From a virus, in the IMG/VR virus record IMGVR_UViG_3300048839_001570, positions 1 through 54,978 of that record: a stretch of 54,978 bases of DNA; one strand, written 5' to 3'. Made by a program: the position numbers and the translations under genes. The notes under the pieces were generated by a model. That model saw only the letters and a list, made by a program, of their open reading frames with translations. It ran no database searches and had not been told where the DNA came from. Below, in pieces: positions 1 through 54,978 of the stretch (its first letter is position 1; every line of letters begins with the position of its first letter).

Positions 1-1
1 G

Positions 2-703
2 GCCGTCCCGGTCGCGAACGCGCTGCGCAACTTCGGCCAGGAGCCGAACCTGATCTACACCGGGCTGCAGCAGGGCTTCATGGTGCAGGTGAAGCTCTCG
101 ATCTTCGGAGGCTTCATCTTCGCCTTCCCGATCATCGCCCACCAGCTCTGGCGTTTCGTCGCGCCCGGTCTCTACCGTACCGAGAAGCAGGCGTTCCTGC
201 CGTTCCTGATCGCCTCCCCGGTGCTGTTCTTCATCGGCGGCACGTTCGCCTACTTCGTCGTCCTGCCCATCGCGTTCAACTTCTTCCTCGGCTTCCAGCA
301 GTTCGCCAACGAGGGCGCGATGGGGGTCGAGGACCTGACGATCCAGTACCTCGGCACGATCAACGAGTACCTCGACCTGACGATGAAATTCATCATCGCG
401 TTCGGCCTGTGCTTCCAGCTGCCGGTGCTGCTGACGCTGATGGGCAAGGCCGGGCTCGTCTCGGCCGAGGGACTCGGGCGGGTGCGCAAGTACGCTGTCG
501 TGGCGATCCTCGTGGTGGCGGCGCTGGTGACGCCGCCCGACGTGATCTCGCAGCTCGTGCTGTTTGCCGCGGTCTATCCGCTCTACGAGATCTCCATCGT
601 GCTCGTGCGCATGGTCGAGCGCAAGCGCGAGGCGGAGCTGCGCGCGGCGGGGCTGTGGGACGAGGAGGTCGACGGCACCGGCGCGGTGAAGGACGAGCCG
701 TGA
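2..703 (+). CDS. tatC: Sec-independent (Tat) translocase subunit TatC, 5'-truncated by window edge
   Basis: Multi-spanning inner-membrane subunit of the twin-arginine translocase, which recognises RR signal peptides with TatB. The reading frame is open from base 2, so the N-terminus lies outside the window and 233 residues remain. Hydrophobic segments follow the TatC pattern (YRTEKQAFLPF loop, a FIGGTFAYFVVLP helix, the TPPDVISQ periplasmic turn, a final helix and a basic, acidic tail). The stop overlaps the GTG start of the next gene, suggesting translational coupling. Part of the host chromosome, not of the prophage. Confidence 0.95.
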   Translation, partial: AVPVANALRNFGQEPNLIYTGLQQGFMVQVKLSIFGGFIFAFPIIAHQLWRFVAPGLYRTEKQAFLPFLIASPVLFFIGGTFAYFVVLPIAFNFFLGFQQFANEGAMGVEDLTIQYLGTINEYLDLTMKFIIAFGLCFQLPVLLTLMGKAGLVSAEGLGRVRKYAVVAILVVAALVTPPDVISQLVLFAAVYPLYEISIVLVRMVERKREAELRAAGLWDEEVDGTGAVKDEP

Positions 704-1557
704 GCCCGTCGGAGGCAGCGCTGGAGCGCATCGCGGCGGCGCTGGAGCGGATGTCGCCGGCGCCGGGGGCGGCGCCGGATCTCGGGGCGGCGGACGCGTT
801 CGTCTGGCTGACCGGGCCGGACCGGCTGGTGCCGGTGCCGGCGGTGGCGCGGGTGGAGATCGGGCTTCTGGTCGGCATCGGGCGGGCGCGGGACACGCTG
901 CTGGCCAACACGGTGCAGTTCGCGAAGGGCTATCCGGCCAACAACGTGCTGCTCTGGGGCGCGCGGGGCATGGGCAAGTCGAGCCTCGTGAAGGCGGCCC
1001 ACGCCGAGGCGGCGAAGGGCGTTCCGGGGGTGCTCAAGCTCGTCGAGATCCACCGCGAGGACCTGCCGTCGATCGGGCGGCTGCTCGGGCTGCTGCGGGG
1101 CAGCGGCAGGCGGTTCATCCTGTTCTGCGACGACCTGTCGTTCGACCGAGACGACAGCCATTACAAGAGTTTGAAGGCCGTTCTTGACGGCGGGATCGAG
1201 GGCCGGCCCGAGAACGTGGTGCTCTACGCGACCTCGAACCGGCGCCACCTGATGCCGCGGGAGATGATCGAGAACGAGCGCCAGGCGGGCATCAACCCGT
1301 CCGAGGCGGTCGAGGAGAAGGTGTCGCTGTCGGACCGGTTCGGCCTGTGGCTCGGGTTCCACCCGTGCAGCCAGGACGACTACCTGGCGATGATCCGGGG
1401 CTATTGCGATGCCTACGGGATCGACATCGACGACCCGACGCTGCGGGCCGAGGCGATCGAGTGGCAGCAGACTCGCGGCTCGCGCTCGGGGCGGGTGGCG
1501 TGGCAGTACGTGACGGACCTCGCGGGGCGGCGGGGGGTGCGGATCGGTGGCGGGTGA
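700..1557 (+). CDS. DUF815-family AAA+ ATPase
   Basis: A 285-residue P-loop ATPase of the DUF815 family, whose cellular role is not established. Walker A (GARGMGKSS) is near residues 87-95 and Walker B (FILFCDDLSF) near 139-148; the following ATSNRRHLMPR and LSDRFGLWLGF segments are typical of the family. The GTG start at 700 is chosen because it forms a GTGA overlap with the tatC stop; the open frame extends upstream only inside tatC. Probably the last host gene before the prophage. Confidence 0.9.
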   Translation: MSPSEAALERIAAALERMSPAPGAAPDLGAADAFVWLTGPDRLVPVPAVARVEIGLLVGIGRARDTLLANTVQFAKGYPANNVLLWGARGMGKSSLVKAAHAEAAKGVPGVLKLVEIHREDLPSIGRLLGLLRGSGRRFILFCDDLSFDRDDSHYKSLKAVLDGGIEGRPENVVLYATSNRRHLMPREMIENERQAGINPSEAVEEKVSLSDRFGLWLGFHPCSQDDYLAMIRGYCDAYGIDIDDPTLRAEAIEWQQTRGSRSGRVAWQYVTDLAGRRGVRIGGG

Positions 1558-1591
1558 AGGGGTTAACGCCCGTTCCTGCCGTATTTCCAGC

Positions 1592-1611
1592 GTAGTCCTT
1601 TTGTAGTCCTT
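1592..1611. repeat. Tandem 9-mer GTAGTCCTT x2, possible attL arm
   Basis: Two exact copies of GTAGTCCTT (1592-1600 and 1603-1611) with an 11-bp period, 35 bases after the DUF815 stop and just before base composition drops. Direct repeats at such a boundary could be integrase arm sites or part of attL. The matching attR would be right of the window, so this cannot be tested here. Confidence 0.3.
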
Positions 1612-1632
1612 CGGCATTATGTAGCAAACGCA

Positions 1633-1656
1633 CCAACCCCCGGATGTGGGGGTTGG
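1633..1656. terminator. 9-bp GC-rich hairpin after host operon
   Basis: Perfect inverted repeat CCAACCCCC/GGGGGTTGG with a 6-base loop, located between the DUF815 gene and the next gene. It could end transcription of the tatC operon, but no T-tract follows on either strand, so a protein-binding or processing role is also possible. Confidence 0.4.
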
Positions 1657-1695
1657 CGGTGAGGGGTAGGCAAGAATCGATCGCGCTGGCATCGT

Positions 1696-2613
1696 GTGCC
1701 GATGCGCGAATTTCAGCTTCCACTTTCAATCACCTACGAAACGCAAGGCTCCACTCCAATTTCCGATGTGATCGCCGCGCTTCAGGCAACGGAGGCCCTG
1801 TCCCGCGAGGCCATCGACCTCTTGCCGAGCTTCGTTCCGGGCTTGGCAATCCAGTCGAGTTCCTTCAATGTTCTAAGGCTATCGCAGGAGAGCCCGCTTC
1901 GAGAGCTTTTCCTGCTGACGCTGATCGTGGCGTTCCAAGACGACCTGAAGGCTGAGGTCCCACCGATGCTGGAGCATCTGCTCGGGGTCACGATAAGCGA
2001 TCAGTACGACACGATCGCCACGGTGGCGTTCATGATCGTCCTGTTCTATGGGGCTGGATTTGCCGTAGATGCGGTGGCGCGGACCGTTGCGGGACGCCGC
2101 GTGCACGAGACATTCGATGACGTTGCGGAGGATCTATCTAAGAGGTCAGGTTTATCGCATGCCGAGATAAAGATGGTGCTGGAATCTCGGTTCGCGAGGC
2201 CTCCGGCAATGCGTCGGTTGGCTCGCAACGCCGTTGATTTCTTTATCCCGAGCAAACGAGACGGCTCCGCCAGTGTCACATTAGATCGCAAGCGCATCGA
2301 GCCTTCAGTCGTATCCGAGGTGCCTTTTGCGAAGCAACTTAATGACGCCTCAGACTTTAACAAATACATGCCGCTGGCGGCAGCAAGAATACTCCTGCAC
2401 ATGCAAGATAGAGACCGAAAATCACTTGGCTGGGCTGCGGTCGTCCCAGATGTGAGCCAGGATCGCCTGAAGCTTAAGCTTATGGACGATGTGCGTCCAA
2501 GCGATTTGTGGAACAAGGACGAAGTCACAGGGGATATTGTTGTCGTTCACAGTCTAACAAGTGCGGGATTTGTGCCGAGCGAAATCCACCTAAGCCGGAT
2601 CATTTCAGACTGA
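1696..2613 (+). CDS. Unknown protein with one central transmembrane segment
   Basis: 305 residues from GTG at 1696 (303 from ATG at 1702). I do not recognise a family. A beta-rich start (FQLPLSITYET) leads to a helical region, one clear hydrophobic segment around residues 108-124 (IATVAFMIVLFYGAGF), then a polar C-terminal half of about 180 residues, probably cytoplasmic. Base composition is visibly more AT-rich than the flanking host and phage genes, and its 3' end overlaps the convergent DUF6471 gene by 14 bases. Both suggest horizontally acquired cargo. A defence or toxin role is possible by location only. Confidence 0.7.
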   Translation: MPMREFQLPLSITYETQGSTPISDVIAALQATEALSREAIDLLPSFVPGLAIQSSSFNVLRLSQESPLRELFLLTLIVAFQDDLKAEVPPMLEHLLGVTISDQYDTIATVAFMIVLFYGAGFAVDAVARTVAGRRVHETFDDVAEDLSKRSGLSHAEIKMVLESRFARPPAMRRLARNAVDFFIPSKRDGSASVTLDRKRIEPSVVSEVPFAKQLNDASDFNKYMPLAAARILLHMQDRDRKSLGWAAVVPDVSQDRLKLKLMDDVRPSDLWNKDEVTGDIVVVHSLTSAGFVPSEIHLSRIISD

Positions 2614-2824
2614 TTGTATCTACCCCGATTGCTCGGAGGCATTGCACAAAGAACACGGCGGAGAACCCGCCGCGTGCCACCTTGTTCCGCAGGTTAACCG
2701 GCGTCTCCTTCAAGCCATGCTCGGCCAGCCTCTCGGCCAACTGGTCATAGGTGATGCCTCGCCGTGTCATTTCTGCGCGAAGGATGCCCTTCACCAGATT
2801 GACCCACTCGTCGTCCGACTTCAT
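2600..2824 (-). CDS. DUF6471 domain protein
   Basis: 74 residues starting MKSDDEWVNL; almost the whole protein is the DUF6471 domain (LAEHGLKETPVNLRNKVARGGF, ending near the FFVQCL helix). The look is that of a small HTH-like DNA-binding domain; function is not known. A longer version from 2878 or 2905 is possible, but those extra codons lie over direct repeats that look regulatory. Divergent from the transposase at 2934 and convergent with the gene ending at 2613. Confidence 0.75.
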   Translation of the reverse strand: MKSDDEWVNLVKGILRAEMTRRGITYDQLAERLAEHGLKETPVNLRNKVARGGFSAVFFVQCLRAIGVDTISLK

Positions 2825-2843
2825 GGTGCGCGCCTCCGCTCCA

Positions 2844-2877
2844 GTTACGTACGCCACCATAATCGTTACGTTTGCCA
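2844..2877. promoter_or_regulatory. Two 13-mers 21 bp apart upstream of DUF6471 gene
   Basis: GTTACGTACGCCA (2844-2856) and GTTACGTTTGCCA (2865-2877) match at 11 of 13 bases and start exactly two helical turns apart. They sit in the divergent space between the DUF6471 and transposase genes and look like a tandem operator. TTGACA at 2878-2883 could be a -35 element towards the transposase, though no good -10 is seen. Confidence 0.4.
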
Positions 2878-2904
2878 TTGACAACGGCCCGCTACGCCAC
2901 CACA

Positions 2905-2924
2905 TTCGCTACATAAATAGCGAA
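2905..2924. promoter_or_regulatory. Inverted repeat before transposase start
   Basis: Perfect 7-bp arms TTCGCTA/TAGCGAA around a 6-base AT-rich centre, 9 bases before the transposase ATG. It could be an operator or a hairpin that limits translation of the transposase. Confidence 0.35.
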
Positions 2925-2933
2925 AGCGATGAC

Positions 2934-3896
2934 ATGGCCCAGCACTTCCTCCTTTCCGCCGCAGCCCGGACCCTCAAGCTCCGCGACGTGTACCGCATGT
3001 CCGACGAGCAGGCGTTCGACGCGTTCAAGGCGATCCGCTTTGCGGAGAACGGCGGGGAAGCGTTCTGCCCGGAGTGTGGGTGCTGCGATCCCTACTTCAT
3101 CGCCACGCGCCGCAAGTGGAAGTGCCGCGCCTGCGGCAAGCAGTTCAGCGCCACCAGCGGGACGATATTCGCCTCCCGCAAGATGGCGTTCGTGGACCTG
3201 CTCGCGGCGATCTGCATCTTCACCAACTGCGCCAAGGGCATCTCGGCGCTCCAGCTCTCCCGCGATCTGGATTGCCAGTACAAGACCGCGTTCGTCCTGG
3301 CGCACAAGCTCCGCGAGGCGATGGCGAAGGGCAATGACGACGTGACGCTTTCCGGCACGGTCGAGATCGACGGCGCGTACTTCGGCGGGCACGTCCGCCC
3401 GGAGAACCGCAAGGAAGATCGGAAGGACCGCCGCCTGTCTGAGAACCGCGACCCGGATCGGCGCGTGGTCGTCGTGCTTCGCCAGCGCAAGGGCCGCACC
3501 CTGCCGTTCGTGGTGCCCCGCGAGGCCGAGGGAGCCGCCATCGTCCGCGAGCGCGTCGCTCCCGGCACCGAGCTACATGCGGACGAGGGGCCTCATTGGG
3601 ACGCGCTGGAGGCCCATTACGCAGCCCGGCGGATCAACCACGGCGAGGCGTATAGCTGGGACGGTGCCTGCACCAATCAGGCCGAGAGCTACTTTGCACG
3701 CCTGCGCCGCGCCGTGGTCGGGCAGCACCACCACGTCTCGCACCGCTACCTGCACCAGTACGCGAACGAAGCCGCTTGGCGTGAGGATCACGCCCGCACC
3801 GCCAACGGCACGCAGCACCGGAACGTGCTGACGGCAGCGCTGCACTCGCCGGTCAGCCGCCAGTGGAAGGGATACTGGCAGCGGGCGGCGGCTTAG
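2934..3896 (+). CDS. IS1595-family DDE transposase
   Basis: 320 residues with an N-terminal zinc ribbon (CPECGC near residue 45 and CRACGKQF near 65), then the IS1595 DDE domain: EIDGAYFGG holds the first Asp, LHADEG the second, and TNQAESYFARLRR the glutamate region. It looks full-length and intact. The ATG at 2934 is chosen because the zinc-ribbon homology begins soon after. Its TAG overlaps the TAA of the convergent methyltransferase, so a simple element end cannot lie directly downstream. No terminal inverted repeats were found nearby. Confidence 0.9.
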   Translation: MAQHFLLSAAARTLKLRDVYRMSDEQAFDAFKAIRFAENGGEAFCPECGCCDPYFIATRRKWKCRACGKQFSATSGTIFASRKMAFVDLLAAICIFTNCAKGISALQLSRDLDCQYKTAFVLAHKLREAMAKGNDDVTLSGTVEIDGAYFGGHVRPENRKEDRKDRRLSENRDPDRRVVVVLRQRKGRTLPFVVPREAEGAAIVRERVAPGTELHADEGPHWDALEAHYAARRINHGEAYSWDGACTNQAESYFARLRRAVVGQHHHVSHRYLHQYANEAAWREDHARTANGTQHRNVLTAALHSPVSRQWKGYWQRAAA

Positions 3897-5455
3897 ACAA
3901 AGCCGACCAAGCGGGGATCGATCATATCACCTTCCTTGGTCTTGATCGTCTGTGAGCCCGCAAATGGAAGCATTAGTTCAAGTTGGTCCTTATCCCGCTT
4001 CCTCGCGGTCCCGCGGAACAAGTGTTCTGGCCGTGGCAATGGGGGCAGATTTGGGAAATGGCCATTTATCAACTCTTCCGCCGTAACAATCTGCACTCGC
4101 GGCATCCGCCCATGCGGGGTTCTTGGAACAAATCCGTAATTGGCAGCATCCGCCTTCATGCCCTTAGTCGGTTCGTTGAGTGTCACAAGTACCCCCATTT
4201 CGGCATTCTCTCTCTCGACCGTTCCCGCCAAATCCCTTACCATCGTGGGACTGAGGTTGTTCCCGCCCTTGACAGAGATAATTATGCGCCCAAGGCCATA
4301 CGGCCCGTTTGAAAAATAAATGTTGGCATCAATTCCTTTGTCTCCTCCTTTCTTGGAGTCGTACGTTTGAGCCCCGAGCTTCCAGGCCGCCCACCACTGG
4401 AACTGATACTTATCTCGTTCTGCAAGAGCGCGTGCCCCGGCCAAGTCGGTTGGGCGTCCATAGATTGAAAACGTCGCGTTTGGTCTTCGACTCTTAAGGC
4501 GGTTTTCGATAACCGAGATGGCATAGTGGGTAATGTCAATTCCGATCCACTGGCGGCTAAGCCTCTCCGCCGCCTCGATTGTTGTTCCACAGCCACAGAA
4601 CGGATCAAATATAACTGCACCTTCAGGCGACGATGCACTAATGATCCTTTCCAATAGTGCCAGAGGTTTCTGAGTTGGATAACCTACTCGCTCCCTAGAC
4701 GAAGAAGAAATGATGGGTATTGGCCACACATCGGAGACAGCTTTACCGCCAGCGATGATTTCTTCCACACGACGCATTTTGTTTTTCGAATTGCCGCGAC
4801 CACCGGGCATCCAAATCCACTCTACACCATCGCCGTCTACGTGAATTTTTTGTTTCCGCGAACGCTGCAGGTCCTCTCTGGTCCACTCAGTCTTAGGCAT
4901 CTTAAAAAATGCATCTTCGCTATTGGCGTAAAAAAGAATAACGTCATGCTTTCTGTTGTAGAACCTCGGGAGATCCATTAGCCTAAATGAATAATCCCAA
5001 ATTATTTCATTTCTAAAGTTTTTTACGCCCCAAATTGCATCAAGAATGATTTTAAGGTAATGGCTTGCTGCTGGATCGCAATGAAGGTAGACGCTGCCTG
5101 TCGGCTTAAGCACTCTCCGAAGTTCTACAAGCCTGACAGCCATCATCGAAAGGTATGCAAGCCGTCCACTGGTGCCAAACCACTTCCGAAAAGACTCCAT
5201 GAGTATGGAAAGGTCTCCCCTCATTCTCATGATATCGTCGTAAGCTTGGGCAGCTGAAGGCCCCCACGTCCAGGTGTCTCGAAACGCTTCGGCCTGTGCC
5301 TCAGAAACAGCTCCTGATTTATCTGAGAAGATCACGCTGTAGTTTGCATTCGAATTGAAGGGGGGGTCGAGGTAGATCAAATCTACGCTCTCGTCCTTGA
5401 TGACGCCTGAAGTGCGGAGAACCGTTAGGTTATCGCCAAAATGCAGACTGTTCAT
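3893..5455 (-). CDS. Amino-type DNA methyltransferase fused to a restriction-endonuclease-like domain
   Basis: 520 residues. Motif IV DPPF (residues 30-33) precedes the SAM-binding motif FDPFCGCG (283-290), the order of beta-class N6A/N4C methyltransferases. After it, residues about 350-460 contain WWAAWKLGA, then D-K-G-I-D near 372-376 and IISVKGG near 393-398, which fits a PD-(D/E)XK nuclease fold; this is my inference from the motif. It may be a single-chain restriction-modification enzyme or a methyltransferase with an inactive partner domain. AT-richer than its surroundings. The start has AGAGG about 10 bases upstream. Confidence 0.85.
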   Translation of the reverse strand: MNSLHFGDNLTVLRTSGVIKDESVDLIYLDPPFNSNANYSVIFSDKSGAVSEAQAEAFRDTWTWGPSAAQAYDDIMRMRGDLSILMESFRKWFGTSGRLAYLSMMAVRLVELRRVLKPTGSVYLHCDPAASHYLKIILDAIWGVKNFRNEIIWDYSFRLMDLPRFYNRKHDVILFYANSEDAFFKMPKTEWTREDLQRSRKQKIHVDGDGVEWIWMPGGRGNSKNKMRRVEEIIAGGKAVSDVWPIPIISSSSRERVGYPTQKPLALLERIISASSPEGAVIFDPFCGCGTTIEAAERLSRQWIGIDITHYAISVIENRLKSRRPNATFSIYGRPTDLAGARALAERDKYQFQWWAAWKLGAQTYDSKKGGDKGIDANIYFSNGPYGLGRIIISVKGGNNLSPTMVRDLAGTVERENAEMGVLVTLNEPTKGMKADAANYGFVPRTPHGRMPRVQIVTAEELINGHFPNLPPLPRPEHLFRGTARKRDKDQLELMLPFAGSQTIKTKEGDMIDPRLVGFV

Positions 5456-5607
5456 CGTCGCAAGTCCTCTTTGTCTGCATACGCAGAACAGGCGCAGAAC
5501 GGGGTGTCAAGAGAAATTGTAGGATTGCGAAGGCTTTTGGGCAGGTATGGCGATGGTGTTCGTGTACTGGCGCGCGCAATCACGGGTGAGGCGCGGTCTG
5601 CATCCGG
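5456..5607. promoter_or_regulatory. Upstream region of methyltransferase
   Basis: AT-richer gene-free DNA. It holds a minus-strand TTGACA (5510-5505) without a well-spaced -10, and two direct CGCAGAAC copies (5482-5489, 5493-5500) with an 11-bp period that could be a control box. The right limit of the accessory cassette should lie in or near this segment, but no boundary repeat is visible. Confidence 0.35.
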
Positions 5608-5790
5608 TCACCGGGCAACCCATGCGCCGCCCTCCCGCCTGACCAGCCCCGCCGTCTCCATACGCCGCAGCGTGACGTTCACGCCCCAGCACACGCGCCT
5701 GAGCGGCTTGTCGGGATAATCGGTCGCAACGTGCCGGGCGATCTCCACGCCCCTGAGCGGTCCGCTCCTGAGCGCTGCGAGGATCTGGCG
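5608..5790 (-). pseudogene. Winged-helix fragment in frame behind the tailspike stop
   Basis: After the tailspike TAG the same frame stays open for 60 codons and encodes a convincing winged-helix pattern (ILAALRSGPLRGVEIA, then NVTLRRMETAGLVRREGG), ending in TGA. There is no ATG; the only usable start seen is GTG at 5748, which would cut off the first helix. It may be a gene that lost its 5' end when the tailspike gene was joined here, or a rare readthrough extension. Confidence 0.45.
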
Positions 5791-8778
5791 CTACGGAGCC
5801 AGGGCAATCGTGAACGCGACCCACGTATCCGTCGCCATCGTGCCGAAGGCGGCCGGGTCGTAGGTCGCCACCTCGTCGAACCGCATCGCCGCCGCCACGC
5901 TCGCGCCGCCGGTCCCGGCCGCAACCTGCGGGTAGAAGTCGTAGCAGCCGATTGGCCCGGCGCCCGGGACCGCCGTGCTGTCCGCCCCCATCACCGCGAG
6001 CCAGAGGTACTTCGCGCTGCCGCCCGAGGGCGAGAAGCTGGGGGCGTTGGCGGTCGTGCTCGATCCCGTCGCGGACGTGCTGACCTGGATGGAAGACGCG
6101 CCGTGGAAGCTCATGGCGATGTGCGACGACTGCTCCGAGGCCGAGGTCGTCAGGGTGAGCGTGTCGCCCTCCTCCGCGATCTTCGAGACGATGGTGAGCC
6201 GGTTGTTGGAGCCGTTCGCTGCGCTCGCGTTGATGGTCCAGCCCGAGGAAGACGCCCCGGTGTTGATCGAAACCGTCGCACTGCCGTCGCTGGAGAGCCC
6301 GATTACCATGAGTTCCCCGGGCACGATGAGCGGCAGCGTGATCGGGTGCGACGTGGTGTTCGAGGCCCCGGTGCGCCCGCGCGCCATCTCGCGCAAGCTC
6401 GGGAAGCCGTACATGTTCGGCATCCGCATCCAGCGCGGCTCGACCGTCGAGAAGGTCGTATTCGGCGTGTAGACCGACGGGCCGTCGTCCTCGAAGGCCG
6501 CCGGGTCCGAGACGAAGTAGCCTGGCGCATCCATCCCGCTCAGGTAGCGGTTGTTGATGACGTCGTTCCCGACCGTCGTCTCGTTCCAGTAATCGCTGTC
6601 GCCGTCGTAGAATTCGTGCGAGCTTTCGCAGACCGGGGCGGGCACGCCGAAGCGGTAGTAGTTCGTATCCCCGGTGTGGAAGACGATGTTTTCCTCGACC
6701 AGCACCTCGTCCGCGTTGTCGAGATAGATCTGGATCGAATAGTTATCCCACACGATGTTTTCGCGCGCGGTCGTGCCGGTGGTGGAGAGGATGCCGATCC
6801 CCTCGCCCCAATTCTCGTGCACGAGGTTCTTCTCGATCAGGCTGTCGCCGCGGAAGTCGCCGAAGATGCCCCGGCCCCACCCGCTCTGCCCGACCGCGCC
6901 GGCCGTCCAGTCCGCGTTCCGGTTCTCGACCGTGTTGTGGTGGATCCGGTTGTAGCGGACCGTCCAGCCCGCGCCGCGGGTCTGTCCGCCGCCGGTCGAG
7001 TAGTCCATGGAGAAGGCGCCGTCGAGGAAGTAGCAGAACTCGTTCCCCTCCACGACGAGGTTCTGGGCATTGTCGCCGTAGAAGCCGAAGCGACAGCCGC
7101 CGTCGTCGATGAACTTGAAACCGCGGATTTCGATGTTGTCGGCGGTGCGGAGCTGGAGCATGTCCGCGCCGGTCAGGCTGCGCGCGTCGAACGTCACCTG
7201 TTCGCCCGGGTAGGCGATCACCTTGGTCTTGTTCGATGAGTTGGAGCCCGACCATCCGCTGATCGACTGCGCGCTCGTGTAGGTGCCCTTGCGGACCGCC
7301 ACCACGTCGCCGGCCGAGACGGAGGTTCCCGAGAACGCGGCGTCGCTCGAGACGGTCTTGTTCACCGCGTAGACGCAGACGGGGATCGTCACGCTGTCCG
7401 AGCCGAGCCCGTTTTCGGCCGTGACGGTGATGGTGGTCCAGTCGAAGGCGCTCGTGGTGGGCACCGAGACGACGCCCGTAGACGAGTTGATCGTGATGCC
7501 GGTGGAGCCGACGCCAGAGACGGAGAACTCCAGCTCGTCGCCGTCGAACATCGAGGCCGTGGCGAAGGTCTGCGTGCCCATGCCGGTCACGTAGTAGACC
7601 GCGGGCATGTAGGAGAGGTAGGCCGCGGGCGCCTCGGTCGCGCCGACCTGGTACGGCGTCTGGTTGAACTCGGAAATGTCGAAGGTGCCGTCTGTCGAGA
7701 GCCAATCGCCGCAGGTAATGTTCACGTACATGTCGGTGATCGCGAAGCTGATCGCCGTCGTGCTCGCGTAGTTGGTCCAGTTCTCGCCGTCCGTGGACCA
7801 GTCCATGTAGACCGTCCCGTTGTCCTCGTGGATGCGCTGGTAGGCATGGGTCGCCGGGGCGTAGGTGACGTTCTTGCGGAGCTGCGTGTTGACGCCGCCG
7901 ATCTGGTAGTCCGCAATGAGCGTTCCGTCGTCGATGCCGAAGCGGATGCGGTCGGCGCCGCTCGTGCCCTGCCGCTCTAGCGAGATGATGCCGTTCTTGC
8001 TCTCCAGCGCGTTCGTGCGTGTGAAGCCGAAGCGCCAGGCAACGACCGAGTTGGTCAGGTCCCATGTGCTCACAGCCGAAGCCATGCCGCCGGCATAGTC
8101 GTTCCGGCAGGGAATTTTCGCGATGCCGCCCGAGACGGTGACGGTGCCCGTGTAGCCGCTCGTGCTCCATTTCGCGCCGTCAAGGCTCGAGCCGGGGAAC
8201 AGGTCGGTGAAGTTCTGGAAGGCGTCGGCGGGGATCTCGGGGGCGGCCTCGGCGGAGATCGTGGGCGCCTGCGCCGCGATGGCGAGCGCCGCGGCGGGAA
8301 CCTGTACGCTGCCGCCCGTAGCAACGGCGGGCACGGGAGCGGCTACGGCGAGCGAGGCAACCGGGACCTGTACGCTGCCGCCCGTCGCGATCGCGGGAAG
8401 CGGAGCAGCGATGGCGAGAGCTGCGACCGGAACCTGCGCGCTTGCGCCAGTCGCCACCGCAGGTGACGGAGCGGCAACGGTGAGGGCGGCCGTGGGAACG
8501 GCGATGTCCGCCGGCGCGACGGGCCGGAGAGCGATCACCTGGCCGGTGCCGTCGTCGAACTCATAGTCGACGCCGTTCGTCAGGGCGACGGTAGGCCCCG
8601 TGGACCTGAACCAGTCCGACGAGCCGACCTCCCGGTAGAAGATCGCCCGCGGCTGCACGCCGTCGTCGAACTCGTAGGTCTCGCCGGCGTCGAGCCCGGA
8701 GATCTGGAACGGCGCCTCGCCGACAACCCTCAGCCACGGGCCGGCGCTGCCCTGCACCCGGTAGAAGACACTACGCAT
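5791..8778 (-). CDS. Tailspike with parallel beta-helix, probable receptor-binding or depolymerase protein
   Basis: 995 residues. Two N-terminal copies of a roughly 40-residue module (YRVQGS..YEFDDG and YREVGS..YEFDDG) are followed by four Ala/Val/Pro-rich repeats of about 22 residues (residues ~95-185), a lectin-like region, an Ig/cadherin-like domain and a right-handed beta-helix with repeated N-I-V/N-E-F/N-R-I turns (~520-740), then a beta-rich C-terminal domain. Such helices in phage tails often bind or cleave surface polysaccharide; no catalytic residues can be assigned. Last late gene of the prophage. Confidence 0.75.
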   Translation of the reverse strand: MRSVFYRVQGSAGPWLRVVGEAPFQISGLDAGETYEFDDGVQPRAIFYREVGSSDWFRSTGPTVALTNGVDYEFDDGTGQVIALRPVAPADIAVPTAALTVAAPSPAVATGASAQVPVAALAIAAPLPAIATGGSVQVPVASLAVAAPVPAVATGGSVQVPAAALAIAAQAPTISAEAAPEIPADAFQNFTDLFPGSSLDGAKWSTSGYTGTVTVSGGIAKIPCRNDYAGGMASAVSTWDLTNSVVAWRFGFTRTNALESKNGIISLERQGTSGADRIRFGIDDGTLIADYQIGGVNTQLRKNVTYAPATHAYQRIHEDNGTVYMDWSTDGENWTNYASTTAISFAITDMYVNITCGDWLSTDGTFDISEFNQTPYQVGATEAPAAYLSYMPAVYYVTGMGTQTFATASMFDGDELEFSVSGVGSTGITINSSTGVVSVPTTSAFDWTTITVTAENGLGSDSVTIPVCVYAVNKTVSSDAAFSGTSVSAGDVVAVRKGTYTSAQSISGWSGSNSSNKTKVIAYPGEQVTFDARSLTGADMLQLRTADNIEIRGFKFIDDGGCRFGFYGDNAQNLVVEGNEFCYFLDGAFSMDYSTGGGQTRGAGWTVRYNRIHHNTVENRNADWTAGAVGQSGWGRGIFGDFRGDSLIEKNLVHENWGEGIGILSTTGTTARENIVWDNYSIQIYLDNADEVLVEENIVFHTGDTNYYRFGVPAPVCESSHEFYDGDSDYWNETTVGNDVINNRYLSGMDAPGYFVSDPAAFEDDGPSVYTPNTTFSTVEPRWMRMPNMYGFPSLREMARGRTGASNTTSHPITLPLIVPGELMVIGLSSDGSATVSINTGASSSGWTINASAANGSNNRLTIVSKIAEEGDTLTLTTSASEQSSHIAMSFHGASSIQVSTSATGSSTTANAPSFSPSGGSAKYLWLAVMGADSTAVPGAGPIGCYDFYPQVAAGTGGASVAAAMRFDEVATYDPAAFGTMATDTWVAFTIALAP

Positions 8779-9013
8779 CGAGGATTTTCCGATCTTCGCG
8801 CCAGACGCGGCGGCAGTGGTTCCGGTCGCCGCGGTGGCGGCGGAAGTGGCTGTCGACGATGAGCCAGAGGAACAGCCACTTGATGTCGCGCGGGCGCCTC
8901 AGGAACGCCCAGCGCATGCGGTAGCAGCGCGAGGAGAAGCGCTCCCGCGGGTCGCCGCCGAAGAAGGCGTTGAGGGTCCGCGAGAGATCGTCCCCCGCCT
9001 CCGGCGGAATCAC
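8771..9013 (-). CDS. Small Arg-rich protein, unknown
   Basis: 80 residues from a GTG that overlaps the upstream stop (GTGA); it overlaps the tailspike start by 8 bases. Very basic and aromatic (RCYRMRWAFLRRPRDIKWLF) with one short hydrophobic stretch. No family recognised; its place suggests a lysis or tail accessory role. Confidence 0.6.
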   Translation of the reverse strand: MIPPEAGDDLSRTLNAFFGGDPRERFSSRCYRMRWAFLRRPRDIKWLFLWLIVDSHFRRHRGDRNHCRRVWREDRKILDA

Positions 9014-9168
9014 AGGTCGTGCTCTCCGCACGTGAAGCCGCGAAGGTGGGCGGCGGCGCCGGTGGCGTCCTGCGCCACACCCTCGGCGACGTAGGCCACG
9101 ATGCAGTTCACGTCCTGGTCGGCGCAGCCCGCGAGGAGCAGCACCGCTAGGAGCGCGGCGCGTCTCAC
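9010..9168 (-). CDS. Small lipoprotein (52 aa)
   Basis: Signal peptide RRAALLAVLLLAGC with a lipobox LAGC, leaving about 37 mature residues with three Cys including the lipidated one. GTG start in a GTGA overlap with the previous gene. Two consecutive lipoproteins next to the lysis genes suggest an outer-membrane spanin-like role (inference). Confidence 0.65.
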   Translation of the reverse strand: MRRAALLAVLLLAGCADQDVNCIVAYVAEGVAQDATGAAAHLRGFTCGEHDL

Positions 9169-9437
9169 GCTTCTTCGGGCGCTTCGGCCGGCGGCACGCA
9201 CAGCTTGGGATCGAGACCGGTCTCGAGCATCCGCGCCTCGGCCGCGGCGACGAACTGAGGCGCGACCATCTTGGCGGTGAGGTAGATCCCGCACTGCTGT
9301 GCGTCGGTGAGACCGGTCATCGTCTCGATCTGGGCCTGCAGCTGATCGACGGCGGCGTCCTCGTCGATGACGGCGCCCCAGTCGACGCCGCACGCGCCGA
9401 GGAGGAGGGCGAGCGGGAGCAGTGCGTACTTGCGCAT
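9165..9437 (-). CDS. Lipoprotein (90 aa) in lysis cluster
   Basis: Starts MRKYALLPLALLLGAC, a classic lipoprotein signal with lipobox LGAC. The mature part begins with an acidic helical stretch (VIDEDAAVDQLQAQIE) and carries two further Cys. Possible spanin subunit by position; there is no direct evidence for that role. Confidence 0.7.
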   Translation of the reverse strand: MRKYALLPLALLLGACGVDWGAVIDEDAAVDQLQAQIETMTGLTDAQQCGIYLTAKMVAPQFVAAAEARMLETGLDPKLCVPPAEAPEEA

Positions 9438-9478
9438 TGGTTCAGTCCTCGCAGTGGTGGGGGGTGGGGTTTGGCGCT

Positions 9479-9895
9479 TCAGCCCTGCGCCGGGGTCGTC
9501 TCGGAAAGTGGCATGATGCCGCCCGACATCATGCCCGACGGCGCGCGCGGCTCGGCCGGGGGCACGGGCCTTGCCTCGGCCTCCATCGCCCTGCGGACGT
9601 CTTCCTGCGCCTGCTGGACGATGTTGCGCATCTCCTCCTCGGAGTAGGTACCGCTGTTGCCGGTGAGCAGGACCAGGAGCGCGGTGAAGAGGCCGCCGAC
9701 CATGGCCGCGATTGCGCCGGCGATCATCTCGGGGCTCGGGGGCGGGAACACTCCCACGCCGGTCGCGGCGTCGACCGTCGCGACCGCCACGCCCCAGAGG
9801 ACGAGCGTGACGGCGGCCGTCGACATCGTGGCGCCGAGCAGCGCGTTCCAGAACTTCTCGTAGCCGCGGGCGGCGTTCACGAACCGCGAGATCAT
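9479..9895 (-). CDS. Holin-like two-TM membrane protein
   Basis: 138 residues with two hydrophobic helices (residues about 20-42 and 57-80) separated by a short Pro-rich loop, followed by a charged C-terminal tail with EEEMRNIVQQAQEDVRR. This topology and the position just downstream of the amidase fit a phage holin that permeabilises the inner membrane. No named holin family could be confirmed. Confidence 0.65.
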   Translation of the reverse strand: MISRFVNAARGYEKFWNALLGATMSTAAVTLVLWGVAVATVDAATGVGVFPPPSPEMIAGAIAAMVGGLFTALLVLLTGNSGTYSEEEMRNIVQQAQEDVRRAMEAEARPVPPAEPRAPSGMMSGGIMPLSETTPAQG

Positions 9896-9975
9896 CGGCC
9901 GGTCTCCTGCAGGACGAGCCGCCACCAGGCGGCCCAGGGGTTGTGGGTGAGGGCGTAGGCCCACACGGCGATCAC
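9892..9975 (-). CDS. Tiny hydrophobic ORF (27 aa) between amidase and holin-like gene
   Basis: GTG start in a GTGA overlap with the amidase stop, and its own TGA overlaps the ATG of the holin-like gene. Sequence is Trp-rich and amphipathic (VWAYALTHNPWAAWWRLVLQ). The exact fit between two coupled genes argues that it is translated, either as a membrane microprotein or simply as a coupling leader. Confidence 0.45.
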   Translation of the reverse strand: MIAVWAYALTHNPWAAWWRLVLQETGR

Positions 9976-10817
9976 GCGAGCGCCTCGATCTCGGCCGCTA
10001 GGCGGCGCAGGTCGGAGGCGATGCGCCGCGCGGGCGACGGCGTCGTGGGCGCGTGAGGCGGCGGGCCGTCGACGATGTCGACGTGGTCGCCGTGCACCCA
10101 GACGGTGAAGCCCGCCGGGGTCTCGACCCGCAGCCATGCGCCGTCGTGGCCGACGACCTCGAGGGAGGTCCCGCGCGGAATCGTGCCCACGATCTCGCCG
10201 CCGGGTGCCCTACGGGCGTTGAGCAGCGCGGGCCTGACGGTAGCGATGGCGCCGGCCGGCACCGGTGCGTTCGGGTTGCTGGTCACTGGCTGGGGTTCGG
10301 TCACGACGACGCCTCCGATCTGGGCCCGGATCCAGTCCCCGACGGCGTGCGCGCCGACCAGGTCGGGACGGAAGGGCAGGATGGTGAAGTCCCACTTCGC
10401 CCGCTGCGGCACGCCGAGCGTGCTCTCGACCTCCGCGTGCGACAGGGTGGTGCTGCGGCTGATCGGGATCTCGTAGCGCTCGCTCAGAACCCGGGTGAGC
10501 AGGCAGAGCGCCTCGACCTGCCGCTCGAGCATGGGCCACCGTCCGAGGTCGAGCGGGCGTTCCCGCGCGCCGCCCATGCAGCACAGCGCGACGCTGATCG
10601 CGTCGGTGTTGGCGTTGAGGGTGTGGGCGGAATAGCCGGGCTTGAGCGTCCCGCTGTTGGCGGCGATCGAAGGAATGCCGCGAACGAATTCACCCTCTCC
10701 CGTGGTCAGCAGGTGGTAGGCGCGGAGATCCGTGGCGTTGGGGACATAGGCCCCAGCGTTCCAGTGCCAATGGATCCGGCGAATGGGCACTCGCGGCGTC
10801 CATTCCGAGGGGATCAT
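9972..10817 (-). CDS. Endolysin: N-acetylmuramoyl-L-alanine amidase with SH3-like domain
   Basis: 281 residues. The N-terminal part has an amidase_2/PGRP pattern: HWHWNAG (residues 17-23) supplies a zinc-ligand region, and SHAEVES near 127 a second; NTDAISVALCCMG is the core strand. Residues about 195-255 form a bacterial SH3-type wall-binding domain (ARRAPGGEIVGTIPRGTSLEVV). It cleaves the amide bond between MurNAc and the stem peptide. No signal peptide is seen, so release needs the holin. Confidence 0.88.
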   Translation of the reverse strand: MIPSEWTPRVPIRRIHWHWNAGAYVPNATDLRAYHLLTTGEGEFVRGIPSIAANSGTLKPGYSAHTLNANTDAISVALCCMGGARERPLDLGRWPMLERQVEALCLLTRVLSERYEIPISRSTTLSHAEVESTLGVPQRAKWDFTILPFRPDLVGAHAVGDWIRAQIGGVVVTEPQPVTSNPNAPVPAGAIATVRPALLNARRAPGGEIVGTIPRGTSLEVVGHDGAWLRVETPAGFTVWVHGDHVDIVDGPPPHAPTTPSPARRIASDLRRLAAEIEALA

Positions 10818-11002
10818 CGCAAGGGCCTCGTCTCGATCGAGTCGGACCGCACCACGACGTGGAACGCGCCGGTGAGGTAGTCGCCGGGCGGCAGGTACGG
10901 GAGCGGCGCCGGGGGACGAGGCGGCCTGATCCTGTCCCAGACCGCGCGGCAGGCGAGCGACAGGATGACCGCCGAGACGATCACGACGATGTCGTCGCTC
11001 AT
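10814..11002 (-). CDS. Small N-terminally anchored membrane protein
   Basis: 62 residues: one N-terminal TM helix (IVVIVSAVILSLACRAVW) followed by a Pro-rich, basic stretch. ATGA overlaps at both ends tie it to the endolysin gene. Lysis-associated by context; a type II-like inner-membrane spanin or antiholin is conceivable. Confidence 0.55.
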   Translation of the reverse strand: MSDDIVVIVSAVILSLACRAVWDRIRPPRPPAPLPYLPPGDYLTGAFHVVVRSDSIETRPLR

Positions 11003-11463
11003 CCGGGCACCGGGGGATGGATGGTGAACACGTTGCTCTCGACGGAGGTGCGAAGGGTTACGCCGAACCAGAGGTGGACCCGCCACTCCGTCGTCATCCG
11101 GTACTGGCCGGGCTGCCACGGGCAGTCCGCGTTCGGCGGGATCTCGAGCCACCAGCTCATGTCGCTGTCCGGCGGCACCTGGTTCCCGGGATCGTAGATG
11201 AATGGCTCCGGGGAGCTGCGGCGGCAGAAGGCGGTGAAGCCGGTCGGCTCGGCCTTGCGCACGTAGGCGACCCACTCGCCCCGGAACGGCCGATGGATGG
11301 TGCGGTCGGGGATGACGCGCAGCTCTCCGCCCACCTGCCCGTCCTCGACCACGACACCCCGCACCTCGATCCACCAGCGGGTGGGAAGGAGGGCGGAGAG
11401 CGCCGACGGCAGGACGAGCTGCGAGATGACGAGCGCGGCGGCGATGAAGAGCAGAGTGCGCAT
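10999..11463 (-). CDS. Exported or membrane-anchored protein, unknown
   Basis: 154 residues with an N-terminal hydrophobic signal or anchor (LLFIAAALVISQLVLPS), then a beta-rich domain with many Trp/Tyr (VEVRGVVVEDG, TTEWRVHLWFG). No family recognised. Sits inside the lysis/tail-end cluster with a TGATG junction to the gene upstream. Confidence 0.6.
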   Translation of the reverse strand: MRTLLFIAAALVISQLVLPSALSALLPTRWWIEVRGVVVEDGQVGGELRVIPDRTIHRPFRGEWVAYVRKAEPTGFTAFCRRSSPEPFIYDPGNQVPPDSDMSWWLEIPPNADCPWQPGQYRMTTEWRVHLWFGVTLRTSVESNVFTIHPPVPG

Positions 11464-11735
11464 CACTGGGACAGCCGCTCGGCCAGCCAGGGGAGGAGGT
11501 CCCGCAGGGCGAACACCGCGGCCGTGATCAGCACGATCCATGCGAGTTGTTCCTTGATCAGCGATCGCGCCGTCGACCACCACTCGTTGCGCTTGGTCAT
11601 CGTCGTGAGCGCGGCATGAAATTCCTCGGCGTTCCGGGGACTGCCGAGGAGCTTTAGGAGACGCTCCAGGTCTTCGGGCGTGCACCAGCGGCGCAGCACC
11701 TCGAGGTAGCGATCCGTGTCTTTGTCCTCGGCCAC
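11463..11735 (-). CDS. Small C-tail-anchored protein, unknown
   Basis: 90 residues from GTG at 11735 (GAGG 6 bases upstream): a charged helical N-terminus (TDRYLEVLRRWCTPEDLERL) and a single C-terminal TM helix (IVLITAAVFALRDLLPWL). Could be a holin or antiholin candidate; undecided. Confidence 0.5.
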   Translation of the reverse strand: MAEDKDTDRYLEVLRRWCTPEDLERLLKLLGSPRNAEEFHAALTTMTKRNEWWSTARSLIKEQLAWIVLITAAVFALRDLLPWLAERLSQ

Positions 11736-11859
11736 TCGCCTCGTCTCCGATCCGAATGCGTATTGCGAGCATGGCCGGGCGGCAGATGCGCCCGCGGATG
11801 GAGAAGCCGGGGGCGCACCGGTCGACCCCGGCCAGAAAACGTGTGGTGGGCGGCGGGCC

Positions 11860-12195
11860 TCAGCGACGGCGTGCGATGCCGCGCACCAGGCCCGCCGCAA
11901 TGAGCGGGGCGACGGCGATCGCCGCGTCCGGAACCGCGGCCATGGCGGCCCCGCCGTAGACGAAGCTCCAGTCCTCGGCCGCGTCGTCGATCGACTGCCG
12001 GCCACGGCCGAGGACGGCCTGGACGCCCTCCCAGGCAGCGTAGGCGACGGCGAGCGCGAGCAGGACCGAGAGGCCCGATCCGAGCGCATGGACGACGAGC
12101 CACCCGAGCGCCGCGTGCGCGACCTGGTTGGCAGCATAGGCCCAGGGCCGACCCGCGTAGGCGTCAGCCGCGAGGAGCCAGGCGAGCACGCTCAC
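11860..12195 (-). CDS. Small polytopic membrane protein
   Basis: 111 residues, Ala-rich, with about three hydrophobic segments and a basic end (LVRGIARRR). ATGA overlap with the fibre accessory gene. The 124 bases between it and the next start (11736-11859) hold no convincing gene. Confidence 0.6.
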   Translation of the reverse strand: MSVLAWLLAADAYAGRPWAYAANQVAHAALGWLVVHALGSGLSVLLALAVAYAAWEGVQAVLGRGRQSIDDAAEDWSFVYGGAAMAAVPDAAIAVAPLIAAGLVRGIARRR

Positions 12196-13103
12196 ACCTG
12201 CGAGTAGGCTGCGAAGAAGGCCCGCAGCTGGGCCTCGCTGAGGCTCTGCGTCGCGGCGAGCAGCGGCACCAGCGGGTGATCGATCTCGACGAGCGTCATC
12301 GTTGCCCAGGTGATGCGCGCGGGGTTGCGCTGGGCCTCGGGCAGCGTCTGGATGACCGCCTCCACCGCCGCTGGAACCGCGCCCGTCTGCGCCGCTGCCA
12401 GCGCCTCCTCGGCCGTGATGTAGCCCATGCCGCCGTCGACCTCGGGCCCGAGCCCGATGAGGAGCTGGCGGCGCGTGATCGGCGGGACCTCATCCTGTTC
12501 CGGCATGAACAGCCCCTCGGGACTCACGTCGGTCCACCCGGCCCCGCCCGGAGGGGCTTGCCAGTTGTCGGCCACGTCGCTGCGCCACAGGCCGAGGCCC
12601 GCGCCTTCGCCATGCCTGACGATCGCGCCAGGCCCCCACCCCTGCCCCGGCGCGCGCTGGCTCCATGCCGGGTACAGGGAAGCGTCCTGCGCCAGCGGCT
12701 CGGGCGCAGGTGGCGTCTCGGACGCGGTGATCCAGGCCGCGATCATCGCGGGCAACCCGGGAGCGCCTGCGACGCCGCCCGCCGCAGCCACGATGTGATC
12801 GAACCGCGTCAGCCCCGCTGCCATCGCGGCATAGGCCGCCTCGGCGGAACCGGCGCTTGCGTGGGCCGCGAGTGCCGCGTCGAGGCCGCTGGCGGCACGG
12901 AAGCCCGCCACCTGGTCGGCGTCGAGCTCGAGCGGCAGCGCGTCCAGGACCGAAGCCGTCGACGGCGACACGGGCGGGGCGATGCGGACGGTGGCTCCAT
13001 CTGTGCGCACCCGGAGGTGACCGTCACCGAGAACGGCGAAGGCTGAATCTCCACCGAGGACGAACACGTCGTCGTCCCACGCTCCGACGATGAACCAGCG
13101 CAT
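12192..13103 (-). CDS. Tail fibre accessory protein
   Basis: 303 residues. The N-terminus is short beta strands; the middle contains a carbohydrate-module-like stretch (LYPAWSQRAPGQGWGPG) and the C-terminal ~90 residues (ITRRQLLIGLGP, YITAEEALAAAQTGAVP, ending in a helical pair) match a module I know from the ends of alphaproteobacterial phage fibre proteins. It is probably part of, or an assembly factor for, the tail-end fibre. Confidence 0.6.
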   Translation of the reverse strand: MRWFIVGAWDDDVFVLGGDSAFAVLGDGHLRVRTDGATVRIAPPVSPSTASVLDALPLELDADQVAGFRAASGLDAALAAHASAGSAEAAYAAMAAGLTRFDHIVAAAGGVAGAPGLPAMIAAWITASETPPAPEPLAQDASLYPAWSQRAPGQGWGPGAIVRHGEGAGLGLWRSDVADNWQAPPGGAGWTDVSPEGLFMPEQDEVPPITRRQLLIGLGPEVDGGMGYITAEEALAAAQTGAVPAAVEAVIQTLPEAQRNPARITWATMTLVEIDHPLVPLLAATQSLSEAQLRAFFAAYSQV

Positions 13104-16100
13104 CAGGCGGCCAGCGGCAGGATGCGGTTTGGCTGGACCAGTCCGTCGTGGATTGAACCGGCCTGAGCATAAGGCGGGGCGATCACGAAAGCTCCATTAG
13201 ACGAGGTCAGGACAACGTCTCCGGTCAGGGGATGCACGTCCATGAAGGTGAGGTTGTTGTCGGGCACGAGGCCCGCCAGGTTTTCCCAGCTCGAGCCGCC
13301 GTCGGTGGTGCGCACCATCGGCACCCCGGTGCCGGGGTTGCTGTTGGTCGCGTACCATATCTGGTTCGGATACCTGGGATCGACGGCGAACCCGGCGACA
13401 TCGAAGGATGCTCCGGCCGCCATCTGGGCCGAGATGCTGGACGGCGCGCACTGGATCGTCGTGAAGGGCCTGCTTGTACCCGAGCCCTCGTCGAGCCGGT
13501 AGAGCCTGACCGTGGAACCACCTCCTCGAACGAACAGGCGGTTGTGGTTCGAAGGATGGGGCAGGAACGCACCGGCCGCCTCGGCACCCGGGAGGTTCAG
13601 AAGGCGGGAGCCGAAGTCGAGAATCACCGCCCAGCTCACTCCTCGATCAAGGGAACGCGCTACCCGCTGTGCCGTACCTTCGTTGTCGAAGGCAAAAACG
13701 GCCTGGCCGTTGGCAAGGGCGGCGTTTCTGGTGATGCCCCATATCTCGAAGTTGGCCGGCAGCCCCCCTAGAGTGGACCAGGCCGCGCCGCCATTGGTCG
13801 ACCGAGATCGGATCGCATATGCAAACTGGGCATTGGAGACGTCCCACCCGATGAAGCGTGTCTTGGTCGAGCTCGACGACACGCCGGAAGGTCGGAACCA
13901 GCCGCTCAGATCCTCCCTGTTGCACATTGCGAACTTGCCCCCGGAGGTACGGTCCATGATCGCGAGGATGATCGGAACGGCAGGGTAGTCCGGGTGGATT
14001 GCGAAGGCCGTGCAAGAGCGATGGCTGATGTTGAGGGCCGCGAGGGAAATATCGGATCGACGCCAGTGGCGGCCGGCCGCGCGGGTCACGCAGACCCCTG
14101 CATCCACGATACCGATCCCGAAGATGCTCCTGTTCCTGGAAAAGCCCTGGCCGGTCGAGGAGGTGACCTGACTCTGGGTCCCTGAGAAGTAGTCGTTGGA
14201 GATCGCCCAGCTGGCGCCATAGTTCGAACTGCGAAAGTCCGCGTTCTGCAGGACGATGCCCCGCGCCTTGAAGTACATCTCCCCGGCTCGTGGGCTGAAG
14301 ATGATCCAGCTAGCGCCCGTCTCGGCGGGGCTCGACGTCCGGGGGTATCCGGGTCGGGCCGGGACCGCAGCGCTCTCGGAGAACGAGCCACCGTTCCTGA
14401 CCAGGGGACGGCCGGCGCGGCCGGTCGCGACCATGAATTCAGGTTCCCAGCGCGAAACAAATAGGCGGCTCACCGACTGGGAGCTGACCGTAGACCACGA
14501 GTTGCCGCCATCGGTAGACTTGCGGATGCCGCCGCCGTTGCCCACGACGATGTGCAGATTTCCGCCGACCATTTCGACATAAGGCAGCGTCGAGAACCCG
14601 CCGGAGAGCCCGGTGACCGAAATGCGCGTGACGGTCGGCGTGGACCCTCCGGCGTTGGTGATGCGCCACAGCCCGGTCGACGACGCGAAGAAGACGATGT
14701 TCGGATCCGTAGGGTGCACCACCACCTGGCGGATGATGCCGTGCGTTCCAAGCTGCAGAATGTCGGAGCCGGATCCGATCGAGCCGACCTGTGTCCACGT
14801 CGCCGCGCCATTGGTGGATCGAAGGAAGTAGATGCCCGGCTGGACGCCCCCGCTACCGGGCGCCTGACGATTGACGAGCGCGTACCAGCGCTGCGCGATA
14901 CCGCCCGAGCCGGAAGATCGGCCTGCGGCGACCAGGCCCCCGACGTCTTTCCCCTCCACGCCCGAGAAAGTGAAGGTGCGCACGAACGTCTGACCGCCGT
15001 CCAGCGTTCGGTAGAGCCCCTGGAAGGGCGTGACGCCCGCCCATGCCCCTGTCCCGACCACCGTCCAGTGCAGGTGGTCGATCGGGTCGATGCCCACGGA
15101 GTTCATCAGTTGCGTGCGCAGACCCTTGCATCGCGGCTTCCACCAGGAGCGGCCATGGTCGAGCGACACCCAAGGCCCACCCATGTCCTGCGTCTTTACG
15201 ATGTAGTTTGGATTAGAGCGCGATTGCTCCACCCAGGTCATGAGCTGCAGCGCGTCGCCGCCTATGTAGCCGTCCTGCTGGGATGCGTTCCACTCGGCCT
15301 CGTTCTGAAACGGCATCCGCTTCGATCCCGTCGTGGCGATCGGGACCGGATCAGGGTCGGGATCGGGCTCGGGCTCCGATCCCGGATCAAGCCCGGCAGG
15401 CGGCGCGATCTGCAGATCCCGAATAGGGCCCCAGTCGGCCCATTCGGCCGCGGCAACGTCGGTAGTGTCCGGCGTAGAGGACCACGTGAGCGCGATCCTC
15501 TCCGGAGCCGCCGAGGACGGCGTGCCGGTCTTGTCGGCCCAGCTCTTCTCCTGAAAGTTCTGATTCAGGCGGAGTTCGTAACAGGAGTAATTTGGGCTCT
15601 CGGAATCCGAGAACGCCGCATGCCGTACCCCCTTGTTTGCCTCGCCTGACGGCCGGCGGGGACGCAGCTCGCCGGTCTCTGCGTCGATCACTTCTGTGGT
15701 GTGGGACCATGCGAGATAGTCCACACCGCCTTGCGCAGCATGCGCGGGATGGTCGGGATCGGTGATGCGCACACCCTGATACCAAACCCCGCCGGCGCCG
15801 AGAAGAGTGAGGAGCTCTGAGTTCGTGTCGTCCAGAACCTCTCCCTCACCGAAATCGGGCGGGGCGGCGACGCTCGCGGCGACGGCTGTCCATGGACCGA
15901 CGAACTCGAAGGGGGCACCGGCCGTATTCTGCGCCCGCACGCGCCACGCCCATTCCTGGCCAGCAAGGGCGGTCGGGCCCGACCAGTCCAATGCGTGAAA
16001 GACTGGCGTTGCCTGAGCATTCGCGCGGACGAGAACGCCGACGGAGATCGACGCGGGAACAGCGTTCTCGACGGCGACGTCGGATTCGAGCACCCAAGCC

Positions 16101-16588
16101 TGCGCACCGGCACGAGGTGCGCCTCCTCCAGCGTTCACCACGACGGGAGAGCTGCCCAGCACGACCGGCAGGGCGGGCTGGTACACCTCGACGCTGCGGC
16201 CGGCCGGCCCCATGTTCCCGCCCGAATCGATGCTTGCCGCGGACATGACCACCCGATCGTTCCCGGAAAGCCATCCGGCGGGGATGACCGTTGTCATCTC
16301 CACCTGGTCGCTCTCGCCCGGCGCAATGGTCTCGCAGGCCGCGATCGGCATGCGCTGCTCGTCCTGACCCTGTATCCACACCCATATCGTGACAAAATCA
16401 GCGCCGGCAGGAATGTCGGCGGCTCTAACCGTCACCTGAAGGAGGGTCCGCTCCCCCAGATCGTTGACGAGATCCTCGACGGAGACGAACGAAGGATTCG
16501 GCGCGGGGAGCGAGCCGGTGGCCCGTAGGCTGAACGGCGCGCCGCCCGTCGTGGGAAGGCGATTGCCGGACGTGATGTAAGCACTCAT
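13103..16588 (-). CDS. Large Asp-box (BNR/sialidase-type repeat) tail protein
   Basis: 1161 residues. ATG at 16588 is chosen because it forms an ATGA overlap; the upstream open frame is not coding. Residues 1-~430 are Ig/Fn3-like strands, then a Pro-Asp linker (PEPDPDPDPDPVP), then a long beta-propeller part with at least seven Asp-box-like turns (TLDGGQTF, STNGAATW, STDGGNSW, STNGGAAW, SLDRGVSW, TTDGGSSW). In this family the boxes are structural, so sialidase activity is not implied. Likely a receptor-binding or side-tail protein. Confidence 0.75.
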   Translation of the reverse strand: MSAYITSGNRLPTTGGAPFSLRATGSLPAPNPSFVSVEDLVNDLGERTLLQVTVRAADIPAGADFVTIWVWIQGQDEQRMPIAACETIAPGESDQVEMTTVIPAGWLSGNDRVVMSAASIDSGGNMGPAGRSVEVYQPALPVVLGSSPVVVNAGGGAPRAGAQAWVLESDVAVENAVPASISVGVLVRANAQATPVFHALDWSGPTALAGQEWAWRVRAQNTAGAPFEFVGPWTAVAASVAAPPDFGEGEVLDDTNSELLTLLGAGGVWYQGVRITDPDHPAHAAQGGVDYLAWSHTTEVIDAETGELRPRRPSGEANKGVRHAAFSDSESPNYSCYELRLNQNFQEKSWADKTGTPSSAAPERIALTWSSTPDTTDVAAAEWADWGPIRDLQIAPPAGLDPGSEPEPDPDPDPVPIATTGSKRMPFQNEAEWNASQQDGYIGGDALQLMTWVEQSRSNPNYIVKTQDMGGPWVSLDHGRSWWKPRCKGLRTQLMNSVGIDPIDHLHWTVVGTGAWAGVTPFQGLYRTLDGGQTFVRTFTFSGVEGKDVGGLVAAGRSSGSGGIAQRWYALVNRQAPGSGGVQPGIYFLRSTNGAATWTQVGSIGSGSDILQLGTHGIIRQVVVHPTDPNIVFFASSTGLWRITNAGGSTPTVTRISVTGLSGGFSTLPYVEMVGGNLHIVVGNGGGIRKSTDGGNSWSTVSSQSVSRLFVSRWEPEFMVATGRAGRPLVRNGGSFSESAAVPARPGYPRTSSPAETGASWIIFSPRAGEMYFKARGIVLQNADFRSSNYGASWAISNDYFSGTQSQVTSSTGQGFSRNRSIFGIGIVDAGVCVTRAAGRHWRRSDISLAALNISHRSCTAFAIHPDYPAVPIILAIMDRTSGGKFAMCNREDLSGWFRPSGVSSSSTKTRFIGWDVSNAQFAYAIRSRSTNGGAAWSTLGGLPANFEIWGITRNAALANGQAVFAFDNEGTAQRVARSLDRGVSWAVILDFGSRLLNLPGAEAAGAFLPHPSNHNRLFVRGGGSTVRLYRLDEGSGTSRPFTTIQCAPSSISAQMAAGASFDVAGFAVDPRYPNQIWYATNSNPGTGVPMVRTTDGGSSWENLAGLVPDNNLTFMDVHPLTGDVVLTSSNGAFVIAPPYAQAGSIHDGLVQPNRILPLAA

Positions 16589-17316
16589 GGGCGTGACCTC
16601 ATCTCGACGACGCCGCGGATGACGGAGCTTCCGCTGGTTGCAGTGGTGATTGTCAGCCCCGCAAAGCTCGTGGCCCCGAGAAGGGGCAGGAGGTAGAATC
16701 CTCCGCGGGCGAAGCCGGAATTGTAGTAGAGGCGCCCGCCACCTCCTGCGACGCCGGAACTGGCGGCTCCCTGAAGAGCCTCTGGGAGGCCGCTGACGAT
16801 CGAGGTGGTTTGCCCCGAGGCGATGAACCAGATCAGTAGGGAGGATGTCCCCGCCAGGTCGCTCATCGGCGGAATTCCGAACGTCGTCGTCGCCGCGCCG
16901 TCGTCGACTGCGGACTGGCCGATCGGCTGCTGAGGGTCCAGGCCGCGGAAGGCAAGCGCGAACGCGAAGTTCGGACCGGTCCCGAACGAGCCTGCACCGG
17001 AGCTGTTCAGCACCGACGCGAAACGATGCGCGGCGAGAACCCGCGGCAGGGATGCGCCAGCCGGATTGTCGTTTACGAACTCCGTCCAGCCCCCCGCGGT
17101 CGGTGTGACGTAAGTGTACTCCGGGAGGTTCTGACCCGCTCGCCAGGCCCAGTTCGTCGTCCAGTCGCCAACGGCATGCACGGGGTTCGCGATCTGGCTG
17201 CTCGCAATGGGCCCGTTGATTCCGACAAAGGCGATGGTGTTCACGGCCGCGGCGGCGGGCGGGGCGCGGTAGATCGACCGCCGGTGGACGAAGTGCGGGA
17301 TCACTCCGGTGCCCAT
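16585..17316 (-). CDS. Tail-associated beta-rich protein, unknown
   Basis: 243 residues, mostly short strands and Gly/Ser/Ala turns with a GGGGRLYYNSGF segment. Overlaps both neighbours in the fibre gene block. It probably builds part of the adsorption apparatus; no family recognised. Confidence 0.6.
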   Translation of the reverse strand: MGTGVIPHFVHRRSIYRAPPAAAAVNTIAFVGINGPIASSQIANPVHAVGDWTTNWAWRAGQNLPEYTYVTPTAGGWTEFVNDNPAGASLPRVLAAHRFASVLNSSGAGSFGTGPNFAFALAFRGLDPQQPIGQSAVDDGAATTTFGIPPMSDLAGTSSLLIWFIASGQTTSIVSGLPEALQGAASSGVAGGGGRLYYNSGFARGGFYLLPLLGATSFAGLTITTATSGSSVIRGVVEMRSRP

Positions 17317-17975
17317 ACGTCGGTTTCAAGGAAGGGCGTCCAGAGGGACCCGCGGCGGACCCAGAAGAGCCGCGCAAACACCCATGCGTTAGCCAACTCG
17401 AGGTCTGATCCCTGCGGCCCGCGCGCCCAGATGCCGAGGGTCTCGGAGGTATCGGCCGGGTTCTGCGGCTCCTGGAAGATTATGGCGCGGGGCGTTCCGG
17501 GCTGCTTGAGCGCCAGGAGCACCGGCGCGTACTCACTGACGCCCTGGTTCCACGCCGAGCCCGCGACCGTGATTGCCGTCGCGCCGATGTCGGCGACGAT
17601 GCTGACACCATCGGCGAAGGTCCAGGTGACCACGCCGGAGCTCGGCGTGATCTGCTTCCACGAGGTCGCCGCCGCGAGGTCCTGCGGCGTCAGCGGGATG
17701 TCGGTGGTGGAAGAGAGCGCCTGCAGGACGGTCATGCCGAGCGGCAGTGGCGTTACGCCCGCGGTTCTGCGCTGCCCTGCATCACCGTCGGTCGTGCGCA
17801 CGAGAAGTTGCCCGACTTCCGCAAGGGTCGTCGGACGCTCGATCAGGCCCTGCGCGGTCGCCAGCAGAAGGTTGATGGACTCGATCTGCGAGGGCGACAT
17901 CGAGGTGAAGGCGGCGACGAGCCGCTCGCGACCGAGGCTCGCGGCAAGCTCGCGCTGCTCCGCGGTGAGGCTCAT
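17301..17975 (-). CDS. Tail-associated protein with helical N-terminus
   Basis: 224 residues: a helical start (LTAEQRELAASLGRERL) followed by a beta-rich domain (VVTWTFADGVSIVADIGA). ATGA overlap with the upstream Ig-like protein; overlaps the downstream gene by 16 bases. Structural role inferred from position only. Confidence 0.6.
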   Translation of the reverse strand: MSLTAEQRELAASLGRERLVAAFTSMSPSQIESINLLLATAQGLIERPTTLAEVGQLLVRTTDGDAGQRRTAGVTPLPLGMTVLQALSSTTDIPLTPQDLAAATSWKQITPSSGVVTWTFADGVSIVADIGATAITVAGSAWNQGVSEYAPVLLALKQPGTPRAIIFQEPQNPADTSETLGIWARGPQGSDLELANAWVFARLFWVRRGSLWTPFLETDVWAPE

Positions 17976-18787
17976 TCTGCTCCCTCCAGGGTGACGTCGT
18001 GGTAGGTCGTGCCGTCGAAGATCGTGGCCACCTCGAGGCCCGCGCCGCTGTCGAGCGTCAGGGTGTTGGTGGCGGCCTGGGCTGTGACGGCGACGGTGAA
18101 GACGAGGGCGACGAAGCCGCCGGTGTTGGTCGCCCGGATGGTGATCTCGGTCGGCGCGCGCTCGGCATCGGTCGGCACGGTGAGCACGCCGGTCGCGGCG
18201 TCGATCGAGAGCCCGGCTATGCCGCCCGAGGCGTGCACGGTCCAGGTGAGGGCGGCGCCCGCGACGAACGGGGCGAGGGCGACGGTGCCCGGGCCGCCGA
18301 AGGCGAGGACCGCAGGGGGCGGGGCCTGCACCAGGGTCGGAGCGGCCGGCGCTCCGACGAGCAGCGCCGAGCTCGTCAGGCTGACGGTCTGCCCGGACCG
18401 GTTCAGCGTCATCCGCGCCGACAGGTCTTGCCCGCTATCGGCAGGCACCGGCGTGTAGGTCGCGGCGGTCGCCCCGGCGATGCCGGCGCCGTTGCGCAGC
18501 CACTGGTAGGCGATGGTCGTGGTCTGGTCGATCCAGTAGGTGCCGCTGACCGAGATCGGAACGCCGACCTGGGCGGTCGCGGCTGAGAGAGTGACGGCCG
18601 TGAGCTCGAGCTGCTGCCCGCCGCCAGTGCCCGTCTCGATCGCCGCGATCTCGTCGGGGTAGTCCGCGAAGGCGACGCCCGTCATGTCCCGGCCCTTGGC
18701 GATCAGCGCGGCACGGATGGCCTGCTGCGCCGTGCGGGTGGCGGCGACGTCCTCCGCGAGAGCGACGAGGTCCGTGGCGAGCGTCAC
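17972..18787 (-). CDS. Ig-like fibre protein
   Basis: 271 residues. After a helical N-terminus there is a bacterial Ig-like domain of the YQWLRNGAGI..YTPVPADSGQ type (residues ~65-135) and a putative-Ig/cadherin-like domain (LTWTVHASGGIAGLSID.., ~170-240). Such domains decorate phage fibres and bind cell-surface sugars weakly. Confidence 0.65.
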   Translation of the reverse strand: MTLATDLVALAEDVAATRTAQQAIRAALIAKGRDMTGVAFADYPDEIAAIETGTGGGQQLELTAVTLSAATAQVGVPISVSGTYWIDQTTTIAYQWLRNGAGIAGATAATYTPVPADSGQDLSARMTLNRSGQTVSLTSSALLVGAPAAPTLVQAPPPAVLAFGGPGTVALAPFVAGAALTWTVHASGGIAGLSIDAATGVLTVPTDAERAPTEITIRATNTGGFVALVFTVAVTAQAATNTLTLDSGAGLEVATIFDGTTYHDVTLEGAE

Positions 18788-19041
18788 GCGCCGCCCCCGT
18801 TGGTGGCATCGACCAGCGCCTGGATCGCCGAGATGGCCGCGGCGAGGTCGCCCGTGGCCGCGTCGATCTGCTCGCCGACATAGGCTTGCGTGGCGAGGCC
18901 CTCGCCGGCCTCGTCCACCGGGCCGGGCTGGAACCGGCGCAGCTCGGGCACTGGCCCGTTCATTCGGATCCCGAGGATCGTGTCGCCCGAAGCCAGCGGG
19001 ATTGCCGGCAGCGCGGTGGGGTCCTGCACCGGGTCACTCAT
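18784..19041 (-). CDS. Small fibre-region protein (85 aa)
   Basis: 85 residues: an extended N-terminus (LASGDTILGIRMNG) and a helical, probably coiled-coil C-terminal half (LATQAYVGEQIDAATGDLAAAISAI is its pattern, split here for length). The shape resembles trimeric fibre foldons. ATGA overlap downstream. Confidence 0.6.
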   Translation of the reverse strand: MSDPVQDPTALPAIPLASGDTILGIRMNGPVPELRRFQPGPVDEAGEGLATQAYVGEQIDAATGDLAAAISAIQALVDATNGGGA

Positions 19042-19204
19042 CGTCGCTGGGCTCCGTGGGCAGGTTCGAGAGGTCGAGGTGGCCGTGGTGCTCGCCCGGC
19101 ACGACGCCCTGCTCGTCGCTCTCCTGCAGGGCCGCCTGAGCGGGGCTGCAGTGCATCCGGAAGATCACCTCTCCGGTGCTCTTGTCGAAGATGGAGTAGA
19201 TCAT
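19034..19204 (-). CDS. Small acidic protein after the tail tip gene (56 aa)
   Basis: 56 residues from ATG at 19204, which overlaps the stop of the gpJ-like gene (ATGA). Begins MIYSIFDKSTGEVIFRM and ends acidic (PTEPSDDE). Phages often encode such a fibre-linked small protein here; function unknown. Confidence 0.6.
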   Translation of the reverse strand: MIYSIFDKSTGEVIFRMHCSPAQAALQESDEQGVVPGEHHGHLDLSNLPTEPSDDE

Positions 19205-22200
19205 CGCTTGGCCACCAGGCATGTGGCCGCGCAGCGGTATGCCCGCGGCCAGGGAATCTCGGCGTTCACGGTGCCCTTGCGGAACTGGATCGAGACGTTG
19301 CGCGCACCGGCGGCGCAGAACTTGCCGGCCGTCAGCGAAACGTGCATTGGCCCGGTGACCGTCGTGGACTGCCAGGCGACGGTGCCGTCGATGACGATCC
19401 GCCACTCCGCCGCGATGTTGTTGAAGATGGTCGCTCCGAACCCGGTCAGGCCGACCGTCGCATTGACGAGGATCGTGCCGGGGATGTTCAGGGTCACGTT
19501 GAAGCTGACGATGTTGGCGAAGGCCTGGTTGCCGTTCGGGCCGTCGACGTCGGTCGTGCGCTCGACGAAGAGCGGCACGGTGACCGCGTCCTCGCCGATG
19601 GTGAGGCTGCCGACCCAGGCCTCGACTGCCGCGAGGCTGACGAGGTCGGCCTTCTCGGCGGTGACCGCGTTCGCGGCAAGCTCGGGCGTGAAGATCCCGC
19701 CCGGCCGGATCAGGGTCGCGGCGAACTCGCGCTTGCGCACGAGGACGTGCCCGACCTGGAACGACCGGGTCGTGCTCTCGCGTAGCGTGCGCCAGAACAC
19801 CCGCGCCTCCACCGCGTTCGCGGGGGCCGACAGGGTGCGGGTGAAGGTGCGGATCCCGGTGAGGGTGACGACCTCGTTGATCACCGATTCCTGCGTCACC
19901 TGCCCGGCGCGGTCGAACCACTGAACGAAGAGCTGCAGGCTGTGCTGGCCCGACGTGTTGCCCCGCGTAGAGATCTCGAAAAAGTAGGGCTCGTCGCCCG
20001 ACACCGGAAATCGGCGGCAGGCGACGACGCCCGACGCGCCGGTGCCGCCGGAGTTCGTGTACAGGAACGCGTTCGCGTTCTTCATGGCGTCGACGGCGGA
20101 CGGGACGAGCGACCAGCCGGTCTCGACGTTGAAGTCGTCGGCGAGCCGGAAGGCGTTGCCCGGCACGAGGTTAGCCGGGTCGTGCACCACGATGTCCCGC
20201 GCCGAGACCCGGCCGTCGAGGTCGATGAAGTCGTAGCTGATCTTGAAGGTCGAGAGCGCGGGACCGTCCGGGTTGTCGAACGCCACCGCCTCGAGGAAGC
20301 CCTGCGCCTGCCCCGCGCGCTGGCGCAGGACCCACGTGGTCGCGAGCAGGTCGTCCCGCGCCACGACCGTCGCCACCTGGGAGAGCGCCGCCTCCGCGTC
20401 GCCCTTCGTCGCGTCGAGCTCGGTGCTGATCGTCGCGATCGCACCTTGCTGGTCGGAGAGAGCGGTCTCGGCCTGGGTGATGCGCGCGAGCGTCACCGCA
20501 TCGACCTCGCGCACGTCGACGTTGGTGAAGAAGAGGATGACGCCGGTCGCGGCGAGCGGCTGGATGAACACGTTGGCCTGGGCCGCGCCCTCCGGCACGA
20601 TGAAGTCCGGGAAGGTGCGGCGGACCCACGCGGTGCCGGTCACCGTCAGGTCCCGGGTCGTGTTGCTCAAGATCGCATCATCGGGACCGATCCACTGCAC
20701 CAGCACGCGCAGGGTCCGGGACTGCGCGCCCCCGAACACCGCCGCGTCGACCTCGGCCCGCAGGCGCCCGTTGCGAGCGACCGGGTAGGAACCGACCGCC
20801 TGCCCCGAGTTGGTGCCGGCCGCGGCCCGGGCGACGAAGCGCGTCGGGGTAGTCCGGAGCGGCGTCTCCGACGCTGCAAGGTTCCGCTCGACGACCGAGA
20901 GGCCGTTGCTCCATGTGGTCCAGGTGAGCGGCACGACGCCGGCGGCGAGCGCCTGACCGTCGCCGCGGAAAGCCGGGTTGCGCACCAGGTTGGCGCCGCC
21001 GATGCCGGCCTCGAGGACCGAAAGCCGGCCCGCCTGCGCGCTCTGCGCCGAGGCGACGGCGACTACCGCGTCGGTGACCCCCGCGACCGCTGCGCCGTAC
21101 TCGGCCGTGATCTGCTGGTACTGCGCCGCCAGGGCGCCGCCCGGGCCGGTGATCGTGGTGTCATAGGCCGTGATCGCCGCGGCGATGCTGCCCGGCACAT
21201 TGTACGAGATGACGTCCGTCTCGCTCGCCTCGCGGATGTCGAGCACCTCGAGGTTGAAGGTCACCGCGTCCGCGGGCGAGGCCATCTTGCCGATGAAGTA
21301 GATCTGCACCGCGTCGTAGTCGGCGGCAGGCCCCGGACGGCGCCAGACCCGCTCTGCCGACTGCATCCGGTCCGGGTCGATCACGAAGCCCCAGTCCGTG
21401 ATCAGGTTGCCGAAGCTGTTGTTGACCCCGAACGCGTGGCCGCGCACCCACACTCCGTCCGACGCCCGCCGCCACTCCGCGCGCAGGCGACCCCCGCCGA
21501 GGCTGCCGGAGATGCCGACGAACCGGACCGAGACGAGCACATACTCGGCCTCGGGATCTGCCGCGGTCAGCTGCCCCGCGGTCGCCGAAGAGGCGCGGAG
21601 CGTCATCACGCCGCTGCCCGAGGGGATGGTGATCCGGAGCGCCTGGCCCCGGTGACCCGCCACCCGGCTCCCGAACTCGACCACGCCGGAGGTCGTCCAC
21701 CGGGTCAGGTCCGCGCCCGTCCACTCCTGGAACGTCGGGTCGGCAGACCAGCCCTGCCGGCTTCCCGCAATCGCGATGCCGCGGATCTCCTGGATGTCGC
21801 CCGTGTTGATCCCCGCCAGCGCGTCGACGATCGTCTCGAGCTGGTCGAGCGTGTCCTGGCTGAGCGCGTCGACCTTGGCCGCCGCGACGGCCGACTGGTT
21901 CAACGCGTCGATCGCGTCCTGCGCCGCCTGCTGGGCCTCCTCCTCGGCCGCATCGATCCGGTCGAGGATCTCCTCCTCCAGCTCCTCGGCCGTCATGCGG
22001 CGCGGCGAGCCAGAGATCCGCTCGGAGAAGACCGAGGTGGCGTTGCGGGCCTGGTTGGCGCGGGCACGCACCCGGAAGTACCAGACCGACGCGATCGCGA
22101 TCCCCTCGAGCAGCCACGTGCTCCCGAGCGTCGTGCCGAGGCGCACGTCATCGGCAGGGTCCGGGCTGGTGCCGCCCCAGACCTCGATGTCCCGCAGGTT

Positions 22201-24624
22201 GTCGATGTCGGGCATCGAGAAGTAGAGCTGGATCGATCTCACGCCCGGCTCGAGCCGCAGGTTCGTGGGCGGCGGCGGACGGGTCGCCTCCGGCGTGTTG
22301 AATGCCCGCTCCTCCGACCAGTCCGAGACGAGGCCGGTGGCCGAGACCGAGCGGAACTGGAACACGTAGTTCGACGCCGCACCCGCCCAGAGCTGCACGT
22401 CGACGCTGGGCTGCGCCGATCCCGGCAGGCGCCGCCACTCGGTCTGGGCCCGCACCTGGTTCTGCACGTTGCCGCCGATCGTGACCGGCGCACCCCCGAT
22501 GAGCACCGGGGAGCCGGAGAAGACCACCTGGTTCGTCAGCACCTGGTCGCCGACCGGCGTGGCGAGGCGGATGCGGGCGATCCACTGCGAGATCGGCACG
22601 CCGCCCGATTCCGGCGAGCAGGAGAGGGTCGCCCAGGCCTCCGGCCGCGCGCCGGTCGCCTTGGTCCAGATCACGTGGTTGAGGCCGACCGGCGCGGGCG
22701 GCTTGCGGTTGACCGGGAGGATAAAGGGCGGGTCGTCGTCGATGACGATGCCCTGCTCGACCGCCTGGAACTTGTTCGGATTGTGCTCGACCGCCGTGAT
22801 CGCGTAGCGCACGCCCTGCCGTCGGTTCTGGATCACCGTGAACTGCCGGGCCGACAGCGTCGTCGAGCTGATCGCGTAGACCGCGCCGGGCTCGACGCCG
22901 GAGGCGACCGCCGTGAGGGTGACGACGGAGCGAGTGCCGACCACGCTGGCGGCGACCTGCCGCGCGATCCAGCCGCCGGAAGCCGTCGCCAGCCGGAGCG
23001 TATAGGTGACGCCCGCCTGGAACGTGAAGGGTGCGTCGAGAGTGACGACCGCGCCGGCCACCGACACGACCCGGCCTCCGGCGCGGATCCCGACCCGGTA
23101 GCGGTCGGACACGATGATCCGGTCACCGGGCCGGATCGCGGCGTGATCCATGCCGGCGGTGTAGCTGACGGTCTCGGTCTCCTGCGTCTCGGTGTAGATC
23201 AGCCAGCGCGCCGCCCGCAGCGCCTGGCCGTAGCTCGCCACCTCGCTCTCGACGACGTCCGCCACGCGGCGGCCGTAGCGCTCGACCGCCTCGGGATCGT
23301 CGTAGGAGATGAGCGCCTTGATCGCGTAGCGGTCGGTCGGATCCCGGAAGCTCATGTTCGCGGCCGTGCGGCGCGCCGCGAGCGCCGAGGACGCATAGAC
23401 GAAGGACCCGCCCTCGACGTTCGCGTTCGTGACCAGCTTCACCGGGTCCCGCGGCGCGTCCTGGGCGAGCACGATCGCGCCGCGGGACCAGTACACCATC
23501 GACCGGAAGATCGCGGCGACCCGGCGCACGACCTCGTAGGCCTGCTCGCGCACGGTGAAGACGCCGCTGATCGAGTAGCGCCGCTCCTGGCCGCCGCGGC
23601 CGTCGTCGACCATGACGTCGCAGTATTTCGCGATCTGGTAGGCGGTCCACTTGTCGCGGAGAGCGGCCGGTACGCGGTCGCCGAGCCCCCAGCGGTCGTT
23701 GCCGAGCATGGTGAAGAGCCACCACATCGGGTTGCAGCCGGCTTCCGCGTCCGGGAACACCGTCTTCAGGGTCCCGTTCCACATCGACGACTCGTCGTAG
23801 GTCCGCGACGCCTGGGAGTAGTTCGTGGGCACCTGGATCGCGACGCCGACGAGGTCGTAGCTCCGCTCTGGGATGCGCCCGCTGAACGCGTCGGCAGGGA
23901 ACTCTAGCGCGACATAGGCCGTGTCCGGATAGGTGAGGCGCGCCTCGACGATCTCGGTGTAGGAGACGAACGAGATCTCGTCGGAGACCGAGGAGGTCGT
24001 CGCGTCGTCGGTGATGCGCACCACCCGCACGCTGACGGGGCGGGCGTCCGGCAACGGGACCCGGTGCGCGCGCTGGTAGCCGCTGGTGGTCTTGCCCTCG
24101 AAGCGGCCGGAGACGACGCGCTGCCAGCCGGCGGAGCCGATCTGGGTCTCGATCGCGTACTCGACCACGCCGCCGTTCAGGTTTCCGGTCTCGATGTCGA
24201 GCGTGGTGAGCTGGGCGAGGCCGACCTTGACCCGCACCGAGTCGATCGCCTCGTTCGTGATGGTGCGGGCGACCGGCTGCTGCTGCTCGACCACCTGCGC
24301 GACCGCGACCTCGGCCTCCGCCTCGCTGAACCCGGGCACCGGCGCCTGGTCCGGGCCGCCGGTTCGCAGGGTGTAGCGGACCCCGGCGAAGTTCAGCGAC
24401 CCGTCCGGGTTCTCGAGCGGCACGCCGTCGAAGAAGATGCAGCGCCCCGGGTGCTCGGGGTCCGCCCAGCCGCCGATCGGGCCCTCGCTCACGACGTCTA
24501 TGAGCCGCGCGGTCGAGTTGACGAGCAGCGTGTCGGGTGCCTCGCGCGGGCCGCCGCGGCTGCCGCCGCTCTTGTTGTCCTTGGCGCCGCGGATCGGCGG
24601 GAAGAGGGCCGGCAGATCAAGCAT
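19201..24624 (-). CDS. Host-specificity tail tip protein, gpJ-like
   Basis: 1807 residues; lambda gpJ is 1132. The first ~500 residues carry the conserved central tail-hub signature (LIDVVSEGPIGGW near residue 41-53, DPEHPGRCIFFDGVPLE, NPMWWLFTMLGNDRWG). Fn3-like domains follow (about 680-900), then a heptad-like coiled coil (EEEILDRIDAAEEEAQQAA, ~905-960) and a long beta-rich C-terminal part with lectin-like repeats that likely contacts the receptor. It closes the tail tip and triggers DNA release. Confidence 0.9.
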   Translation of the reverse strand: MLDLPALFPPIRGAKDNKSGGSRGGPREAPDTLLVNSTARLIDVVSEGPIGGWADPEHPGRCIFFDGVPLENPDGSLNFAGVRYTLRTGGPDQAPVPGFSEAEAEVAVAQVVEQQQPVARTITNEAIDSVRVKVGLAQLTTLDIETGNLNGGVVEYAIETQIGSAGWQRVVSGRFEGKTTSGYQRAHRVPLPDARPVSVRVVRITDDATTSSVSDEISFVSYTEIVEARLTYPDTAYVALEFPADAFSGRIPERSYDLVGVAIQVPTNYSQASRTYDESSMWNGTLKTVFPDAEAGCNPMWWLFTMLGNDRWGLGDRVPAALRDKWTAYQIAKYCDVMVDDGRGGQERRYSISGVFTVREQAYEVVRRVAAIFRSMVYWSRGAIVLAQDAPRDPVKLVTNANVEGGSFVYASSALAARRTAANMSFRDPTDRYAIKALISYDDPEAVERYGRRVADVVESEVASYGQALRAARWLIYTETQETETVSYTAGMDHAAIRPGDRIIVSDRYRVGIRAGGRVVSVAGAVVTLDAPFTFQAGVTYTLRLATASGGWIARQVAASVVGTRSVVTLTAVASGVEPGAVYAISSTTLSARQFTVIQNRRQGVRYAITAVEHNPNKFQAVEQGIVIDDDPPFILPVNRKPPAPVGLNHVIWTKATGARPEAWATLSCSPESGGVPISQWIARIRLATPVGDQVLTNQVVFSGSPVLIGGAPVTIGGNVQNQVRAQTEWRRLPGSAQPSVDVQLWAGAASNYVFQFRSVSATGLVSDWSEERAFNTPEATRPPPPTNLRLEPGVRSIQLYFSMPDIDNLRDIEVWGGTSPDPADDVRLGTTLGSTWLLEGIAIASVWYFRVRARANQARNATSVFSERISGSPRRMTAEELEEEILDRIDAAEEEAQQAAQDAIDALNQSAVAAAKVDALSQDTLDQLETIVDALAGINTGDIQEIRGIAIAGSRQGWSADPTFQEWTGADLTRWTTSGVVEFGSRVAGHRGQALRITIPSGSGVMTLRASSATAGQLTAADPEAEYVLVSVRFVGISGSLGGGRLRAEWRRASDGVWVRGHAFGVNNSFGNLITDWGFVIDPDRMQSAERVWRRPGPAADYDAVQIYFIGKMASPADAVTFNLEVLDIREASETDVISYNVPGSIAAAITAYDTTITGPGGALAAQYQQITAEYGAAVAGVTDAVVAVASAQSAQAGRLSVLEAGIGGANLVRNPAFRGDGQALAAGVVPLTWTTWSNGLSVVERNLAASETPLRTTPTRFVARAAAGTNSGQAVGSYPVARNGRLRAEVDAAVFGGAQSRTLRVLVQWIGPDDAILSNTTRDLTVTGTAWVRRTFPDFIVPEGAAQANVFIQPLAATGVILFFTNVDVREVDAVTLARITQAETALSDQQGAIATISTELDATKGDAEAALSQVATVVARDDLLATTWVLRQRAGQAQGFLEAVAFDNPDGPALSTFKISYDFIDLDGRVSARDIVVHDPANLVPGNAFRLADDFNVETGWSLVPSAVDAMKNANAFLYTNSGGTGASGVVACRRFPVSGDEPYFFEISTRGNTSGQHSLQLFVQWFDRAGQVTQESVINEVVTLTGIRTFTRTLSAPANAVEARVFWRTLRESTTRSFQVGHVLVRKREFAATLIRPGGIFTPELAANAVTAEKADLVSLAAVEAWVGSLTIGEDAVTVPLFVERTTDVDGPNGNQAFANIVSFNVTLNIPGTILVNATVGLTGFGATIFNNIAAEWRIVIDGTVAWQSTTVTGPMHVSLTAGKFCAAGARNVSIQFRKGTVNAEIPWPRAYRCAATCLVAKR

Positions 24625-25234
24625 CGCTCTCGGCGTCCTCGATGTGCACGGCCGCCGAGGCGACGAGGGTGTAGCTCGTGACGCACCGGCCGGCGATCAC
24701 CGGCACGGCCGCGCCCGGCACGGAGACGTTGCCCCCCTGCCCGAACAGCTTCGACCGCGGCTGCTCGCGGTCGTCGTAGGAGGACGTCATGGGCGGGGCG
24801 AGCATCATGGAGATGCCGGAGAGCCCGAGCGACAGGCCGAGCCCCGCGAAGGTGGTCCCCCAGCTGACGCCCTGCGCGGCGAGGAGCCCCGTCCCGGCAA
24901 GCGGCGCGGCCGGCATCAGGAAGCTCACCGCGATCAGGGCCGCGCCGAGCAGGATCTTGCCGAGCCCCCGGCGCGCCGCGCCCTTTGCGCGCGGGACGAG
25001 GTGCATGGCCGCCTCGTCGCCGAACCCGACCGCGAGCTCGTGCTCGGCGATGTCGTTGCCCGACCGGCGAGCGCCGCGGAACACCTGCCAGAGCCCGGCC
25101 TCCACCCGCGCGCGGAAGCCCGGCAGCATGGTGCAGAGCGCCCGGATCGCCTCGGCAGGGGAGCCGACGTCGAGCTCGTGCACCCGCCCGAAGTCGCGAC
25201 CGAGCGCGCCGTGCAGATGGATGGCGCGGAGCAT
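24617..25234 (-). CDS. Tail assembly protein, gpI-like
   Basis: 205 residues. The N-terminal RAIHLHGALGRDFG segment and the ubiquitin-like first domain, followed by two hydrophobic helices (ILLGAALIAVSFLMP and the Gly-rich LGLSLGLSG stretch), are typical of lambda gpI homologues, which sit just before gpJ and assist tip assembly without being in the virion. ATG at 25234 shares a base with the upstream stop. Confidence 0.85.
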   Translation of the reverse strand: MLRAIHLHGALGRDFGRVHELDVGSPAEAIRALCTMLPGFRARVEAGLWQVFRGARRSGNDIAEHELAVGFGDEAAMHLVPRAKGAARRGLGKILLGAALIAVSFLMPAAPLAGTGLLAAQGVSWGTTFAGLGLSLGLSGISMMLAPPMTSSYDDREQPRSKLFGQGGNVSVPGAAVPVIAGRCVTSYTLVASAAVHIEDAESDA

Positions 25235-26526
25235 CAGGCGGCCTCGCTGACGGTGGCCGAGGTGCCGTCCCGCTCGACCGCGAGCGGCGGCAGGGAGGCG
25301 AGGTTGACGACGGTGACGACGCCATCCCCTCCGGCGAGGACGGTGGTGCCCACCACCGGCGCGCGGGCGGCGACGGAGAGGGAGGACACAGGCGCCTGGA
25401 TGGCCGCACCGGACGCGACAGCCGGGGCTGCGGCGGCGACGGCAAGGGCGGCGGACGGCAGCGCGAGGCTCGCTCCGCCGCCCACGGAGGGCTCGGGAGC
25501 GGCGAGGGTGACAGAAGCCGCCGGCACGGCCACGACCACGCCGGTCGCGATCTCCGGAGCGAGGGCTTCCACCGAAACCGTCGCGGACGGCACCTCGATG
25601 ACGCGGCCTCCGCCGACCAGCGGAGTTTCCGCCGCGACGGTCACCTCCGCGGCCGGCACCGCGATCACGGCGCCCGTGAGGACGGCCGGCGCGAGAGCGG
25701 TGACGGAGAGGTCGGCGGCCGGCAGCTGCACGGCCGCACCGGCCGAGATCGTGGGCGCGGCGGCGGCGACGGAGATCTCCGCTGGCGAGATCGAGATCGC
25801 TTCGGCGGTGTCGATGGCCGGCGGATGAGAGGACACGGCCAGCGCGACGGAGGGAACGGCAACGGCCGCGCCGGACGCGACCACGGGAGCCTCGGCCGCC
25901 ACGACCAGGGTTGCCACGTCCGGCGCGATGGTGGCCGCCGTTGCCACCGCAGGCGCGAGGGCGGCGACATTGAGGTTCGCGGACGGAATCTCCACGAGCC
26001 GGCCGCCGCCGACGAGTGGGGCGAGGGGCGTGACGTCGATCGCCGCGGGCGGCACCGCGACCGCGGCGCCCGCAGCGACCGTCGGGGCCGCCGCGGCGAC
26101 GGCGATCGATGCCACGCCGGACGCAAGCGACGCGCCGGAGGAAGCCGCAGGTGCAAGCCCCTGCACGCCCAGAGCGGCGGCAGGAATCTGCAGGTCCACG
26201 AGGCCGATCACCGGGCGCTCGCCGCGCACGAACAGGCGGCCCGCCGGAACGCCCACGATCGCGCCGAGGCCGGGTGGCGGCAGGAAGGACGCCTCGACGA
26301 TCAGCGTCCCGCGCCATTCGAGGACGCGGTTGCCCGCGGACGCCCGGGCGCTCAGGTCCCACGTCCCCTCGCCGGTGATCACGCCCGGGGCGAACCCGCC
26401 CTCCGGGGCGACGAGCGGCGCGCCTGACGGCGGCATGACGGCGACGGCAACGTTCTCGAGGAGATCGCCCTCCGGCGTGCGGGCGCGCACGCGAAGGCTG
26501 TCACCGGCGTGCAGGACCCTGATCAC
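25234..26526 (-). CDS. Protein of about 12 tandem 22-residue repeats
   Basis: 430 residues. Residues 1-~130 form a small beta domain (SLRVRARTPEGDLLENVAV). From ~150 to the end runs a tandem array whose unit is approximately A-P-x-V-x-x-G-A-x-V-x-V-P-x-A-x-x-x-V-A (22 residues, about 12 copies). The same unit occurs four times in the tailspike at 5791-8778. A short-turn beta solenoid is likely. It lies between tail tip genes, where lambda has no equivalent. Confidence 0.65.
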   Translation of the reverse strand: MIRVLHAGDSLRVRARTPEGDLLENVAVAVMPPSGAPLVAPEGGFAPGVITGEGTWDLSARASAGNRVLEWRGTLIVEASFLPPPGLGAIVGVPAGRLFVRGERPVIGLVDLQIPAAALGVQGLAPAASSGASLASGVASIAVAAAAPTVAAGAAVAVPPAAIDVTPLAPLVGGGRLVEIPSANLNVAALAPAVATAATIAPDVATLVVAAEAPVVASGAAVAVPSVALAVSSHPPAIDTAEAISISPAEISVAAAAPTISAGAAVQLPAADLSVTALAPAVLTGAVIAVPAAEVTVAAETPLVGGGRVIEVPSATVSVEALAPEIATGVVVAVPAASVTLAAPEPSVGGGASLALPSAALAVAAAAPAVASGAAIQAPVSSLSVAARAPVVGTTVLAGGDGVVTVVNLASLPPLAVERDGTSATVSEAA

Positions 26527-26876
26527 CGCAGGACCACCTCGAGGTCGGGTTCGAAGACAAGCTCGAGGGCGCGCTCGGCAGCGGGCGGGGGCGCGAGCGG
26601 ATCGAGGCCGGAAGCGCGGACGCGCAGGAGGCGGGCATAGGCCGTGCGCGCCGCGCCGTCCTTCTCGATCCGGACGTGAAGGGGCCAGAACCCCTCTGCC
26701 TGGCCGGGCAGCACGACGTCTGCGCGCCCGTCCGGGCCGGTGACCGACTGCGCGGTCGAGGCGAGCGCCGCCATGATGCCGGCGGTGACGACGGCGGCCG
26801 GGACGGGCAAGCCCGCCCGGTCCCGGATCGTCAGGGCGAGCCTGATCGGCACGCCCGCCCCCACCTCGTGGATCAT
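26523..26876 (-). CDS. Tail protein with Ig-like fold, unknown
   Basis: 117 residues, beta-rich (VPIRLALTIRDRAGLPV, WPLHVRIEKDGAARTAY), resembling one carboxypeptidase-regulatory or Ig-like domain. Translationally coupled on both sides. Probably a virion component. Confidence 0.6.
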   Translation of the reverse strand: MIHEVGAGVPIRLALTIRDRAGLPVPAAVVTAGIMAALASTAQSVTGPDGRADVVLPGQAEGFWPLHVRIEKDGAARTAYARLLRVRASGLDPLAPPPAAERALELVFEPDLEVVLR

Positions 26877-27304
26877 CAGGCGGCGTTGGACCAGGTGATG
26901 ATGCCGGACGCGTTCCAGGTGACGACGAAGGGCGTGCCCACGCCGGCCTCCTGCGCGCCCTCGAAGTCGATGAAGGCGAGGGGCAGGTCGCCGGTGTCGT
27001 CGTAGAGCACCGCCTTGTGCGCCGGGCCGATCGAGCCGCCCGACGCGCTGACCGAGATGTCGTCGGCGTCGAGCTTGGCGTCGTTCGTGCTGACCACGGT
27101 CACCGCTGCGTTCGCGAGCGGCTCGCCGCCGGCATCCCAGCCGTTGCCCGAGACCTCGTTCGCACCGGCCACCTGGGTGAGCGCCGTGTGGGTCGCCGTG
27201 AAGGTCGCCGAGTTGTTGAGGAGCATGAGCTTCAGCGTGGCGAGGTTGACCTCGCCGTTCGCGAAGAGCTTGGGGGTGTGGTTGTAGAGCGAGATGGTCG
27301 CCAT
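26876..27304 (-). CDS. Tail tip-region structural protein
   Basis: 142 residues, beginning ATISLYNHTPKLFANGEV and rich in short strands. A strong Shine-Dalgarno (GGAGG, 5 bases before ATG) suggests high expression. Proteins with this start are common in alphaproteobacterial siphophages downstream of the gpK-like gene; no precise role is known to me. Confidence 0.65.
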   Translation of the reverse strand: MATISLYNHTPKLFANGEVNLATLKLMLLNNSATFTATHTALTQVAGANEVSGNGWDAGGEPLANAAVTVVSTNDAKLDADDISVSASGGSIGPAHKAVLYDDTGDLPLAFIDFEGAQEAGVGTPFVVTWNASGIITWSNAA

Positions 27305-27315
27305 GACGGCCTCCG

Positions 27316-28083
27316 TTAAAGCGCCTCGTGGCGCAGCCAGTGGGTGATGACGTGCAGCGCCGGCCCGATGGGCCGCCGTTGGCTGAGGGAGCGGGGCATC
27401 TGCTCGAGGCAGAGGCCCCCGCCCAGGTAGACACCGCCATGGTTCGGCACCGGGCTGTCCACCCGGCGCAGGAAGCAGTCGCCGGGGCGGGCAAGGCCGG
27501 CGTACTCGCTCGTGTCCTGGCTCAGCACCCTGAACCCGGCCGCCTCGAGGCCTTCGAGGTAGAGGTTCTGTCCGTTGCGCCACCACATCCACTCCCGCGG
27601 GATGTCGGGCAGTTCGAACAGGTGGATCTCGCGGAACCAGTCCCGCGCGATCTCGTAGCAGTCGCTCACCCCGTGCAGGAACGCGCGCTGCCGGTGCTCA
27701 TCGCCGTCGAAGAGCGCCGGGCGCGGCCCGCCGAGGATGCAGGCGAGCTCGGCACCCTCGGGACCGGGCACGAGGATCGCCCAGGGAACCCCCATCGCCG
27801 CCTGGGACGCCATGTCGTCCGCGCTCGGGTGCCATGGACCTTCCGGGTGCGAGTGCACGACCCCCTCGAGGTCGCCGGCGGCGGAAGCTGCGAAGGCCTC
27901 GTCGGGGTCGACCTCGAAGGCATCCCCGGGGCACGGGTGGACGTTGCGGCACGGCACGTAGCGCCCGGCCCGGACCAGCCCGCAGGCCTCGTTCGGCAGC
28001 TCGGCCGAGGCGTGCGCCGCCGCGGCGGCCAGCACCTCCGGCGTGAACGGGACCACCGGCTCCCGCCACCAGTCGGGCCTCAC
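27316..28083 (-). CDS. Tail assembly peptidase, gpK-like (JAMM + NlpC/P60)
   Basis: 255 residues. The N-terminal JAMM/MPN metalloprotease domain has E in LPNEACGL and HSHPEGPWHPSADD as zinc-binding motif. The C-terminal NlpC/P60 domain has the catalytic Cys in SDCYEIARDWF and His in NHGGVYLGGG. gpK of lambda has the same two domains and works at the tail tip, perhaps in wall penetration. GTG start at 28083 in GTGA overlap. Confidence 0.88.
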   Translation of the reverse strand: MRPDWWREPVVPFTPEVLAAAAAHASAELPNEACGLVRAGRYVPCRNVHPCPGDAFEVDPDEAFAASAAGDLEGVVHSHPEGPWHPSADDMASQAAMGVPWAILVPGPEGAELACILGGPRPALFDGDEHRQRAFLHGVSDCYEIARDWFREIHLFELPDIPREWMWWRNGQNLYLEGLEAAGFRVLSQDTSEYAGLARPGDCFLRRVDSPVPNHGGVYLGGGLCLEQMPRSLSQRRPIGPALHVITHWLRHEAL

Positions 28084-28838
28084 CGCAGCCTCCCGATCGC
28101 CGGGAAGCCCTTGAAGGGCAGGACCGCGCGCGGGCCGCCCACGGTCGCGAACCGGCGCTTGCAGTCGGCGAGCGTCTTGCCGCAGACGTCGAGGCGGGCA
28201 TCGGCCACCGGATCGCCCTTGCGGTCGAACCGCGCGGTGCCCGTGTAGGGGCAGGTGGCGTTCGTGTAGTCGAACGAGCCCGCGCCCGCGCCCCGGCGGT
28301 AGCGATGCGAGCAGATCGGCAGCGCCGCGCGGCGCGGGAACTCCACCCCGTCGAGGTCCAGCGCCGAGGTGAGCACGAACTCGACGCTCGTCGGCGACTG
28401 CTGGCTCTTCTGGCTGACCCGGAAGATCTCGATCCCGAGGTGCTTCTGCGGATCCGGGTCGTCGCCGTCGTCGAGGTGCTTCCGGAACGTCTCGACCCGC
28501 GTGACCTCGGCCCCGAGCATGTCGTCGAACGCCTCGAGCGCACCGAGGAACAGCGAAGCCGCCGCGGCCTGGTCGCCATCCTCCCGCACGATCCCGAACC
28601 GCAGGCGCGGCTGCGGCACCGGGCCGACCCCCGACCACTCGAACCCGTCGCTCTCGAACGGCAGCACCTGGTAGGTGAGCCCGCCGAAGCGCGGTGCGGC
28701 GCCGTCGACCGCCATCGGCGCGAAGCGCTCCAGGCCCCCGCCGAGGGGCCGGAGGTCGATGGTGAAGAGCTCGACCGTCGCGCCGACGGCAAAGCCCTCG
28801 AGGTCGCGCGCCACCCCTGCGTTGAGCGGCTCAGCCAA
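28080..28838 (-). CDS. Minor tail protein, gpL-like, Fe-S type
   Basis: 252 residues from TTG at 28838 (8-base overlap with the upstream gene; no better start). The C-terminal part has four Cys in the gpL spacing (ICSH, TCPY, VCGK, DCKRR), which in lambda gpL bind an iron-sulfur cluster. Part of the tail tip initiator complex with gpI, gpJ and gpK. Confidence 0.85.
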   Translation of the reverse strand: MAEPLNAGVARDLEGFAVGATVELFTIDLRPLGGGLERFAPMAVDGAAPRFGGLTYQVLPFESDGFEWSGVGPVPQPRLRFGIVREDGDQAAAASLFLGALEAFDDMLGAEVTRVETFRKHLDDGDDPDPQKHLGIEIFRVSQKSQQSPTSVEFVLTSALDLDGVEFPRRAALPICSHRYRRGAGAGSFDYTNATCPYTGTARFDRKGDPVADARLDVCGKTLADCKRRFATVGGPRAVLPFKGFPAIGRLR

Positions 28839-29190
28839 GGTCGAACTCCTGCAAGAGCTCCGCCGAGACGTTCCAGCGGTTCGCGGCCGAAGGCACCGGC
28901 GAGATGCTCCAGGATGAGGCAGTCCAGAGGCGCATCGCCGTCTCGCCCGGCAGCTGGTAGACGAAGGACTCGACGCCGGCCCGCGCGACGAGGAAGCCTT
29001 GGACCAGGTTCTTCTCTCCCGTCGTGAGGTTCGCAAAGGTCAGGCGGACCGTGCGACGGAGCGTGTTCACCCCTTCCGGCGACCGCTGGGCGTAGCCGTC
29101 GCTGAACTCGACCCGGTTCACGGCGGCACGGACGGACTGGGAGAAGTCCCCGACCGATGGCGCCTTCGGTGGCGTCCAGGTGAGCGGCAT
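28831..29190 (-). CDS. Minor tail protein, gpM-like
   Basis: 119 residues starting MPLTWTPPKAPSVGD, with the EFSDGYAQRSPEGVN motif common to gpM-type distal tail proteins. It follows the tape measure gene exactly as in lambda (H-M-L-K) and forms the distal tail ring. Confidence 0.82.
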   Translation of the reverse strand: MPLTWTPPKAPSVGDFSQSVRAAVNRVEFSDGYAQRSPEGVNTLRRTVRLTFANLTTGEKNLVQGFLVARAGVESFVYQLPGETAMRLWTASSWSISPVPSAANRWNVSAELLQEFDLG

Positions 29191-31031
29191 CAGGCGCGCC
29201 CGGGCTGGTTGAACATGCCGCCGGGCCGCACGTGGTGCGCGAGGCGCATGTCGATGAGGGCCGGCAGGGACGCGGCGATGCCGGCGGCGACGGCCTCGCC
29301 CGTCTGGCGGGGGTTGTCGCCGCCCTGCACCGTCACGTTGTTGACGATGGTCATCTGGCCGCCGCCCATGCGGCTTTTTGGCACCACCGTTCCGGCCGTG
29401 TCGGGCACCCAGAGCTCCGGCTCGCCGCCGTCGCCGACCCAGACGGGCTGTCCGGCGCGGACCGGGCCGCCGTAGGCGCGCCGACCGACGCCCACGAGCG
29501 TCCCGAACGCCGATCCGAGCGCCGAATTCCCGAATCCCACCCCCGAGAGCAGCGAGAGCAGGAGATTGTCGAGCGCCATCTGCCCAAGGCGGCCGAGAAC
29601 GTTGCCGAGGGCGTCCTCGAACTCGCCCGCGCCGCGCGTGGCCCCCGCGAAGAGCTCGGAGAAGCTCGAGGCGGCCAGTTCGTTGATCTCGCGGGTGCGT
29701 TCCAGCTGGTCGTTGAGGCTTTCCGCCCGGATCACGAGCTCGGCGATCTCCTGGCCGGCCTCGCTGTAGACGTCGACGCCCGCCCGGCGGGTCTCGTTGG
29801 CGATCCGGCGCGCCAGATCGCTCTGCCCGATCAGGTTGATCTCGTTCTGCAGCGCCTCGACGACGTCCGAGATCGCCTTCGCCTCGCGCTCGGCTTCCCG
29901 TTCCGCCTCGGAACGGCCACCACGGCCTCCACCGCCGCCGGCGCGACCGCGCGCGCTGCGTTCCGCCTCCCGCGCGGCCCTCTCACGCGCACGATTGACG
30001 TCCGCCCGGTCCCGATCGGTGAGCCGGTTGCTGAACCGGCTGTCCTCGAAGCGCGCGAAGGGCTCGACGGCCTGCTCGAGGCGCGCCTTGCTCTCGCGAT
30101 CGGCCCGCGCGATCTCGTCGGCGAACTCGCGGTAGGCCGCGGCGGCCCGCTGCGCGGAAACCGTGGCGGAATCGGTGTTCGCGGCGAGCGTCTCTGCCGC
30201 GGCCGAGGCGTCGAGCAGCGCCTGGACGATCCCCGCAGCCTCCGAACTGAACTCCGCGCCCGCCGCCTCCATGCGCTGGATCTCGGCGACGACGTCCTGC
30301 AGCGCGCGGGCCTGCTCTTCTGCGCCACGGGCGGAGAGGAGCCGGTCGAACTCGTCCACGAGACCGAGCACCTCGCCGCGCGTGACGCTGAACTCCCGCG
30401 CCAGGCGCTGCACGTCGCCGATGTTGCGGCCGACGACCTCGCCGAGACCGTTGAACTCGAAACCTACCTCCGCGAACTCACGAAGGGACCCGATGGCGCT
30501 GTTCAGATCCGCCTGCGCCAGCTCGGCCGAAAGGGCGATCTGGGCGGTCGTGAGGCGCTCGGCGGCCGCGGACGCGCCCCCGAACTGCTCGGTTAGCTCC
30601 GCGATGGTGTCTCGGCGGGCCCGGAGCAGGTCGAAGAACCGCTCGGCAGACGAACGCGCCGTCTCGGTCGCATCCGAGAAGTCGAGCGCCTCGTCGCCGG
30701 CCGACAGGAAGGCCGACCCCAGCGGCAGCATGATCGCCGCGGCAGCGCCCGCGACCGCGCCGAACACGCCGAAGCCGCCGAGGAGCTGCGGCAGCTGCTG
30801 GCTGAGCGCGACCGTGGCCGACGTGCCCGCGCCGACCTGCGTTGCGAAGTCGCCGATCTGGAACGAGGCGTTCTGGATCTGCCCGCGGAACGCGCTCAGC
30901 GGCTGGACGGTCGCACGGCTGGCCTGCCCGATGCCGGAGAACGCCGCCTGGCCCTTCTGGCCAACCTCCTGGAACTGCCGTTCGACGACCTCCGCGCCGT
31001 CGACGCTGAGGCGGACCGCGTAATTGCGCAT
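29190..31031 (-). CDS. Tail tape measure protein
   Basis: 613 residues, largely helical with an Arg/Glu-rich coiled-coil middle (residues 320-440) and hydrophobic segments near 95-120 (VFGAVAGAAAAIMLPLG). Such proteins set tail length; scaling from lambda gpH (853 residues, about 150 nm tail) predicts a tail of roughly 90-110 nm. The C-terminus is Gly-rich with a possible membrane-active segment. Confidence 0.9.
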   Translation of the reverse strand: MRNYAVRLSVDGAEVVERQFQEVGQKGQAAFSGIGQASRATVQPLSAFRGQIQNASFQIGDFATQVGAGTSATVALSQQLPQLLGGFGVFGAVAGAAAAIMLPLGSAFLSAGDEALDFSDATETARSSAERFFDLLRARRDTIAELTEQFGGASAAAERLTTAQIALSAELAQADLNSAIGSLREFAEVGFEFNGLGEVVGRNIGDVQRLAREFSVTRGEVLGLVDEFDRLLSARGAEEQARALQDVVAEIQRMEAAGAEFSSEAAGIVQALLDASAAAETLAANTDSATVSAQRAAAAYREFADEIARADRESKARLEQAVEPFARFEDSRFSNRLTDRDRADVNRARERAAREAERSARGRAGGGGGRGGRSEAEREAEREAKAISDVVEALQNEINLIGQSDLARRIANETRRAGVDVYSEAGQEIAELVIRAESLNDQLERTREINELAASSFSELFAGATRGAGEFEDALGNVLGRLGQMALDNLLLSLLSGVGFGNSALGSAFGTLVGVGRRAYGGPVRAGQPVWVGDGGEPELWVPDTAGTVVPKSRMGGGQMTIVNNVTVQGGDNPRQTGEAVAAGIAASLPALIDMRLAHHVRPGGMFNQPGRA

Positions 31032-31044
31032 CAGGGCTTCCGGA

Positions 31045-31383
31045 TCAGGGCTTCTCGGGGGTCAGCGCCCGGATGAGCGCCGCCTCGGCATAGGGCAACA
31101 GCTGCAGCGCGATGCGCGGCTCGACGCCATGGGCGCCCAGCACGGCGACGCACGCGGGGAAGTCGAGCCCGATCGGCCCGCCAAGGCCCATCGCGCCGAA
31201 CCCCATTCGCAGCTGCCGGGAGACATGGTGGAACGCCGCCCAGAACCGGCCGCCCTCGGCCGTTCTCGGCGCGTTCTCGTCCTGCGGGCACGCGCCCTGG
31301 CCGCCGTTGCGGCTGCACGCGAACTCCGGCGTGGCAGCGCATCCCGCGCACTGCTCCTCGCCGCCGCGCCACCGCCACAGCAC
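31045..31383 (-). CDS. gpT-like tail assembly segment (DUF1799), probably reached by -1 frameshift
   Basis: 112 residues from GTG at 31383, LWRWRGGEEQCAGC and further Cys (FACSRNG, GACPQD) at the N-terminus; similar to DUF1799 proteins found between the tail chaperone and tape measure genes. The frame is continuous with the -1 frame of the upstream gene at its slippery site, so most product is probably made as a G-T fusion, as in lambda. Confidence 0.75.
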   Translation of the reverse strand: MLWRWRGGEEQCAGCAATPEFACSRNGGQGACPQDENAPRTAEGGRFWAAFHHVSRQLRMGFGAMGLGGPIGLDFPACVAVLGAHGVEPRIALQLLPYAEAALIRALTPEKP

Positions 31384-31391
31384 CAGGGCGC

Positions 31392-31805
31392 CTATCCGTT
31401 TCCCTCGGCGACGATCATCTCGCTCGGCAGTCGCATCTCCGCCCGCAGCCGGTCGGCGAGGAACGGCACGCCGCGGCGGAACCGCGCCCAGGTCTCGGGC
31501 GTGAGCGGCGCCGGCGTCTTGCCGTCCTCGTCCATGACGCCGGACCAGCCCCGCACGTGGGTGCGCACGAGCTCGTCGAGCATGATCTCCTCGGCGAGAC
31601 CTGCGATGCGGCCTTCCCGCGCCTCTACGTCCTCGCCGGCCACCAGGTCGCGCGCGTCGTCGAGGTTCAGCCGGTCGCGGGCGCGCCGGATCGCCGTCAC
31701 CTCGGCCGCCTTGAGGTCGGCATAGCCGACCGGAGCGAGCGTCACCGAAACCCCGTAGCCGAGGGCGACGGTGCGCTCCTCGAGCAGGTCCGCGAGACGG
31801 ATCAT
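31392..31805 (-). CDS. Tail assembly chaperone, gpG-like
   Basis: 137 residues, helical and acidic, placed between tail tube and tape measure like lambda gpG, which coats the tape measure during tail assembly. The last codons read GAG-GGA-AAC-GGA-TAG and contain the heptamer G-GGA-AAC in the correct phase for -1 slippage. Confidence 0.8.
   Translation of the reverse strand: MIRLADLLEERTVALGYGVSVTLAPVGYADLKAAEVTAIRRARDRLNLDDARDLVAGEDVEAREGRIAGLAEEIMLDELVRTHVRGWSGVMDEDGKTPAPLTPETWARFRRGVPFLADRLRAEMRLPSEMIVAEGNG
31398..31404 (-). promoter_or_regulatory. Slippery heptamer GGGAAAC for -1 programmed frameshift
   Basis: Read 31404 to 31398: X-XXY-YYZ pattern G-GGA-AAC, two codons before the gpG stop. 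Slipping to GGG-AAA leads straight into the frame of the DUF1799 gene (CGG at 31398). GCGCC (31391-31387) can pair with GGCGC (31370-31366) as a downstream stimulator. Lambda uses G-GGA-AAG at the same place. Confidence 0.75.
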
Positions 31806-32782
31806 CAGGTCGGGTTCCCGTAGCTGGCGGTCTGGTTCTTCAGGGTGGCCGTCAGGGGCGTGTCGCCCGAGTCCGGCCGCGACGCGCGGAAGTTGAAGGA
31901 GCTGGTCAGGATGTCCCCGTTCGGCACCGGCACACCCGTGCGCTCGAAGCGCAGGTTGTGCGCCCGCAGCACGAGCGACGTGTTAGCGTCGAGCGCGAAG
32001 CGCAGCTCGAGGTCGATCTCGGTGCCGGCCGTGGCGAGGTCGTACCAGGTGGTGTCCCGGAAGCGCGCCGAGATCGAGCCGGTCACGCTCCACTTCCCGT
32101 CGAGGAAGGCCGCGGCCGTCGGCAGGAGGTTCATCGTCTCCTGGTCGGGCGACATGCTGCTCGCGGCGGTCAGGTCGAAGCCGGTGATGCCCGCGAGCAG
32201 CGTGTCGTCCTGATACACGCCACCCTGGAAGCCCACCGGCACCCGGTCGTTCGCGTACTGCACGGGCGAGGCGTCGACGGTCGACCCGAGCTTGTCCTCG
32301 ACCGACCCGAGCAGGTCGAAGCGGGCCCGGACCCGGTCGCCGTTCTTGCGGGCGGTGATCTGCATGCCGGTGTAGGCGACCGGGTGCTGGCGGAAGTGCT
32401 CGTCGATGCCCCGATGCGAGATGGCGGTCGTGTGCAGGAGCGGCACCGGCAGCGCGGCCATCTTGAAGACGTGGGTGCGGTTCGGCGCGGTGCCGGTGGT
32501 GACCGGGGCCCCAAGAAAGCCGTTCAGGTGCCAGCCGATCGACTGCATCCCGAGCGGGACCTCGATCTGGCCGGTCATGTTGCGCAGGCCGGCGACGGCG
32601 GCACCGGGGAACGCGTCGCCGACGATCGCGTCGTCCTCGGTGACGTCCTCCGTCGGCGCCATGTTCAGCGAATAGAACGGCAGCTGCCGGAACGTGCCCG
32701 ACCCTCCCGTGGCCGGCGTCTCGAAGTCCTGCTGCAGGCGGGCCATGAAGGCCGCCTGGTCGCCTCGGGCGGTGATGCTCAT
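31805..32782 (-). CDS. Major tail tube protein
   Basis: 325 residues, beta-rich (GQIEVPLGMQSIGWHLNG, TGSISARFRDTTWYDLA). Position between the gpU-like and gpG-like genes is that of lambda gpV. Longer than gpV (246), so an extra surface domain is likely. Forms the hexameric rings of the non-contractile tail. Confidence 0.85.
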   Translation of the reverse strand: MSITARGDQAAFMARLQQDFETPATGGSGTFRQLPFYSLNMAPTEDVTEDDAIVGDAFPGAAVAGLRNMTGQIEVPLGMQSIGWHLNGFLGAPVTTGTAPNRTHVFKMAALPVPLLHTTAISHRGIDEHFRQHPVAYTGMQITARKNGDRVRARFDLLGSVEDKLGSTVDASPVQYANDRVPVGFQGGVYQDDTLLAGITGFDLTAASSMSPDQETMNLLPTAAAFLDGKWSVTGSISARFRDTTWYDLATAGTEIDLELRFALDANTSLVLRAHNLRFERTGVPVPNGDILTSSFNFRASRPDSGDTPLTATLKNQTASYGNPT

Positions 32783-33228
32783 GCGGTCGCCTCCATCGGG
32801 TTCTCGGACGTCATGTAGAAGAGGGTCAGGTCGACCATCCCGGCCCGCACCGAGCTGGCACCCTCGACCGGGATCACCTCGGACTCATAGGGCGCGCCGA
32901 GGTCGATGTAGTCGACGACCCCGGCGAGGCCCTGCGCGGAATGAAGCGCGCCGAGCCGGCCGAGGATGGCCTCGTACCGCGCGATCCGGAGCGCCGGCTC
33001 GTTCGCTTGCACCACGATCTCGAGCGTGCAGGCCCTCGACCACTCGCGCCCGAGACCGAAGGCCCGGCCGAGCTCGACCGGATCCGCGAAGCGCAGGTTG
33101 ACGAGGCCCTGCAGCGGCACCCGCTCGGGCAGGTCGATCTCGCGCGTGACGAGCGGATCCTCGGGCGCGAGGTAGCGGCTCTCGATCGCGGCGACCGCAG
33201 CCGACGCGACCGCCTCGTGCGGCGTCAT
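32779..33228 (-). CDS. Tail terminator, gpU-like
   Basis: 149 residues, alternating helix and strand with ITS conserved start TPHEAVASAAVAAIESRY; the order Z-U-V of lambda is kept here. It would cap the tail tube and join it to the head. Assignment rests on position plus general fold pattern. Confidence 0.72.
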   Translation of the reverse strand: MTPHEAVASAAVAAIESRYLAPEDPLVTREIDLPERVPLQGLVNLRFADPVELGRAFGLGREWSRACTLEIVVQANEPALRIARYEAILGRLGALHSAQGLAGVVDYIDLGAPYESEVIPVEGASSVRAGMVDLTLFYMTSENPMEATA

Positions 33229-33896
33229 GCGAGCAGCCGCTCCGCCCGGCCGAACTCGGCGTCGATCAGGGCGCCGATGCGGTCGCGCCAGCGCGCTGCC
33301 ACCGGCGCGACGTCGAGCCGTTTCCGGAGCTTGACCTGCGGGAACAGGAAGAACATGGGCACCGTGGCGAGGCCGGTTCCGGTCCTGAGCGCGCGCTTGC
33401 TCTTCGAGAGGGTGAACGGCGTCCCGCGGGTGCGCTTGCCCCGGCGCTCACGCTGGTTGTCGACGACGAGCATGCTCGGGCCCTTGGTGCGGTAGACGAA
33501 GCGCAGGCGACCGTAGATGTGCTCCGGGAAGTTCGAAGGGCTCAGCCGCTTGCCCCCCGTCCCGCGCTTCGGGGCGGCATCGCTCGGGATCGCGAGCCAG
33601 AACCCTGCCTTCGACCGGATGGTCGCGCCCTCGTCGAAGGCCCGCGCGATCTGCGGCGCCTTCGAGAACACGAGCGCCGCAGCGCCGGCGGAGAAACCAG
33701 CCTGCGGAAAGCTCTGGGCACGCCATGTGTTCGCGAGCCGGTTGCCGAGGCCCGCCTGACGCACCTGGCCGCGCAGCTCGGTCTTCAGCCCCTCGCCGGC
33801 GCGACGCATGGCCCGCGTGCTCGCCACCTCGAGCAGAGAGTACTCCTCGGCCAGCATCTGCCGGAGGTCGTCCTCGAGGGTGACCCGGATCCGCAT
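33225..33896 (-). CDS. Head-tail/tail completion protein, DUF6441-like (gpZ position)
   Basis: 223 residues with a helical N-terminus and a basic C-terminal half (KRALRTGTGLATVPMFFLF). The pattern resembles DUF6441 proteins of alphaproteobacterial siphophages, which occupy the place of lambda gpZ. Confidence 0.7.
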   Translation of the reverse strand: MRIRVTLEDDLRQMLAEEYSLLEVASTRAMRRAGEGLKTELRGQVRQAGLGNRLANTWRAQSFPQAGFSAGAAALVFSKAPQIARAFDEGATIRSKAGFWLAIPSDAAPKRGTGGKRLSPSNFPEHIYGRLRFVYRTKGPSMLVVDNQRERRGKRTRGTPFTLSKSKRALRTGTGLATVPMFFLFPQVKLRKRLDVAPVAARWRDRIGALIDAEFGRAERLLA

Positions 33897-34204
33897 CAGG
33901 GCGCGTCCGGGATGGTATTCAGCACGGCGACCTGCCGCAGCGGATCGAGGAACTCAGGCGCTCCGTGAACGAGCCGCGTCTCGCCGGCGACGACGATCCG
34001 CGTGCCCGAGGCGATCGCGCCGAGGTCCGCAGCCCGAACCTCGAGGATGACCGCCGTGCTCATGATCTCGCGGCCGTTCACCACCGCGAAGTCGTCCGGA
34101 GAGCGGCGGAAGACCCTGATCGGGCGCGGCACGGTCTCCTGCACGATGGCGGGCTCGCCGAAGGCAGTGAAGACGGCCTCGATCGGGACGGACGGGTCGA
34201 ACAC
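33896..34204 (-). CDS. Head-tail connector, gpFII-like
   Basis: 102 residues, beta-rich (EIMSTAVILEVRAADLG, GTRIVVAGETRLV). Size and place match head-tail joining proteins that add to the filled head before tail attachment. TGATG junction with the downstream gene. Confidence 0.68.
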   Translation of the reverse strand: MFDPSVPIEAVFTAFGEPAIVQETVPRPIRVFRRSPDDFAVVNGREIMSTAVILEVRAADLGAIASGTRIVVAGETRLVHGAPEFLDPLRQVAVLNTIPDAP

Positions 34205-34207
34205 GTG

Positions 34208-34369
34208 TCAGCCCTCTGCCTTGTCCTCGACCTTCTCGGCCGCGCCTTCCTTGACGAGCGCTGCGGCTGCCTTGGCAGGCACTTCGCCCTCCCAGCCAGC
34301 CGGGTAGCGGGTCGCGATCTCGCGGTCCTGCGGGACGTCCACCGTCCGGAGGATCTTCACTCTGGGCAT
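34208..34369 (-). CDS. Small DNA-packaging/connector accessory protein (53 aa)
   Basis: 53 residues, starts MPRVKILRTVDVP and ends acidic (KVEDKAEG). GGGAGAG lies 4-10 bases before the ATG. It sits between major capsid and connector genes, the place of lambda FI, but the sequence is too short for firm assignment. Confidence 0.6.
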   Translation of the reverse strand: MPRVKILRTVDVPQDREIATRYPAGWEGEVPAKAAAALVKEGAAEKVEDKAEG

Positions 34370-34395
34370 CGCTCTCTCCCGTGCGAGTCCGGTGC

Positions 34396-34417
34396 GCCCG
34401 GGCCGTGAGGCCCGGGC
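34396..34417 (-). terminator. Perfect 9-bp hairpin behind the major capsid gene
   Basis: GCCCGGGCC/GGCCCGGGC with a 4-base loop, 10 bases after the capsid stop. No T-tract follows. It may be a partial terminator or an RNA-stabilising 3' end that raises capsid over tail expression. Confidence 0.5.
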
Positions 34418-34426
34418 TCATGCCGA

Positions 34427-35455
34427 TCAGTTGCTCGAGTGACCGCGGACCAGGACCGCCGGCCGCATGCAGATCGGCAGCGTGTTCATCTGCCCCTGCA
34501 CGTCGACGTACTGGTTCCACTTCTGGTCCGGCGCGGTCTTCGCGTAGAAGGGCAGGCCCGGCTGGTTGACCGTCTCGAGGTAGTCGGCCGGCGCGTTGAA
34601 CTGGCGGAAGGTTGCCCGGGTGCCGAGCGGGAAGAACCGCGCGTCGCCCGCCGGGATGAACTTCCGGTTCGTCCAGGTGCCGTCCTCGTTCGGCGTGTCG
34701 GCCGAGCCGAGGTACTCCTCCCAGGTGATGCCGAGGAAGGGGATGCCGCGGCGCACGTCGTTGCGCAGAGGCTCGACGGTCGAGGTGTAGTACTTGTGGG
34801 CGTCGCGGAAGTCCGCGTTCGCCATCAGCTTGTCCCAGAACTCAGGGCTGCAGAGGGCGTGCACGCCGGTCATCACGTCACCGAGCAGGTTGAGCTCGAT
34901 GTGGCGCTTGACCTCCGCCGCCTTGGCCGGAAGCACACCGGAGGTGCCGAAGGTGAAGTCGACGACCTTCTGGCTCACCCCGTACTCGGTGAAGAGGTCG
35001 AGGATCGTCGAGCCGTCGGCATCGAGCACGACGCCGCGCAGCGCGCCGGCGCGCAGGTACTCGCGGGTGATGTCGAGGTTCTGCCGGACCGCGATCAGGC
35101 GGTCGTTCACCTCGGTCTGCACCTGCTTGAGCTCGCTCTCGCTGCCGAAGGCGCGGATGCCGTCGATCTCGTCCGAGGTGATCCGGCTCTCCTGGGCGAA
35201 GCGGCGGGTCGCGAAGGGCCGCACGTTCCGCTTCGGGTTGCGCATGCCGGGCATCGGAGCGGCGCGCTGGGACGACTGCACGAGCTGCAGTACGCCGTTC
35301 TGCGCCTCGACCATGAACTGCGGCGTGCGGATCGCCTTGTCCTCGAACAGGCCGATTTCGCCGATGCGGCCCCACATGTTCGGGATGACGTTGATGGCCT
35401 CGCTGAGCTCGCGCGTGCGGAAGGCCGAGTTGGTGAAGATGTCCATGGAGGCCAT
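34427..35455 (-). CDS. Major capsid protein, gpE-like
   Basis: 342 residues; lambda gpE is 341. ATG at 35455 is chosen for the AAAGGGA ribosome site upstream; the longer frame has none. Segments MDIFTNSAFRTRELSEAIN and QFMVEAQNGVLQLVQ fit the HK97-fold N-arm of the phage E family, and FYAKTAPDQKWNQYVDVQ the end. Confidence 0.92.
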   Translation of the reverse strand: MASMDIFTNSAFRTRELSEAINVIPNMWGRIGEIGLFEDKAIRTPQFMVEAQNGVLQLVQSSQRAAPMPGMRNPKRNVRPFATRRFAQESRITSDEIDGIRAFGSESELKQVQTEVNDRLIAVRQNLDITREYLRAGALRGVVLDADGSTILDLFTEYGVSQKVVDFTFGTSGVLPAKAAEVKRHIELNLLGDVMTGVHALCSPEFWDKLMANADFRDAHKYYTSTVEPLRNDVRRGIPFLGITWEEYLGSADTPNEDGTWTNRKFIPAGDARFFPLGTRATFRQFNAPADYLETVNQPGLPFYAKTAPDQKWNQYVDVQGQMNTLPICMRPAVLVRGHSSN

Positions 35456-35552
35456 GGCGCATTCCCTTTCTATGCTGGTGGGATGGCGGCGCCACAACCG
35501 GCCGCCCAGGGGGAGGGTGCGAGCGGCGGCGGACCGCCCTCTCGCGGGGGCG

Positions 35553-35930
35553 TCAGTCCGCGATGATCCCCGCGGCGGCGAGGGCGGTGACGGCGGCGCC
35601 GCGCTTGGTCGCGTCGTCGACGGACGAGTGGAAGACCAGCGCGTGGCGGTTCACCTTGGCGTGGCGCACCAGCGCGACGGCCTTCGCGTCGGCCGAGGCC
35701 GCCTTCGCGTCGGTGATCAGCACGGCGACCGCGGTCTGCAGGCCGTTCGTGCCGCCGTTGACGTGCGCCGCGTACTTGCCGAGGTCAGCGGTGGCCGTGT
35801 AGACGGCGAGGACCGTGCCGACCGCGAGATCCGCGCCCGACTTGACGGTGATCTCCTTCCGCGAAAAGCGGTTGTCCTCTTCGAAGCGGATCAGGTCGCC
35901 CTGGTAGGCGCCTTCGGTGACAGGAGGCAT
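35553..35930 (-). CDS. Head decoration protein, gpD-like
   Basis: 125 residues; the core VKSGADLAVGTVLAVYT, LITDAKAA and VNRHALVFHSSVDD is typical of lambda gpD/HDPD trimers that clamp the expanded capsid. AAGGAA lies 7 bases before ATG. The 97 bases to the capsid gene hold only its ribosome site. Confidence 0.88.
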   Translation of the reverse strand: MPPVTEGAYQGDLIRFEEDNRFSRKEITVKSGADLAVGTVLAVYTATADLGKYAAHVNGGTNGLQTAVAVLITDAKAASADAKAVALVRHAKVNRHALVFHSSVDDATKRGAAVTALAAAGIIAD

Positions 35931-35989
35931 GTGTCCGGTTCCTTCTCAGGGAGGTGGAGGGGCGAGGCGGCGCGAACGCGCCGACCCCG

Positions 35990-36451
35990 TTACTTCGCGG
36001 CGAACCGCTCCTTCATGAGCGCGGCCGCGCTCACCACGCCGTTCGGCGAGCCTGCCGACGGCACCGCGACCCGATCCTCGGCCGCGCTCATCGCCGCGGC
36101 GAGCCGCCCGCCGATGGCGGACGGAGCCGCCTTGAGCGCCGCGCGCGCCGCGCCGGGCGTCATCGACGTCCGCAGCGCGAGGTGGCGGGCGAGCGTCTCT
36201 CGGCCCTGGGCTTCGGGCGCGTCGAGGATGGCCGCGATCCGGCGGCGCTCGGCGGCGGCGGCGGCCGGCGTCTCGTCCTGCTCGTCCTCGTCGCCCTCTC
36301 CGGACGCGGCGGCCTCCATGTCCTCGTCGTCCTCGGCCGGACCGTCCTCGGCCGCCTCGGCGGCGGACTCGTCCATCCGCTCCTCGTCTTCCTCGGCCGC
36401 CTGGGCCGTGATCCGGCCCGCGCTACGGGCCGCCTGCGTCGCTTTGGCCAT
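35990..36451 (-). CDS. Nested capsid scaffold, Nu3-like
   Basis: 153 residues read from an internal in-frame ATG of the protease gene (MAKATQAARSAG). AGAGGAGGG lies 6-7 bases before this ATG, the strongest ribosome site in the area. The product is acidic, helical and low-complexity, as expected for a scaffold. Lambda makes Nu3 in the same nested way within gene C. Confidence 0.8.
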   Translation of the reverse strand: MAKATQAARSAGRITAQAAEEDEERMDESAAEAAEDGPAEDDEDMEAAASGEGDEDEQDETPAAAAAERRRIAAILDAPEAQGRETLARHLALRTSMTPGAARAALKAAPSAIGGRLAAAMSAAEDRVAVPSAGSPNGVVSAAALMKERFAAK

Positions 36452-37390
36452 GATCGGCCCTCCTCTGCTACGCGCCTCGGCGGCGCTCTCCTTCAGCTGC
36501 TCGATCCAGCTCGCGAACGCCGCCCGCGGCTCGGCCACCGCGTCGGCGAGACCCGCCGCAACAGCGGCGTCGGCTCGCAGGCAGCGGGCCTCGGTGGCCG
36601 CTGCCGCCCGTGCAGTGAGCCGGCTGCCGCGCCCCTGCGCGACGGTCGCCACGAAGATGTCCCGCAGCGCCTCCATCTCGGCCTGCATCTCCTCGCGCAC
36701 CGCTTCCGGCAGCGGCTGGAACTGGTTGCCGTCGATCTTGTGGGCGCCCGCATGGACCAGCGTGACCGCGATGCCCTCGTCCTTGAGGGCCTCGCTGACG
36801 TCGACGTGCATGCACACGACGCCGATCGAGCCGACACCGCCCGAGCGCGGGACCGTGACGTGCTCGGCCTGGCTCGCCAGCGCGTAGGCGGCCGAGTAGG
36901 CGTGCTCGGCCACGAAGGCACGGACCGGCTTCACGCGGCCGACGGCGGCGATGTGGTCGGCCAGGTCGAAGCACCCGGCGACCTCGCCGCCGAAGCTGTC
37001 GATCTCGAGGGCGATGGCCCGCACCATCGGGTCCGCCACCGCCGCGTCGATCTGCGCGCGCAGGCCCTCGTAGCTCGTCTCGCCGCTCGACTCGCCGAGC
37101 CAGGCGCCGCGGTGCACCAGCACGCCGGAGACGGGAATGACCGCGACACCCTCGACCAGGGCATATCCCCGGCGATCGCCGCGGCGGATCGAGTCGGTGA
37201 GGTCGTCTCCGAGCAGGGTGGCGAACGGCTGGGCCGCGGCGGGGACGTCTTCGTCGTCGACGAAGGCGACCGGCCGCACCGCGCTGCCGAGGATGCGGGG
37301 CCCGAGCCCGCGCAGGAAGGCCGCCGCCTTGCGCGGCTCGACGAGGAGCGGCGTGTTGAACGCCCTCTGCGCGATCTGGGCATGCCTCAT
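35990..37390 (-). CDS. Head maturation protease, gpC-like (S49 family)
   Basis: 466 residues; lambda gpC is 439. The S49/ClpP-like domain spans about 60-300: EIDSFGGEVAG, the nucleophile region HAYSAAYALAS, GGVGSIGVV, and the likely catalytic Lys in GAHKIDGN. The C-terminal part from ~310 is Ala/Glu-rich (AAEEDEERMDES) and includes a separate scaffold start. ATG shares a base with the portal stop. Confidence 0.9.
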   Translation of the reverse strand: MRHAQIAQRAFNTPLLVEPRKAAAFLRGLGPRILGSAVRPVAFVDDEDVPAAAQPFATLLGDDLTDSIRRGDRRGYALVEGVAVIPVSGVLVHRGAWLGESSGETSYEGLRAQIDAAVADPMVRAIALEIDSFGGEVAGCFDLADHIAAVGRVKPVRAFVAEHAYSAAYALASQAEHVTVPRSGGVGSIGVVCMHVDVSEALKDEGIAVTLVHAGAHKIDGNQFQPLPEAVREEMQAEMEALRDIFVATVAQGRGSRLTARAAAATEARCLRADAAVAAGLADAVAEPRAAFASWIEQLKESAAEARSRGGPIMAKATQAARSAGRITAQAAEEDEERMDESAAEAAEDGPAEDDEDMEAAASGEGDEDEQDETPAAAAAERRRIAAILDAPEAQGRETLARHLALRTSMTPGAARAALKAAPSAIGGRLAAAMSAAEDRVAVPSAGSPNGVVSAAALMKERFAAK

Positions 37391-38997
37391 CAGCCAAGCT
37401 CCTCTCGTGCACGCTCCCGCTCGCCCTGGACCGGGCCCGGGCCGAGCAGTTTCGCGAAGCTCTCCTGCATCGGGTGCAGCGTCCCTTCGGGCATGCGCGC
37501 AATCTCGCGCCGGATCTGGGCGAGGTTCTGATCGAGGTCGGTGCCGCTGAGCTCGGCCGCCTCGTCCTCCAGCGTCGAGAGCCCGAGCGCGACGCGCAGG
37601 GCCGAGGCCTGCACCTCCTTCACCGGATCGACGAAGCCCTTGCCGGGGCCGACCCACTTCGTCCGCGCATAGGAGCCCCAGTTCTCGTGGAAGTCCGGCG
37701 CGTTGGCCGGCCGGGGCAGCAGACCCTCGTCCCACTTCTCCTCGAGCCAGGCCATGAAGTAGGGCTGGCAGAACCCTTGCCCGAATGCGCCGCGGTTGGC
37801 GTGCCAGCCGCGCCAGACCTCGATCAGGGCCGCACGGGCCGAGGAGTAGTTGGTCTGGGACCAGTCCTTCGAGAGCTGCTCGTAGCTCTGGCGCATGCCG
37901 GCCGCGATGTGGCGCAGGACCGCCGCCTCGAAGTCGCCGAACTGCGCCGCTGGCCGCGCGCTCGGGACGGTGCCGATGTCCTCGCCCGGGTAGAGGTGCG
38001 GGATCTTCGCACCCGCCATGCGGATCTCGCCGCGCTCGCTGTGGTACTCCGCGCGGTCGGTGTTGTAGGCGTTCCAGCCGGTCGTGTCCTCGGTGAGCAT
38101 GTCGCTGATGGCTTCGGGGTCCATCGGCGACTTGATGAAGGCCGCGAGCACCGCGTTGATCACCGCGGCCTGCAGCTCCACCCGCCCGTAATGGTCCTCC
38201 ATCCGGAGCTTCTCGATGATCGGCGCCAGGCGCGAGACACCGCGGGTCTGGCCATCCCGCATCTTGTCGAAGTGGTGGAGCACGACGGGCCGGCCCCAGG
38301 CCTGCTCGCGCCGGACGCGGACCCATCGCAGGGCGTCGGGCCGCGTGAACGCATCGCCCGGGTGCCCCTGCCGGAAGTGGTAGGCGATCGCCGCGCCGTT
38401 CGCGTCGATCTCGACGCCGCCGCGCATCTGCCAGTCGTCCGCCCGGCCGAACGGGTTGCTGAGCAGGTCCGGGTCGACCACGCGGAGAACGGTCCGCACC
38501 GGCCGGTCGCCGTGCCACTGGACGATCCCGACCGCGTCCCCCTCGAGCAGGTAGTTGCGGTAGGCGAGGCCGAAGAGCTCGCTGATCGAGAGCTGGCGGG
38601 CCGCGTCCTGGTAGAACCGCGCATCCTCGGCGTCGCCCGACCAGAGCGCCTCGACGGCGGTCTTCCACTCCTGCGCCCAGGCCTCGTCCAGGCCGAGGCG
38701 GCGCCAGTTCGGCTTGGCGAGCGGGCGGAAGTGCGAGCCGATGACCGCGTCGACCTCGGTGTCGACCGCGCCGGCGACCCACCCGTTGTTCCGGGCGAGG
38801 TCGCGGGCCCTCGCGACGAGCGTGTCACGGTCGAGCAGTATCTCCGAGTCGGCGCTCCGGAGCGACGTCTGCCAGTTGACCATGGTCTCGGTCGACCAAC
38901 GGTCCGCGCCCCGGTACGGGGTGACCGGCACGATCGCCCGGGGCTGCACAGGCGTCGCGACCGCGTACGGTCCGCGGATGCGGGGCTTCTCAGCCAC
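37390..38997 (-). CDS. Portal protein, gpB-like
   Basis: 535 residues; lambda gpB is 533. Typical segments include LARNNGWVAGAVDTEVDAV, RMEDHYGRVELQAAV and EQLSKDWSQTNYSSARAAL (the lambda-portal YSSAR signature). Forms the dodecameric DNA channel at one capsid vertex. Overlaps the W-like gene by 8 bases. Confidence 0.93.
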   Translation of the reverse strand: MAEKPRIRGPYAVATPVQPRAIVPVTPYRGADRWSTETMVNWQTSLRSADSEILLDRDTLVARARDLARNNGWVAGAVDTEVDAVIGSHFRPLAKPNWRRLGLDEAWAQEWKTAVEALWSGDAEDARFYQDAARQLSISELFGLAYRNYLLEGDAVGIVQWHGDRPVRTVLRVVDPDLLSNPFGRADDWQMRGGVEIDANGAAIAYHFRQGHPGDAFTRPDALRWVRVRREQAWGRPVVLHHFDKMRDGQTRGVSRLAPIIEKLRMEDHYGRVELQAAVINAVLAAFIKSPMDPEAISDMLTEDTTGWNAYNTDRAEYHSERGEIRMAGAKIPHLYPGEDIGTVPSARPAAQFGDFEAAVLRHIAAGMRQSYEQLSKDWSQTNYSSARAALIEVWRGWHANRGAFGQGFCQPYFMAWLEEKWDEGLLPRPANAPDFHENWGSYARTKWVGPGKGFVDPVKEVQASALRVALGLSTLEDEAAELSGTDLDQNLAQIRREIARMPEGTLHPMQESFAKLLGPGPVQGERERAREELG

Positions 38998-39220
38998 CGA
39001 AGGTCACCCGGAAGGCGCGCCGCCGGCGGGTGCCCGTGAGGCGCGCCACCTGGTCGCGAAGCTCGGCCACATAGGCGCGCAGGTTGCCGACGTTGGCCAT
39101 GGAGTAGCTGACCTTTCGGCCATCGTACTCGACGCTGACCGCCCGTTGCTGGGTCACCACCTGGTGCAGCGCCGTCTCGGCCTCGGCGAGCCGGGCCTGC
39201 AGGGTCACGAGATCCGTCAT
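38990..39220 (-). CDS. Head-tail joining protein, gpW-like
   Basis: 76 residues (lambda gpW 68): helix TLQARLAEAETALHQVVT, a strand pair EYDGRKVSYSM, helix NLRAYVAELRDQVARL, basic end. ATG at 39220 overlaps the terminase stop. Plugs the portal after packaging. Confidence 0.85.
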   Translation of the reverse strand: MTDLVTLQARLAEAETALHQVVTQQRAVSVEYDGRKVSYSMANVGNLRAYVAELRDQVARLTGTRRRRAFRVTFGG

Positions 39221-41205
39221 GGCATCAGCTCTGATGGGCGAGGCCTGCGGGCAGGCTCGGGTTTCGGGGTGGCCTCGGCAGCCGGCGCTGCGATGAGCGG
39301 GGCGTCGAACAGTTCCGGTTGCTCGTCGACAGGTGCGACGCCGCGCACCGCCTCGAGTGCATCCCACTGGCCGTCGGTCCACGAGGTCCAGCCCTTCCTC
39401 CGGGCTGCAGCCTCGGCGTAGAGGTAGCCGTCGAGCACCTCGTTGCGGCGCGTCGGCTCGACCAGGTGCCACTGGCTCGTGATGATGCCGGAGACCTGGC
39501 GCTTCAGCACCCGGACCTCAGCCGTCACCTGGCGGTAGAACTCGTCCGGCATCCCCTTCGGGAAGGCCACGAAGCCCCTCGCCCCGGGATCCTCGACGGC
39601 CAGCCGGCCGTAGAAGTCCGCCTTGAGCTGGCTCACGTTGACGATGTAGCCCTGCCGGCGGCCTCGCTTCTTCACCTTGCCGTCCCGTCGACGCTCGGTC
39701 ATCGGCGTCAGGACGGCGCCGTTCTGGGACGACGAGCCCTTCAGGACGATCACCCGGTCGCGCGGATGCCGCATCGCCCAGGACCACACCGCGTCGGTGT
39801 AGGCCGACCCGTCGATTCCGAGGGCGTCGATCTTCACCGGCAACCGAAGCTCGGTCTTCCACTCCGCCCGGAGCAGCGCGTCGAGGTGCGGCCAGCTCGA
39901 CTCGTCCCCGATGAAGTGCGGGATGACGACGTGGTCGACCACCCAGCTCTGCCGGTTGCGGCCCCAGGCCGTCAGCACCACCTCGAGGCGGTCGCCCTGG
40001 CAGTCCACTCCAGCCGTCAGCATGACGCCCCGGGCCGGCAGGATTTCAGGCGGCAGGTAGACCCCGCTCTCGTCGTGCTCGACGCGGTCGCGCAGCCGCG
40101 TCCAGTCCATGCCGCCCGAGGCCTGCTCGTACTCGAGGCCGAGGACGTCGTTGAAGAACGTCTGCTCGGTCTCCGCCTCGACCGACTGGCTCAGCCGCGC
40201 CTCGCTGTCCCCGCTGAGGCTCGCCGTGGTCCAGCCCATCATGCGAGCGTAGTCGACGGCGATCGAGGCCCAGTCGCGCTGCGGGGCGTAGGCGCGCCAC
40301 AGGAAGAACCCTGGATGATCCCCGCGCGGGTTCTGCGGCACCCAGCGCCCGGCCTTGACCATGCGCTCCTTGTCGCCGTGCCGGATCGCCGCGCCGCAGG
40401 CCTCGCAGGTGAAGTGGGCCGCGTGGAGGCGCTCGGGGTCGATCGAGCGCTTGAAGTTCTCCCAGGTCAGCGGCGCCTCGTGCCCGCAGCTGGGGCAGGG
40501 CACCAGGTAGAGCCTCTGGTCGCTGCGGGCATAGGCCCGGCTGACCCGGCAGGTCCCCTTGATCAGGGGGGTGGAGACCCGCAGGATCTTCGCATCCTCG
40601 AAGCCGGAGGCGCGGGATTCGGCGAGCGCCTCCGGGTCGCCCTTGTCTGTCATCTCGAACTTGGCGAGATCGTCCATCACCACCAGGCGCCGGGTGGTGC
40701 CGGTGAGGTCGGACGGCGATCCCGCCGAAGCGACCTTGAGCGAGCCGTTCCGCGCCAGCGTCTCCTGGTTGAGGCGCGTGTCCCGGTTCTCGCCGCGCCC
40801 GTCGCCGAAGAGCCCGAGCAGCTCCGGCGCCTGCCGGCGCATGGGCATCCACTTGTTGTCGACCCACTCGAGCGCGGACTGCATCGTCGGATGCACCACC
40901 AGTGCATCGAGCGGCGCGTAGGAGAACCACGCCCCGAGCGTCGGGTTGATCACCGAGACCGTCTTGCCCCACTGGGCCGATCCCTTGACCGTCACCTCCC
41001 GGGACGGGTGTTCGGGAGAGAGGACCTCATGGATCTCCCGCAGGAACGGGAACCGCTCGATGTTGAACGGCCCCGGCATGGGCGAGCGGTCGTCGAAGAC
41101 CACGTTCTCGACGCACCAGCGCGTGATGTCCGGCGGAGGCGGCGGGCGCATCCCCTCGGCGATGGCGTAGGCCACCACCGCCTCGGCCGACGACAGGAAC
41201 CCCAT
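39217..41205 (-). CDS. Terminase large subunit, gpA-like
   Basis: 662 residues (lambda gpA 641). ATPase: KGSAQWGKT Walker A at 74-82 and LVVMDDLAKF Walker B near 170. A zinc-binding pair CPSCGH and CEACG follows near 237 and 270. The nuclease domain starts at AGVDCQGDRLEVV and includes GIDGSAYTDAV. ATG at 41205 shares a base with the upstream stop. GpA-type terminases cut at cos sites, so a cos phage is expected. Confidence 0.94.
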   Translation of the reverse strand: MGFLSSAEAVVAYAIAEGMRPPPPPDITRWCVENVVFDDRSPMPGPFNIERFPFLREIHEVLSPEHPSREVTVKGSAQWGKTVSVINPTLGAWFSYAPLDALVVHPTMQSALEWVDNKWMPMRRQAPELLGLFGDGRGENRDTRLNQETLARNGSLKVASAGSPSDLTGTTRRLVVMDDLAKFEMTDKGDPEALAESRASGFEDAKILRVSTPLIKGTCRVSRAYARSDQRLYLVPCPSCGHEAPLTWENFKRSIDPERLHAAHFTCEACGAAIRHGDKERMVKAGRWVPQNPRGDHPGFFLWRAYAPQRDWASIAVDYARMMGWTTASLSGDSEARLSQSVEAETEQTFFNDVLGLEYEQASGGMDWTRLRDRVEHDESGVYLPPEILPARGVMLTAGVDCQGDRLEVVLTAWGRNRQSWVVDHVVIPHFIGDESSWPHLDALLRAEWKTELRLPVKIDALGIDGSAYTDAVWSWAMRHPRDRVIVLKGSSSQNGAVLTPMTERRRDGKVKKRGRRQGYIVNVSQLKADFYGRLAVEDPGARGFVAFPKGMPDEFYRQVTAEVRVLKRQVSGIITSQWHLVEPTRRNEVLDGYLYAEAAARRKGWTSWTDGQWDALEAVRGVAPVDEQPELFDAPLIAAPAAEATPKPEPARRPRPSELMP

Positions 41206-41846
41206 CAGATGTCGGCCGCGCTCTCGGCCTGGCTCATCGTCGCCGCGGCGCCGGCCGCCTGCGCCAGATCCGCGCGCACCCCCCGGTGCGCACGCCACTG
41301 GTCGAGCATCACCTGCCGCACCGCGCGGGCGTCGACGTCGAACCGGTCGGCCAGGACGCGGGACGTGTCGCGGATGTAGGTCGCCACCTCCGAGACCTCC
41401 TGGCCGATCTGCCGCCGCACCTGGCGGGCCACTTCGTCGGCGAGGACGAACATACCCTCGGCCTCGGCGTTGAGGCGCCGCATCCGGCGGGCCTCCTCCT
41501 GCGCCTTCTCCGTCCGCGCCCGCTCGTAGTCGCTGAGCGAAGTCGGCGCGGCCGCCGAAGCTCCGGACGCCGCCGCCGGGGTCATGTCCGAGGGCGGCTG
41601 GGCGCCGCCCGCACCAGCTGCGAGGATCTCCTGGCGCGCCCGCTCGCTTCGGGCGCCGTTTCCGAGACGCTGGCCGATGTCGAGGCGTCGCCCCAGCAGC
41701 TCGGCCGACTTGATCAGGTCGAACCGACGGTCGCGACCCGCGCCGGAGAACGCCCCATCGAGCTTCCCCTCGCTGACCAGCTGGCTGATGCGTCCCGGTG
41801 TGAGCTCGAGCGCCTCCGCGAGCTCCGAGGCTTTCAGCATCTTCAT
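41205..41846 (-). CDS. Terminase small subunit, Nu1-like
   Basis: 213 residues. N-terminal winged-helix of the Nu1/MerR style (MLKASELAEALELTPGRIS, then DLIKSAELLG) for binding cos DNA, an Ala/Ser-rich linker, and a coiled C-terminal domain (TEKAQEEARRMRRLNAEAEG) that contacts the large subunit. ATG at 41840 is an alternative start. Confidence 0.85.
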   Translation of the reverse strand: MKMLKASELAEALELTPGRISQLVSEGKLDGAFSGAGRDRRFDLIKSAELLGRRLDIGQRLGNGARSERARQEILAAGAGGAQPPSDMTPAAASGASAAAPTSLSDYERARTEKAQEEARRMRRLNAEAEGMFVLADEVARQVRRQIGQEVSEVATYIRDTSRVLADRFDVDARAVRQVMLDQWRAHRGVRADLAQAAGAAATMSQAESAADI

Positions 41847-41949
41847 GGGCAGCTGATCAAGATCTCCACCGGCCCGAGCCGCCCGGCTTTAGGCTGGCTC
41901 AACCGTTTAGGTGAATTAAACACACGCGCGTAGCATCCCCGCATACGCT

Positions 41950-41977
41950 AAAGCCGCCGGGAAGGACCCGCGGCTTT
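41950..41977. terminator. Hairpin with T-tracts on both strands
   Basis: Perfect arms AAAGCCGC/GCGGCTTT with a 12-base loop; TTT follows the stem on each strand, so it could act in either direction. It lies in the gene-free 41847-42082 stretch upstream of Nu1, where cos sites are usually found. Confidence 0.45.
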
Positions 41978-42008
41978 CGATCGGCATGCCTGGACCCCCG
42001 AAAGCACT

Positions 42009-42038
42009 GCGCCCGGGCCGTTGGAGCGGTCCGGGCGC
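42009..42038. terminator. 11-bp GC-rich hairpin between putative late regulator and Nu1
   Basis: GCGCCCGGGCC/GGTCCGGGCGC with one G-T pair and an 8-base loop, 45 bases after the stop at 42083. Could end the transcript of the upstream gene or be part of the cos region. The rest of 41847-42082 shows no convincing gene. Confidence 0.45.
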
Positions 42039-42082
42039 AACTTCTGAGTGTGGCAATGTGAGCCACGAAACGGGGCAAACTG

Positions 42083-42784
42083 TCAACCCCCTTTCTGACG
42101 CCTCTGATCCCAGTGCTCGATGACCGCCATCCGGTCGAGTGCATCGAGCAGCCCGTCGGTCAGGTGGGCGACGTAGCGCGCTTGCCTCCCCCAGCCGTGC
42201 GCCTTGAGCACGTCGCGGATCTCGAGGCCCGAGAGGCAGACCATGTCGACCAGGACGCGCACCGTGATCTGCCGCCGTCGCCCCCGCCGGGAGCGCGGGA
42301 CGAGGCACGCTTCCGTCCCGATCGCGAACTGGAACCCGCGCAGCTCCTCGACCAGGCCGACGCGGAACACCGCGCCACCATCCGACACCCGCAGCGAGCC
42401 ACCGCCGGGTTCCATGCCCGAGACCGGAACGGCTCCGATCAGCTCGTGCACGTGGGCATAGCGCTGAGCCGCCCAGCGCCGGCCGTCCTTCACCGAGAGG
42501 GAGCGGATCGCCTTGGGCAGTCTCACTGCCGTGCGGTAGCCGAGGGGCGTGACCCGCGCCACCGTCTCGCCCGCCTGTTCCTCGCTGATCTCCTCGAGGG
42601 CGACTGGCCGCTGGGCCGGACCGGCAGGCGACCGCGCCCCCTCGCCCTGCCCGATGCCCTGGCTCGCGCGGGCCTTTGCCTTCTGCACCTCGACCAGCCA
42701 GCCCTCGACGGCGATCCTTGCCCGGGCGTGCCGCCCCAGCCTCTCAACATCTTGTGCCTGCACTGCCTGTCCCGACGAGATCAT
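42083..42784 (-). CDS. Unknown protein upstream of terminase, possible late regulator
   Basis: 233 residues. The C-terminal half (VRVLVDMVCLSGLEIRDVL followed by HGWGRQARYV) looks like a helical DNA-binding domain of the DUF6456 kind; the N-terminus is an unstructured Ala/Gly-rich stretch. Its position between replication genes and terminase is that of lambda Q, so a late activator or antiterminator is plausible but unproven. AGGAA precedes the ATG by 3-4 bases. Its 5' leader contains four TCGCTCCA copies. Confidence 0.6.
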   Translation of the reverse strand: MISSGQAVQAQDVERLGRHARARIAVEGWLVEVQKAKARASQGIGQGEGARSPAGPAQRPVALEEISEEQAGETVARVTPLGYRTAVRLPKAIRSLSVKDGRRWAAQRYAHVHELIGAVPVSGMEPGGGSLRVSDGGAVFRVGLVEELRGFQFAIGTEACLVPRSRRGRRRQITVRVLVDMVCLSGLEIRDVLKAHGWGRQARYVAHLTDGLLDALDRMAVIEHWDQRRQKGG

Positions 42785-42815
42785 GTTTCCTGCTCTGCCT
42801 TCGATGGAGGATGGA

Positions 42816-43140
42816 TGGAGCGAGTGGAGCGAGAATGGAGCGAGAATGGAGCGAAATCTGTCTGGAGATCTCGTTTACAACCCGGCTAACCCACTGCCAA
42901 ATCTTCGCTTTCTTGTTACTTTTCGATGTTAGTGGAGTGAGTGGAGGATAATTCCCCTATGACGCACAAGAAACATGAAGAGGGGTAACCCCCCTACTTC
43001 GCGCGCGCGCGCGTACGTCAACCGGGAATTTCGCTCCACTCGCTCCACTCGCTCCATTGCCCCTTGATTTCATTGGCGTATTCGGCCCCGGACCCCGATT
43101 TTCGCTCCATTTTCGCTCCATTCTCGCTCCACTCGCTCCA
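42816..43140. repeat. Array of 11 TGGAGCGA octamers forming a large inverted repeat
   Basis: Plus-strand TGGAGCGA at 42816, 42825, 42836, 42847; reverse-complement TCGCTCCA at 43031, 43040, 43049 and at 43102, 43113, 43124, 43133. Start-to-start steps are only 9 or 11, so copies fall on about the same DNA face. The first and third clusters are mirror images (40 of 41 positions match). Degenerate copies are at 42933 and 42942. The whole gene-free stretch 42785-43150 is otherwise AT-richer DNA. Candidate iterons of the phage origin or a multi-site late control region. Confidence 0.75.
42872..42900 (-). promoter_or_regulatory. Possible late promoter inside the octamer array
   Basis: Minus strand: TTGGCA (42900-42895), 17-base spacer, TAAACG (42877-42872). 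Transcription would start near 42865 and run through cluster one into the putative late regulator at 42784. The -10 match is weak (3 of 6). Confidence 0.35.
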
Positions 43141-43150
43141 CTGAAACAGG

Positions 43151-43411
43151 CTACGGGGTGTGTGAGGGATCGTCGGACGGAGCCGCGACGACGGGATCGG
43201 CCCGCAGGGTGCGGGCCTGAAACGTGCTCACGATGCGGCGCATCACCGCGATCTGGCGGGCAGATGGCCGCCACGGACCGGCTCGGGACCTCGCGACGAT
43301 CGAGGCGCAGAACACCCGCTCCCATGCGCTCAGGCCCTCGGCTCGCACCACGATCGGCATCCAGTGCAGCAGCCGGTCGATCTTGGCAGAGGGCGGCGCG
43401 CGCGTCGTCAC
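43151..43411 (-). CDS. Small conserved phage protein (86 aa)
   Basis: 86 residues from GTG at 43411 (GTGA overlap). Core RLLHWMPIVVRAEGLSAWE, WRPSARQIAVMRRIV is a pattern I recognise from replication regions of alphaproteobacterial phages, without known function. It is the last gene before the octamer array. Confidence 0.65.
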   Translation of the reverse strand: MTTRAPPSAKIDRLLHWMPIVVRAEGLSAWERVFCASIVARSRAGPWRPSARQIAVMRRIVSTFQARTLRADPVVAAPSDDPSHTP

Positions 43412-43665
43412 GGCATCCGCCAGAGCAACAGGCCCGCGAGTATGACGCACACTACCCCGGCCATCATCAGAACCCGCTCGATCTCGGCGACGGTCTCGCG
43501 CAGGTCTCGCCGGTCCTCCTCGATCCGATCCACGAGAGCCCGGAGCTGCCAGGTGCGCTGCTCAGCCTCCTGGGCGAGACCGTGCATCACGTCCGCAACC
43601 TCCCGCTCTTCAGCGGCCTCCGCGCGCGCGCGCTCGACCTCGGCGCGCTGGGCGAACGTCCTCAT
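43408..43665 (-). CDS. Coiled-coil protein with C-terminal membrane helix
   Basis: 85 residues: long charged helix (QRAEVERARAEAAEEREV, LVDRIEEDRRDLRETVAEI) followed by a TM segment (VLMMAGVVCVILAGLLLW). Tail-anchored architecture; may tether a replication or exclusion factor to the membrane. Confidence 0.65.
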   Translation of the reverse strand: MRTFAQRAEVERARAEAAEEREVADVMHGLAQEAEQRTWQLRALVDRIEEDRRDLRETVAEIERVLMMAGVVCVILAGLLLWRMP

Positions 43666-43934
43666 CAGAACCAGACCCTCCCCGCCCAGGTGTCGACGAG
43701 CACGCTCGTGCCGCGCCAGCTGCCCATGATCCGCGTGACCGGCGCGCCATCGATCGTGTCGGCACGCGCCTCGAACAGGATGGGATCGTCCGGCCGGCCT
43801 TCGGAATCAGGCGGCGGCACCTGCAGCCGGCCCTTGCTCTGCCGTCGTCGCCACTCGCCGGAGTGCAGCATCCATGCCCGGCGGATCGCCGCAGCGTCCC
43901 CCGCGTCGAGCACCCTGTCCCTCATGGAGGTCAT
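43665..43934 (-). CDS. Hypothetical protein (89 aa)
   Basis: 89 residues from ATG at 43934 (ATGA overlap). Helical, basic start (DRVLDAGDAAAIRRAWML) and a beta-hairpin end with VTRIMGSWRGTSVLVD. No family recognised. Confidence 0.6.
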   Translation of the reverse strand: MTSMRDRVLDAGDAAAIRRAWMLHSGEWRRRQSKGRLQVPPPDSEGRPDDPILFEARADTIDGAPVTRIMGSWRGTSVLVDTWAGRVWF

Positions 43935-44158
43935 GGGTTTGCCCCCCTCACATGCGCCAGGCCCTCTTCGGTGATCTCCCACAGCGTCGTCTGGCGGCGG
44001 TGGACGATGGGACCGGGCTTGCCGCGGACCAGACCGTGCTGGGCAAGGCGGACGCAGACCTGGGACTGGATCACGCGGCGGGTGACGGGAAGCGGGTGGG
44101 AGACGGCAGCGAGCGCCGTCAGGGCGCGTGATTCGGCGGGGGTCAGGTCGAGCAGCAT
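43931..44158 (-). CDS. Winged-helix-like small protein (75 aa)
   Basis: 75 residues; helices LTPAESRALTALAAV and VTRRVIQSQVCVRLAQHGLV followed by a wing-like strand pair (TTLWEITEEGLAHV) give a MarR-like winged-helix pattern. Likely an early-operon regulator. Confidence 0.62.
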   Translation of the reverse strand: MLLDLTPAESRALTALAAVSHPLPVTRRVIQSQVCVRLAQHGLVRGKPGPIVHRRQTTLWEITEEGLAHVRGANP

Positions 44159-44796
44159 CAGGAAAGCTCCATTAGCAGCTTGCGAACCAGCGTGCGGGCG
44201 TAGTCCTGCCAGTCTCGGGCGACGACGACGAAGGCGAGCGGACCGCGGGAGACGGTCTCGCGGAAATAGGGCTCGTATGCGCCACCTACCGAGATCGCGT
44301 TGACCGTGATGTCGTCGGGAATCGTGATCGCCTCGGGGCGAAGCTCGCGGCGGCCCGAGTTGTCGGGCCCGTCGCCGGAGATGTCGAGCACGCGGCGCGT
44401 GCAGTCGGTGTGCTGGGCGAGCTCGGCCGCACCGAAGGCTATGGCGGCGCCGAGCGCGGTGTGACCGCCTCGAGGCGGACGCGGGGCGGCAAGTACGGCC
44501 GCGGCGATGGCCTCGACATCGGCCAGCGACCGCACCTTGGTCCACGGCACGATCACGACCGGATCCCGGCTCGACCACTCGTAGACGTGGACCCGCGCGC
44601 CGATGAGTCGCTGCCAGACCGCGTCGTGCAGAAGTGCCCTCGCCGTGCCCTCGCGCTGGGCCTTGTGCTCGTCGGCGTCAATCGAATCCGACACGTCGAT
44701 GCCGAGACTGAGAGCCGTGTGGCACGTGGCGGCGGCATGACTGGCGGCGATGAACACGGCCGCGGCGGCGAGGGCAACGGTGCGCACAGCCATCAC
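44158..44796 (-). CDS. Secreted DUF1194 / von Willebrand A-like protein
   Basis: 212 residues. N-terminal signal peptide (TVALAAAAVFIAASHAAA), then a VWA-like domain with a MIDAS-type DVSDS (residues ~34-38), GGHTALGAAIAFGAAEL and VLDISGDGPDN. DUF1194 proteins are usually chromosomal in Rhodobacterales; function is unknown. Coupled by ATGA to the helicase gene, so it is expressed in the early phage operon. A secreted metal-binding adhesion fold in that place is unexpected. Confidence 0.82.
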   Translation of the reverse strand: MMAVRTVALAAAAVFIAASHAAATCHTALSLGIDVSDSIDADEHKAQREGTARALLHDAVWQRLIGARVHVYEWSSRDPVVIVPWTKVRSLADVEAIAAAVLAAPRPPRGGHTALGAAIAFGAAELAQHTDCTRRVLDISGDGPDNSGRRELRPEAITIPDDITVNAISVGGAYEPYFRETVSRGPLAFVVVARDWQDYARTLVRKLLMELS

Positions 44797-46589
44797 ACCA
44801 GGTCCCTCGCATCAGGCGGCAGGGGCGCGGGATCGCCGCCACGCTTGCCGCCCTGCCCCTCACGGCCTCGCCACTCCGAAAGCCGGGCCGCCATGGCATC
44901 GGTGAGGCGCAGGCCACCGTAGCCGTTCGCCGTGGCCGACTTCCGCGGCGTGAAGGTCGCGCCGTCGACGCGGAACACGTTGGCCTTCTCGGAAAGGCGC
45001 AGCTGGATCGAGCGGTTGCCCCACGGCTGTCCGCCCTGGTCGCGCTGGTAGACCTGGAACGCCTCGACCAGGTCGCGCGAGAGCACGAAGTCGGCCGCGT
45101 CGCCGGTGATCTTGCAGGCATCGAGCAGGAACGTGCGGACCGGGTCGGAATCGTCGCGAAACTGCTCCGTGGCCTGCAGCACGCCTTCGGGCTCTCGCAG
45201 GCCCCCGGCGAGGAAGTCGAGCGTCCCAGCGAGGAGCCAGTTCAGCACGCCCGACCGCTCCTCCCAGAGCTTCTGGGGCAGGAGCGGATCGACCGCGTCC
45301 TTCGGGATCTGCTGATCGAACGGCACGAGGAGAATGCGCCGCCAGATCCCGTCATCGGTGCCCCGCACGTTCGGCTTGTGGTTGCCCGAGATCGTCAGCT
45401 TGAACACCGGCTCGATCTCGACGAACTCCTCCCGCATCTTGCGGATCAGGATGGGCTCGCCGCCGGTCAGGAGCTTGATGATCGCTTCCTTGAAGCGCAG
45501 GCCCTCCTCCGGCTCCGAGGCGCGCACCATGCGCGCGCCGGGCACGCGCACGAGGTCCGGGGTGGCATCCGAGCCCTTGCGCTGTTCCGTGCCGGTCAGC
45601 GTCTCGATCGGCAGGCTTGTCGCGTACTCGCCCATCATGCGGGCGATGAGATCGACCAGGGTGGACTTCCCGTTCCGGCCCGTGCCGTGGAAGAACACCA
45701 GCTTCTGCTCGGACGTGAGCCCCGTGAGCGTGTAGCCGAACCACCGCTGCAGGAACGCCCGCATGGCCGGGTCCGGCTGGATGTCGGCGAGGAAGCGGTC
45801 GAAGGTCGGACAGGTGGCGGCAGGATCGTACACCACCGGCATGGACTTGGTGATGAGGTCCTCGCGAACCTGCTCACGCGTCGTGACCGCGTAGACCCGC
45901 CGGGGCCCCTCCTCGGCCGACCATGCGTCGAGATCGTCCTCGGCGGTCGCCTCGACCAGCTCGAGCGTCACCTCGGCCGTGTTGATCACCATGGGCGCGC
46001 GGTTGAGGTCCGCGAGGGTGCGCTCGCGATAAGGCTCGGCTTCCTTGAGCATGTTGGTGATCGGACCGGTATTGCCCGCGCTCTTCGCGTGCCGCAGGTG
46101 CTTCGCCCGCTTGTCGGCCAGGCGCTTGCGGATGTCGGCCGCGGCATCGTGAAGCTCGATCAGCCGGCGCAGCTCGACCTTGTCGTCCTCGGTAGGGTCC
46201 TTCTTGACCCGCAGCCGGTTGAGGAAGGTGCGGCTCTCCTCCGCTGCCTGGACGATGCCGGCCTCTTCCGGATCGTATCCGAGTTCGAAGGCTTCGCGCT
46301 TGATGAAGTGGCTGATGCGGTGCGCGCGGCGGCGCACGGCCATGCCGTCGAAGTCCTGCGCCCAGCGGTGGCCGTCCCAGGCGAACCACCCCATGCGCGG
46401 CACGAACATCAGGTCGTCGCCGTGGTAGATCACCACCCGCTGGCCGTTCCCGAAATCGTTGAGCGGCAGCGCACCTGCCTTGCGCAGGGTCTCCCGGACG
46501 CCCGATTCCTCGTCAGGCGGCGGGCCCTCGCCGGAGTAGTCGCGCGCCGCGGCGATCTCGTCTTCGTTCAAGGCCTTGTCCCAGTTCAT
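44793..46589 (-). CDS. Phage replicative helicase, D5/P4-type
   Basis: 598 residues from ATG at 46589 (ATGA overlap). D5_N-like region about 60-250, then the SF3 helicase core: Walker A FFHGTGRNGKST (299-310), RMVRASEPEEG, KLTISGNHKPNVRGTDDGIWRR (sensor/arginine finger region). A wHTH-like end follows. P4-family proteins usually have an N-terminal prim-pol; none is visible, so priming must come from the host or another gene. Confidence 0.9.
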   Translation of the reverse strand: MNWDKALNEDEIAAARDYSGEGPPPDEESGVRETLRKAGALPLNDFGNGQRVVIYHGDDLMFVPRMGWFAWDGHRWAQDFDGMAVRRRAHRISHFIKREAFELGYDPEEAGIVQAAEESRTFLNRLRVKKDPTEDDKVELRRLIELHDAAADIRKRLADKRAKHLRHAKSAGNTGPITNMLKEAEPYRERTLADLNRAPMVINTAEVTLELVEATAEDDLDAWSAEEGPRRVYAVTTREQVREDLITKSMPVVYDPAATCPTFDRFLADIQPDPAMRAFLQRWFGYTLTGLTSEQKLVFFHGTGRNGKSTLVDLIARMMGEYATSLPIETLTGTEQRKGSDATPDLVRVPGARMVRASEPEEGLRFKEAIIKLLTGGEPILIRKMREEFVEIEPVFKLTISGNHKPNVRGTDDGIWRRILLVPFDQQIPKDAVDPLLPQKLWEERSGVLNWLLAGTLDFLAGGLREPEGVLQATEQFRDDSDPVRTFLLDACKITGDAADFVLSRDLVEAFQVYQRDQGGQPWGNRSIQLRLSEKANVFRVDGATFTPRKSATANGYGGLRLTDAMAARLSEWRGREGQGGKRGGDPAPLPPDARDLV

Positions 46590-46996
46590 CGCGTCGCGCC
46601 CTGCAGTACCCGGCGCTGCGCCGCGGCAAGGAAGTCGGCCCGGTCCTTCGCCGATAGGGCGAGGAAGCAGGCGAGTAGCACGTGCTTGCGGACGTGCGGG
46701 CTTGCCCACTCCGCCCACTGGCGCGCATCCCAGCCGACGCGCCCGAGCGCCGGCGCGGGCATTGCCGCGAGATCGGCGAGCGCGGCGTCCATGAGCACGA
46801 TGGCATCGTCGGCCGCGGCGATGCGGATCGCGTAGCCCAGCAGCGCCTGCCGGTCGGCCCGCGTCAGGATCTGCTCCCAGACCGCGGACGCGCCCTCCCA
46901 GTCATCCTCGCGCAGCGCACGCGTGAGCTCGAGGCCCGCCATGGCCGTGCGGTTCGCCTCGATCTCCTCCGGCGTCATTTCGGCCTCGCCGGTCAT
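46586..46996 (-). CDS. Helical hypothetical protein (136 aa)
   Basis: 136 residues, almost entirely helical and rich in Ala (MTPEEIEANRTAMAGLELT, DDWEGASAVWEQILTRAD). Coupled to the helicase gene by ATGA, so a replication accessory such as a loader is possible; no homology seen. Confidence 0.62.
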   Translation of the reverse strand: MTGEAEMTPEEIEANRTAMAGLELTRALREDDWEGASAVWEQILTRADRQALLGYAIRIAAADDAIVLMDAALADLAAMPAPALGRVGWDARQWAEWASPHVRKHVLLACFLALSAKDRADFLAAAQRRVLQGATR

Positions 46997-47265
46997 CGCG
47001 CAGGCTCGCTGCCGAGTTCGCAGCCGATGGCGGCGTAGCCGGCGATGTCCACCCAGCTGTCGGCGTGCCCCGGGTTTCCCCGGGCACGGGCGACCTTGAA
47101 CAGCACCATCAGTCGCGCGACGTCGATCGCCGTGATCGGGATGCCGAGGTCGGCCGACCAGAGCGCGGCTATCGCGCCGAAGCTGTCCTCCGCGCGGCCA
47201 TGGGTCGCTGCGCGATCACGGGTGACCGCACCTTCGGCGGTGACGAGACACTCCGACCGCTGCAT
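46993..47265 (-). CDS. DUF6378 protein
   Basis: 90 residues; DRAATHGRAEDSFGAIAALW, ITAIDVARLMVLFKVAR and DSWVDIAGYAAIG match the DUF6378 domain, common in phages near nucleotide-metabolism and replication genes. Role unknown; the fold may resemble MazG-type helices (inference). Confidence 0.8.
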   Translation of the reverse strand: MQRSECLVTAEGAVTRDRAATHGRAEDSFGAIAALWSADLGIPITAIDVARLMVLFKVARARGNPGHADSWVDIAGYAAIGCELGSEPAR

Positions 47266-47269
47266 CTGC

Positions 47270-47458
47270 TCAGCGCTCCGAGACGAGGCGCAGATGGGGG
47301 CGCGCCGGCTCGCGGCGGATCGGCATGGCGACGGATTCGCCCGCCTCGTGGCTGTAGCCCGCGGCGCTCGAATCCGGGCGCAAGCACGGGAGGCACATCC
47401 AAACGGTGGTTGCGACCCCGAGGCCGCCGACGAAGAAGCCCGCGAGGAATGCCAGCAT
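47270..47458 (-). CDS. Small N-terminally anchored membrane protein (62 aa)
   Basis: One N-terminal TM helix with a Gly-rich face (LAFLAGFFVGGLGVATTVW) followed by CLPCL and a basic, disordered tail. Found from ATG at 47458; a superinfection or early membrane protein by analogy only. Confidence 0.58.
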   Translation of the reverse strand: MLAFLAGFFVGGLGVATTVWMCLPCLRPDSSAAGYSHEAGESVAMPIRREPARPHLRLVSER

Positions 47459-47460
47459 GC

Positions 47461-48324
47461 TCAGTGCTCCACGAAGACGATGGGACGGTCGGTCGACCAG
47501 CAGACCCCGCAGGAACCGCAGTGCCGGGCGTCGTCCCGACCGGCCATGGCGCTCAGCTGCTCGGGGCAGACTATGGCGTCGCCGATGGTCTTGCGCTCGG
47601 TCGGGAAATCGATGGTGAAAGCGCCCCACCTGCCGGTGCGACCGGAGTGCCGGACATTGAACCGGCGGGACGGCAGAAGCTGGTCACGCTCGCAGGCGAT
47701 GGCCGCGCCGATCTCGGTATTGGGACCCCAGGCGGTGAACCCGAAGACGTAGAGGCCCCGGTGCCGCTGGACGAGCGAGGCCCAGAACCGGACGTAGTCG
47801 ACGCTGTAGAAGTCGCCGAGGACGTGAAGCCGGACAAGCACGCGGCGGTGGCGGGCACACAGATCGGCGACCTCGGCCTCGATCCGAGCCTCGAGGTCAG
47901 GCCCGTGCCGCCAGCGCCGCGAGAACTGCATGGCGTTGCCGTAGCAGGTGCGCCACATGCTGCAGGCCCGGGGGCACGTCGCGCGCTCCTCGAGGGTGAG
48001 CGTCACGATGTGCGCGCCGCGCAGCCAGCCGACCAGGACGTCGCCGCCGATCTTCGAGTTCGACGCGCCGTCCTTGAGCACCGTCTCGGTCGGCAGCGGA
48101 TCGAACACTCGCGTCGGGAAGATCGTCCCCGTCGACTCCGGCGAGGCGACCGCGGCTGCCAGACCGGACGGCACCGGGGCGGTCTTGAACCGCCGGCGGT
48201 CCCGGACGCGCTCGATCTGCGCGATGCGCTGGCGCGCCTTGCGGGCGTCGATCGTCTCGCCGGGGGGCGGCTCCTCGCCCTTGCGCGGGCGGCCACGGCG
48301 GCGCGGGGCAGCGGACACGGACAC
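47461..48324 (-). CDS. GP88-like cysteine-rich protein
   Basis: 287 residues from GTG at 48324. After a basic N-terminus (RRRGRPRKGEE) the core contains NSKIGGDVLVGWLRGAH and a Cys cluster CPRACSMWRTCYG (~118-130), then RVLVRLHVLGDFYSVDYV, and a second cluster CGSCGVCW near the end. This is the layout of the actinophage GP88 family; the clusters suggest iron-sulfur or zinc binding. Function unknown. Confidence 0.7.
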   Translation of the reverse strand: MSVSAAPRRRGRPRKGEEPPPGETIDARKARQRIAQIERVRDRRRFKTAPVPSGLAAAVASPESTGTIFPTRVFDPLPTETVLKDGASNSKIGGDVLVGWLRGAHIVTLTLEERATCPRACSMWRTCYGNAMQFSRRWRHGPDLEARIEAEVADLCARHRRVLVRLHVLGDFYSVDYVRFWASLVQRHRGLYVFGFTAWGPNTEIGAAIACERDQLLPSRRFNVRHSGRTGRWGAFTIDFPTERKTIGDAIVCPEQLSAMAGRDDARHCGSCGVCWSTDRPIVFVEH

Positions 48325-48339
48325 CGGCGGGGCTCCCGC

Positions 48340-49167
48340 TCAGGCCGCGACGGAGGCGGCGTCGGCCGCCCGCGTCTTGAGGCGGATGAGCAGCTGGCGC
48401 TGCTGGTTCAGGCCCTTCTCCGGGAGCAGCTCGTTCCAGCGCTCGAGCGCGAACTCCCGGGTGATCGAGAGCCGGTTGCAGGCGAGCGGCAGGCCGCTCT
48501 CGATGATCGACCGCGCCAGCTCGTAGTCGCGCTCCGGCGTCCAGAACCCTGCCTTCGGCTCTACGGCGTCCTGCACGGCGGCGGGAGCAGGGGTGTCGAG
48601 CACAGGCTCGACAGGGGGTGCGGCTTCAGGCTCCGCCGCGCCGTCCCCAATGAGATAAGGGGCAAGCGCCTGCTCAGACCACGCCTCGATCTGCACCGGC
48701 TCCGGATCGACCGCGGGTTCCGGCGCGTCGGCCGATTCCGCCACGTCCGGCTCCGGCGCGCGATGCGGCGCGAACGCGCCCATGGCCCGGCGATGCGCCA
48801 TCACCTTGCCCTGGAGCCGCTGCGGCTTGATCCCGGCCGCGCGGGCCACGTCCCGCACCCGCGCGCCGCAGTCCACCACCTGGGCGACGAGGGCGGGCCA
48901 GTCCGGCTCTGGCTCGAGTTCGGCCAGGCCTGCATCCTCGCAAGTGCCGGCCGGAGAGGCAGGCGACGGCGATCGCTCCTCCCCGGCCGGCGCCGACGGT
49001 GACCCCGCCGCCGGCTGCTCTGCCGGGGAGGAGGAAGCGGGGACCTCCGCGCACACGGGCATCGGTGCGGGCGCCTCGCCGCTGCTCTCGTAGGCATCGA
49101 GCAGCGCACGGAGCGCCACGCGGGTGAACGGCTGCGACAGGTCCAGGCGAAGGCTGATCTCGGTCAT
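48340..49167 (-). CDS. HTH-containing phage protein with acidic linker
   Basis: 275 residues. N-terminal helices, a Pro/Ala/Glu-rich linker, an HTH-like ARVRDVARAAGIKPQRLQG (~95-115), a second acidic linker, then a Myb/GcrA-like C-terminal helix set starting WTPERDYELARSIIESGLP. Probably a DNA-binding early regulator or replication initiator; it lies two genes from the GP88-like gene. Confidence 0.6.
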   Translation of the reverse strand: MTEISLRLDLSQPFTRVALRALLDAYESSGEAPAPMPVCAEVPASSSPAEQPAAGSPSAPAGEERSPSPASPAGTCEDAGLAELEPEPDWPALVAQVVDCGARVRDVARAAGIKPQRLQGKVMAHRRAMGAFAPHRAPEPDVAESADAPEPAVDPEPVQIEAWSEQALAPYLIGDGAAEPEAAPPVEPVLDTPAPAAVQDAVEPKAGFWTPERDYELARSIIESGLPLACNRLSITREFALERWNELLPEKGLNQQRQLLIRLKTRAADAASVAA

Positions 49168-49661
49168 TCCCGCACCTGCTCCATGAAATAGCCGAAGCCC
49201 CGCACGTTCCGGATCCGGAAGCCCATGCGCTTCTCGGCGAGCTTGGCGTTGAGGCGGCAGACGATCACGTTGACCATCTTCTGCTGCGCCCACGAGTCCG
49301 GCACCCGGCGCCAGCTGACGACCGCGATGAGGCCGTCGTAGCTGATCGGGGACGGCATCCGCCGGTGCAGCGCGAACAGGATCGCGCCCTCCTGCGGCCT
49401 CAGGCTGATCCCGCGCTCGAGGAGAAGCCGCGACACCGCCGCCGGCAGCGTCGTGATCTGCTCGAGCGCGAAGACCAGGTGCTCGACCTGCTCCTCGAGC
49501 GGCAGGTGCGCGATCTCTTCCCGGAAGGACGGCCGGGACGGACGAGGGGGTGCAAGGGGGGGGGTGGGTGCTGCCCGCCCGGCCCGGCCGCCCATCGGGG
49601 AAGAGACGACCCCCGCGCCGCGGGGGCGCGGGGAAATGGCGCAGGGCAGGCGCGGCGTCAC
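49164..49661 (-). CDS. Orphan PhoB/OmpR-type winged-helix DNA-binding protein
   Basis: 165 residues from GTG at 49661, chosen for its GTGA overlap (ATG at 49595 is possible). The C-terminal ~85 residues show the response-regulator effector pattern: ISLRPQEGAILFALHRR, recognition helix NVIVCRLNAKLAEKRMG and wing RIRNVRGFGYFM. No receiver domain is present. Likely a phage transcription factor. Confidence 0.7.
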   Translation of the reverse strand: MTPRLPCAISPRPRGAGVVSSPMGGRAGRAAPTPPLAPPRPSRPSFREEIAHLPLEEQVEHLVFALEQITTLPAAVSRLLLERGISLRPQEGAILFALHRRMPSPISYDGLIAVVSWRRVPDSWAQQKMVNVIVCRLNAKLAEKRMGFRIRNVRGFGYFMEQVRE

Positions 49662-49963
49662 GCCCTGCCCTTCTCGATCGCGGTGAGCGCGAGCGCCGCG
49701 CGCGCGACCAGGACCGTCTTGACGTTGAGGCCCGCCTCCATCAACGCCCGCGGCCAGGTCGCCCAGCCCGGCGCGTCCCACGCCTCGACCACGGCCTCGG
49801 CCGCAGCCACGAGCGGCAGCATGTCCGGCACCCGGCGGGCCCGGGGCGTGACGTGCCGGAGCATCTCGACCAACGGCTCGCGCGTCGCGTGGTCGCCGAT
49901 CTCCGGCATGGCGAGCGCGGCCAGCAGGTTAATCACCGCAGTGTCGGCGTAGGTGTAGGCCAT
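49658..49963 (-). CDS. Helical hypothetical protein (101 aa)
   Basis: 101 residues, Ala/Leu-rich, two to three amphipathic helices; ATG at 49963 shares a base with the upstream stop. Member of the early operon, function not recognised. Confidence 0.58.
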   Translation of the reverse strand: MAYTYADTAVINLLAALAMPEIGDHATREPLVEMLRHVTPRARRVPDMLPLVAAAEAVVEAWDAPGWATWPRALMEAGLNVKTVLVARAALALTAIEKGRA

Positions 49964-50199
49964 CAGCTGCCGCCTCCGGCCCGGGCGGTGGCCTTGCGCT
50001 TGGCGCGCCCGCACGTTGCGACGACGCTCGACCCGTCGAGGGCCTGCTGGGCCCCGCGCAGCGCGCGGAGCGAAGATTCGATGAGGACGCCGGCGAGCGC
50101 GTCGCGGTCCGTCCCGGCGATCTTCGACAGCCGGTCGAGCAGGTCCATGTCGCTCCCGCTCAGGTAGCCGTAGGGGCCCTGGACATCGCGGCGGCTCAT
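49963..50199 (-). CDS. Small early protein (78 aa)
   Basis: 78 residues; a helical core (DMDLLDRLSKIAGTDRDALA, IESSLRALRGAQQAL) and a basic C-terminal tail (RAKRKATARAGG). It may be a ribbon-helix-helix-like DNA-binding protein. First gene after the hairpin terminator. Confidence 0.58.
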   Translation of the reverse strand: MSRRDVQGPYGYLSGSDMDLLDRLSKIAGTDRDALAGVLIESSLRALRGAQQALDGSSVVATCGRAKRKATARAGGGS

Positions 50200-50257
50200 G
50201 GCTTGCCCCCCGAGCTCGAGGTGCCCACGACGACCACGCCGGCCGCGCCCGCACCCG

Positions 50258-50287
50258 AAAAGGCCGCCCCGGCCGGAGCCGGGGCGG
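50258..50287 (-). terminator. Intrinsic terminator-like hairpin in early operon
   Basis: Minus strand: 10-bp perfect stem CCGCCCCGGC/GCCGGGGCGG, 4-base loop, then CC and TTTT. It lies between the 50434-50682 gene and the rest of the early operon, so downstream genes need readthrough or antitermination. The 50200-50433 interval has no gene that I can support. Confidence 0.6.
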
Positions 50288-50433
50288 AGGTGCCCCCCGG
50301 GAGGCCGCCACAGCGACGAAGCGACCCGGAAAACGCGTGGGGGGTGGAGGAAGGGGGCAAAGTCACGGACGGAGTTCCGGAATGTTCTCGGGAAGATTTT
50401 CCGCATGGCGCGCGCCCTGGGGGGCGCGGCCGC

Positions 50434-50682
50434 TTACGCCGCGAGCAGGAGCTTCGACCGCAGGGGCGGCGCCAGCCGCCGATCCCGCAGGACGCCCACC
50501 AGGTACGGCATGCGCGGCAGGGTGGACCGGTTCAGCCAGTGCACCGCGGTGCCGTAGTCGCAGCCGAAGGTATCCATGATCTGGCCGGTCGAGCGGAAGT
50601 TCTCCTCCAGGAACGACGACCACATGATTCTCAAGGCAATTTCTTCGGAAGAAGTTCTGTAAGACATTCCAGTGACCCCCAT
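50434..50682 (-). CDS. Small HTH-like early regulator
   Basis: 82 residues (77 from the second ATG). STGQIMDTFGCDYGTAVHWL has HTH spacing, and the C-terminus is basic. Second gene of the leftward early operon, the position of lambda cII or N; which function it has cannot be told. Confidence 0.62.
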   Translation of the reverse strand: MGVTGMSYRTSSEEIALRIMWSSFLEENFRSTGQIMDTFGCDYGTAVHWLNRSTLPRMPYLVGVLRDRRLAPPLRSKLLLAA

Positions 50683-50755
50683 GCTTCAATGCATTTGCTC
50701 GGGCCCTGAACTGAGTAGCTGGTGCACACGGTGCTTCTTGTGATTGGGTCGGGCA

Positions 50756-50787
50756 GGCGCGGGCGGACGGGTGGGGCCGCCCGCGCC
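50756..50787. terminator. 11-bp perfect hairpin between Cro-like and next gene
   Basis: GGCGCGGGCGG/CCGCCCGCGCC with a 10-base loop. No T-tract follows on either strand, so RNA processing, pausing or an antiterminator-loading role is as likely as termination. The surrounding 50683-50811 has no gene. Confidence 0.4.
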
Positions 50788-50811
50788 ACTTCAGGGGACG
50801 GCGGAGCGCGG

Positions 50812-51027
50812 TCACGCGGCGGCTCCCTGCGACGAGAACCATACCGACGCCGGAACACGGCCAGCTGTGGCCGCGTCGATCTTCCTAATCGTCTCGCGAC
50901 CCGGCTGCTTGGTCCCGTCCAGTATCTCCAGAAGGTACCGTCGCGAGATGCCAATCCTCTCGGCCACATCCGCCTTCGACGCGGAAGGCATCTCGGCATC
51001 GATCCATTGCTTGAGGGTCATCGGCAT
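50812..51027 (-). CDS. Cro-like HTH repressor
   Basis: 71 residues from ATG at 51027 (or 51021). HTH: SKADVAERIGISRRYLLEIL with DGTKQPGRETIRKIDAAT following, typical of XRE/Cro. The upstream ATG at 51045 is disfavoured because it lies inside the operator and upstream of the predicted transcription start; transcripts would then be nearly leaderless. Divergent from the repressor gene at 51123. Confidence 0.75.
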   Translation of the reverse strand: MPMTLKQWIDAEMPSASKADVAERIGISRRYLLEILDGTKQPGRETIRKIDAATAGRVPASVWFSSQGAAA

Positions 51028-51033
51028 GCGGGT

Positions 51034-51063
51034 TGTGTCGCACATAGCGACGGCATCCGTCAA
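51034..51063 (-). promoter_or_regulatory. Leftward early promoter with operator O1
   Basis: Minus strand -35 TTGACG (51063-51058), 18-base spacer, -10-like GACACA (51039-51034). Operator O1, TGTCGC-ACATA-GCGACG (51036-51052), covers spacer and -10, so repressor binding would block polymerase. Start of transcription near 51027. Confidence 0.6.
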
Positions 51064-51070
51064 GACGGAT

Positions 51071-51087
51071 TGTCGCCATTTTCGACA
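51071..51087. promoter_or_regulatory. Operator O2
   Basis: TGTCGC-CATTT-TCGACA: a 17-bp copy of the operator with one mismatch, 35 bp from O1 and 36 bp before the repressor ATG. It could let the repressor act cooperatively with O1 and control its own gene. Confidence 0.65.
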
Positions 51088-51122
51088 ACGCGGTTCGAGG
51101 CGGTGCGATAGAAACTTGGTTG

Positions 51123-51419
51123 ATGGGTGTGCGCATAAGAGAGTTCCGAGAGGCACAGGGGCTGAGCCAACAGGCCTTGGCACACAAGGCCGGTGTATCC
51201 CGGAGCTATCTGGCCGAGATGGAAAGCGGCGCGAAAGCGATCAACTCGCGCCGGCTCAAGGCGGTCGCCAACGCGCTAGGCGTCTCGGAGTCCGACCTGT
51301 TCATTGAGGATGCAGACCAGGCAAACCGCTTGGCGGAGCTCGTCGCTATTGCTCGCTCTGCTTCGGCCGAGGATCTTGACCAGATTCTCGGAGTGGCGAG
51401 GTTGACCTCCCGGAAGTAA
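51123..51419 (+). CDS. XRE-family lysogeny repressor (CI-type)
   Basis: 98 residues. HTH_3 domain at 5-58 (LSQQALAHKAGVSRSYLAEM, INSRRLKAVANALGV), then a short helical tail ELVAIARSASAEDLDQIL probably for dimerisation. No S24/LexA peptidase domain, so RecA-stimulated self-cleavage is unlikely. No Shine-Dalgarno is seen; GATAGA 10-15 bases upstream could give a leaderless mRNA. Confidence 0.8.
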   Translation: MGVRIREFREAQGLSQQALAHKAGVSRSYLAEMESGAKAINSRRLKAVANALGVSESDLFIEDADQANRLAELVAIARSASAEDLDQILGVARLTSRK

Positions 51420-51504
51420 TCTGACGCGCGGCGACGACCAGCGCTTCAAGGTCATCAGGGCTCAGCCGACGCGCGAGGGCGACCAGTTCGCTTAGCTTGG
51501 ACAT
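51346..51504 (-). CDS. Small ORF resembling the repressor tail, antisense to the repressor end
   Basis: 52 residues from ATG at 51504 with GGTGGAG 3 bases upstream. The first 30 residues (LSELVALARRLSPDDLEAL) closely resemble the C-terminal tail of the convergent repressor (LAELVAIARSASAEDLDQI). The last 24 codons overlap the repressor gene in antisense. It might bind and poison repressor dimers. Expression is unproven. Confidence 0.5.
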   Translation of the reverse strand: MSKLSELVALARRLSPDDLEALVVAARQITSGRSTSPLRESGQDPRPKQSEQ

Positions 51505-51599
51505 TCGCTCCACCCCTATACGATTTGACAACCATGGGATGCATAGCCGGCCGCGTCGCGAAGCGGCGCGGCGGCAGAAGTTACGCAGTTAATCCGCGC

Positions 51600-51616
51600 T
51601 GTCGCTATTCGCGACA
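51600..51616. promoter_or_regulatory. Operator O3
   Basis: Perfect dyad TGTCGC-TATTC-GCGACA, 33 bp upstream of O4 in the rightward operon control region. The 51420-51599 interval before it holds only the small antisense ORF. Confidence 0.7.
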
Positions 51617-51622
51617 AAAGGC

Positions 51623-51651
51623 TTGCGCGATCTGTCGCTATGTGCGACAAT
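51623..51651 (+). promoter_or_regulatory. Rightward promoter with operator O4
   Basis: TTGCGC (-35, 51623-51628), 17-base spacer, GACAAT (-10, 51646-51651). Operator O4 (51633-51649, perfect TGTCGC-TATGT-GCGACA) lies across spacer and -10. The layout copies the leftward promoter almost base for base. Confidence 0.65.
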
Positions 51652-51689
51652 CCTCTCCCGAGGGGTGACCCCCTACAGGAGAAACCGAC

Positions 51690-52160
51690 ATGCTACGCAT
51701 CACCGCCGCCGCGCTCGTCGCGGCGATCAGCTTCGCCTTGCCCGCTGCGGCCTGCGTCTCGTCCGGGACGTGCAACGGCCTGCCCGGATGGGCTGCGAAC
51801 GAGTTCGCGCAGTCCGACAACTTCGCGACGGAGCGCGCCCTGACCGAGCGTTACGACGCCGCCCGCGCAGCGCACGGCCGCGCGTCGATCAACCTGCAGC
51901 GCCATCTCGACAGCCTGCCCTACGGCCCGCCCACGCCGGCGCAGTCGGCGCGCACCAAGCAGCTGACCGCCCTCAAGAACCAGGCGGCGCGGCGGCTGAA
52001 CGATGCGCACAACCTGCTGCTCGGCTCGAAGTCGGCGGCGGCGACCCGCAACCTGACGCCCAAGCAGCGGGTCGCGTTCAACGCCGGGTTCTACAGCGCC
52101 GACGATCCCCGGTGCACGGGCGGCTGCACCATCAGCGAGATCAACCGCTGGAATTCCTGA
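51690..52160 (+). CDS. Exported protein, unknown
   Basis: 156 residues with a cleavable signal peptide (MLRITAAALVAAISFALPAAAC). The mature part is helical with four Cys (ACVSSGTC, RCTGGC), suggesting disulfides in the periplasm. AGGAG lies 8 bases before ATG. First gene of the repressor-controlled rightward operon. Confidence 0.7.
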   Translation: MLRITAAALVAAISFALPAAACVSSGTCNGLPGWAANEFAQSDNFATERALTERYDAARAAHGRASINLQRHLDSLPYGPPTPAQSARTKQLTALKNQAARRLNDAHNLLLGSKSAAATRNLTPKQRVAFNAGFYSADDPRCTGGCTISEINRWNS

Positions 52161-52225
52161 TCGCCGTTCTGCGCCTCTCCGGGGGAGGGGAGGCGCAGCG
52201 CCGTGATCAGCAGGAGACCGCTCCC

Positions 52226-52393
52226 ATGGCCGCACCACCCATCGCCCGAGCCGTCGAAATCGCCGCCGCCGCCGCGCTTGTCGTCACGCTGCTAGCGCTC
52301 GGCCTCGCCACTCTGCGGGAGACGACCTTCCGGGCCGCCCAGTGCGAGGCCCGCGGGCCCGAGGCCTGCACTCTCATCCTCGGCGGCGGCTGA
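52226..52393 (+). CDS. Single-pass membrane microprotein (55 aa)
   Basis: 55 residues with one TM helix (IAAAAALVVTLLALGLATL) and a short C-terminal part with two Cys (QCEARGPEACTLIL). AGGAG is 11 bases upstream. No known family. Confidence 0.55.
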   Translation: MAAPPIARAVEIAAAAALVVTLLALGLATLRETTFRAAQCEARGPEACTLILGGG

Positions 52394-52442
52394 CGCCGCG
52401 ATCGATATCTCACCTCCACTGCCAACGAAAGGAACCCGAACG

Positions 52443-52820
52443 ATGAACGGACTGCACCGCCCCGCCCCGGCCGCGATCGCCATGGCCCTTGTCCTGTCGG
52501 CCTGCGCCCAGCGGCCCGACCAGATCGCGGCCGACTACGTGCCGCCGAGCCGCTACGCCGCGGCGAGCTGCGCCGACATCCGCGACGACACCAACACGGC
52601 CGTCCTGCGGCTCAACGAGCTGAGCGGCGCCCAGGATGCCAAGGCGACCTCAGACGCGGTCCTGACCGGCGTTGGCCTCATCCTGTTCTGGCCCGCCCTC
52701 TTCGCCACGTCGGGCACCCTCGGCGCCGACGACCACGCCGGCGAGATCGCCGCGCTCAAGGGGGAAGTCAGCGCGCTGCAGACCGCCTGGATCGCCAACG
52801 GCTGCGCGGGAGGGGCGTGA
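52443..52820 (+). CDS. Lipoprotein, unknown
   Basis: 125 residues; signal AIAMALVLSAC with lipobox LSAC. Then a helical region and a hydrophobic patch (VGLILFWPALFAT), ending in a heptad-like helix (HAGEIAALKGEVSALQ). The DTNTAVLRLNEL-type core is common in small bacterial lipoproteins. Might cause superinfection exclusion (inference). Confidence 0.65.
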   Translation: MNGLHRPAPAAIAMALVLSACAQRPDQIAADYVPPSRYAAASCADIRDDTNTAVLRLNELSGAQDAKATSDAVLTGVGLILFWPALFATSGTLGADDHAGEIAALKGEVSALQTAWIANGCAGGA

Positions 52821-52821
52821 C

Positions 52822-53121
52822 ATGGCGCTCGACCTCAATGGCGTCCGCGTCCTCGACCACGCCTCTCCCGCCGTGGCGAGCGCGCTCCGCCTCGCGCTGC
52901 CGATCCTCACCGAGACGGCCGAGTCCCTGATCGAGACCAACTGCTGCCACGATACCGACGGCGCGCCGCGGCCCGGCAGCCTTGAGCCGGACGCCCTCGA
53001 ACCGGTGGAGGACATGCTGGCCGCGATCCGGGCCGGCGTCGCCGTCCTCGGCGAGGGCGCGATCCACCACGACGCGCGGGACTGGTTCCGCGAGGTCGTG
53101 CGCGGGGCCCGCGCGCTGTGA
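52822..53121 (+). CDS. Helical hypothetical protein (99 aa)
   Basis: 99 residues, acidic, predicted mostly helical (SPAVASALRLALPILTETAE). Overlaps the next gene by 4 bases. Cytoplasmic, no family recognised. Confidence 0.55.
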   Translation: MALDLNGVRVLDHASPAVASALRLALPILTETAESLIETNCCHDTDGAPRPGSLEPDALEPVEDMLAAIRAGVAVLGEGAIHHDARDWFREVVRGARAL

Positions 53122-53363
53122 TCACCCTCACTCTCACCGAGGACGACGCGGTCGCCGTGGCGACGACGCTGGAGGACGTCGCCACGCAACGCCGCGATCG
53201 GGCCGAGCGGCAGCGCCAGCGCAACCTGCTCCACGCCATCAGCGCCGCCGAGGCGTGTGAGCTCGACCGCATCGCCGTCCTGGTCAGGACGGCGATCGCC
53301 GACCACTACCTGCACCAGCAGCAGGTGCTCGACGGCGCCCGCATGGGCGGGGGCGCATCGTGA
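53118..53363 (+). CDS. Helical hypothetical protein (81 aa)
   Basis: 81 residues from GTG at 53118 inside the previous stop. A beta start (ITLTLTEDDAVAV) leads to a long charged helix (RRDRAERQRQRNLLHAIS). No family recognised. Confidence 0.55.
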   Translation: MITLTLTEDDAVAVATTLEDVATQRRDRAERQRQRNLLHAISAAEACELDRIAVLVRTAIADHYLHQQQVLDGARMGGGAS

Positions 53364-53671
53364 CGACGCGGTGCATCACCTGCCAGGGCCACCCGCCGAG
53401 CGCGCTCGAGCAGGCGACCTTCGAGGCCCTGACTTGGGCGACCGCGCGCAACCGCGGCGCCCGCGCCCTCATCGGCGGCACCGAGCCGATGACCTGGTTG
53501 GCCGAGTCGTGCCACCTCGTCGGCGCCTTCGAGGGCGGCGGGCGCGCCGTCGCCACGATCCTTCCCCACGGCCAGCGCCTGTCGATCTCGGTGCAGGACA
53601 ATCCCGACATCCGCTGGGCGATGGACCTCGCCCTCCCGCAGGAGCTCCGCGTCGATGTCTGCCCGGACTAG
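53360..53671 (+). CDS. Hypothetical protein (103 aa)
   Basis: 103 residues from GTG at 53360. CITCQGH at the start and a late Cys (VDVCPD) could bind metal. Beta-rich C-terminal half. Its end overlaps the methyltransferase remnant by 17 bases. Confidence 0.55.
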   Translation: MTTRCITCQGHPPSALEQATFEALTWATARNRGARALIGGTEPMTWLAESCHLVGAFEGGGRAVATILPHGQRLSISVQDNPDIRWAMDLALPQELRVDVCPD

Positions 53672-54364
53672 ACCACCCCGCCCCGCGGGTCCGGTGGTGA
53701 TCCCGCCCCGCATCGCCGTCGCCCTGATGCTGATGGGTCAGGGGCGCGGCTCGACGGGCTCGGGGATGGACGAACCGCTGCCCACCGTGGTCGCCGGCAG
53801 CTACGTCAAACGGCCGGGCGGTGCGATCCCGCTGGGCATGGTCGCCGCCTTCCTCGCCCAGCACAACAACCACCGCGGCGCCGAGCCCTCCGATGGGCGG
53901 GACGTGGCACAGCCCCTCTCGTCGCTGACCACGAAGGGCGCGCAGCAGCAGGTGGTGATCGCCACGCTCGGGCGAGCGGAGGCCGAGGGCGCACGGCGGG
54001 TGGCAGCGTTCCTTCTGAAATATTATGGCACCGATCAGGATCCACGCCTCGACGAGCGATGCACACGGACACCACGAAGGACCGCTTCGGGCTCGTCACG
54101 GTCGAGATCGAGGGCGAGAGCTACGCCATCATCGACATCGGCATGCGCATGCTGACGCCCCGCGAGCGCTTCACGGCGCAGGGCTTCCCGCCCGAGTACC
54201 AGATTGAGACCGGCGTGGGGCAGAACGGCGAGCCGGTCTCAATGACGAGCGAGGTGCAGGGCCGGTGCTGCGGCAACAGCGTGTGTCCGCCGCTCGCCGC
54301 CGCCCTGGTGGCCGCGAACTGCGGCGATCTTGCCGCTCGCCCCATGGTCCACGCGGCTGAGTAG
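53655..54364 (+). pseudogene. C5-cytosine DNA methyltransferase remnant, 5'-truncated and frameshifted
   Basis: Two frames together give the C-terminal half of a Dcm-type enzyme: target-recognition region (MDEPLPTVVAGSYVK, RDVAQPLSSLTTKGAQ, FLLKYYGTDQDPRLDE) in frame one until about 54055, then MHTDTTKDRFGLVTV, MLTPRERFTAQGFPPEY (motif IX) and GNSVCPPLAAAL (motif X) in frame two from 54059. One missing base near 54056 explains the shift. Motif I, the catalytic PC motif and ENV are absent, so it cannot methylate DNA by itself. The downstream piece has its own ATG. Confidence 0.8.
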
Positions 54365-54368
54365 AGTG

Positions 54369-54500
54369 ATGAGCGAGGCGCGGAAAGAGAAGGAACATCA
54401 GCACGACCCGCTGCGCCCGGCGCGCGGAGTTGCCCTGGGCGTCTTCCTCGGCAGCTGCCTTTGGGCCGCTGGCATCGGCGCATGGTGGTTGCTCGGATGA
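54369..54500 (+). CDS. Single-pass membrane microprotein (43 aa)
   Basis: 43 residues: a charged N-terminus (SEARKEKEHQHDPLRP) and one C-terminal TM helix (VALGVFLGSCLWAAGIGAWW). Its TGA overlaps the ATG of the excisionase-like gene (ATGA), which supports real translation. Confidence 0.55.
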   Translation: MSEARKEKEHQHDPLRPARGVALGVFLGSCLWAAGIGAWWLLG

Positions 54501-54871
54501 AGGATGAACACGCCCCGGAGTCGCGCTTGCTGACCGTCGAGGAAGCCGCGAAGGCGCTGCACGCGACGGTGAAGGTCTCGGCGATCCGCGCGGCGATCCG
54601 CGAGGGCAGGCTGGCCTCGGTGCGGATCGGGCGCCGATACTACGTGACGCCCGAGGCTCTGAGGAGATTCGCGAAATGCCGCGTCGTCGAAAGCCGCCCC
54701 GCCTGTGGTGTCGACCCGACACCGGAGACTGGATCATCCTCGACGGAGGCCGCCAGCACCGGACGGGCGCTCGCGGAGCAGGCGGCGAGGATGCTGCGCG
54801 CCAGGCGCTCGCCACCTACCTCATCGGGAGCCAGCCGGCCCGCGTCGGCCCTGCCCAGCCGCACGAGATAA
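54497..54871 (+). CDS. Excisionase-like MerR/HTH_17 protein
   Basis: 124 residues; N-terminal winged helix LLTVEEAAKALHATVKVSAI, REGRLASVRIGRRYYVTPEA is the usual excisionase/HTH_17 form. The C-terminal half overlaps the integrase gene in another frame and looks non-conserved. Directly before int, so it probably directs excision. Confidence 0.75.
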   Translation: MKDEHAPESRLLTVEEAAKALHATVKVSAIRAAIREGRLASVRIGRRYYVTPEALRRFAKCRVVESRPACGVDPTPETGSSSTEAASTGRALAEQAARMLRARRSPPTSSGASRPASALPSRTR

Positions 54872-54978
54872 CCGTGGGCGAGGTGCTGGCGCTCTACGCG
54901 CGCGACCATGGGCACCTCGCCGGCGCGGAGACCCTCTCCTACTGCATCGACGCGCTCTCTCCGTTCTGGGGCGATCTC
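54676..54978 (+). CDS. Tyrosine-type phage integrase, 3'-truncated by window edge
   Basis: 101 codons from ATG at 54676 to the window end. The basic start MPRRRKPPRLWCRPDTGDW, the RTGARGAGGEDAARQALATY helix and ITVGEVLALYARDHG with LSPFWGDL are the arm-binding and core-binding N-terminal parts of alphaproteobacterial phage integrases. The catalytic RHRY domain lies beyond the window. Confidence 0.85.
   Translation, partial: MPRRRKPPRLWCRPDTGDWIILDGGRQHRTGARGAGGEDAARQALATYLIGSQPARVGPAQPHEITVGEVLALYARDHGHLAGAETLSYCIDALSPFWGDL

Follow-up and report, generated by a model that had tools for sequence, protein, structure and literature searches.

The SaPI Rep protein reads iterons located directly downstream of its own gene with its C-terminal domain, with two hexamers having been proposed (PMC7581432), and in PICI origins two sets of iterons flank an AT-rich core, the melting region, a layout that has been held to exist in 'no other known bacterial replicon' (PMC6092414). 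Equally, the alpha protein of P4 binds the repeats of its origin with a winged helix (PMC4234260), and the P4 crr region (NC_001609), located immediately 3' of the gene for the P4-type primase-helicase, is built from 'type 1' iterons, octamers that occur in either orientation and partly in steps of 9 bp. In the Streptococcus phage Sfi21 (NC_000872: 34487-34784), a non-coding origin of approximately 300 bp, which the record also names a phage inhibitory sequence, is annotated directly 3' of a putative primase gene and contains convergent repeat pairs with 8-bp steps around a core of approximately 70 bp.

Here, an array of octamers in a virus contig of a tailed phage is compared with these systems; the entire stretch of 54,978 bases is referred to as the window. 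The array is of the kind of P4 crr, the Sfi21 origin and the PICI origins, so that the claim of a preceding sequence-only reading that no described system has this arrangement was too strong. New are the organization as a dyad of 12 iterons, the core with a CG tract and the setting in a complete phage. In P4, in contrast, ori and crr are separate and approximately 5 kb apart, crr consists of two direct copies of 120 bp instead of one 12-iteron dyad, the octamer is GGTGAACA and no CG tract was seen in crr. The Sfi21 origin differs by fewer repeats, a AGTAACTA-type word and a core that is strongly AT-rich and lacks a CG tract. Likeness to the SaPI and PICI systems is seen in the origin position immediately 3' of rep and in the D5_N-type helicase of SaPI5 Rep (PMC6092414, PMC7581432), but the element in the window is a full phage with terminase, portal, protease, major head and tail genes rather than a satellite, and its core, which carries the CG tract, is only moderately AT-richer than the flanks instead of AT-rich.

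Organization of the array and its surroundings

The octamer TGGAGCGA is present in the array with 11 exact copies and one copy with a single mismatch. A recount bears out the exact copies as read before, with four on the plus strand (42816, 42825, 42836, 42847) and, on the minus strand, clusters of three (43031, 43040, 43049) and four (43102, 43113, 43124, 43133), spaced by steps of 9 and 11 bp. A fourth, degenerate cluster composed of TGGAGTGA with one mismatch and TGGAGGAT (Table 1) had, however, been overlooked beside these three, and with its presence the array becomes a dyad of 4 + 2 (degenerate) iterons, a core and 3 + 4 iterons, in which two iteron sets flank a central region as in the D5/P4-type iteron origins. 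The outer clusters, previously regarded as near-perfect mirror copies, do pair almost perfectly (41 nt, 98% complementary, spacer of 243 nt), but as reverse complements they constitute an inverted and not a mirror repeat.

In the whole window TGGAGCGA was counted 12 times versus 3.5 times expected, with a maximum of 8 in 100 shuffles, and the 325 bp from 42816 to 43140 contain 11 of the 12 copies, the sole other exact copy being located at 51505. Chance as the origin of the array is ruled out by these shuffle counts together with the position statistics in relatives given below. The AT content of the core is 43% versus 30% in its own flanks. The promoter scan found no sigma-70-like promoter in 42700-43300, where a promoter-like motif had been noted before; the same scan flagged the AGGGGGGTTACCCCTCT element as a terminator-like hairpin within the core that ends in a T-rich tail.

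Table 1. Features of the proposed replication origin and of the flanking genes in the window
Feature	Positions	Strand	Basis or remark
Gene X, putative protein without assigned function, next gene 3' of the proposed origin	42083..42784	-	
Outer distal iteron cluster, four TGGAGCGA	42816..42854	+	octamer positions, arm complementarity
Inner distal cluster, degenerate: TGGAGTGA at 42933, TGGAGGAT at 42942	42933..42949	+	aligned with inner iterons of relatives
Core of the proposed origin, flanked by the two inner iteron clusters	42950..43030 (computed as 42941-43030)	-	alignment and composition
AGGGGGGTTACCCCTCT element in the core	42979..42995	-	relatives often carry GGGGN1-6GGGG there
Alternating pyrimidine-purine tract CGCGCGCGCGCGCGTACGT	43000..43018	.	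type conserved in 42/47 relatives
Inner proximal iteron cluster, three TGGAGCGA, 9-bp steps	43031..43056	-	
Outer proximal iteron cluster, four TGGAGCGA	43102..43140	-	
D5/P4-type SF3 primase-helicase, proposed initiator	44793..46718	-	PF08706 E 1.8e-22; phrog_1156 E 3e-128
Helicase C-terminus (residues 544-623), predicted winged helix and proposed iteron reader	44850..45089	-	

The array has the replication module on one side and gene X/terS on the other. To its left, gene X is followed by terS (TerS 41205-41846) and terL (TerL 39217-41298), whose chromosomal relatives are found mostly in Rhodobacteraceae genomes; to its right, small ORFs and a DUF1194/VWA gene precede the primase-helicase gene at a distance of approximately 1.65 kb. 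Earlier, the array had been placed between replication genes and a putative late regulator. A Pfam scan of the gene X family gave no convincing family. Members of the gene X family have a variable N-terminus and a conserved C-terminal region and are located near terS or adjoining the origin in many related phages; the product is possibly a late regulator. A search for related loci with the gene X protein gave no matches, its relatives having surfaced through TerL and profiles, and tblastn of TerS in phages equally gave no match.

Recurrence of the array 3' of the helicase gene

When viral contigs were searched for exact TGGAGCGAGTGGAGCGA, eight were retrieved, each with one pair only, and none with an array. 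As the octamer itself is not conserved, the search for relatives was switched to the helicase, and six aligned helicases were used to fetch 80 viral loci plus Rhodobacteraceae loci. The helicase gene alone served to select the viral loci, of which 59 were non-redundant and testable. In 46 of them, the centre of the most repeat-dense stretch of 400 bp fell 0-600 bp 3' of the stop codon of the helicase, against an expected fraction of 0.05 (binomial p 6e-48). In several of the remaining loci the repeat-dense stretch is located farther 3', as in the window, where the array also lies 3' of the initiator gene, 1652-1969 bp from its stop codon with small genes in between; the array is likewise displaced in four further loci (L022, L095, L098 and L170), giving with the window a range of 1.6-2.0 kb.

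AmM-1, RcapNL, Pthi1 and RR1-A, which have the same helicase, carry arrays of other octamers after the helicase gene, for example GGGAGGCA in AmM-1 and GGGACGCA in RcapNL, and the words encountered across relatives include TGGAGCGA, GGAGGATA, GGGAGGCA, GGGCCTGA, GGGGCAGA, AGGGACGC and others. What recurs in other phages is hardly the octamer word, for which a search had been suggested, but the layout with other octamers after the helicase.

The array was absent from L023, L032, L052 and L058, relatives by terminase whose replication genes are different and which possess other repeats in or adjoining their presumed replication genes, and from RcRhea, a more distant relative of the helicase. Several helicase loci showed no array within 600 bp, as judged with a repeat detector that misses degenerate arrays, and the chromosomal loci L076-L093, with more distant helicases and a much weaker profile match, showed no clear arrays and were left out. 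In Amaricoccus solimangrovi (L023, 1-8000) a module swap is apparent, as terS, terL, portal and some upstream genes match the window, whereas other genes, with CGTGACAG repeats, stand in place of the helicase and the array. In an Actibacterium MAG (L026), a large ORF (265-2316) is immediately followed by a complex GGGACG array (2347-2623) that has a GCGCGCGC core; the ORF had no tblastn match to the window helicase and possibly represents another type of initiator on the same chassis.

The geometry of the arrays is shared. Towards the core point 492 of 566 sites, the steps peak at 9 bp (171), 20-22 bp (47) and 67/68 bp (26), and the median core length is 79 bp. An ideal dyad of 12 iterons is present in the Synechococcus phage Sc-Yong805-1 (36, 45, 66 / 132, 141, 150 / core / 258, 267, 276 / 343, 364, 373). 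Alternating purine-pyrimidine (CG-type) runs of at least 9 were found in the core of 42 of 47 loci versus 10% in the background, runs of at least 12 in 66% of the 47 loci versus 1.4%, and GGGGN1-6GGGG in 29 of them versus 2.3%. With a mean AT content of 45% versus 37% in the flanks (47 loci), the core is AT-richer but not AT-rich; within the origin region the AT content is highest in the distal third of the core and in the distal spacer.

The helicase and its C-terminal domain

The element encodes its own candidate initiator with a D5_N/SF3 domain (Table 1), to which the SaPI5 primase-helicase (7ola) is matched by profile (E 4.5e-10) and by fold. In the AlphaFold2 model of the window helicase (mean pLDDT 86), residues 544-623 are predicted to adopt a helix-helix-hairpin order that is winged-helix-like. 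Partial Mantel tests over 56 non-redundant loci, which are not fully corrected for ancestry so that shared ancestry can inflate the values, showed a correlation of the iteron with the C-terminus when the helicase core was held fixed (r=0.27, p=2e-4), but none with the core at a fixed C-terminus (r=-0.04, p=0.80). In the subset of 24 loci with gene X, the iteron correlates equally with the helicase core (0.64) and the C-terminus (0.63); the domain-specific signal therefore rests on the larger set. Based on the co-variation and the winged-helix model, we propose that the C-terminal domain of the initiator sets the specificity for the iteron. In RcapNL, Pthi1 and Pan4 the helicase gene is preceded by an independent gene for a P4-alpha-like or Toprim primase, for which no match was found among the ORFs scanned upstream of the window helicase (46586-49293, minus strand).

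Alternative explanations

Functions other than replication had been considered for the array from the beginning. With the array located approximately 1 kb upstream of terS, where the lambda-type cosB likewise has short repeated sites (R sites), the small terminase might bind the octamers beside a cos cut site; in RcapNL (L019) an annotated cohesive end (9957-9982) is indeed found within approximately 50 bp of the iteron array, and origin and packaging site are neighbours there. Nevertheless, such a packaging site is highly improbable, as across relatives the array travels with the primase-helicase gene and not with terS/terL. L023, the TerL and TerS of which are 73% and 50% identical, has another replication module and no array, whereas AmM-1 has the array and no TerL relative detected in the stretch examined. 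Among 74 array loci, a relative of the TerL family was present in only 19 and of TerS in 8 of the stretches examined, and the octamer follows the C-terminus of the helicase. On the other hand, the array might be an operator or a late promoter region to which the gene X product binds, the late switch of the sequence-only reading; this would agree with the X-family gene that follows the array in 35 of the 74 array loci and with a weak correlation of iteron and X that persists once the helicase C-terminus is controlled for (r 0.17, p 0.005). This reading is nonetheless very unlikely, as it is the primase-helicase rather than gene X that the array accompanies: 39 of the 74 array loci show no X gene, and X genes in phages devoid of the helicase have no upstream array (repeat score 2-20, median 15, versus a median of 41). 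Furthermore, within the 24-locus subset the octamer tracks the helicase C-terminus, with X held constant, more closely (0.53), the region contains no recognizable sigma-70-like promoter, and the AlphaFold model of X, poor outside the C-terminus, has no significant fold match.

A purely structural role, be it as a long hairpin or cruciform, as an RNA stem or as a stem-loop origin as in pRN1, could be read from the long complementary arms in the window, and in both pRN1 and phage BIP-1 a related replication protein has a stem-loop on its 3' side (PMC4234260). However, no more than 14 of 47 relatives have arms of at least 30 nt at 90% match, the median being 23 nt, and conserved is not a long stem 3' of the replication gene but the orientation and spacing of the octamers, including those of the inner clusters, which are degenerate on one side in the window. 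A stem formed by the outer clusters, whether DNA or RNA, is accordingly barely credible as the conserved function.

Proposed mode of initiation and implications

The assignment as origin iterons, which the sequence-only reading had offered as one guess among others, is strongly supported by the comparative evidence. The array is very probably the replication origin of the D5/P4-type SF3 helicase of the phage, with probably bidirectional theta replication, in which the C-terminal winged helix would bind the octamers and facing assemblies would melt the core. Arguing for the origin are the array itself, its recurrence 3' of the helicase with other octamers in the same geometry, the co-variation of octamer and C-terminus, the predicted winged helix and the homology to SaPI5; against it speak the distance to the helicase gene, the degenerate inner distal cluster, the relatives without array and a core that is not AT-rich.

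Modelled by analogy on SaPI Rep (PMC7581432) and P4 alpha (PMC4234260), initiation would start with binding of the octamers by the winged-helix domain of the helicase. As the iterons point inward on each side, two helicase assemblies, possibly hexamers, would face each other, one on each side of the core of approximately 80 bp, and ATP-driven melting of the core would result in the loading of two helicases, from which replication would proceed both ways. A wider generalization is rather doubtful, namely that one stereotyped origin chassis with up to 12 convergent iterons and a CG-tract core serves a large phage group, that iteron word and winged helix change together to give many mutually exclusive origin specificities, and that the CG tract, possibly forming Z-DNA under negative supercoiling, replaces the AT-rich element as trigger or boundary of melting.

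If the origin assignment is true, the replication origins of numerous phages and prophages, many of them with alphaproteobacterial hosts, become readable from sequence, and dozens of initiator domains, each naturally paired with its iteron word, would allow the recognition rules of SF3 initiator helicases to be read and tested. Equally, an origin layout once thought peculiar to phage satellites such as PICIs would seem to be common in complete phages, which bears on the acquisition of replicons by satellites, and the CG-tract core poses the concrete question of how such an origin opens. The records of RcapNL, Pthi1, AmM-1, RR1-A, Sc-Yong805-1 and Pan4 contain no origin annotation at the array region, and a description of such an origin in alphaproteobacterial phages was not found in the literature searched, with subscription papers outside this scope and an earlier description therefore possible.

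Two further observations concern the window at large. The DUF1194/von Willebrand A-like gene between the helicase gene and the origin (44158-44796, minus strand) encodes an apparent signal peptide and is odd cargo for a phage replication module. In the tail-gene region, repeats with a period of 66 nt and approximately 60-76% identity extend from 25356 to 26102, and similar ones are present at 8263-8460.

Follow-up and report, generated by a model that had tools for sequence, protein, structure and literature searches.

The locus described here raises two questions: whether a single short repressor controls both the leftward early genes and the rightward operon that carries xis and int, and how such a repressor could be removed upon DNA damage. 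The window, by which we mean the whole stretch of DNA analysed, is the IMG/VR record IMGVR_UViG_3300048839_001570, 54,978 bp long. The genes around the switch are as follows.

50812-51027, minus strand: cro-like helix-turn-helix (HTH) gene, starting at 51027 or 51021 (HTH_3, E 6.7e-05; phrog_35 transcriptional repressor, E 5.9e-05)
51123-51419, plus strand: short CI-type repressor of 98 aa, an HTH followed by a C-terminal helical tail (HTH_3, E 2.3e-17)
51346-51504, minus strand: mini-gene of 52 aa facing cI, a helical hairpin like the repressor tail and a candidate antirepressor
51690-52160, plus strand: first gene of the rightward operon, a predicted secreted protein with a signal-peptide-like start
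54497-54871, plus strand: excisionase-like HTH_17 gene (HTH_17, E 3.3e-09; phrog_66 excisionase, E 1.9e-05)
54676-54978, plus strand: N-terminal portion of a tyrosine integrase that runs off the contig, with tblastn matches in Rhizobium/Sinorhizobium phages

The cro-like gene leads the leftward early operon and is placed like the annotated Cro genes of Paracoccus phages. The repressor is 41-44% identical to those of Sulfitobacter and Paracoccus phages, and the HTH of SinR is among its closest solved relatives (E 4e-13). A Pfam search with the 98-aa protein returned HTH matches only, without any peptidase match of the S24 kind, and its AlphaFold model is poor (pLDDT 61). The same database gave no match for the 51690-52160 product. 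The integrase start was matched by tblastn in 11 Rhizobium/Sinorhizobium phage records (best E 2e-8), and the eight that are listed are all annotated as integrase; PHROG gave no match for this N-terminal part. Host DNA forms the left end of the record, where a TatC gene (80-703) is 66% identical to that of Gemmobacter; in a search of 289 alphaproteobacterial genomes no other match had an E of 1e-80 or less. Close relatives of the repressor, of the integrase start and of the first protein of the right operon were not found in IMG/VR. We also observed that a DNA methyltransferase at 53655-54364 is split across two frames, its ORFs matching adjoining parts of phrog_23072 (208-306 and 305-395); this gene is thus interrupted or frameshifted, and its beginning is missing.

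The putative operators of the two operons are these.

51036-51052: operator O1, TGTCGCACATAGCGACG, one mismatch to TGTCGC-N5-GCGACA
51071-51087: operator O2, TGTCGCCATTTTCGACA, one mismatch to the same motif
51600-51616: operator O3, TGTCGCTATTCGCGACA, exact
51633-51649: operator O4, TGTCGCTATGTGCGACA, exact

The original prediction of four 17-bp TGTCGC-N5-GCGACA sites was right about the place of all four and too generous about two of them, O1 and O2 being imperfect copies. At one mismatch or fewer, O1-O4 are the sole sites in the complete record, against 0.23-0.47 expected in Markov-simulated sequence, and the reversed control pattern had no match in the window at this threshold. With up to three mismatches the motif is found at chance level (67 sites vs 65 expected), so that only near-exact sites are informative. 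Read on the minus strand, O1 matches O4 at 16 of 17 positions. The first pair, with starts 35 bp apart, lies between the divergent cro (51027) and cI (51123); the starts of O3 and O4 are 33 bp apart. Each region holds two sites, a third one being absent at one mismatch or fewer. Candidate promoters sit on both pairs.

51058-51063, minus strand: -35 (TTGACG) of the leftward, pR-like promoter, between O1 and O2
51034-51039, minus strand: -10-like GACACA of the same promoter, overlapping O1, with 2 of 6 consensus letters
51623-51628, plus strand: -35 (TTGCGC) of the rightward, pL-like promoter, between O3 and O4, placed by alignment to relatives
51646-51651, plus strand: -10-like GACAAT of the same promoter, overlapping O4, with 4 of 6 consensus letters

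Spacing between the two hexamers is 17 bp in the rightward promoter and 18 bp in the leftward one. In each pair one site had been expected on the -10 and the other 33-35 bp upstream, which is what the offsets and the overlaps with O1 and O4 give: the -10 letters fall within the right half of O4 and, on the minus strand, within the right half of O1. The promoter layout claimed to be common to both modules is also there, with the -35 between the sites and the -10 taken from the right half-site of the downstream operator, the agreement of both -10 hexamers with the consensus being weak. For the rightward module of the window an automatic scan ranked another hexamer pair higher, and the alignment with relatives was used instead.

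This layout is repeated in relatives. L019, a prophage of Gemmobacter whose CI is of the full S24 type, carries four near-identical sites, at 7973 and 8007 in the cro-cI gap and at 9642 and 9676 ahead of the rightward operon, and its counterpart of O1, in the same place, is nearly identical (CGTCGCACATAGCGACA). Sulfitobacter phage pCB2047-A has a slightly altered motif at 5903 and 5947 in the gap and at 6475 and 6509 ahead of the rightward operon, so that the four-site layout is common to these two and the window. The right operon ends with annotated excisionase and integrase genes in pCB2047-A, with excisionase and integrase in Pthi1 and with integrase in Pkon1. Three clear sites, one by cro and a pair ahead of the right operon, were found in L055, and degenerate versions in L057. 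The right-operon pairs of L019, L062, L055, L057, L063, L101 and L115 are all 34 bp apart from start to start (33 in the window), and TTGAC-like hexamers lie inside the pairs of the relatives; the pair is more distant in Pkon1 (L063), about 2.4 kb past cI, and in L101, about 1.1 kb. No TGTCGC-type sites were found in L103-L106, and therefore the operator letters vary within the family and the repressors of these four loci must use others. Since relatives repeat the layout with its 34-bp step, O1/O2 are very probably the OR-like and O3/O4 the OL-like operator in an immunity region of lambda order that has a short CI repressor. As for the claim that one repressor serves both the early genes and int/xis, the operator letters speak in its favour, being the same on the cro-side promoter and on the promoter of the xis-int operon, and they suggest joint control.

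Paired palindromes of this kind were also searched for more widely. The pair pattern was found at 31 loci in IMG/VR, and by inspection only L019 shares the architecture of the window; in most of the remaining loci the sites form evenly spaced arrays with a period of 22-23 or 45 bp. Such TGTCGC-N5-GCGACA arrays occur in many IMG/VR contigs (L006-L035, for example L006:8200-8283 and L008:700-875). The array of L008 lies inside the gene for a product resembling a winged-helix replication initiator and encodes repeated LSQEAT-type peptides; the arrays look like iterons of an origin within the initiator gene, not repressor operators. Among 84,980 genomes the pattern gave 11 loci, and only L046, a Gemmobacter locus with the same prophage as L019, is of the same kind; L040 is a RelE-HTH module, and the rest look unrelated. 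In L040 a RelE-like toxin gene is followed by an HTH antitoxin gene, and the same operator pair is present (582-633), its sites spaced by 35 bp, with TTGACC inside the pair and GACAAT as the -10, nearly the layout of the window. A conserved 556-aa gene in two Acetobacteraceae genomes is preceded by an operator-like pair with a 32-bp step (L039:1975-2023 and L044:502-550), and no repressor is seen nearby; in Alkanindiges (L036:132-181) a ParA-like partition gene has a pair of the same palindromes about 65 bp ahead of it.

Between cI and O3/O4, on the strand opposite to cI, lies the mini-gene. It recurs in relatives of the window phage, although the annotations of pCB2047-A, Pkon1, Pthi1, Pben1 and Psul1 do not list it. 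In Pben1 (L131) the annotated p19 (7134-7472), on the opposite strand, covers the mini-gene start together with a LexA box, and p19 is probably not a real gene.

Alphaproteobacterial LexA sites read GTTC-N7-GTTC or GAAC-N7-GAAC, as given in PMC3091678 (see also PMC6473078). An exact box of this form stands at the cI/mini-gene junction, just past the cI stop and at the mini-gene start, in 15 of 25 non-redundant short-CI loci, with about 0.2 expected at a background rate of 0.8% per 200 bp; the scan covers the loci other than L053, L056 and L060. Among the named phages found by similarity the box is present in three of four (pCB2047-A, Pkon1 and Pthi1; not Rhizobium RHph_I1_23), and among full-length genome loci in 5/11 (L065-L069; not L070, L071 or L073-L076), some of the six box-less ones being not clearly phage. 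Nine full-length IMG/VR relatives were retrieved after the idea of the box had been formed, and seven of them have it (L100-L106; not L107 or L115), with some redundancy, the mini-gene peptide of L102 being identical to that of L055 and L106 being nearly L105. Pben1 and Psul1 both carry it. A box about 90 and 180 bp past the cI stop was seen in the partial genome loci L077 and L094, respectively, and none lay near the stop in any of 22 further IMG/VR loci with a partial match only. In the window itself no LexA box with two mismatches or fewer was found near the mini-gene (0/1). L115 resembles the window in this respect, with a facing hairpin ORF like the mini-gene (3301-3560) and no exact box; part of the family may therefore answer another signal.

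The Paracoccus phages provide a controlled contrast. According to PMC6536676, mitomycin C induces five of them, and only in Pyei1 is the repressor of the S24 type. Each of the remaining four (Pkon1, Pthi1, Pben1 and Psul1) combines the box with the facing mini-gene. Pyei1 has no junction box, its two boxes lying within the cI gene and further off, and the S24-type L019 has no LexA box at the junction either.

If LexA governs this transcript, it could act as RNA and not through its peptide. The mini-gene of the window enters the 3' end of cI for 74 bp on the opposite strand, so that SOS-driven transcription would oppose that of cI, as antisense RNA or by polymerase collision. The peptide itself argues against this. 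AlphaFold predicts from the single sequence two helices, residues 3-12 and 16-30, with a pLDDT of 91-96 over the hairpin block, and the hairpin resembles the repressor tail (SELVALARRLSPDDLEALVVAARQI vs AELVAIARSASAEDLDQILGVARLT). Nine mini-gene peptides aligned to nine repressor tails with an hhalign probability of 94.6% and E 7e-8; without the window E was 9.9e-8, against 1.3e-3 for the best of 60 column-shuffled controls. All-against-all scores between mini-genes and tails were 14 SD above those of shuffled peptides and also above the scores against the HTH part. Outside the cI overlap pN/pS was 0.26-0.49 in four comparisons, which points to a translated gene. We therefore regard an effect of the transcript alone, with an incidental peptide, as unlikely. 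The likeness between short hairpins could be generic. Coevolution of the mini-gene with its own repressor gave no signal (own-pair vs cross-pair similarity, p 0.25). The mini-protein had no PHROG or NCBIfam family match and no convincing sequence match among solved structures, Foldseek found nothing with the hairpin, and the nine mini-proteins gave no Pfam match to the SinI family up to E 5. Taking the operators and the mini-gene as a real, conserved gene together, we judge from comparative sequence data that both are likely to be correct.

Returning to the mini-gene product as an antirepressor, the switch might work as follows. The repressor from 51123-51419 would bind each 17-bp palindrome as a dimer. 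Within a pair, one dimer would cover the -10 and its partner would lie immediately upstream of the -35, so that both operons would be silenced, the leftward one for cro and replication and the rightward one with xis-int at its end. As this repressor carries no self-cleavage domain, its removal must go another way. In close relatives with the box, DNA damage would free the mini-gene promoter from LexA. The mini-protein would then pair with repressor subunits through their tails, in the manner of SinI and SinR, and such mixed pairing would break the operator-bound dimers and induce both operons at once. That the mini-gene product is an SOS-induced, SinI-like antirepressor in this family seems to us somewhat better than an even bet.

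It is conceivable that some of the sites are bound mainly by the Cro-like protein and not by CI, or that O1-O4 mostly serve Cro, as both are HTH proteins with genes beside the sites and lambda CI and Cro bind the same operators. However, the operator letters remain close where an S24 CI replaces the short one, and the recognition helix is similar in the two (SRSYL.E.E.GAK.IN in both), which makes a predominant role of Cro improbable; Cro may still bind the sites in second place. Comparably improbable is a mini-protein that acts as co-repressor, repressor stabiliser or dose-balancing decoy. A tail-like hairpin could well cap or bridge repressor dimers, and the window mini-gene has no SOS box; yet the boxes in 15 of the 25 loci mean control by damage, which is the reverse of the regulation that a maintenance factor would require, and the junction box is absent in both cases with an S24 CI, L019 and Pyei1. 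Cleavage of these repressors, by a protease of phage or host acting in trans or with RecA as for lambda CI, which PMC9044938 proposed for Sulfitobacter phages that it describes as inducible by mitomycin C, is very unlikely, given a window repressor without S24 domain and, according to PMC7305329 and PMC6536676, Sulfitobacter regulators without a peptidase domain and no S24 in four of the five Paracoccus repressors.

In summary, the operators are real and ordinary in kind, of lambda order, and they offer a clean case of lambda-order control in a phage unrelated to lambda. What is added is a candidate antirepressor, tail-like and facing cI within the immunity region, with a LexA box in most close relatives examined. 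We give an even chance to the full proposal: that in Rhodobacterales-type phages a LexA-controlled, HTH-less copy of the repressor tail facing cI is the missing SOS trigger, breaking dimers by mixed pairs and opening the OR- and OL-like operators together, and that the version in the window has lost or never had its SOS box and answers another signal. The mini-gene would then answer a question on the switch of Sulfitobacter phages, the proteins of which were not known to the authors of PMC7305329, and for which RecA cleavage had been put forward (PMC9044938). SOS induction of an alphaproteobacterial prophage group would be open to a direct test through a single small gene, and the response of a prophage to DNA damage could be predicted from sequence alone. 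Our search of the open-licence literature turned up no description of a tail-like antirepressor under LexA control for these phages.

Among known systems, the lambda immunity region is similar in having one repressor, a divergent cro and a second operator set beyond cI ahead of a xis-int operon (cro <- OR, cI ->, OL -> ... xis int). The original prediction had set the locus apart from lambda, where int would have separate control. This contrast was overstated: OL/pL of lambda is also under CI control and the pL transcript passes through xis and int, lambda adding the CII-dependent pI promoter. The differences lie elsewhere. Lambda has three sites per operator and the window two, which straddle the -35; lambda CI has a self-cleavage domain, whereas the short repressor of the window has no S24 domain; the operator sets are about 0.5 kb apart in the window vs about 2.4 kb in lambda; and the facing mini-gene is extra in the window. 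Rhizobium phage 16-3, whose C repressor acts at OL and OR, is likewise a phage of alphaproteobacteria whose two operator sets are separated, and its int N-terminus is like that of the window, but its operator letters are different. In Bacillus, SinR is a repressor with a helical tail opposed by the small, tail-like SinI. The mini-protein resembles SinI in being a small protein that looks like the tail of its partner repressor and differs from it in having no SinI family match; SinI is not known to be phage-encoded or LexA-controlled. Coliphage 186 Tum and phage N15 provide SOS/LexA-controlled antirepressors, for which we know of no resemblance to a repressor tail. In TF-smORF modules (Silpe 2023, PMC10432266) a small protein inactivates a phage repressor, and it is described there as driven by a neighbouring transcription factor, independently of SOS. 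Finally, Salmonella Gifsy GfoR/GfoA (Lemire 2011, PMC3121763) combine an uncleaved repressor with a small antirepressor under direct LexA control; the Gifsy antirepressor gene is described there as lying outside the immunity region, whereas the mini-gene of the window family lies inside it, faces cI and is tail-like.
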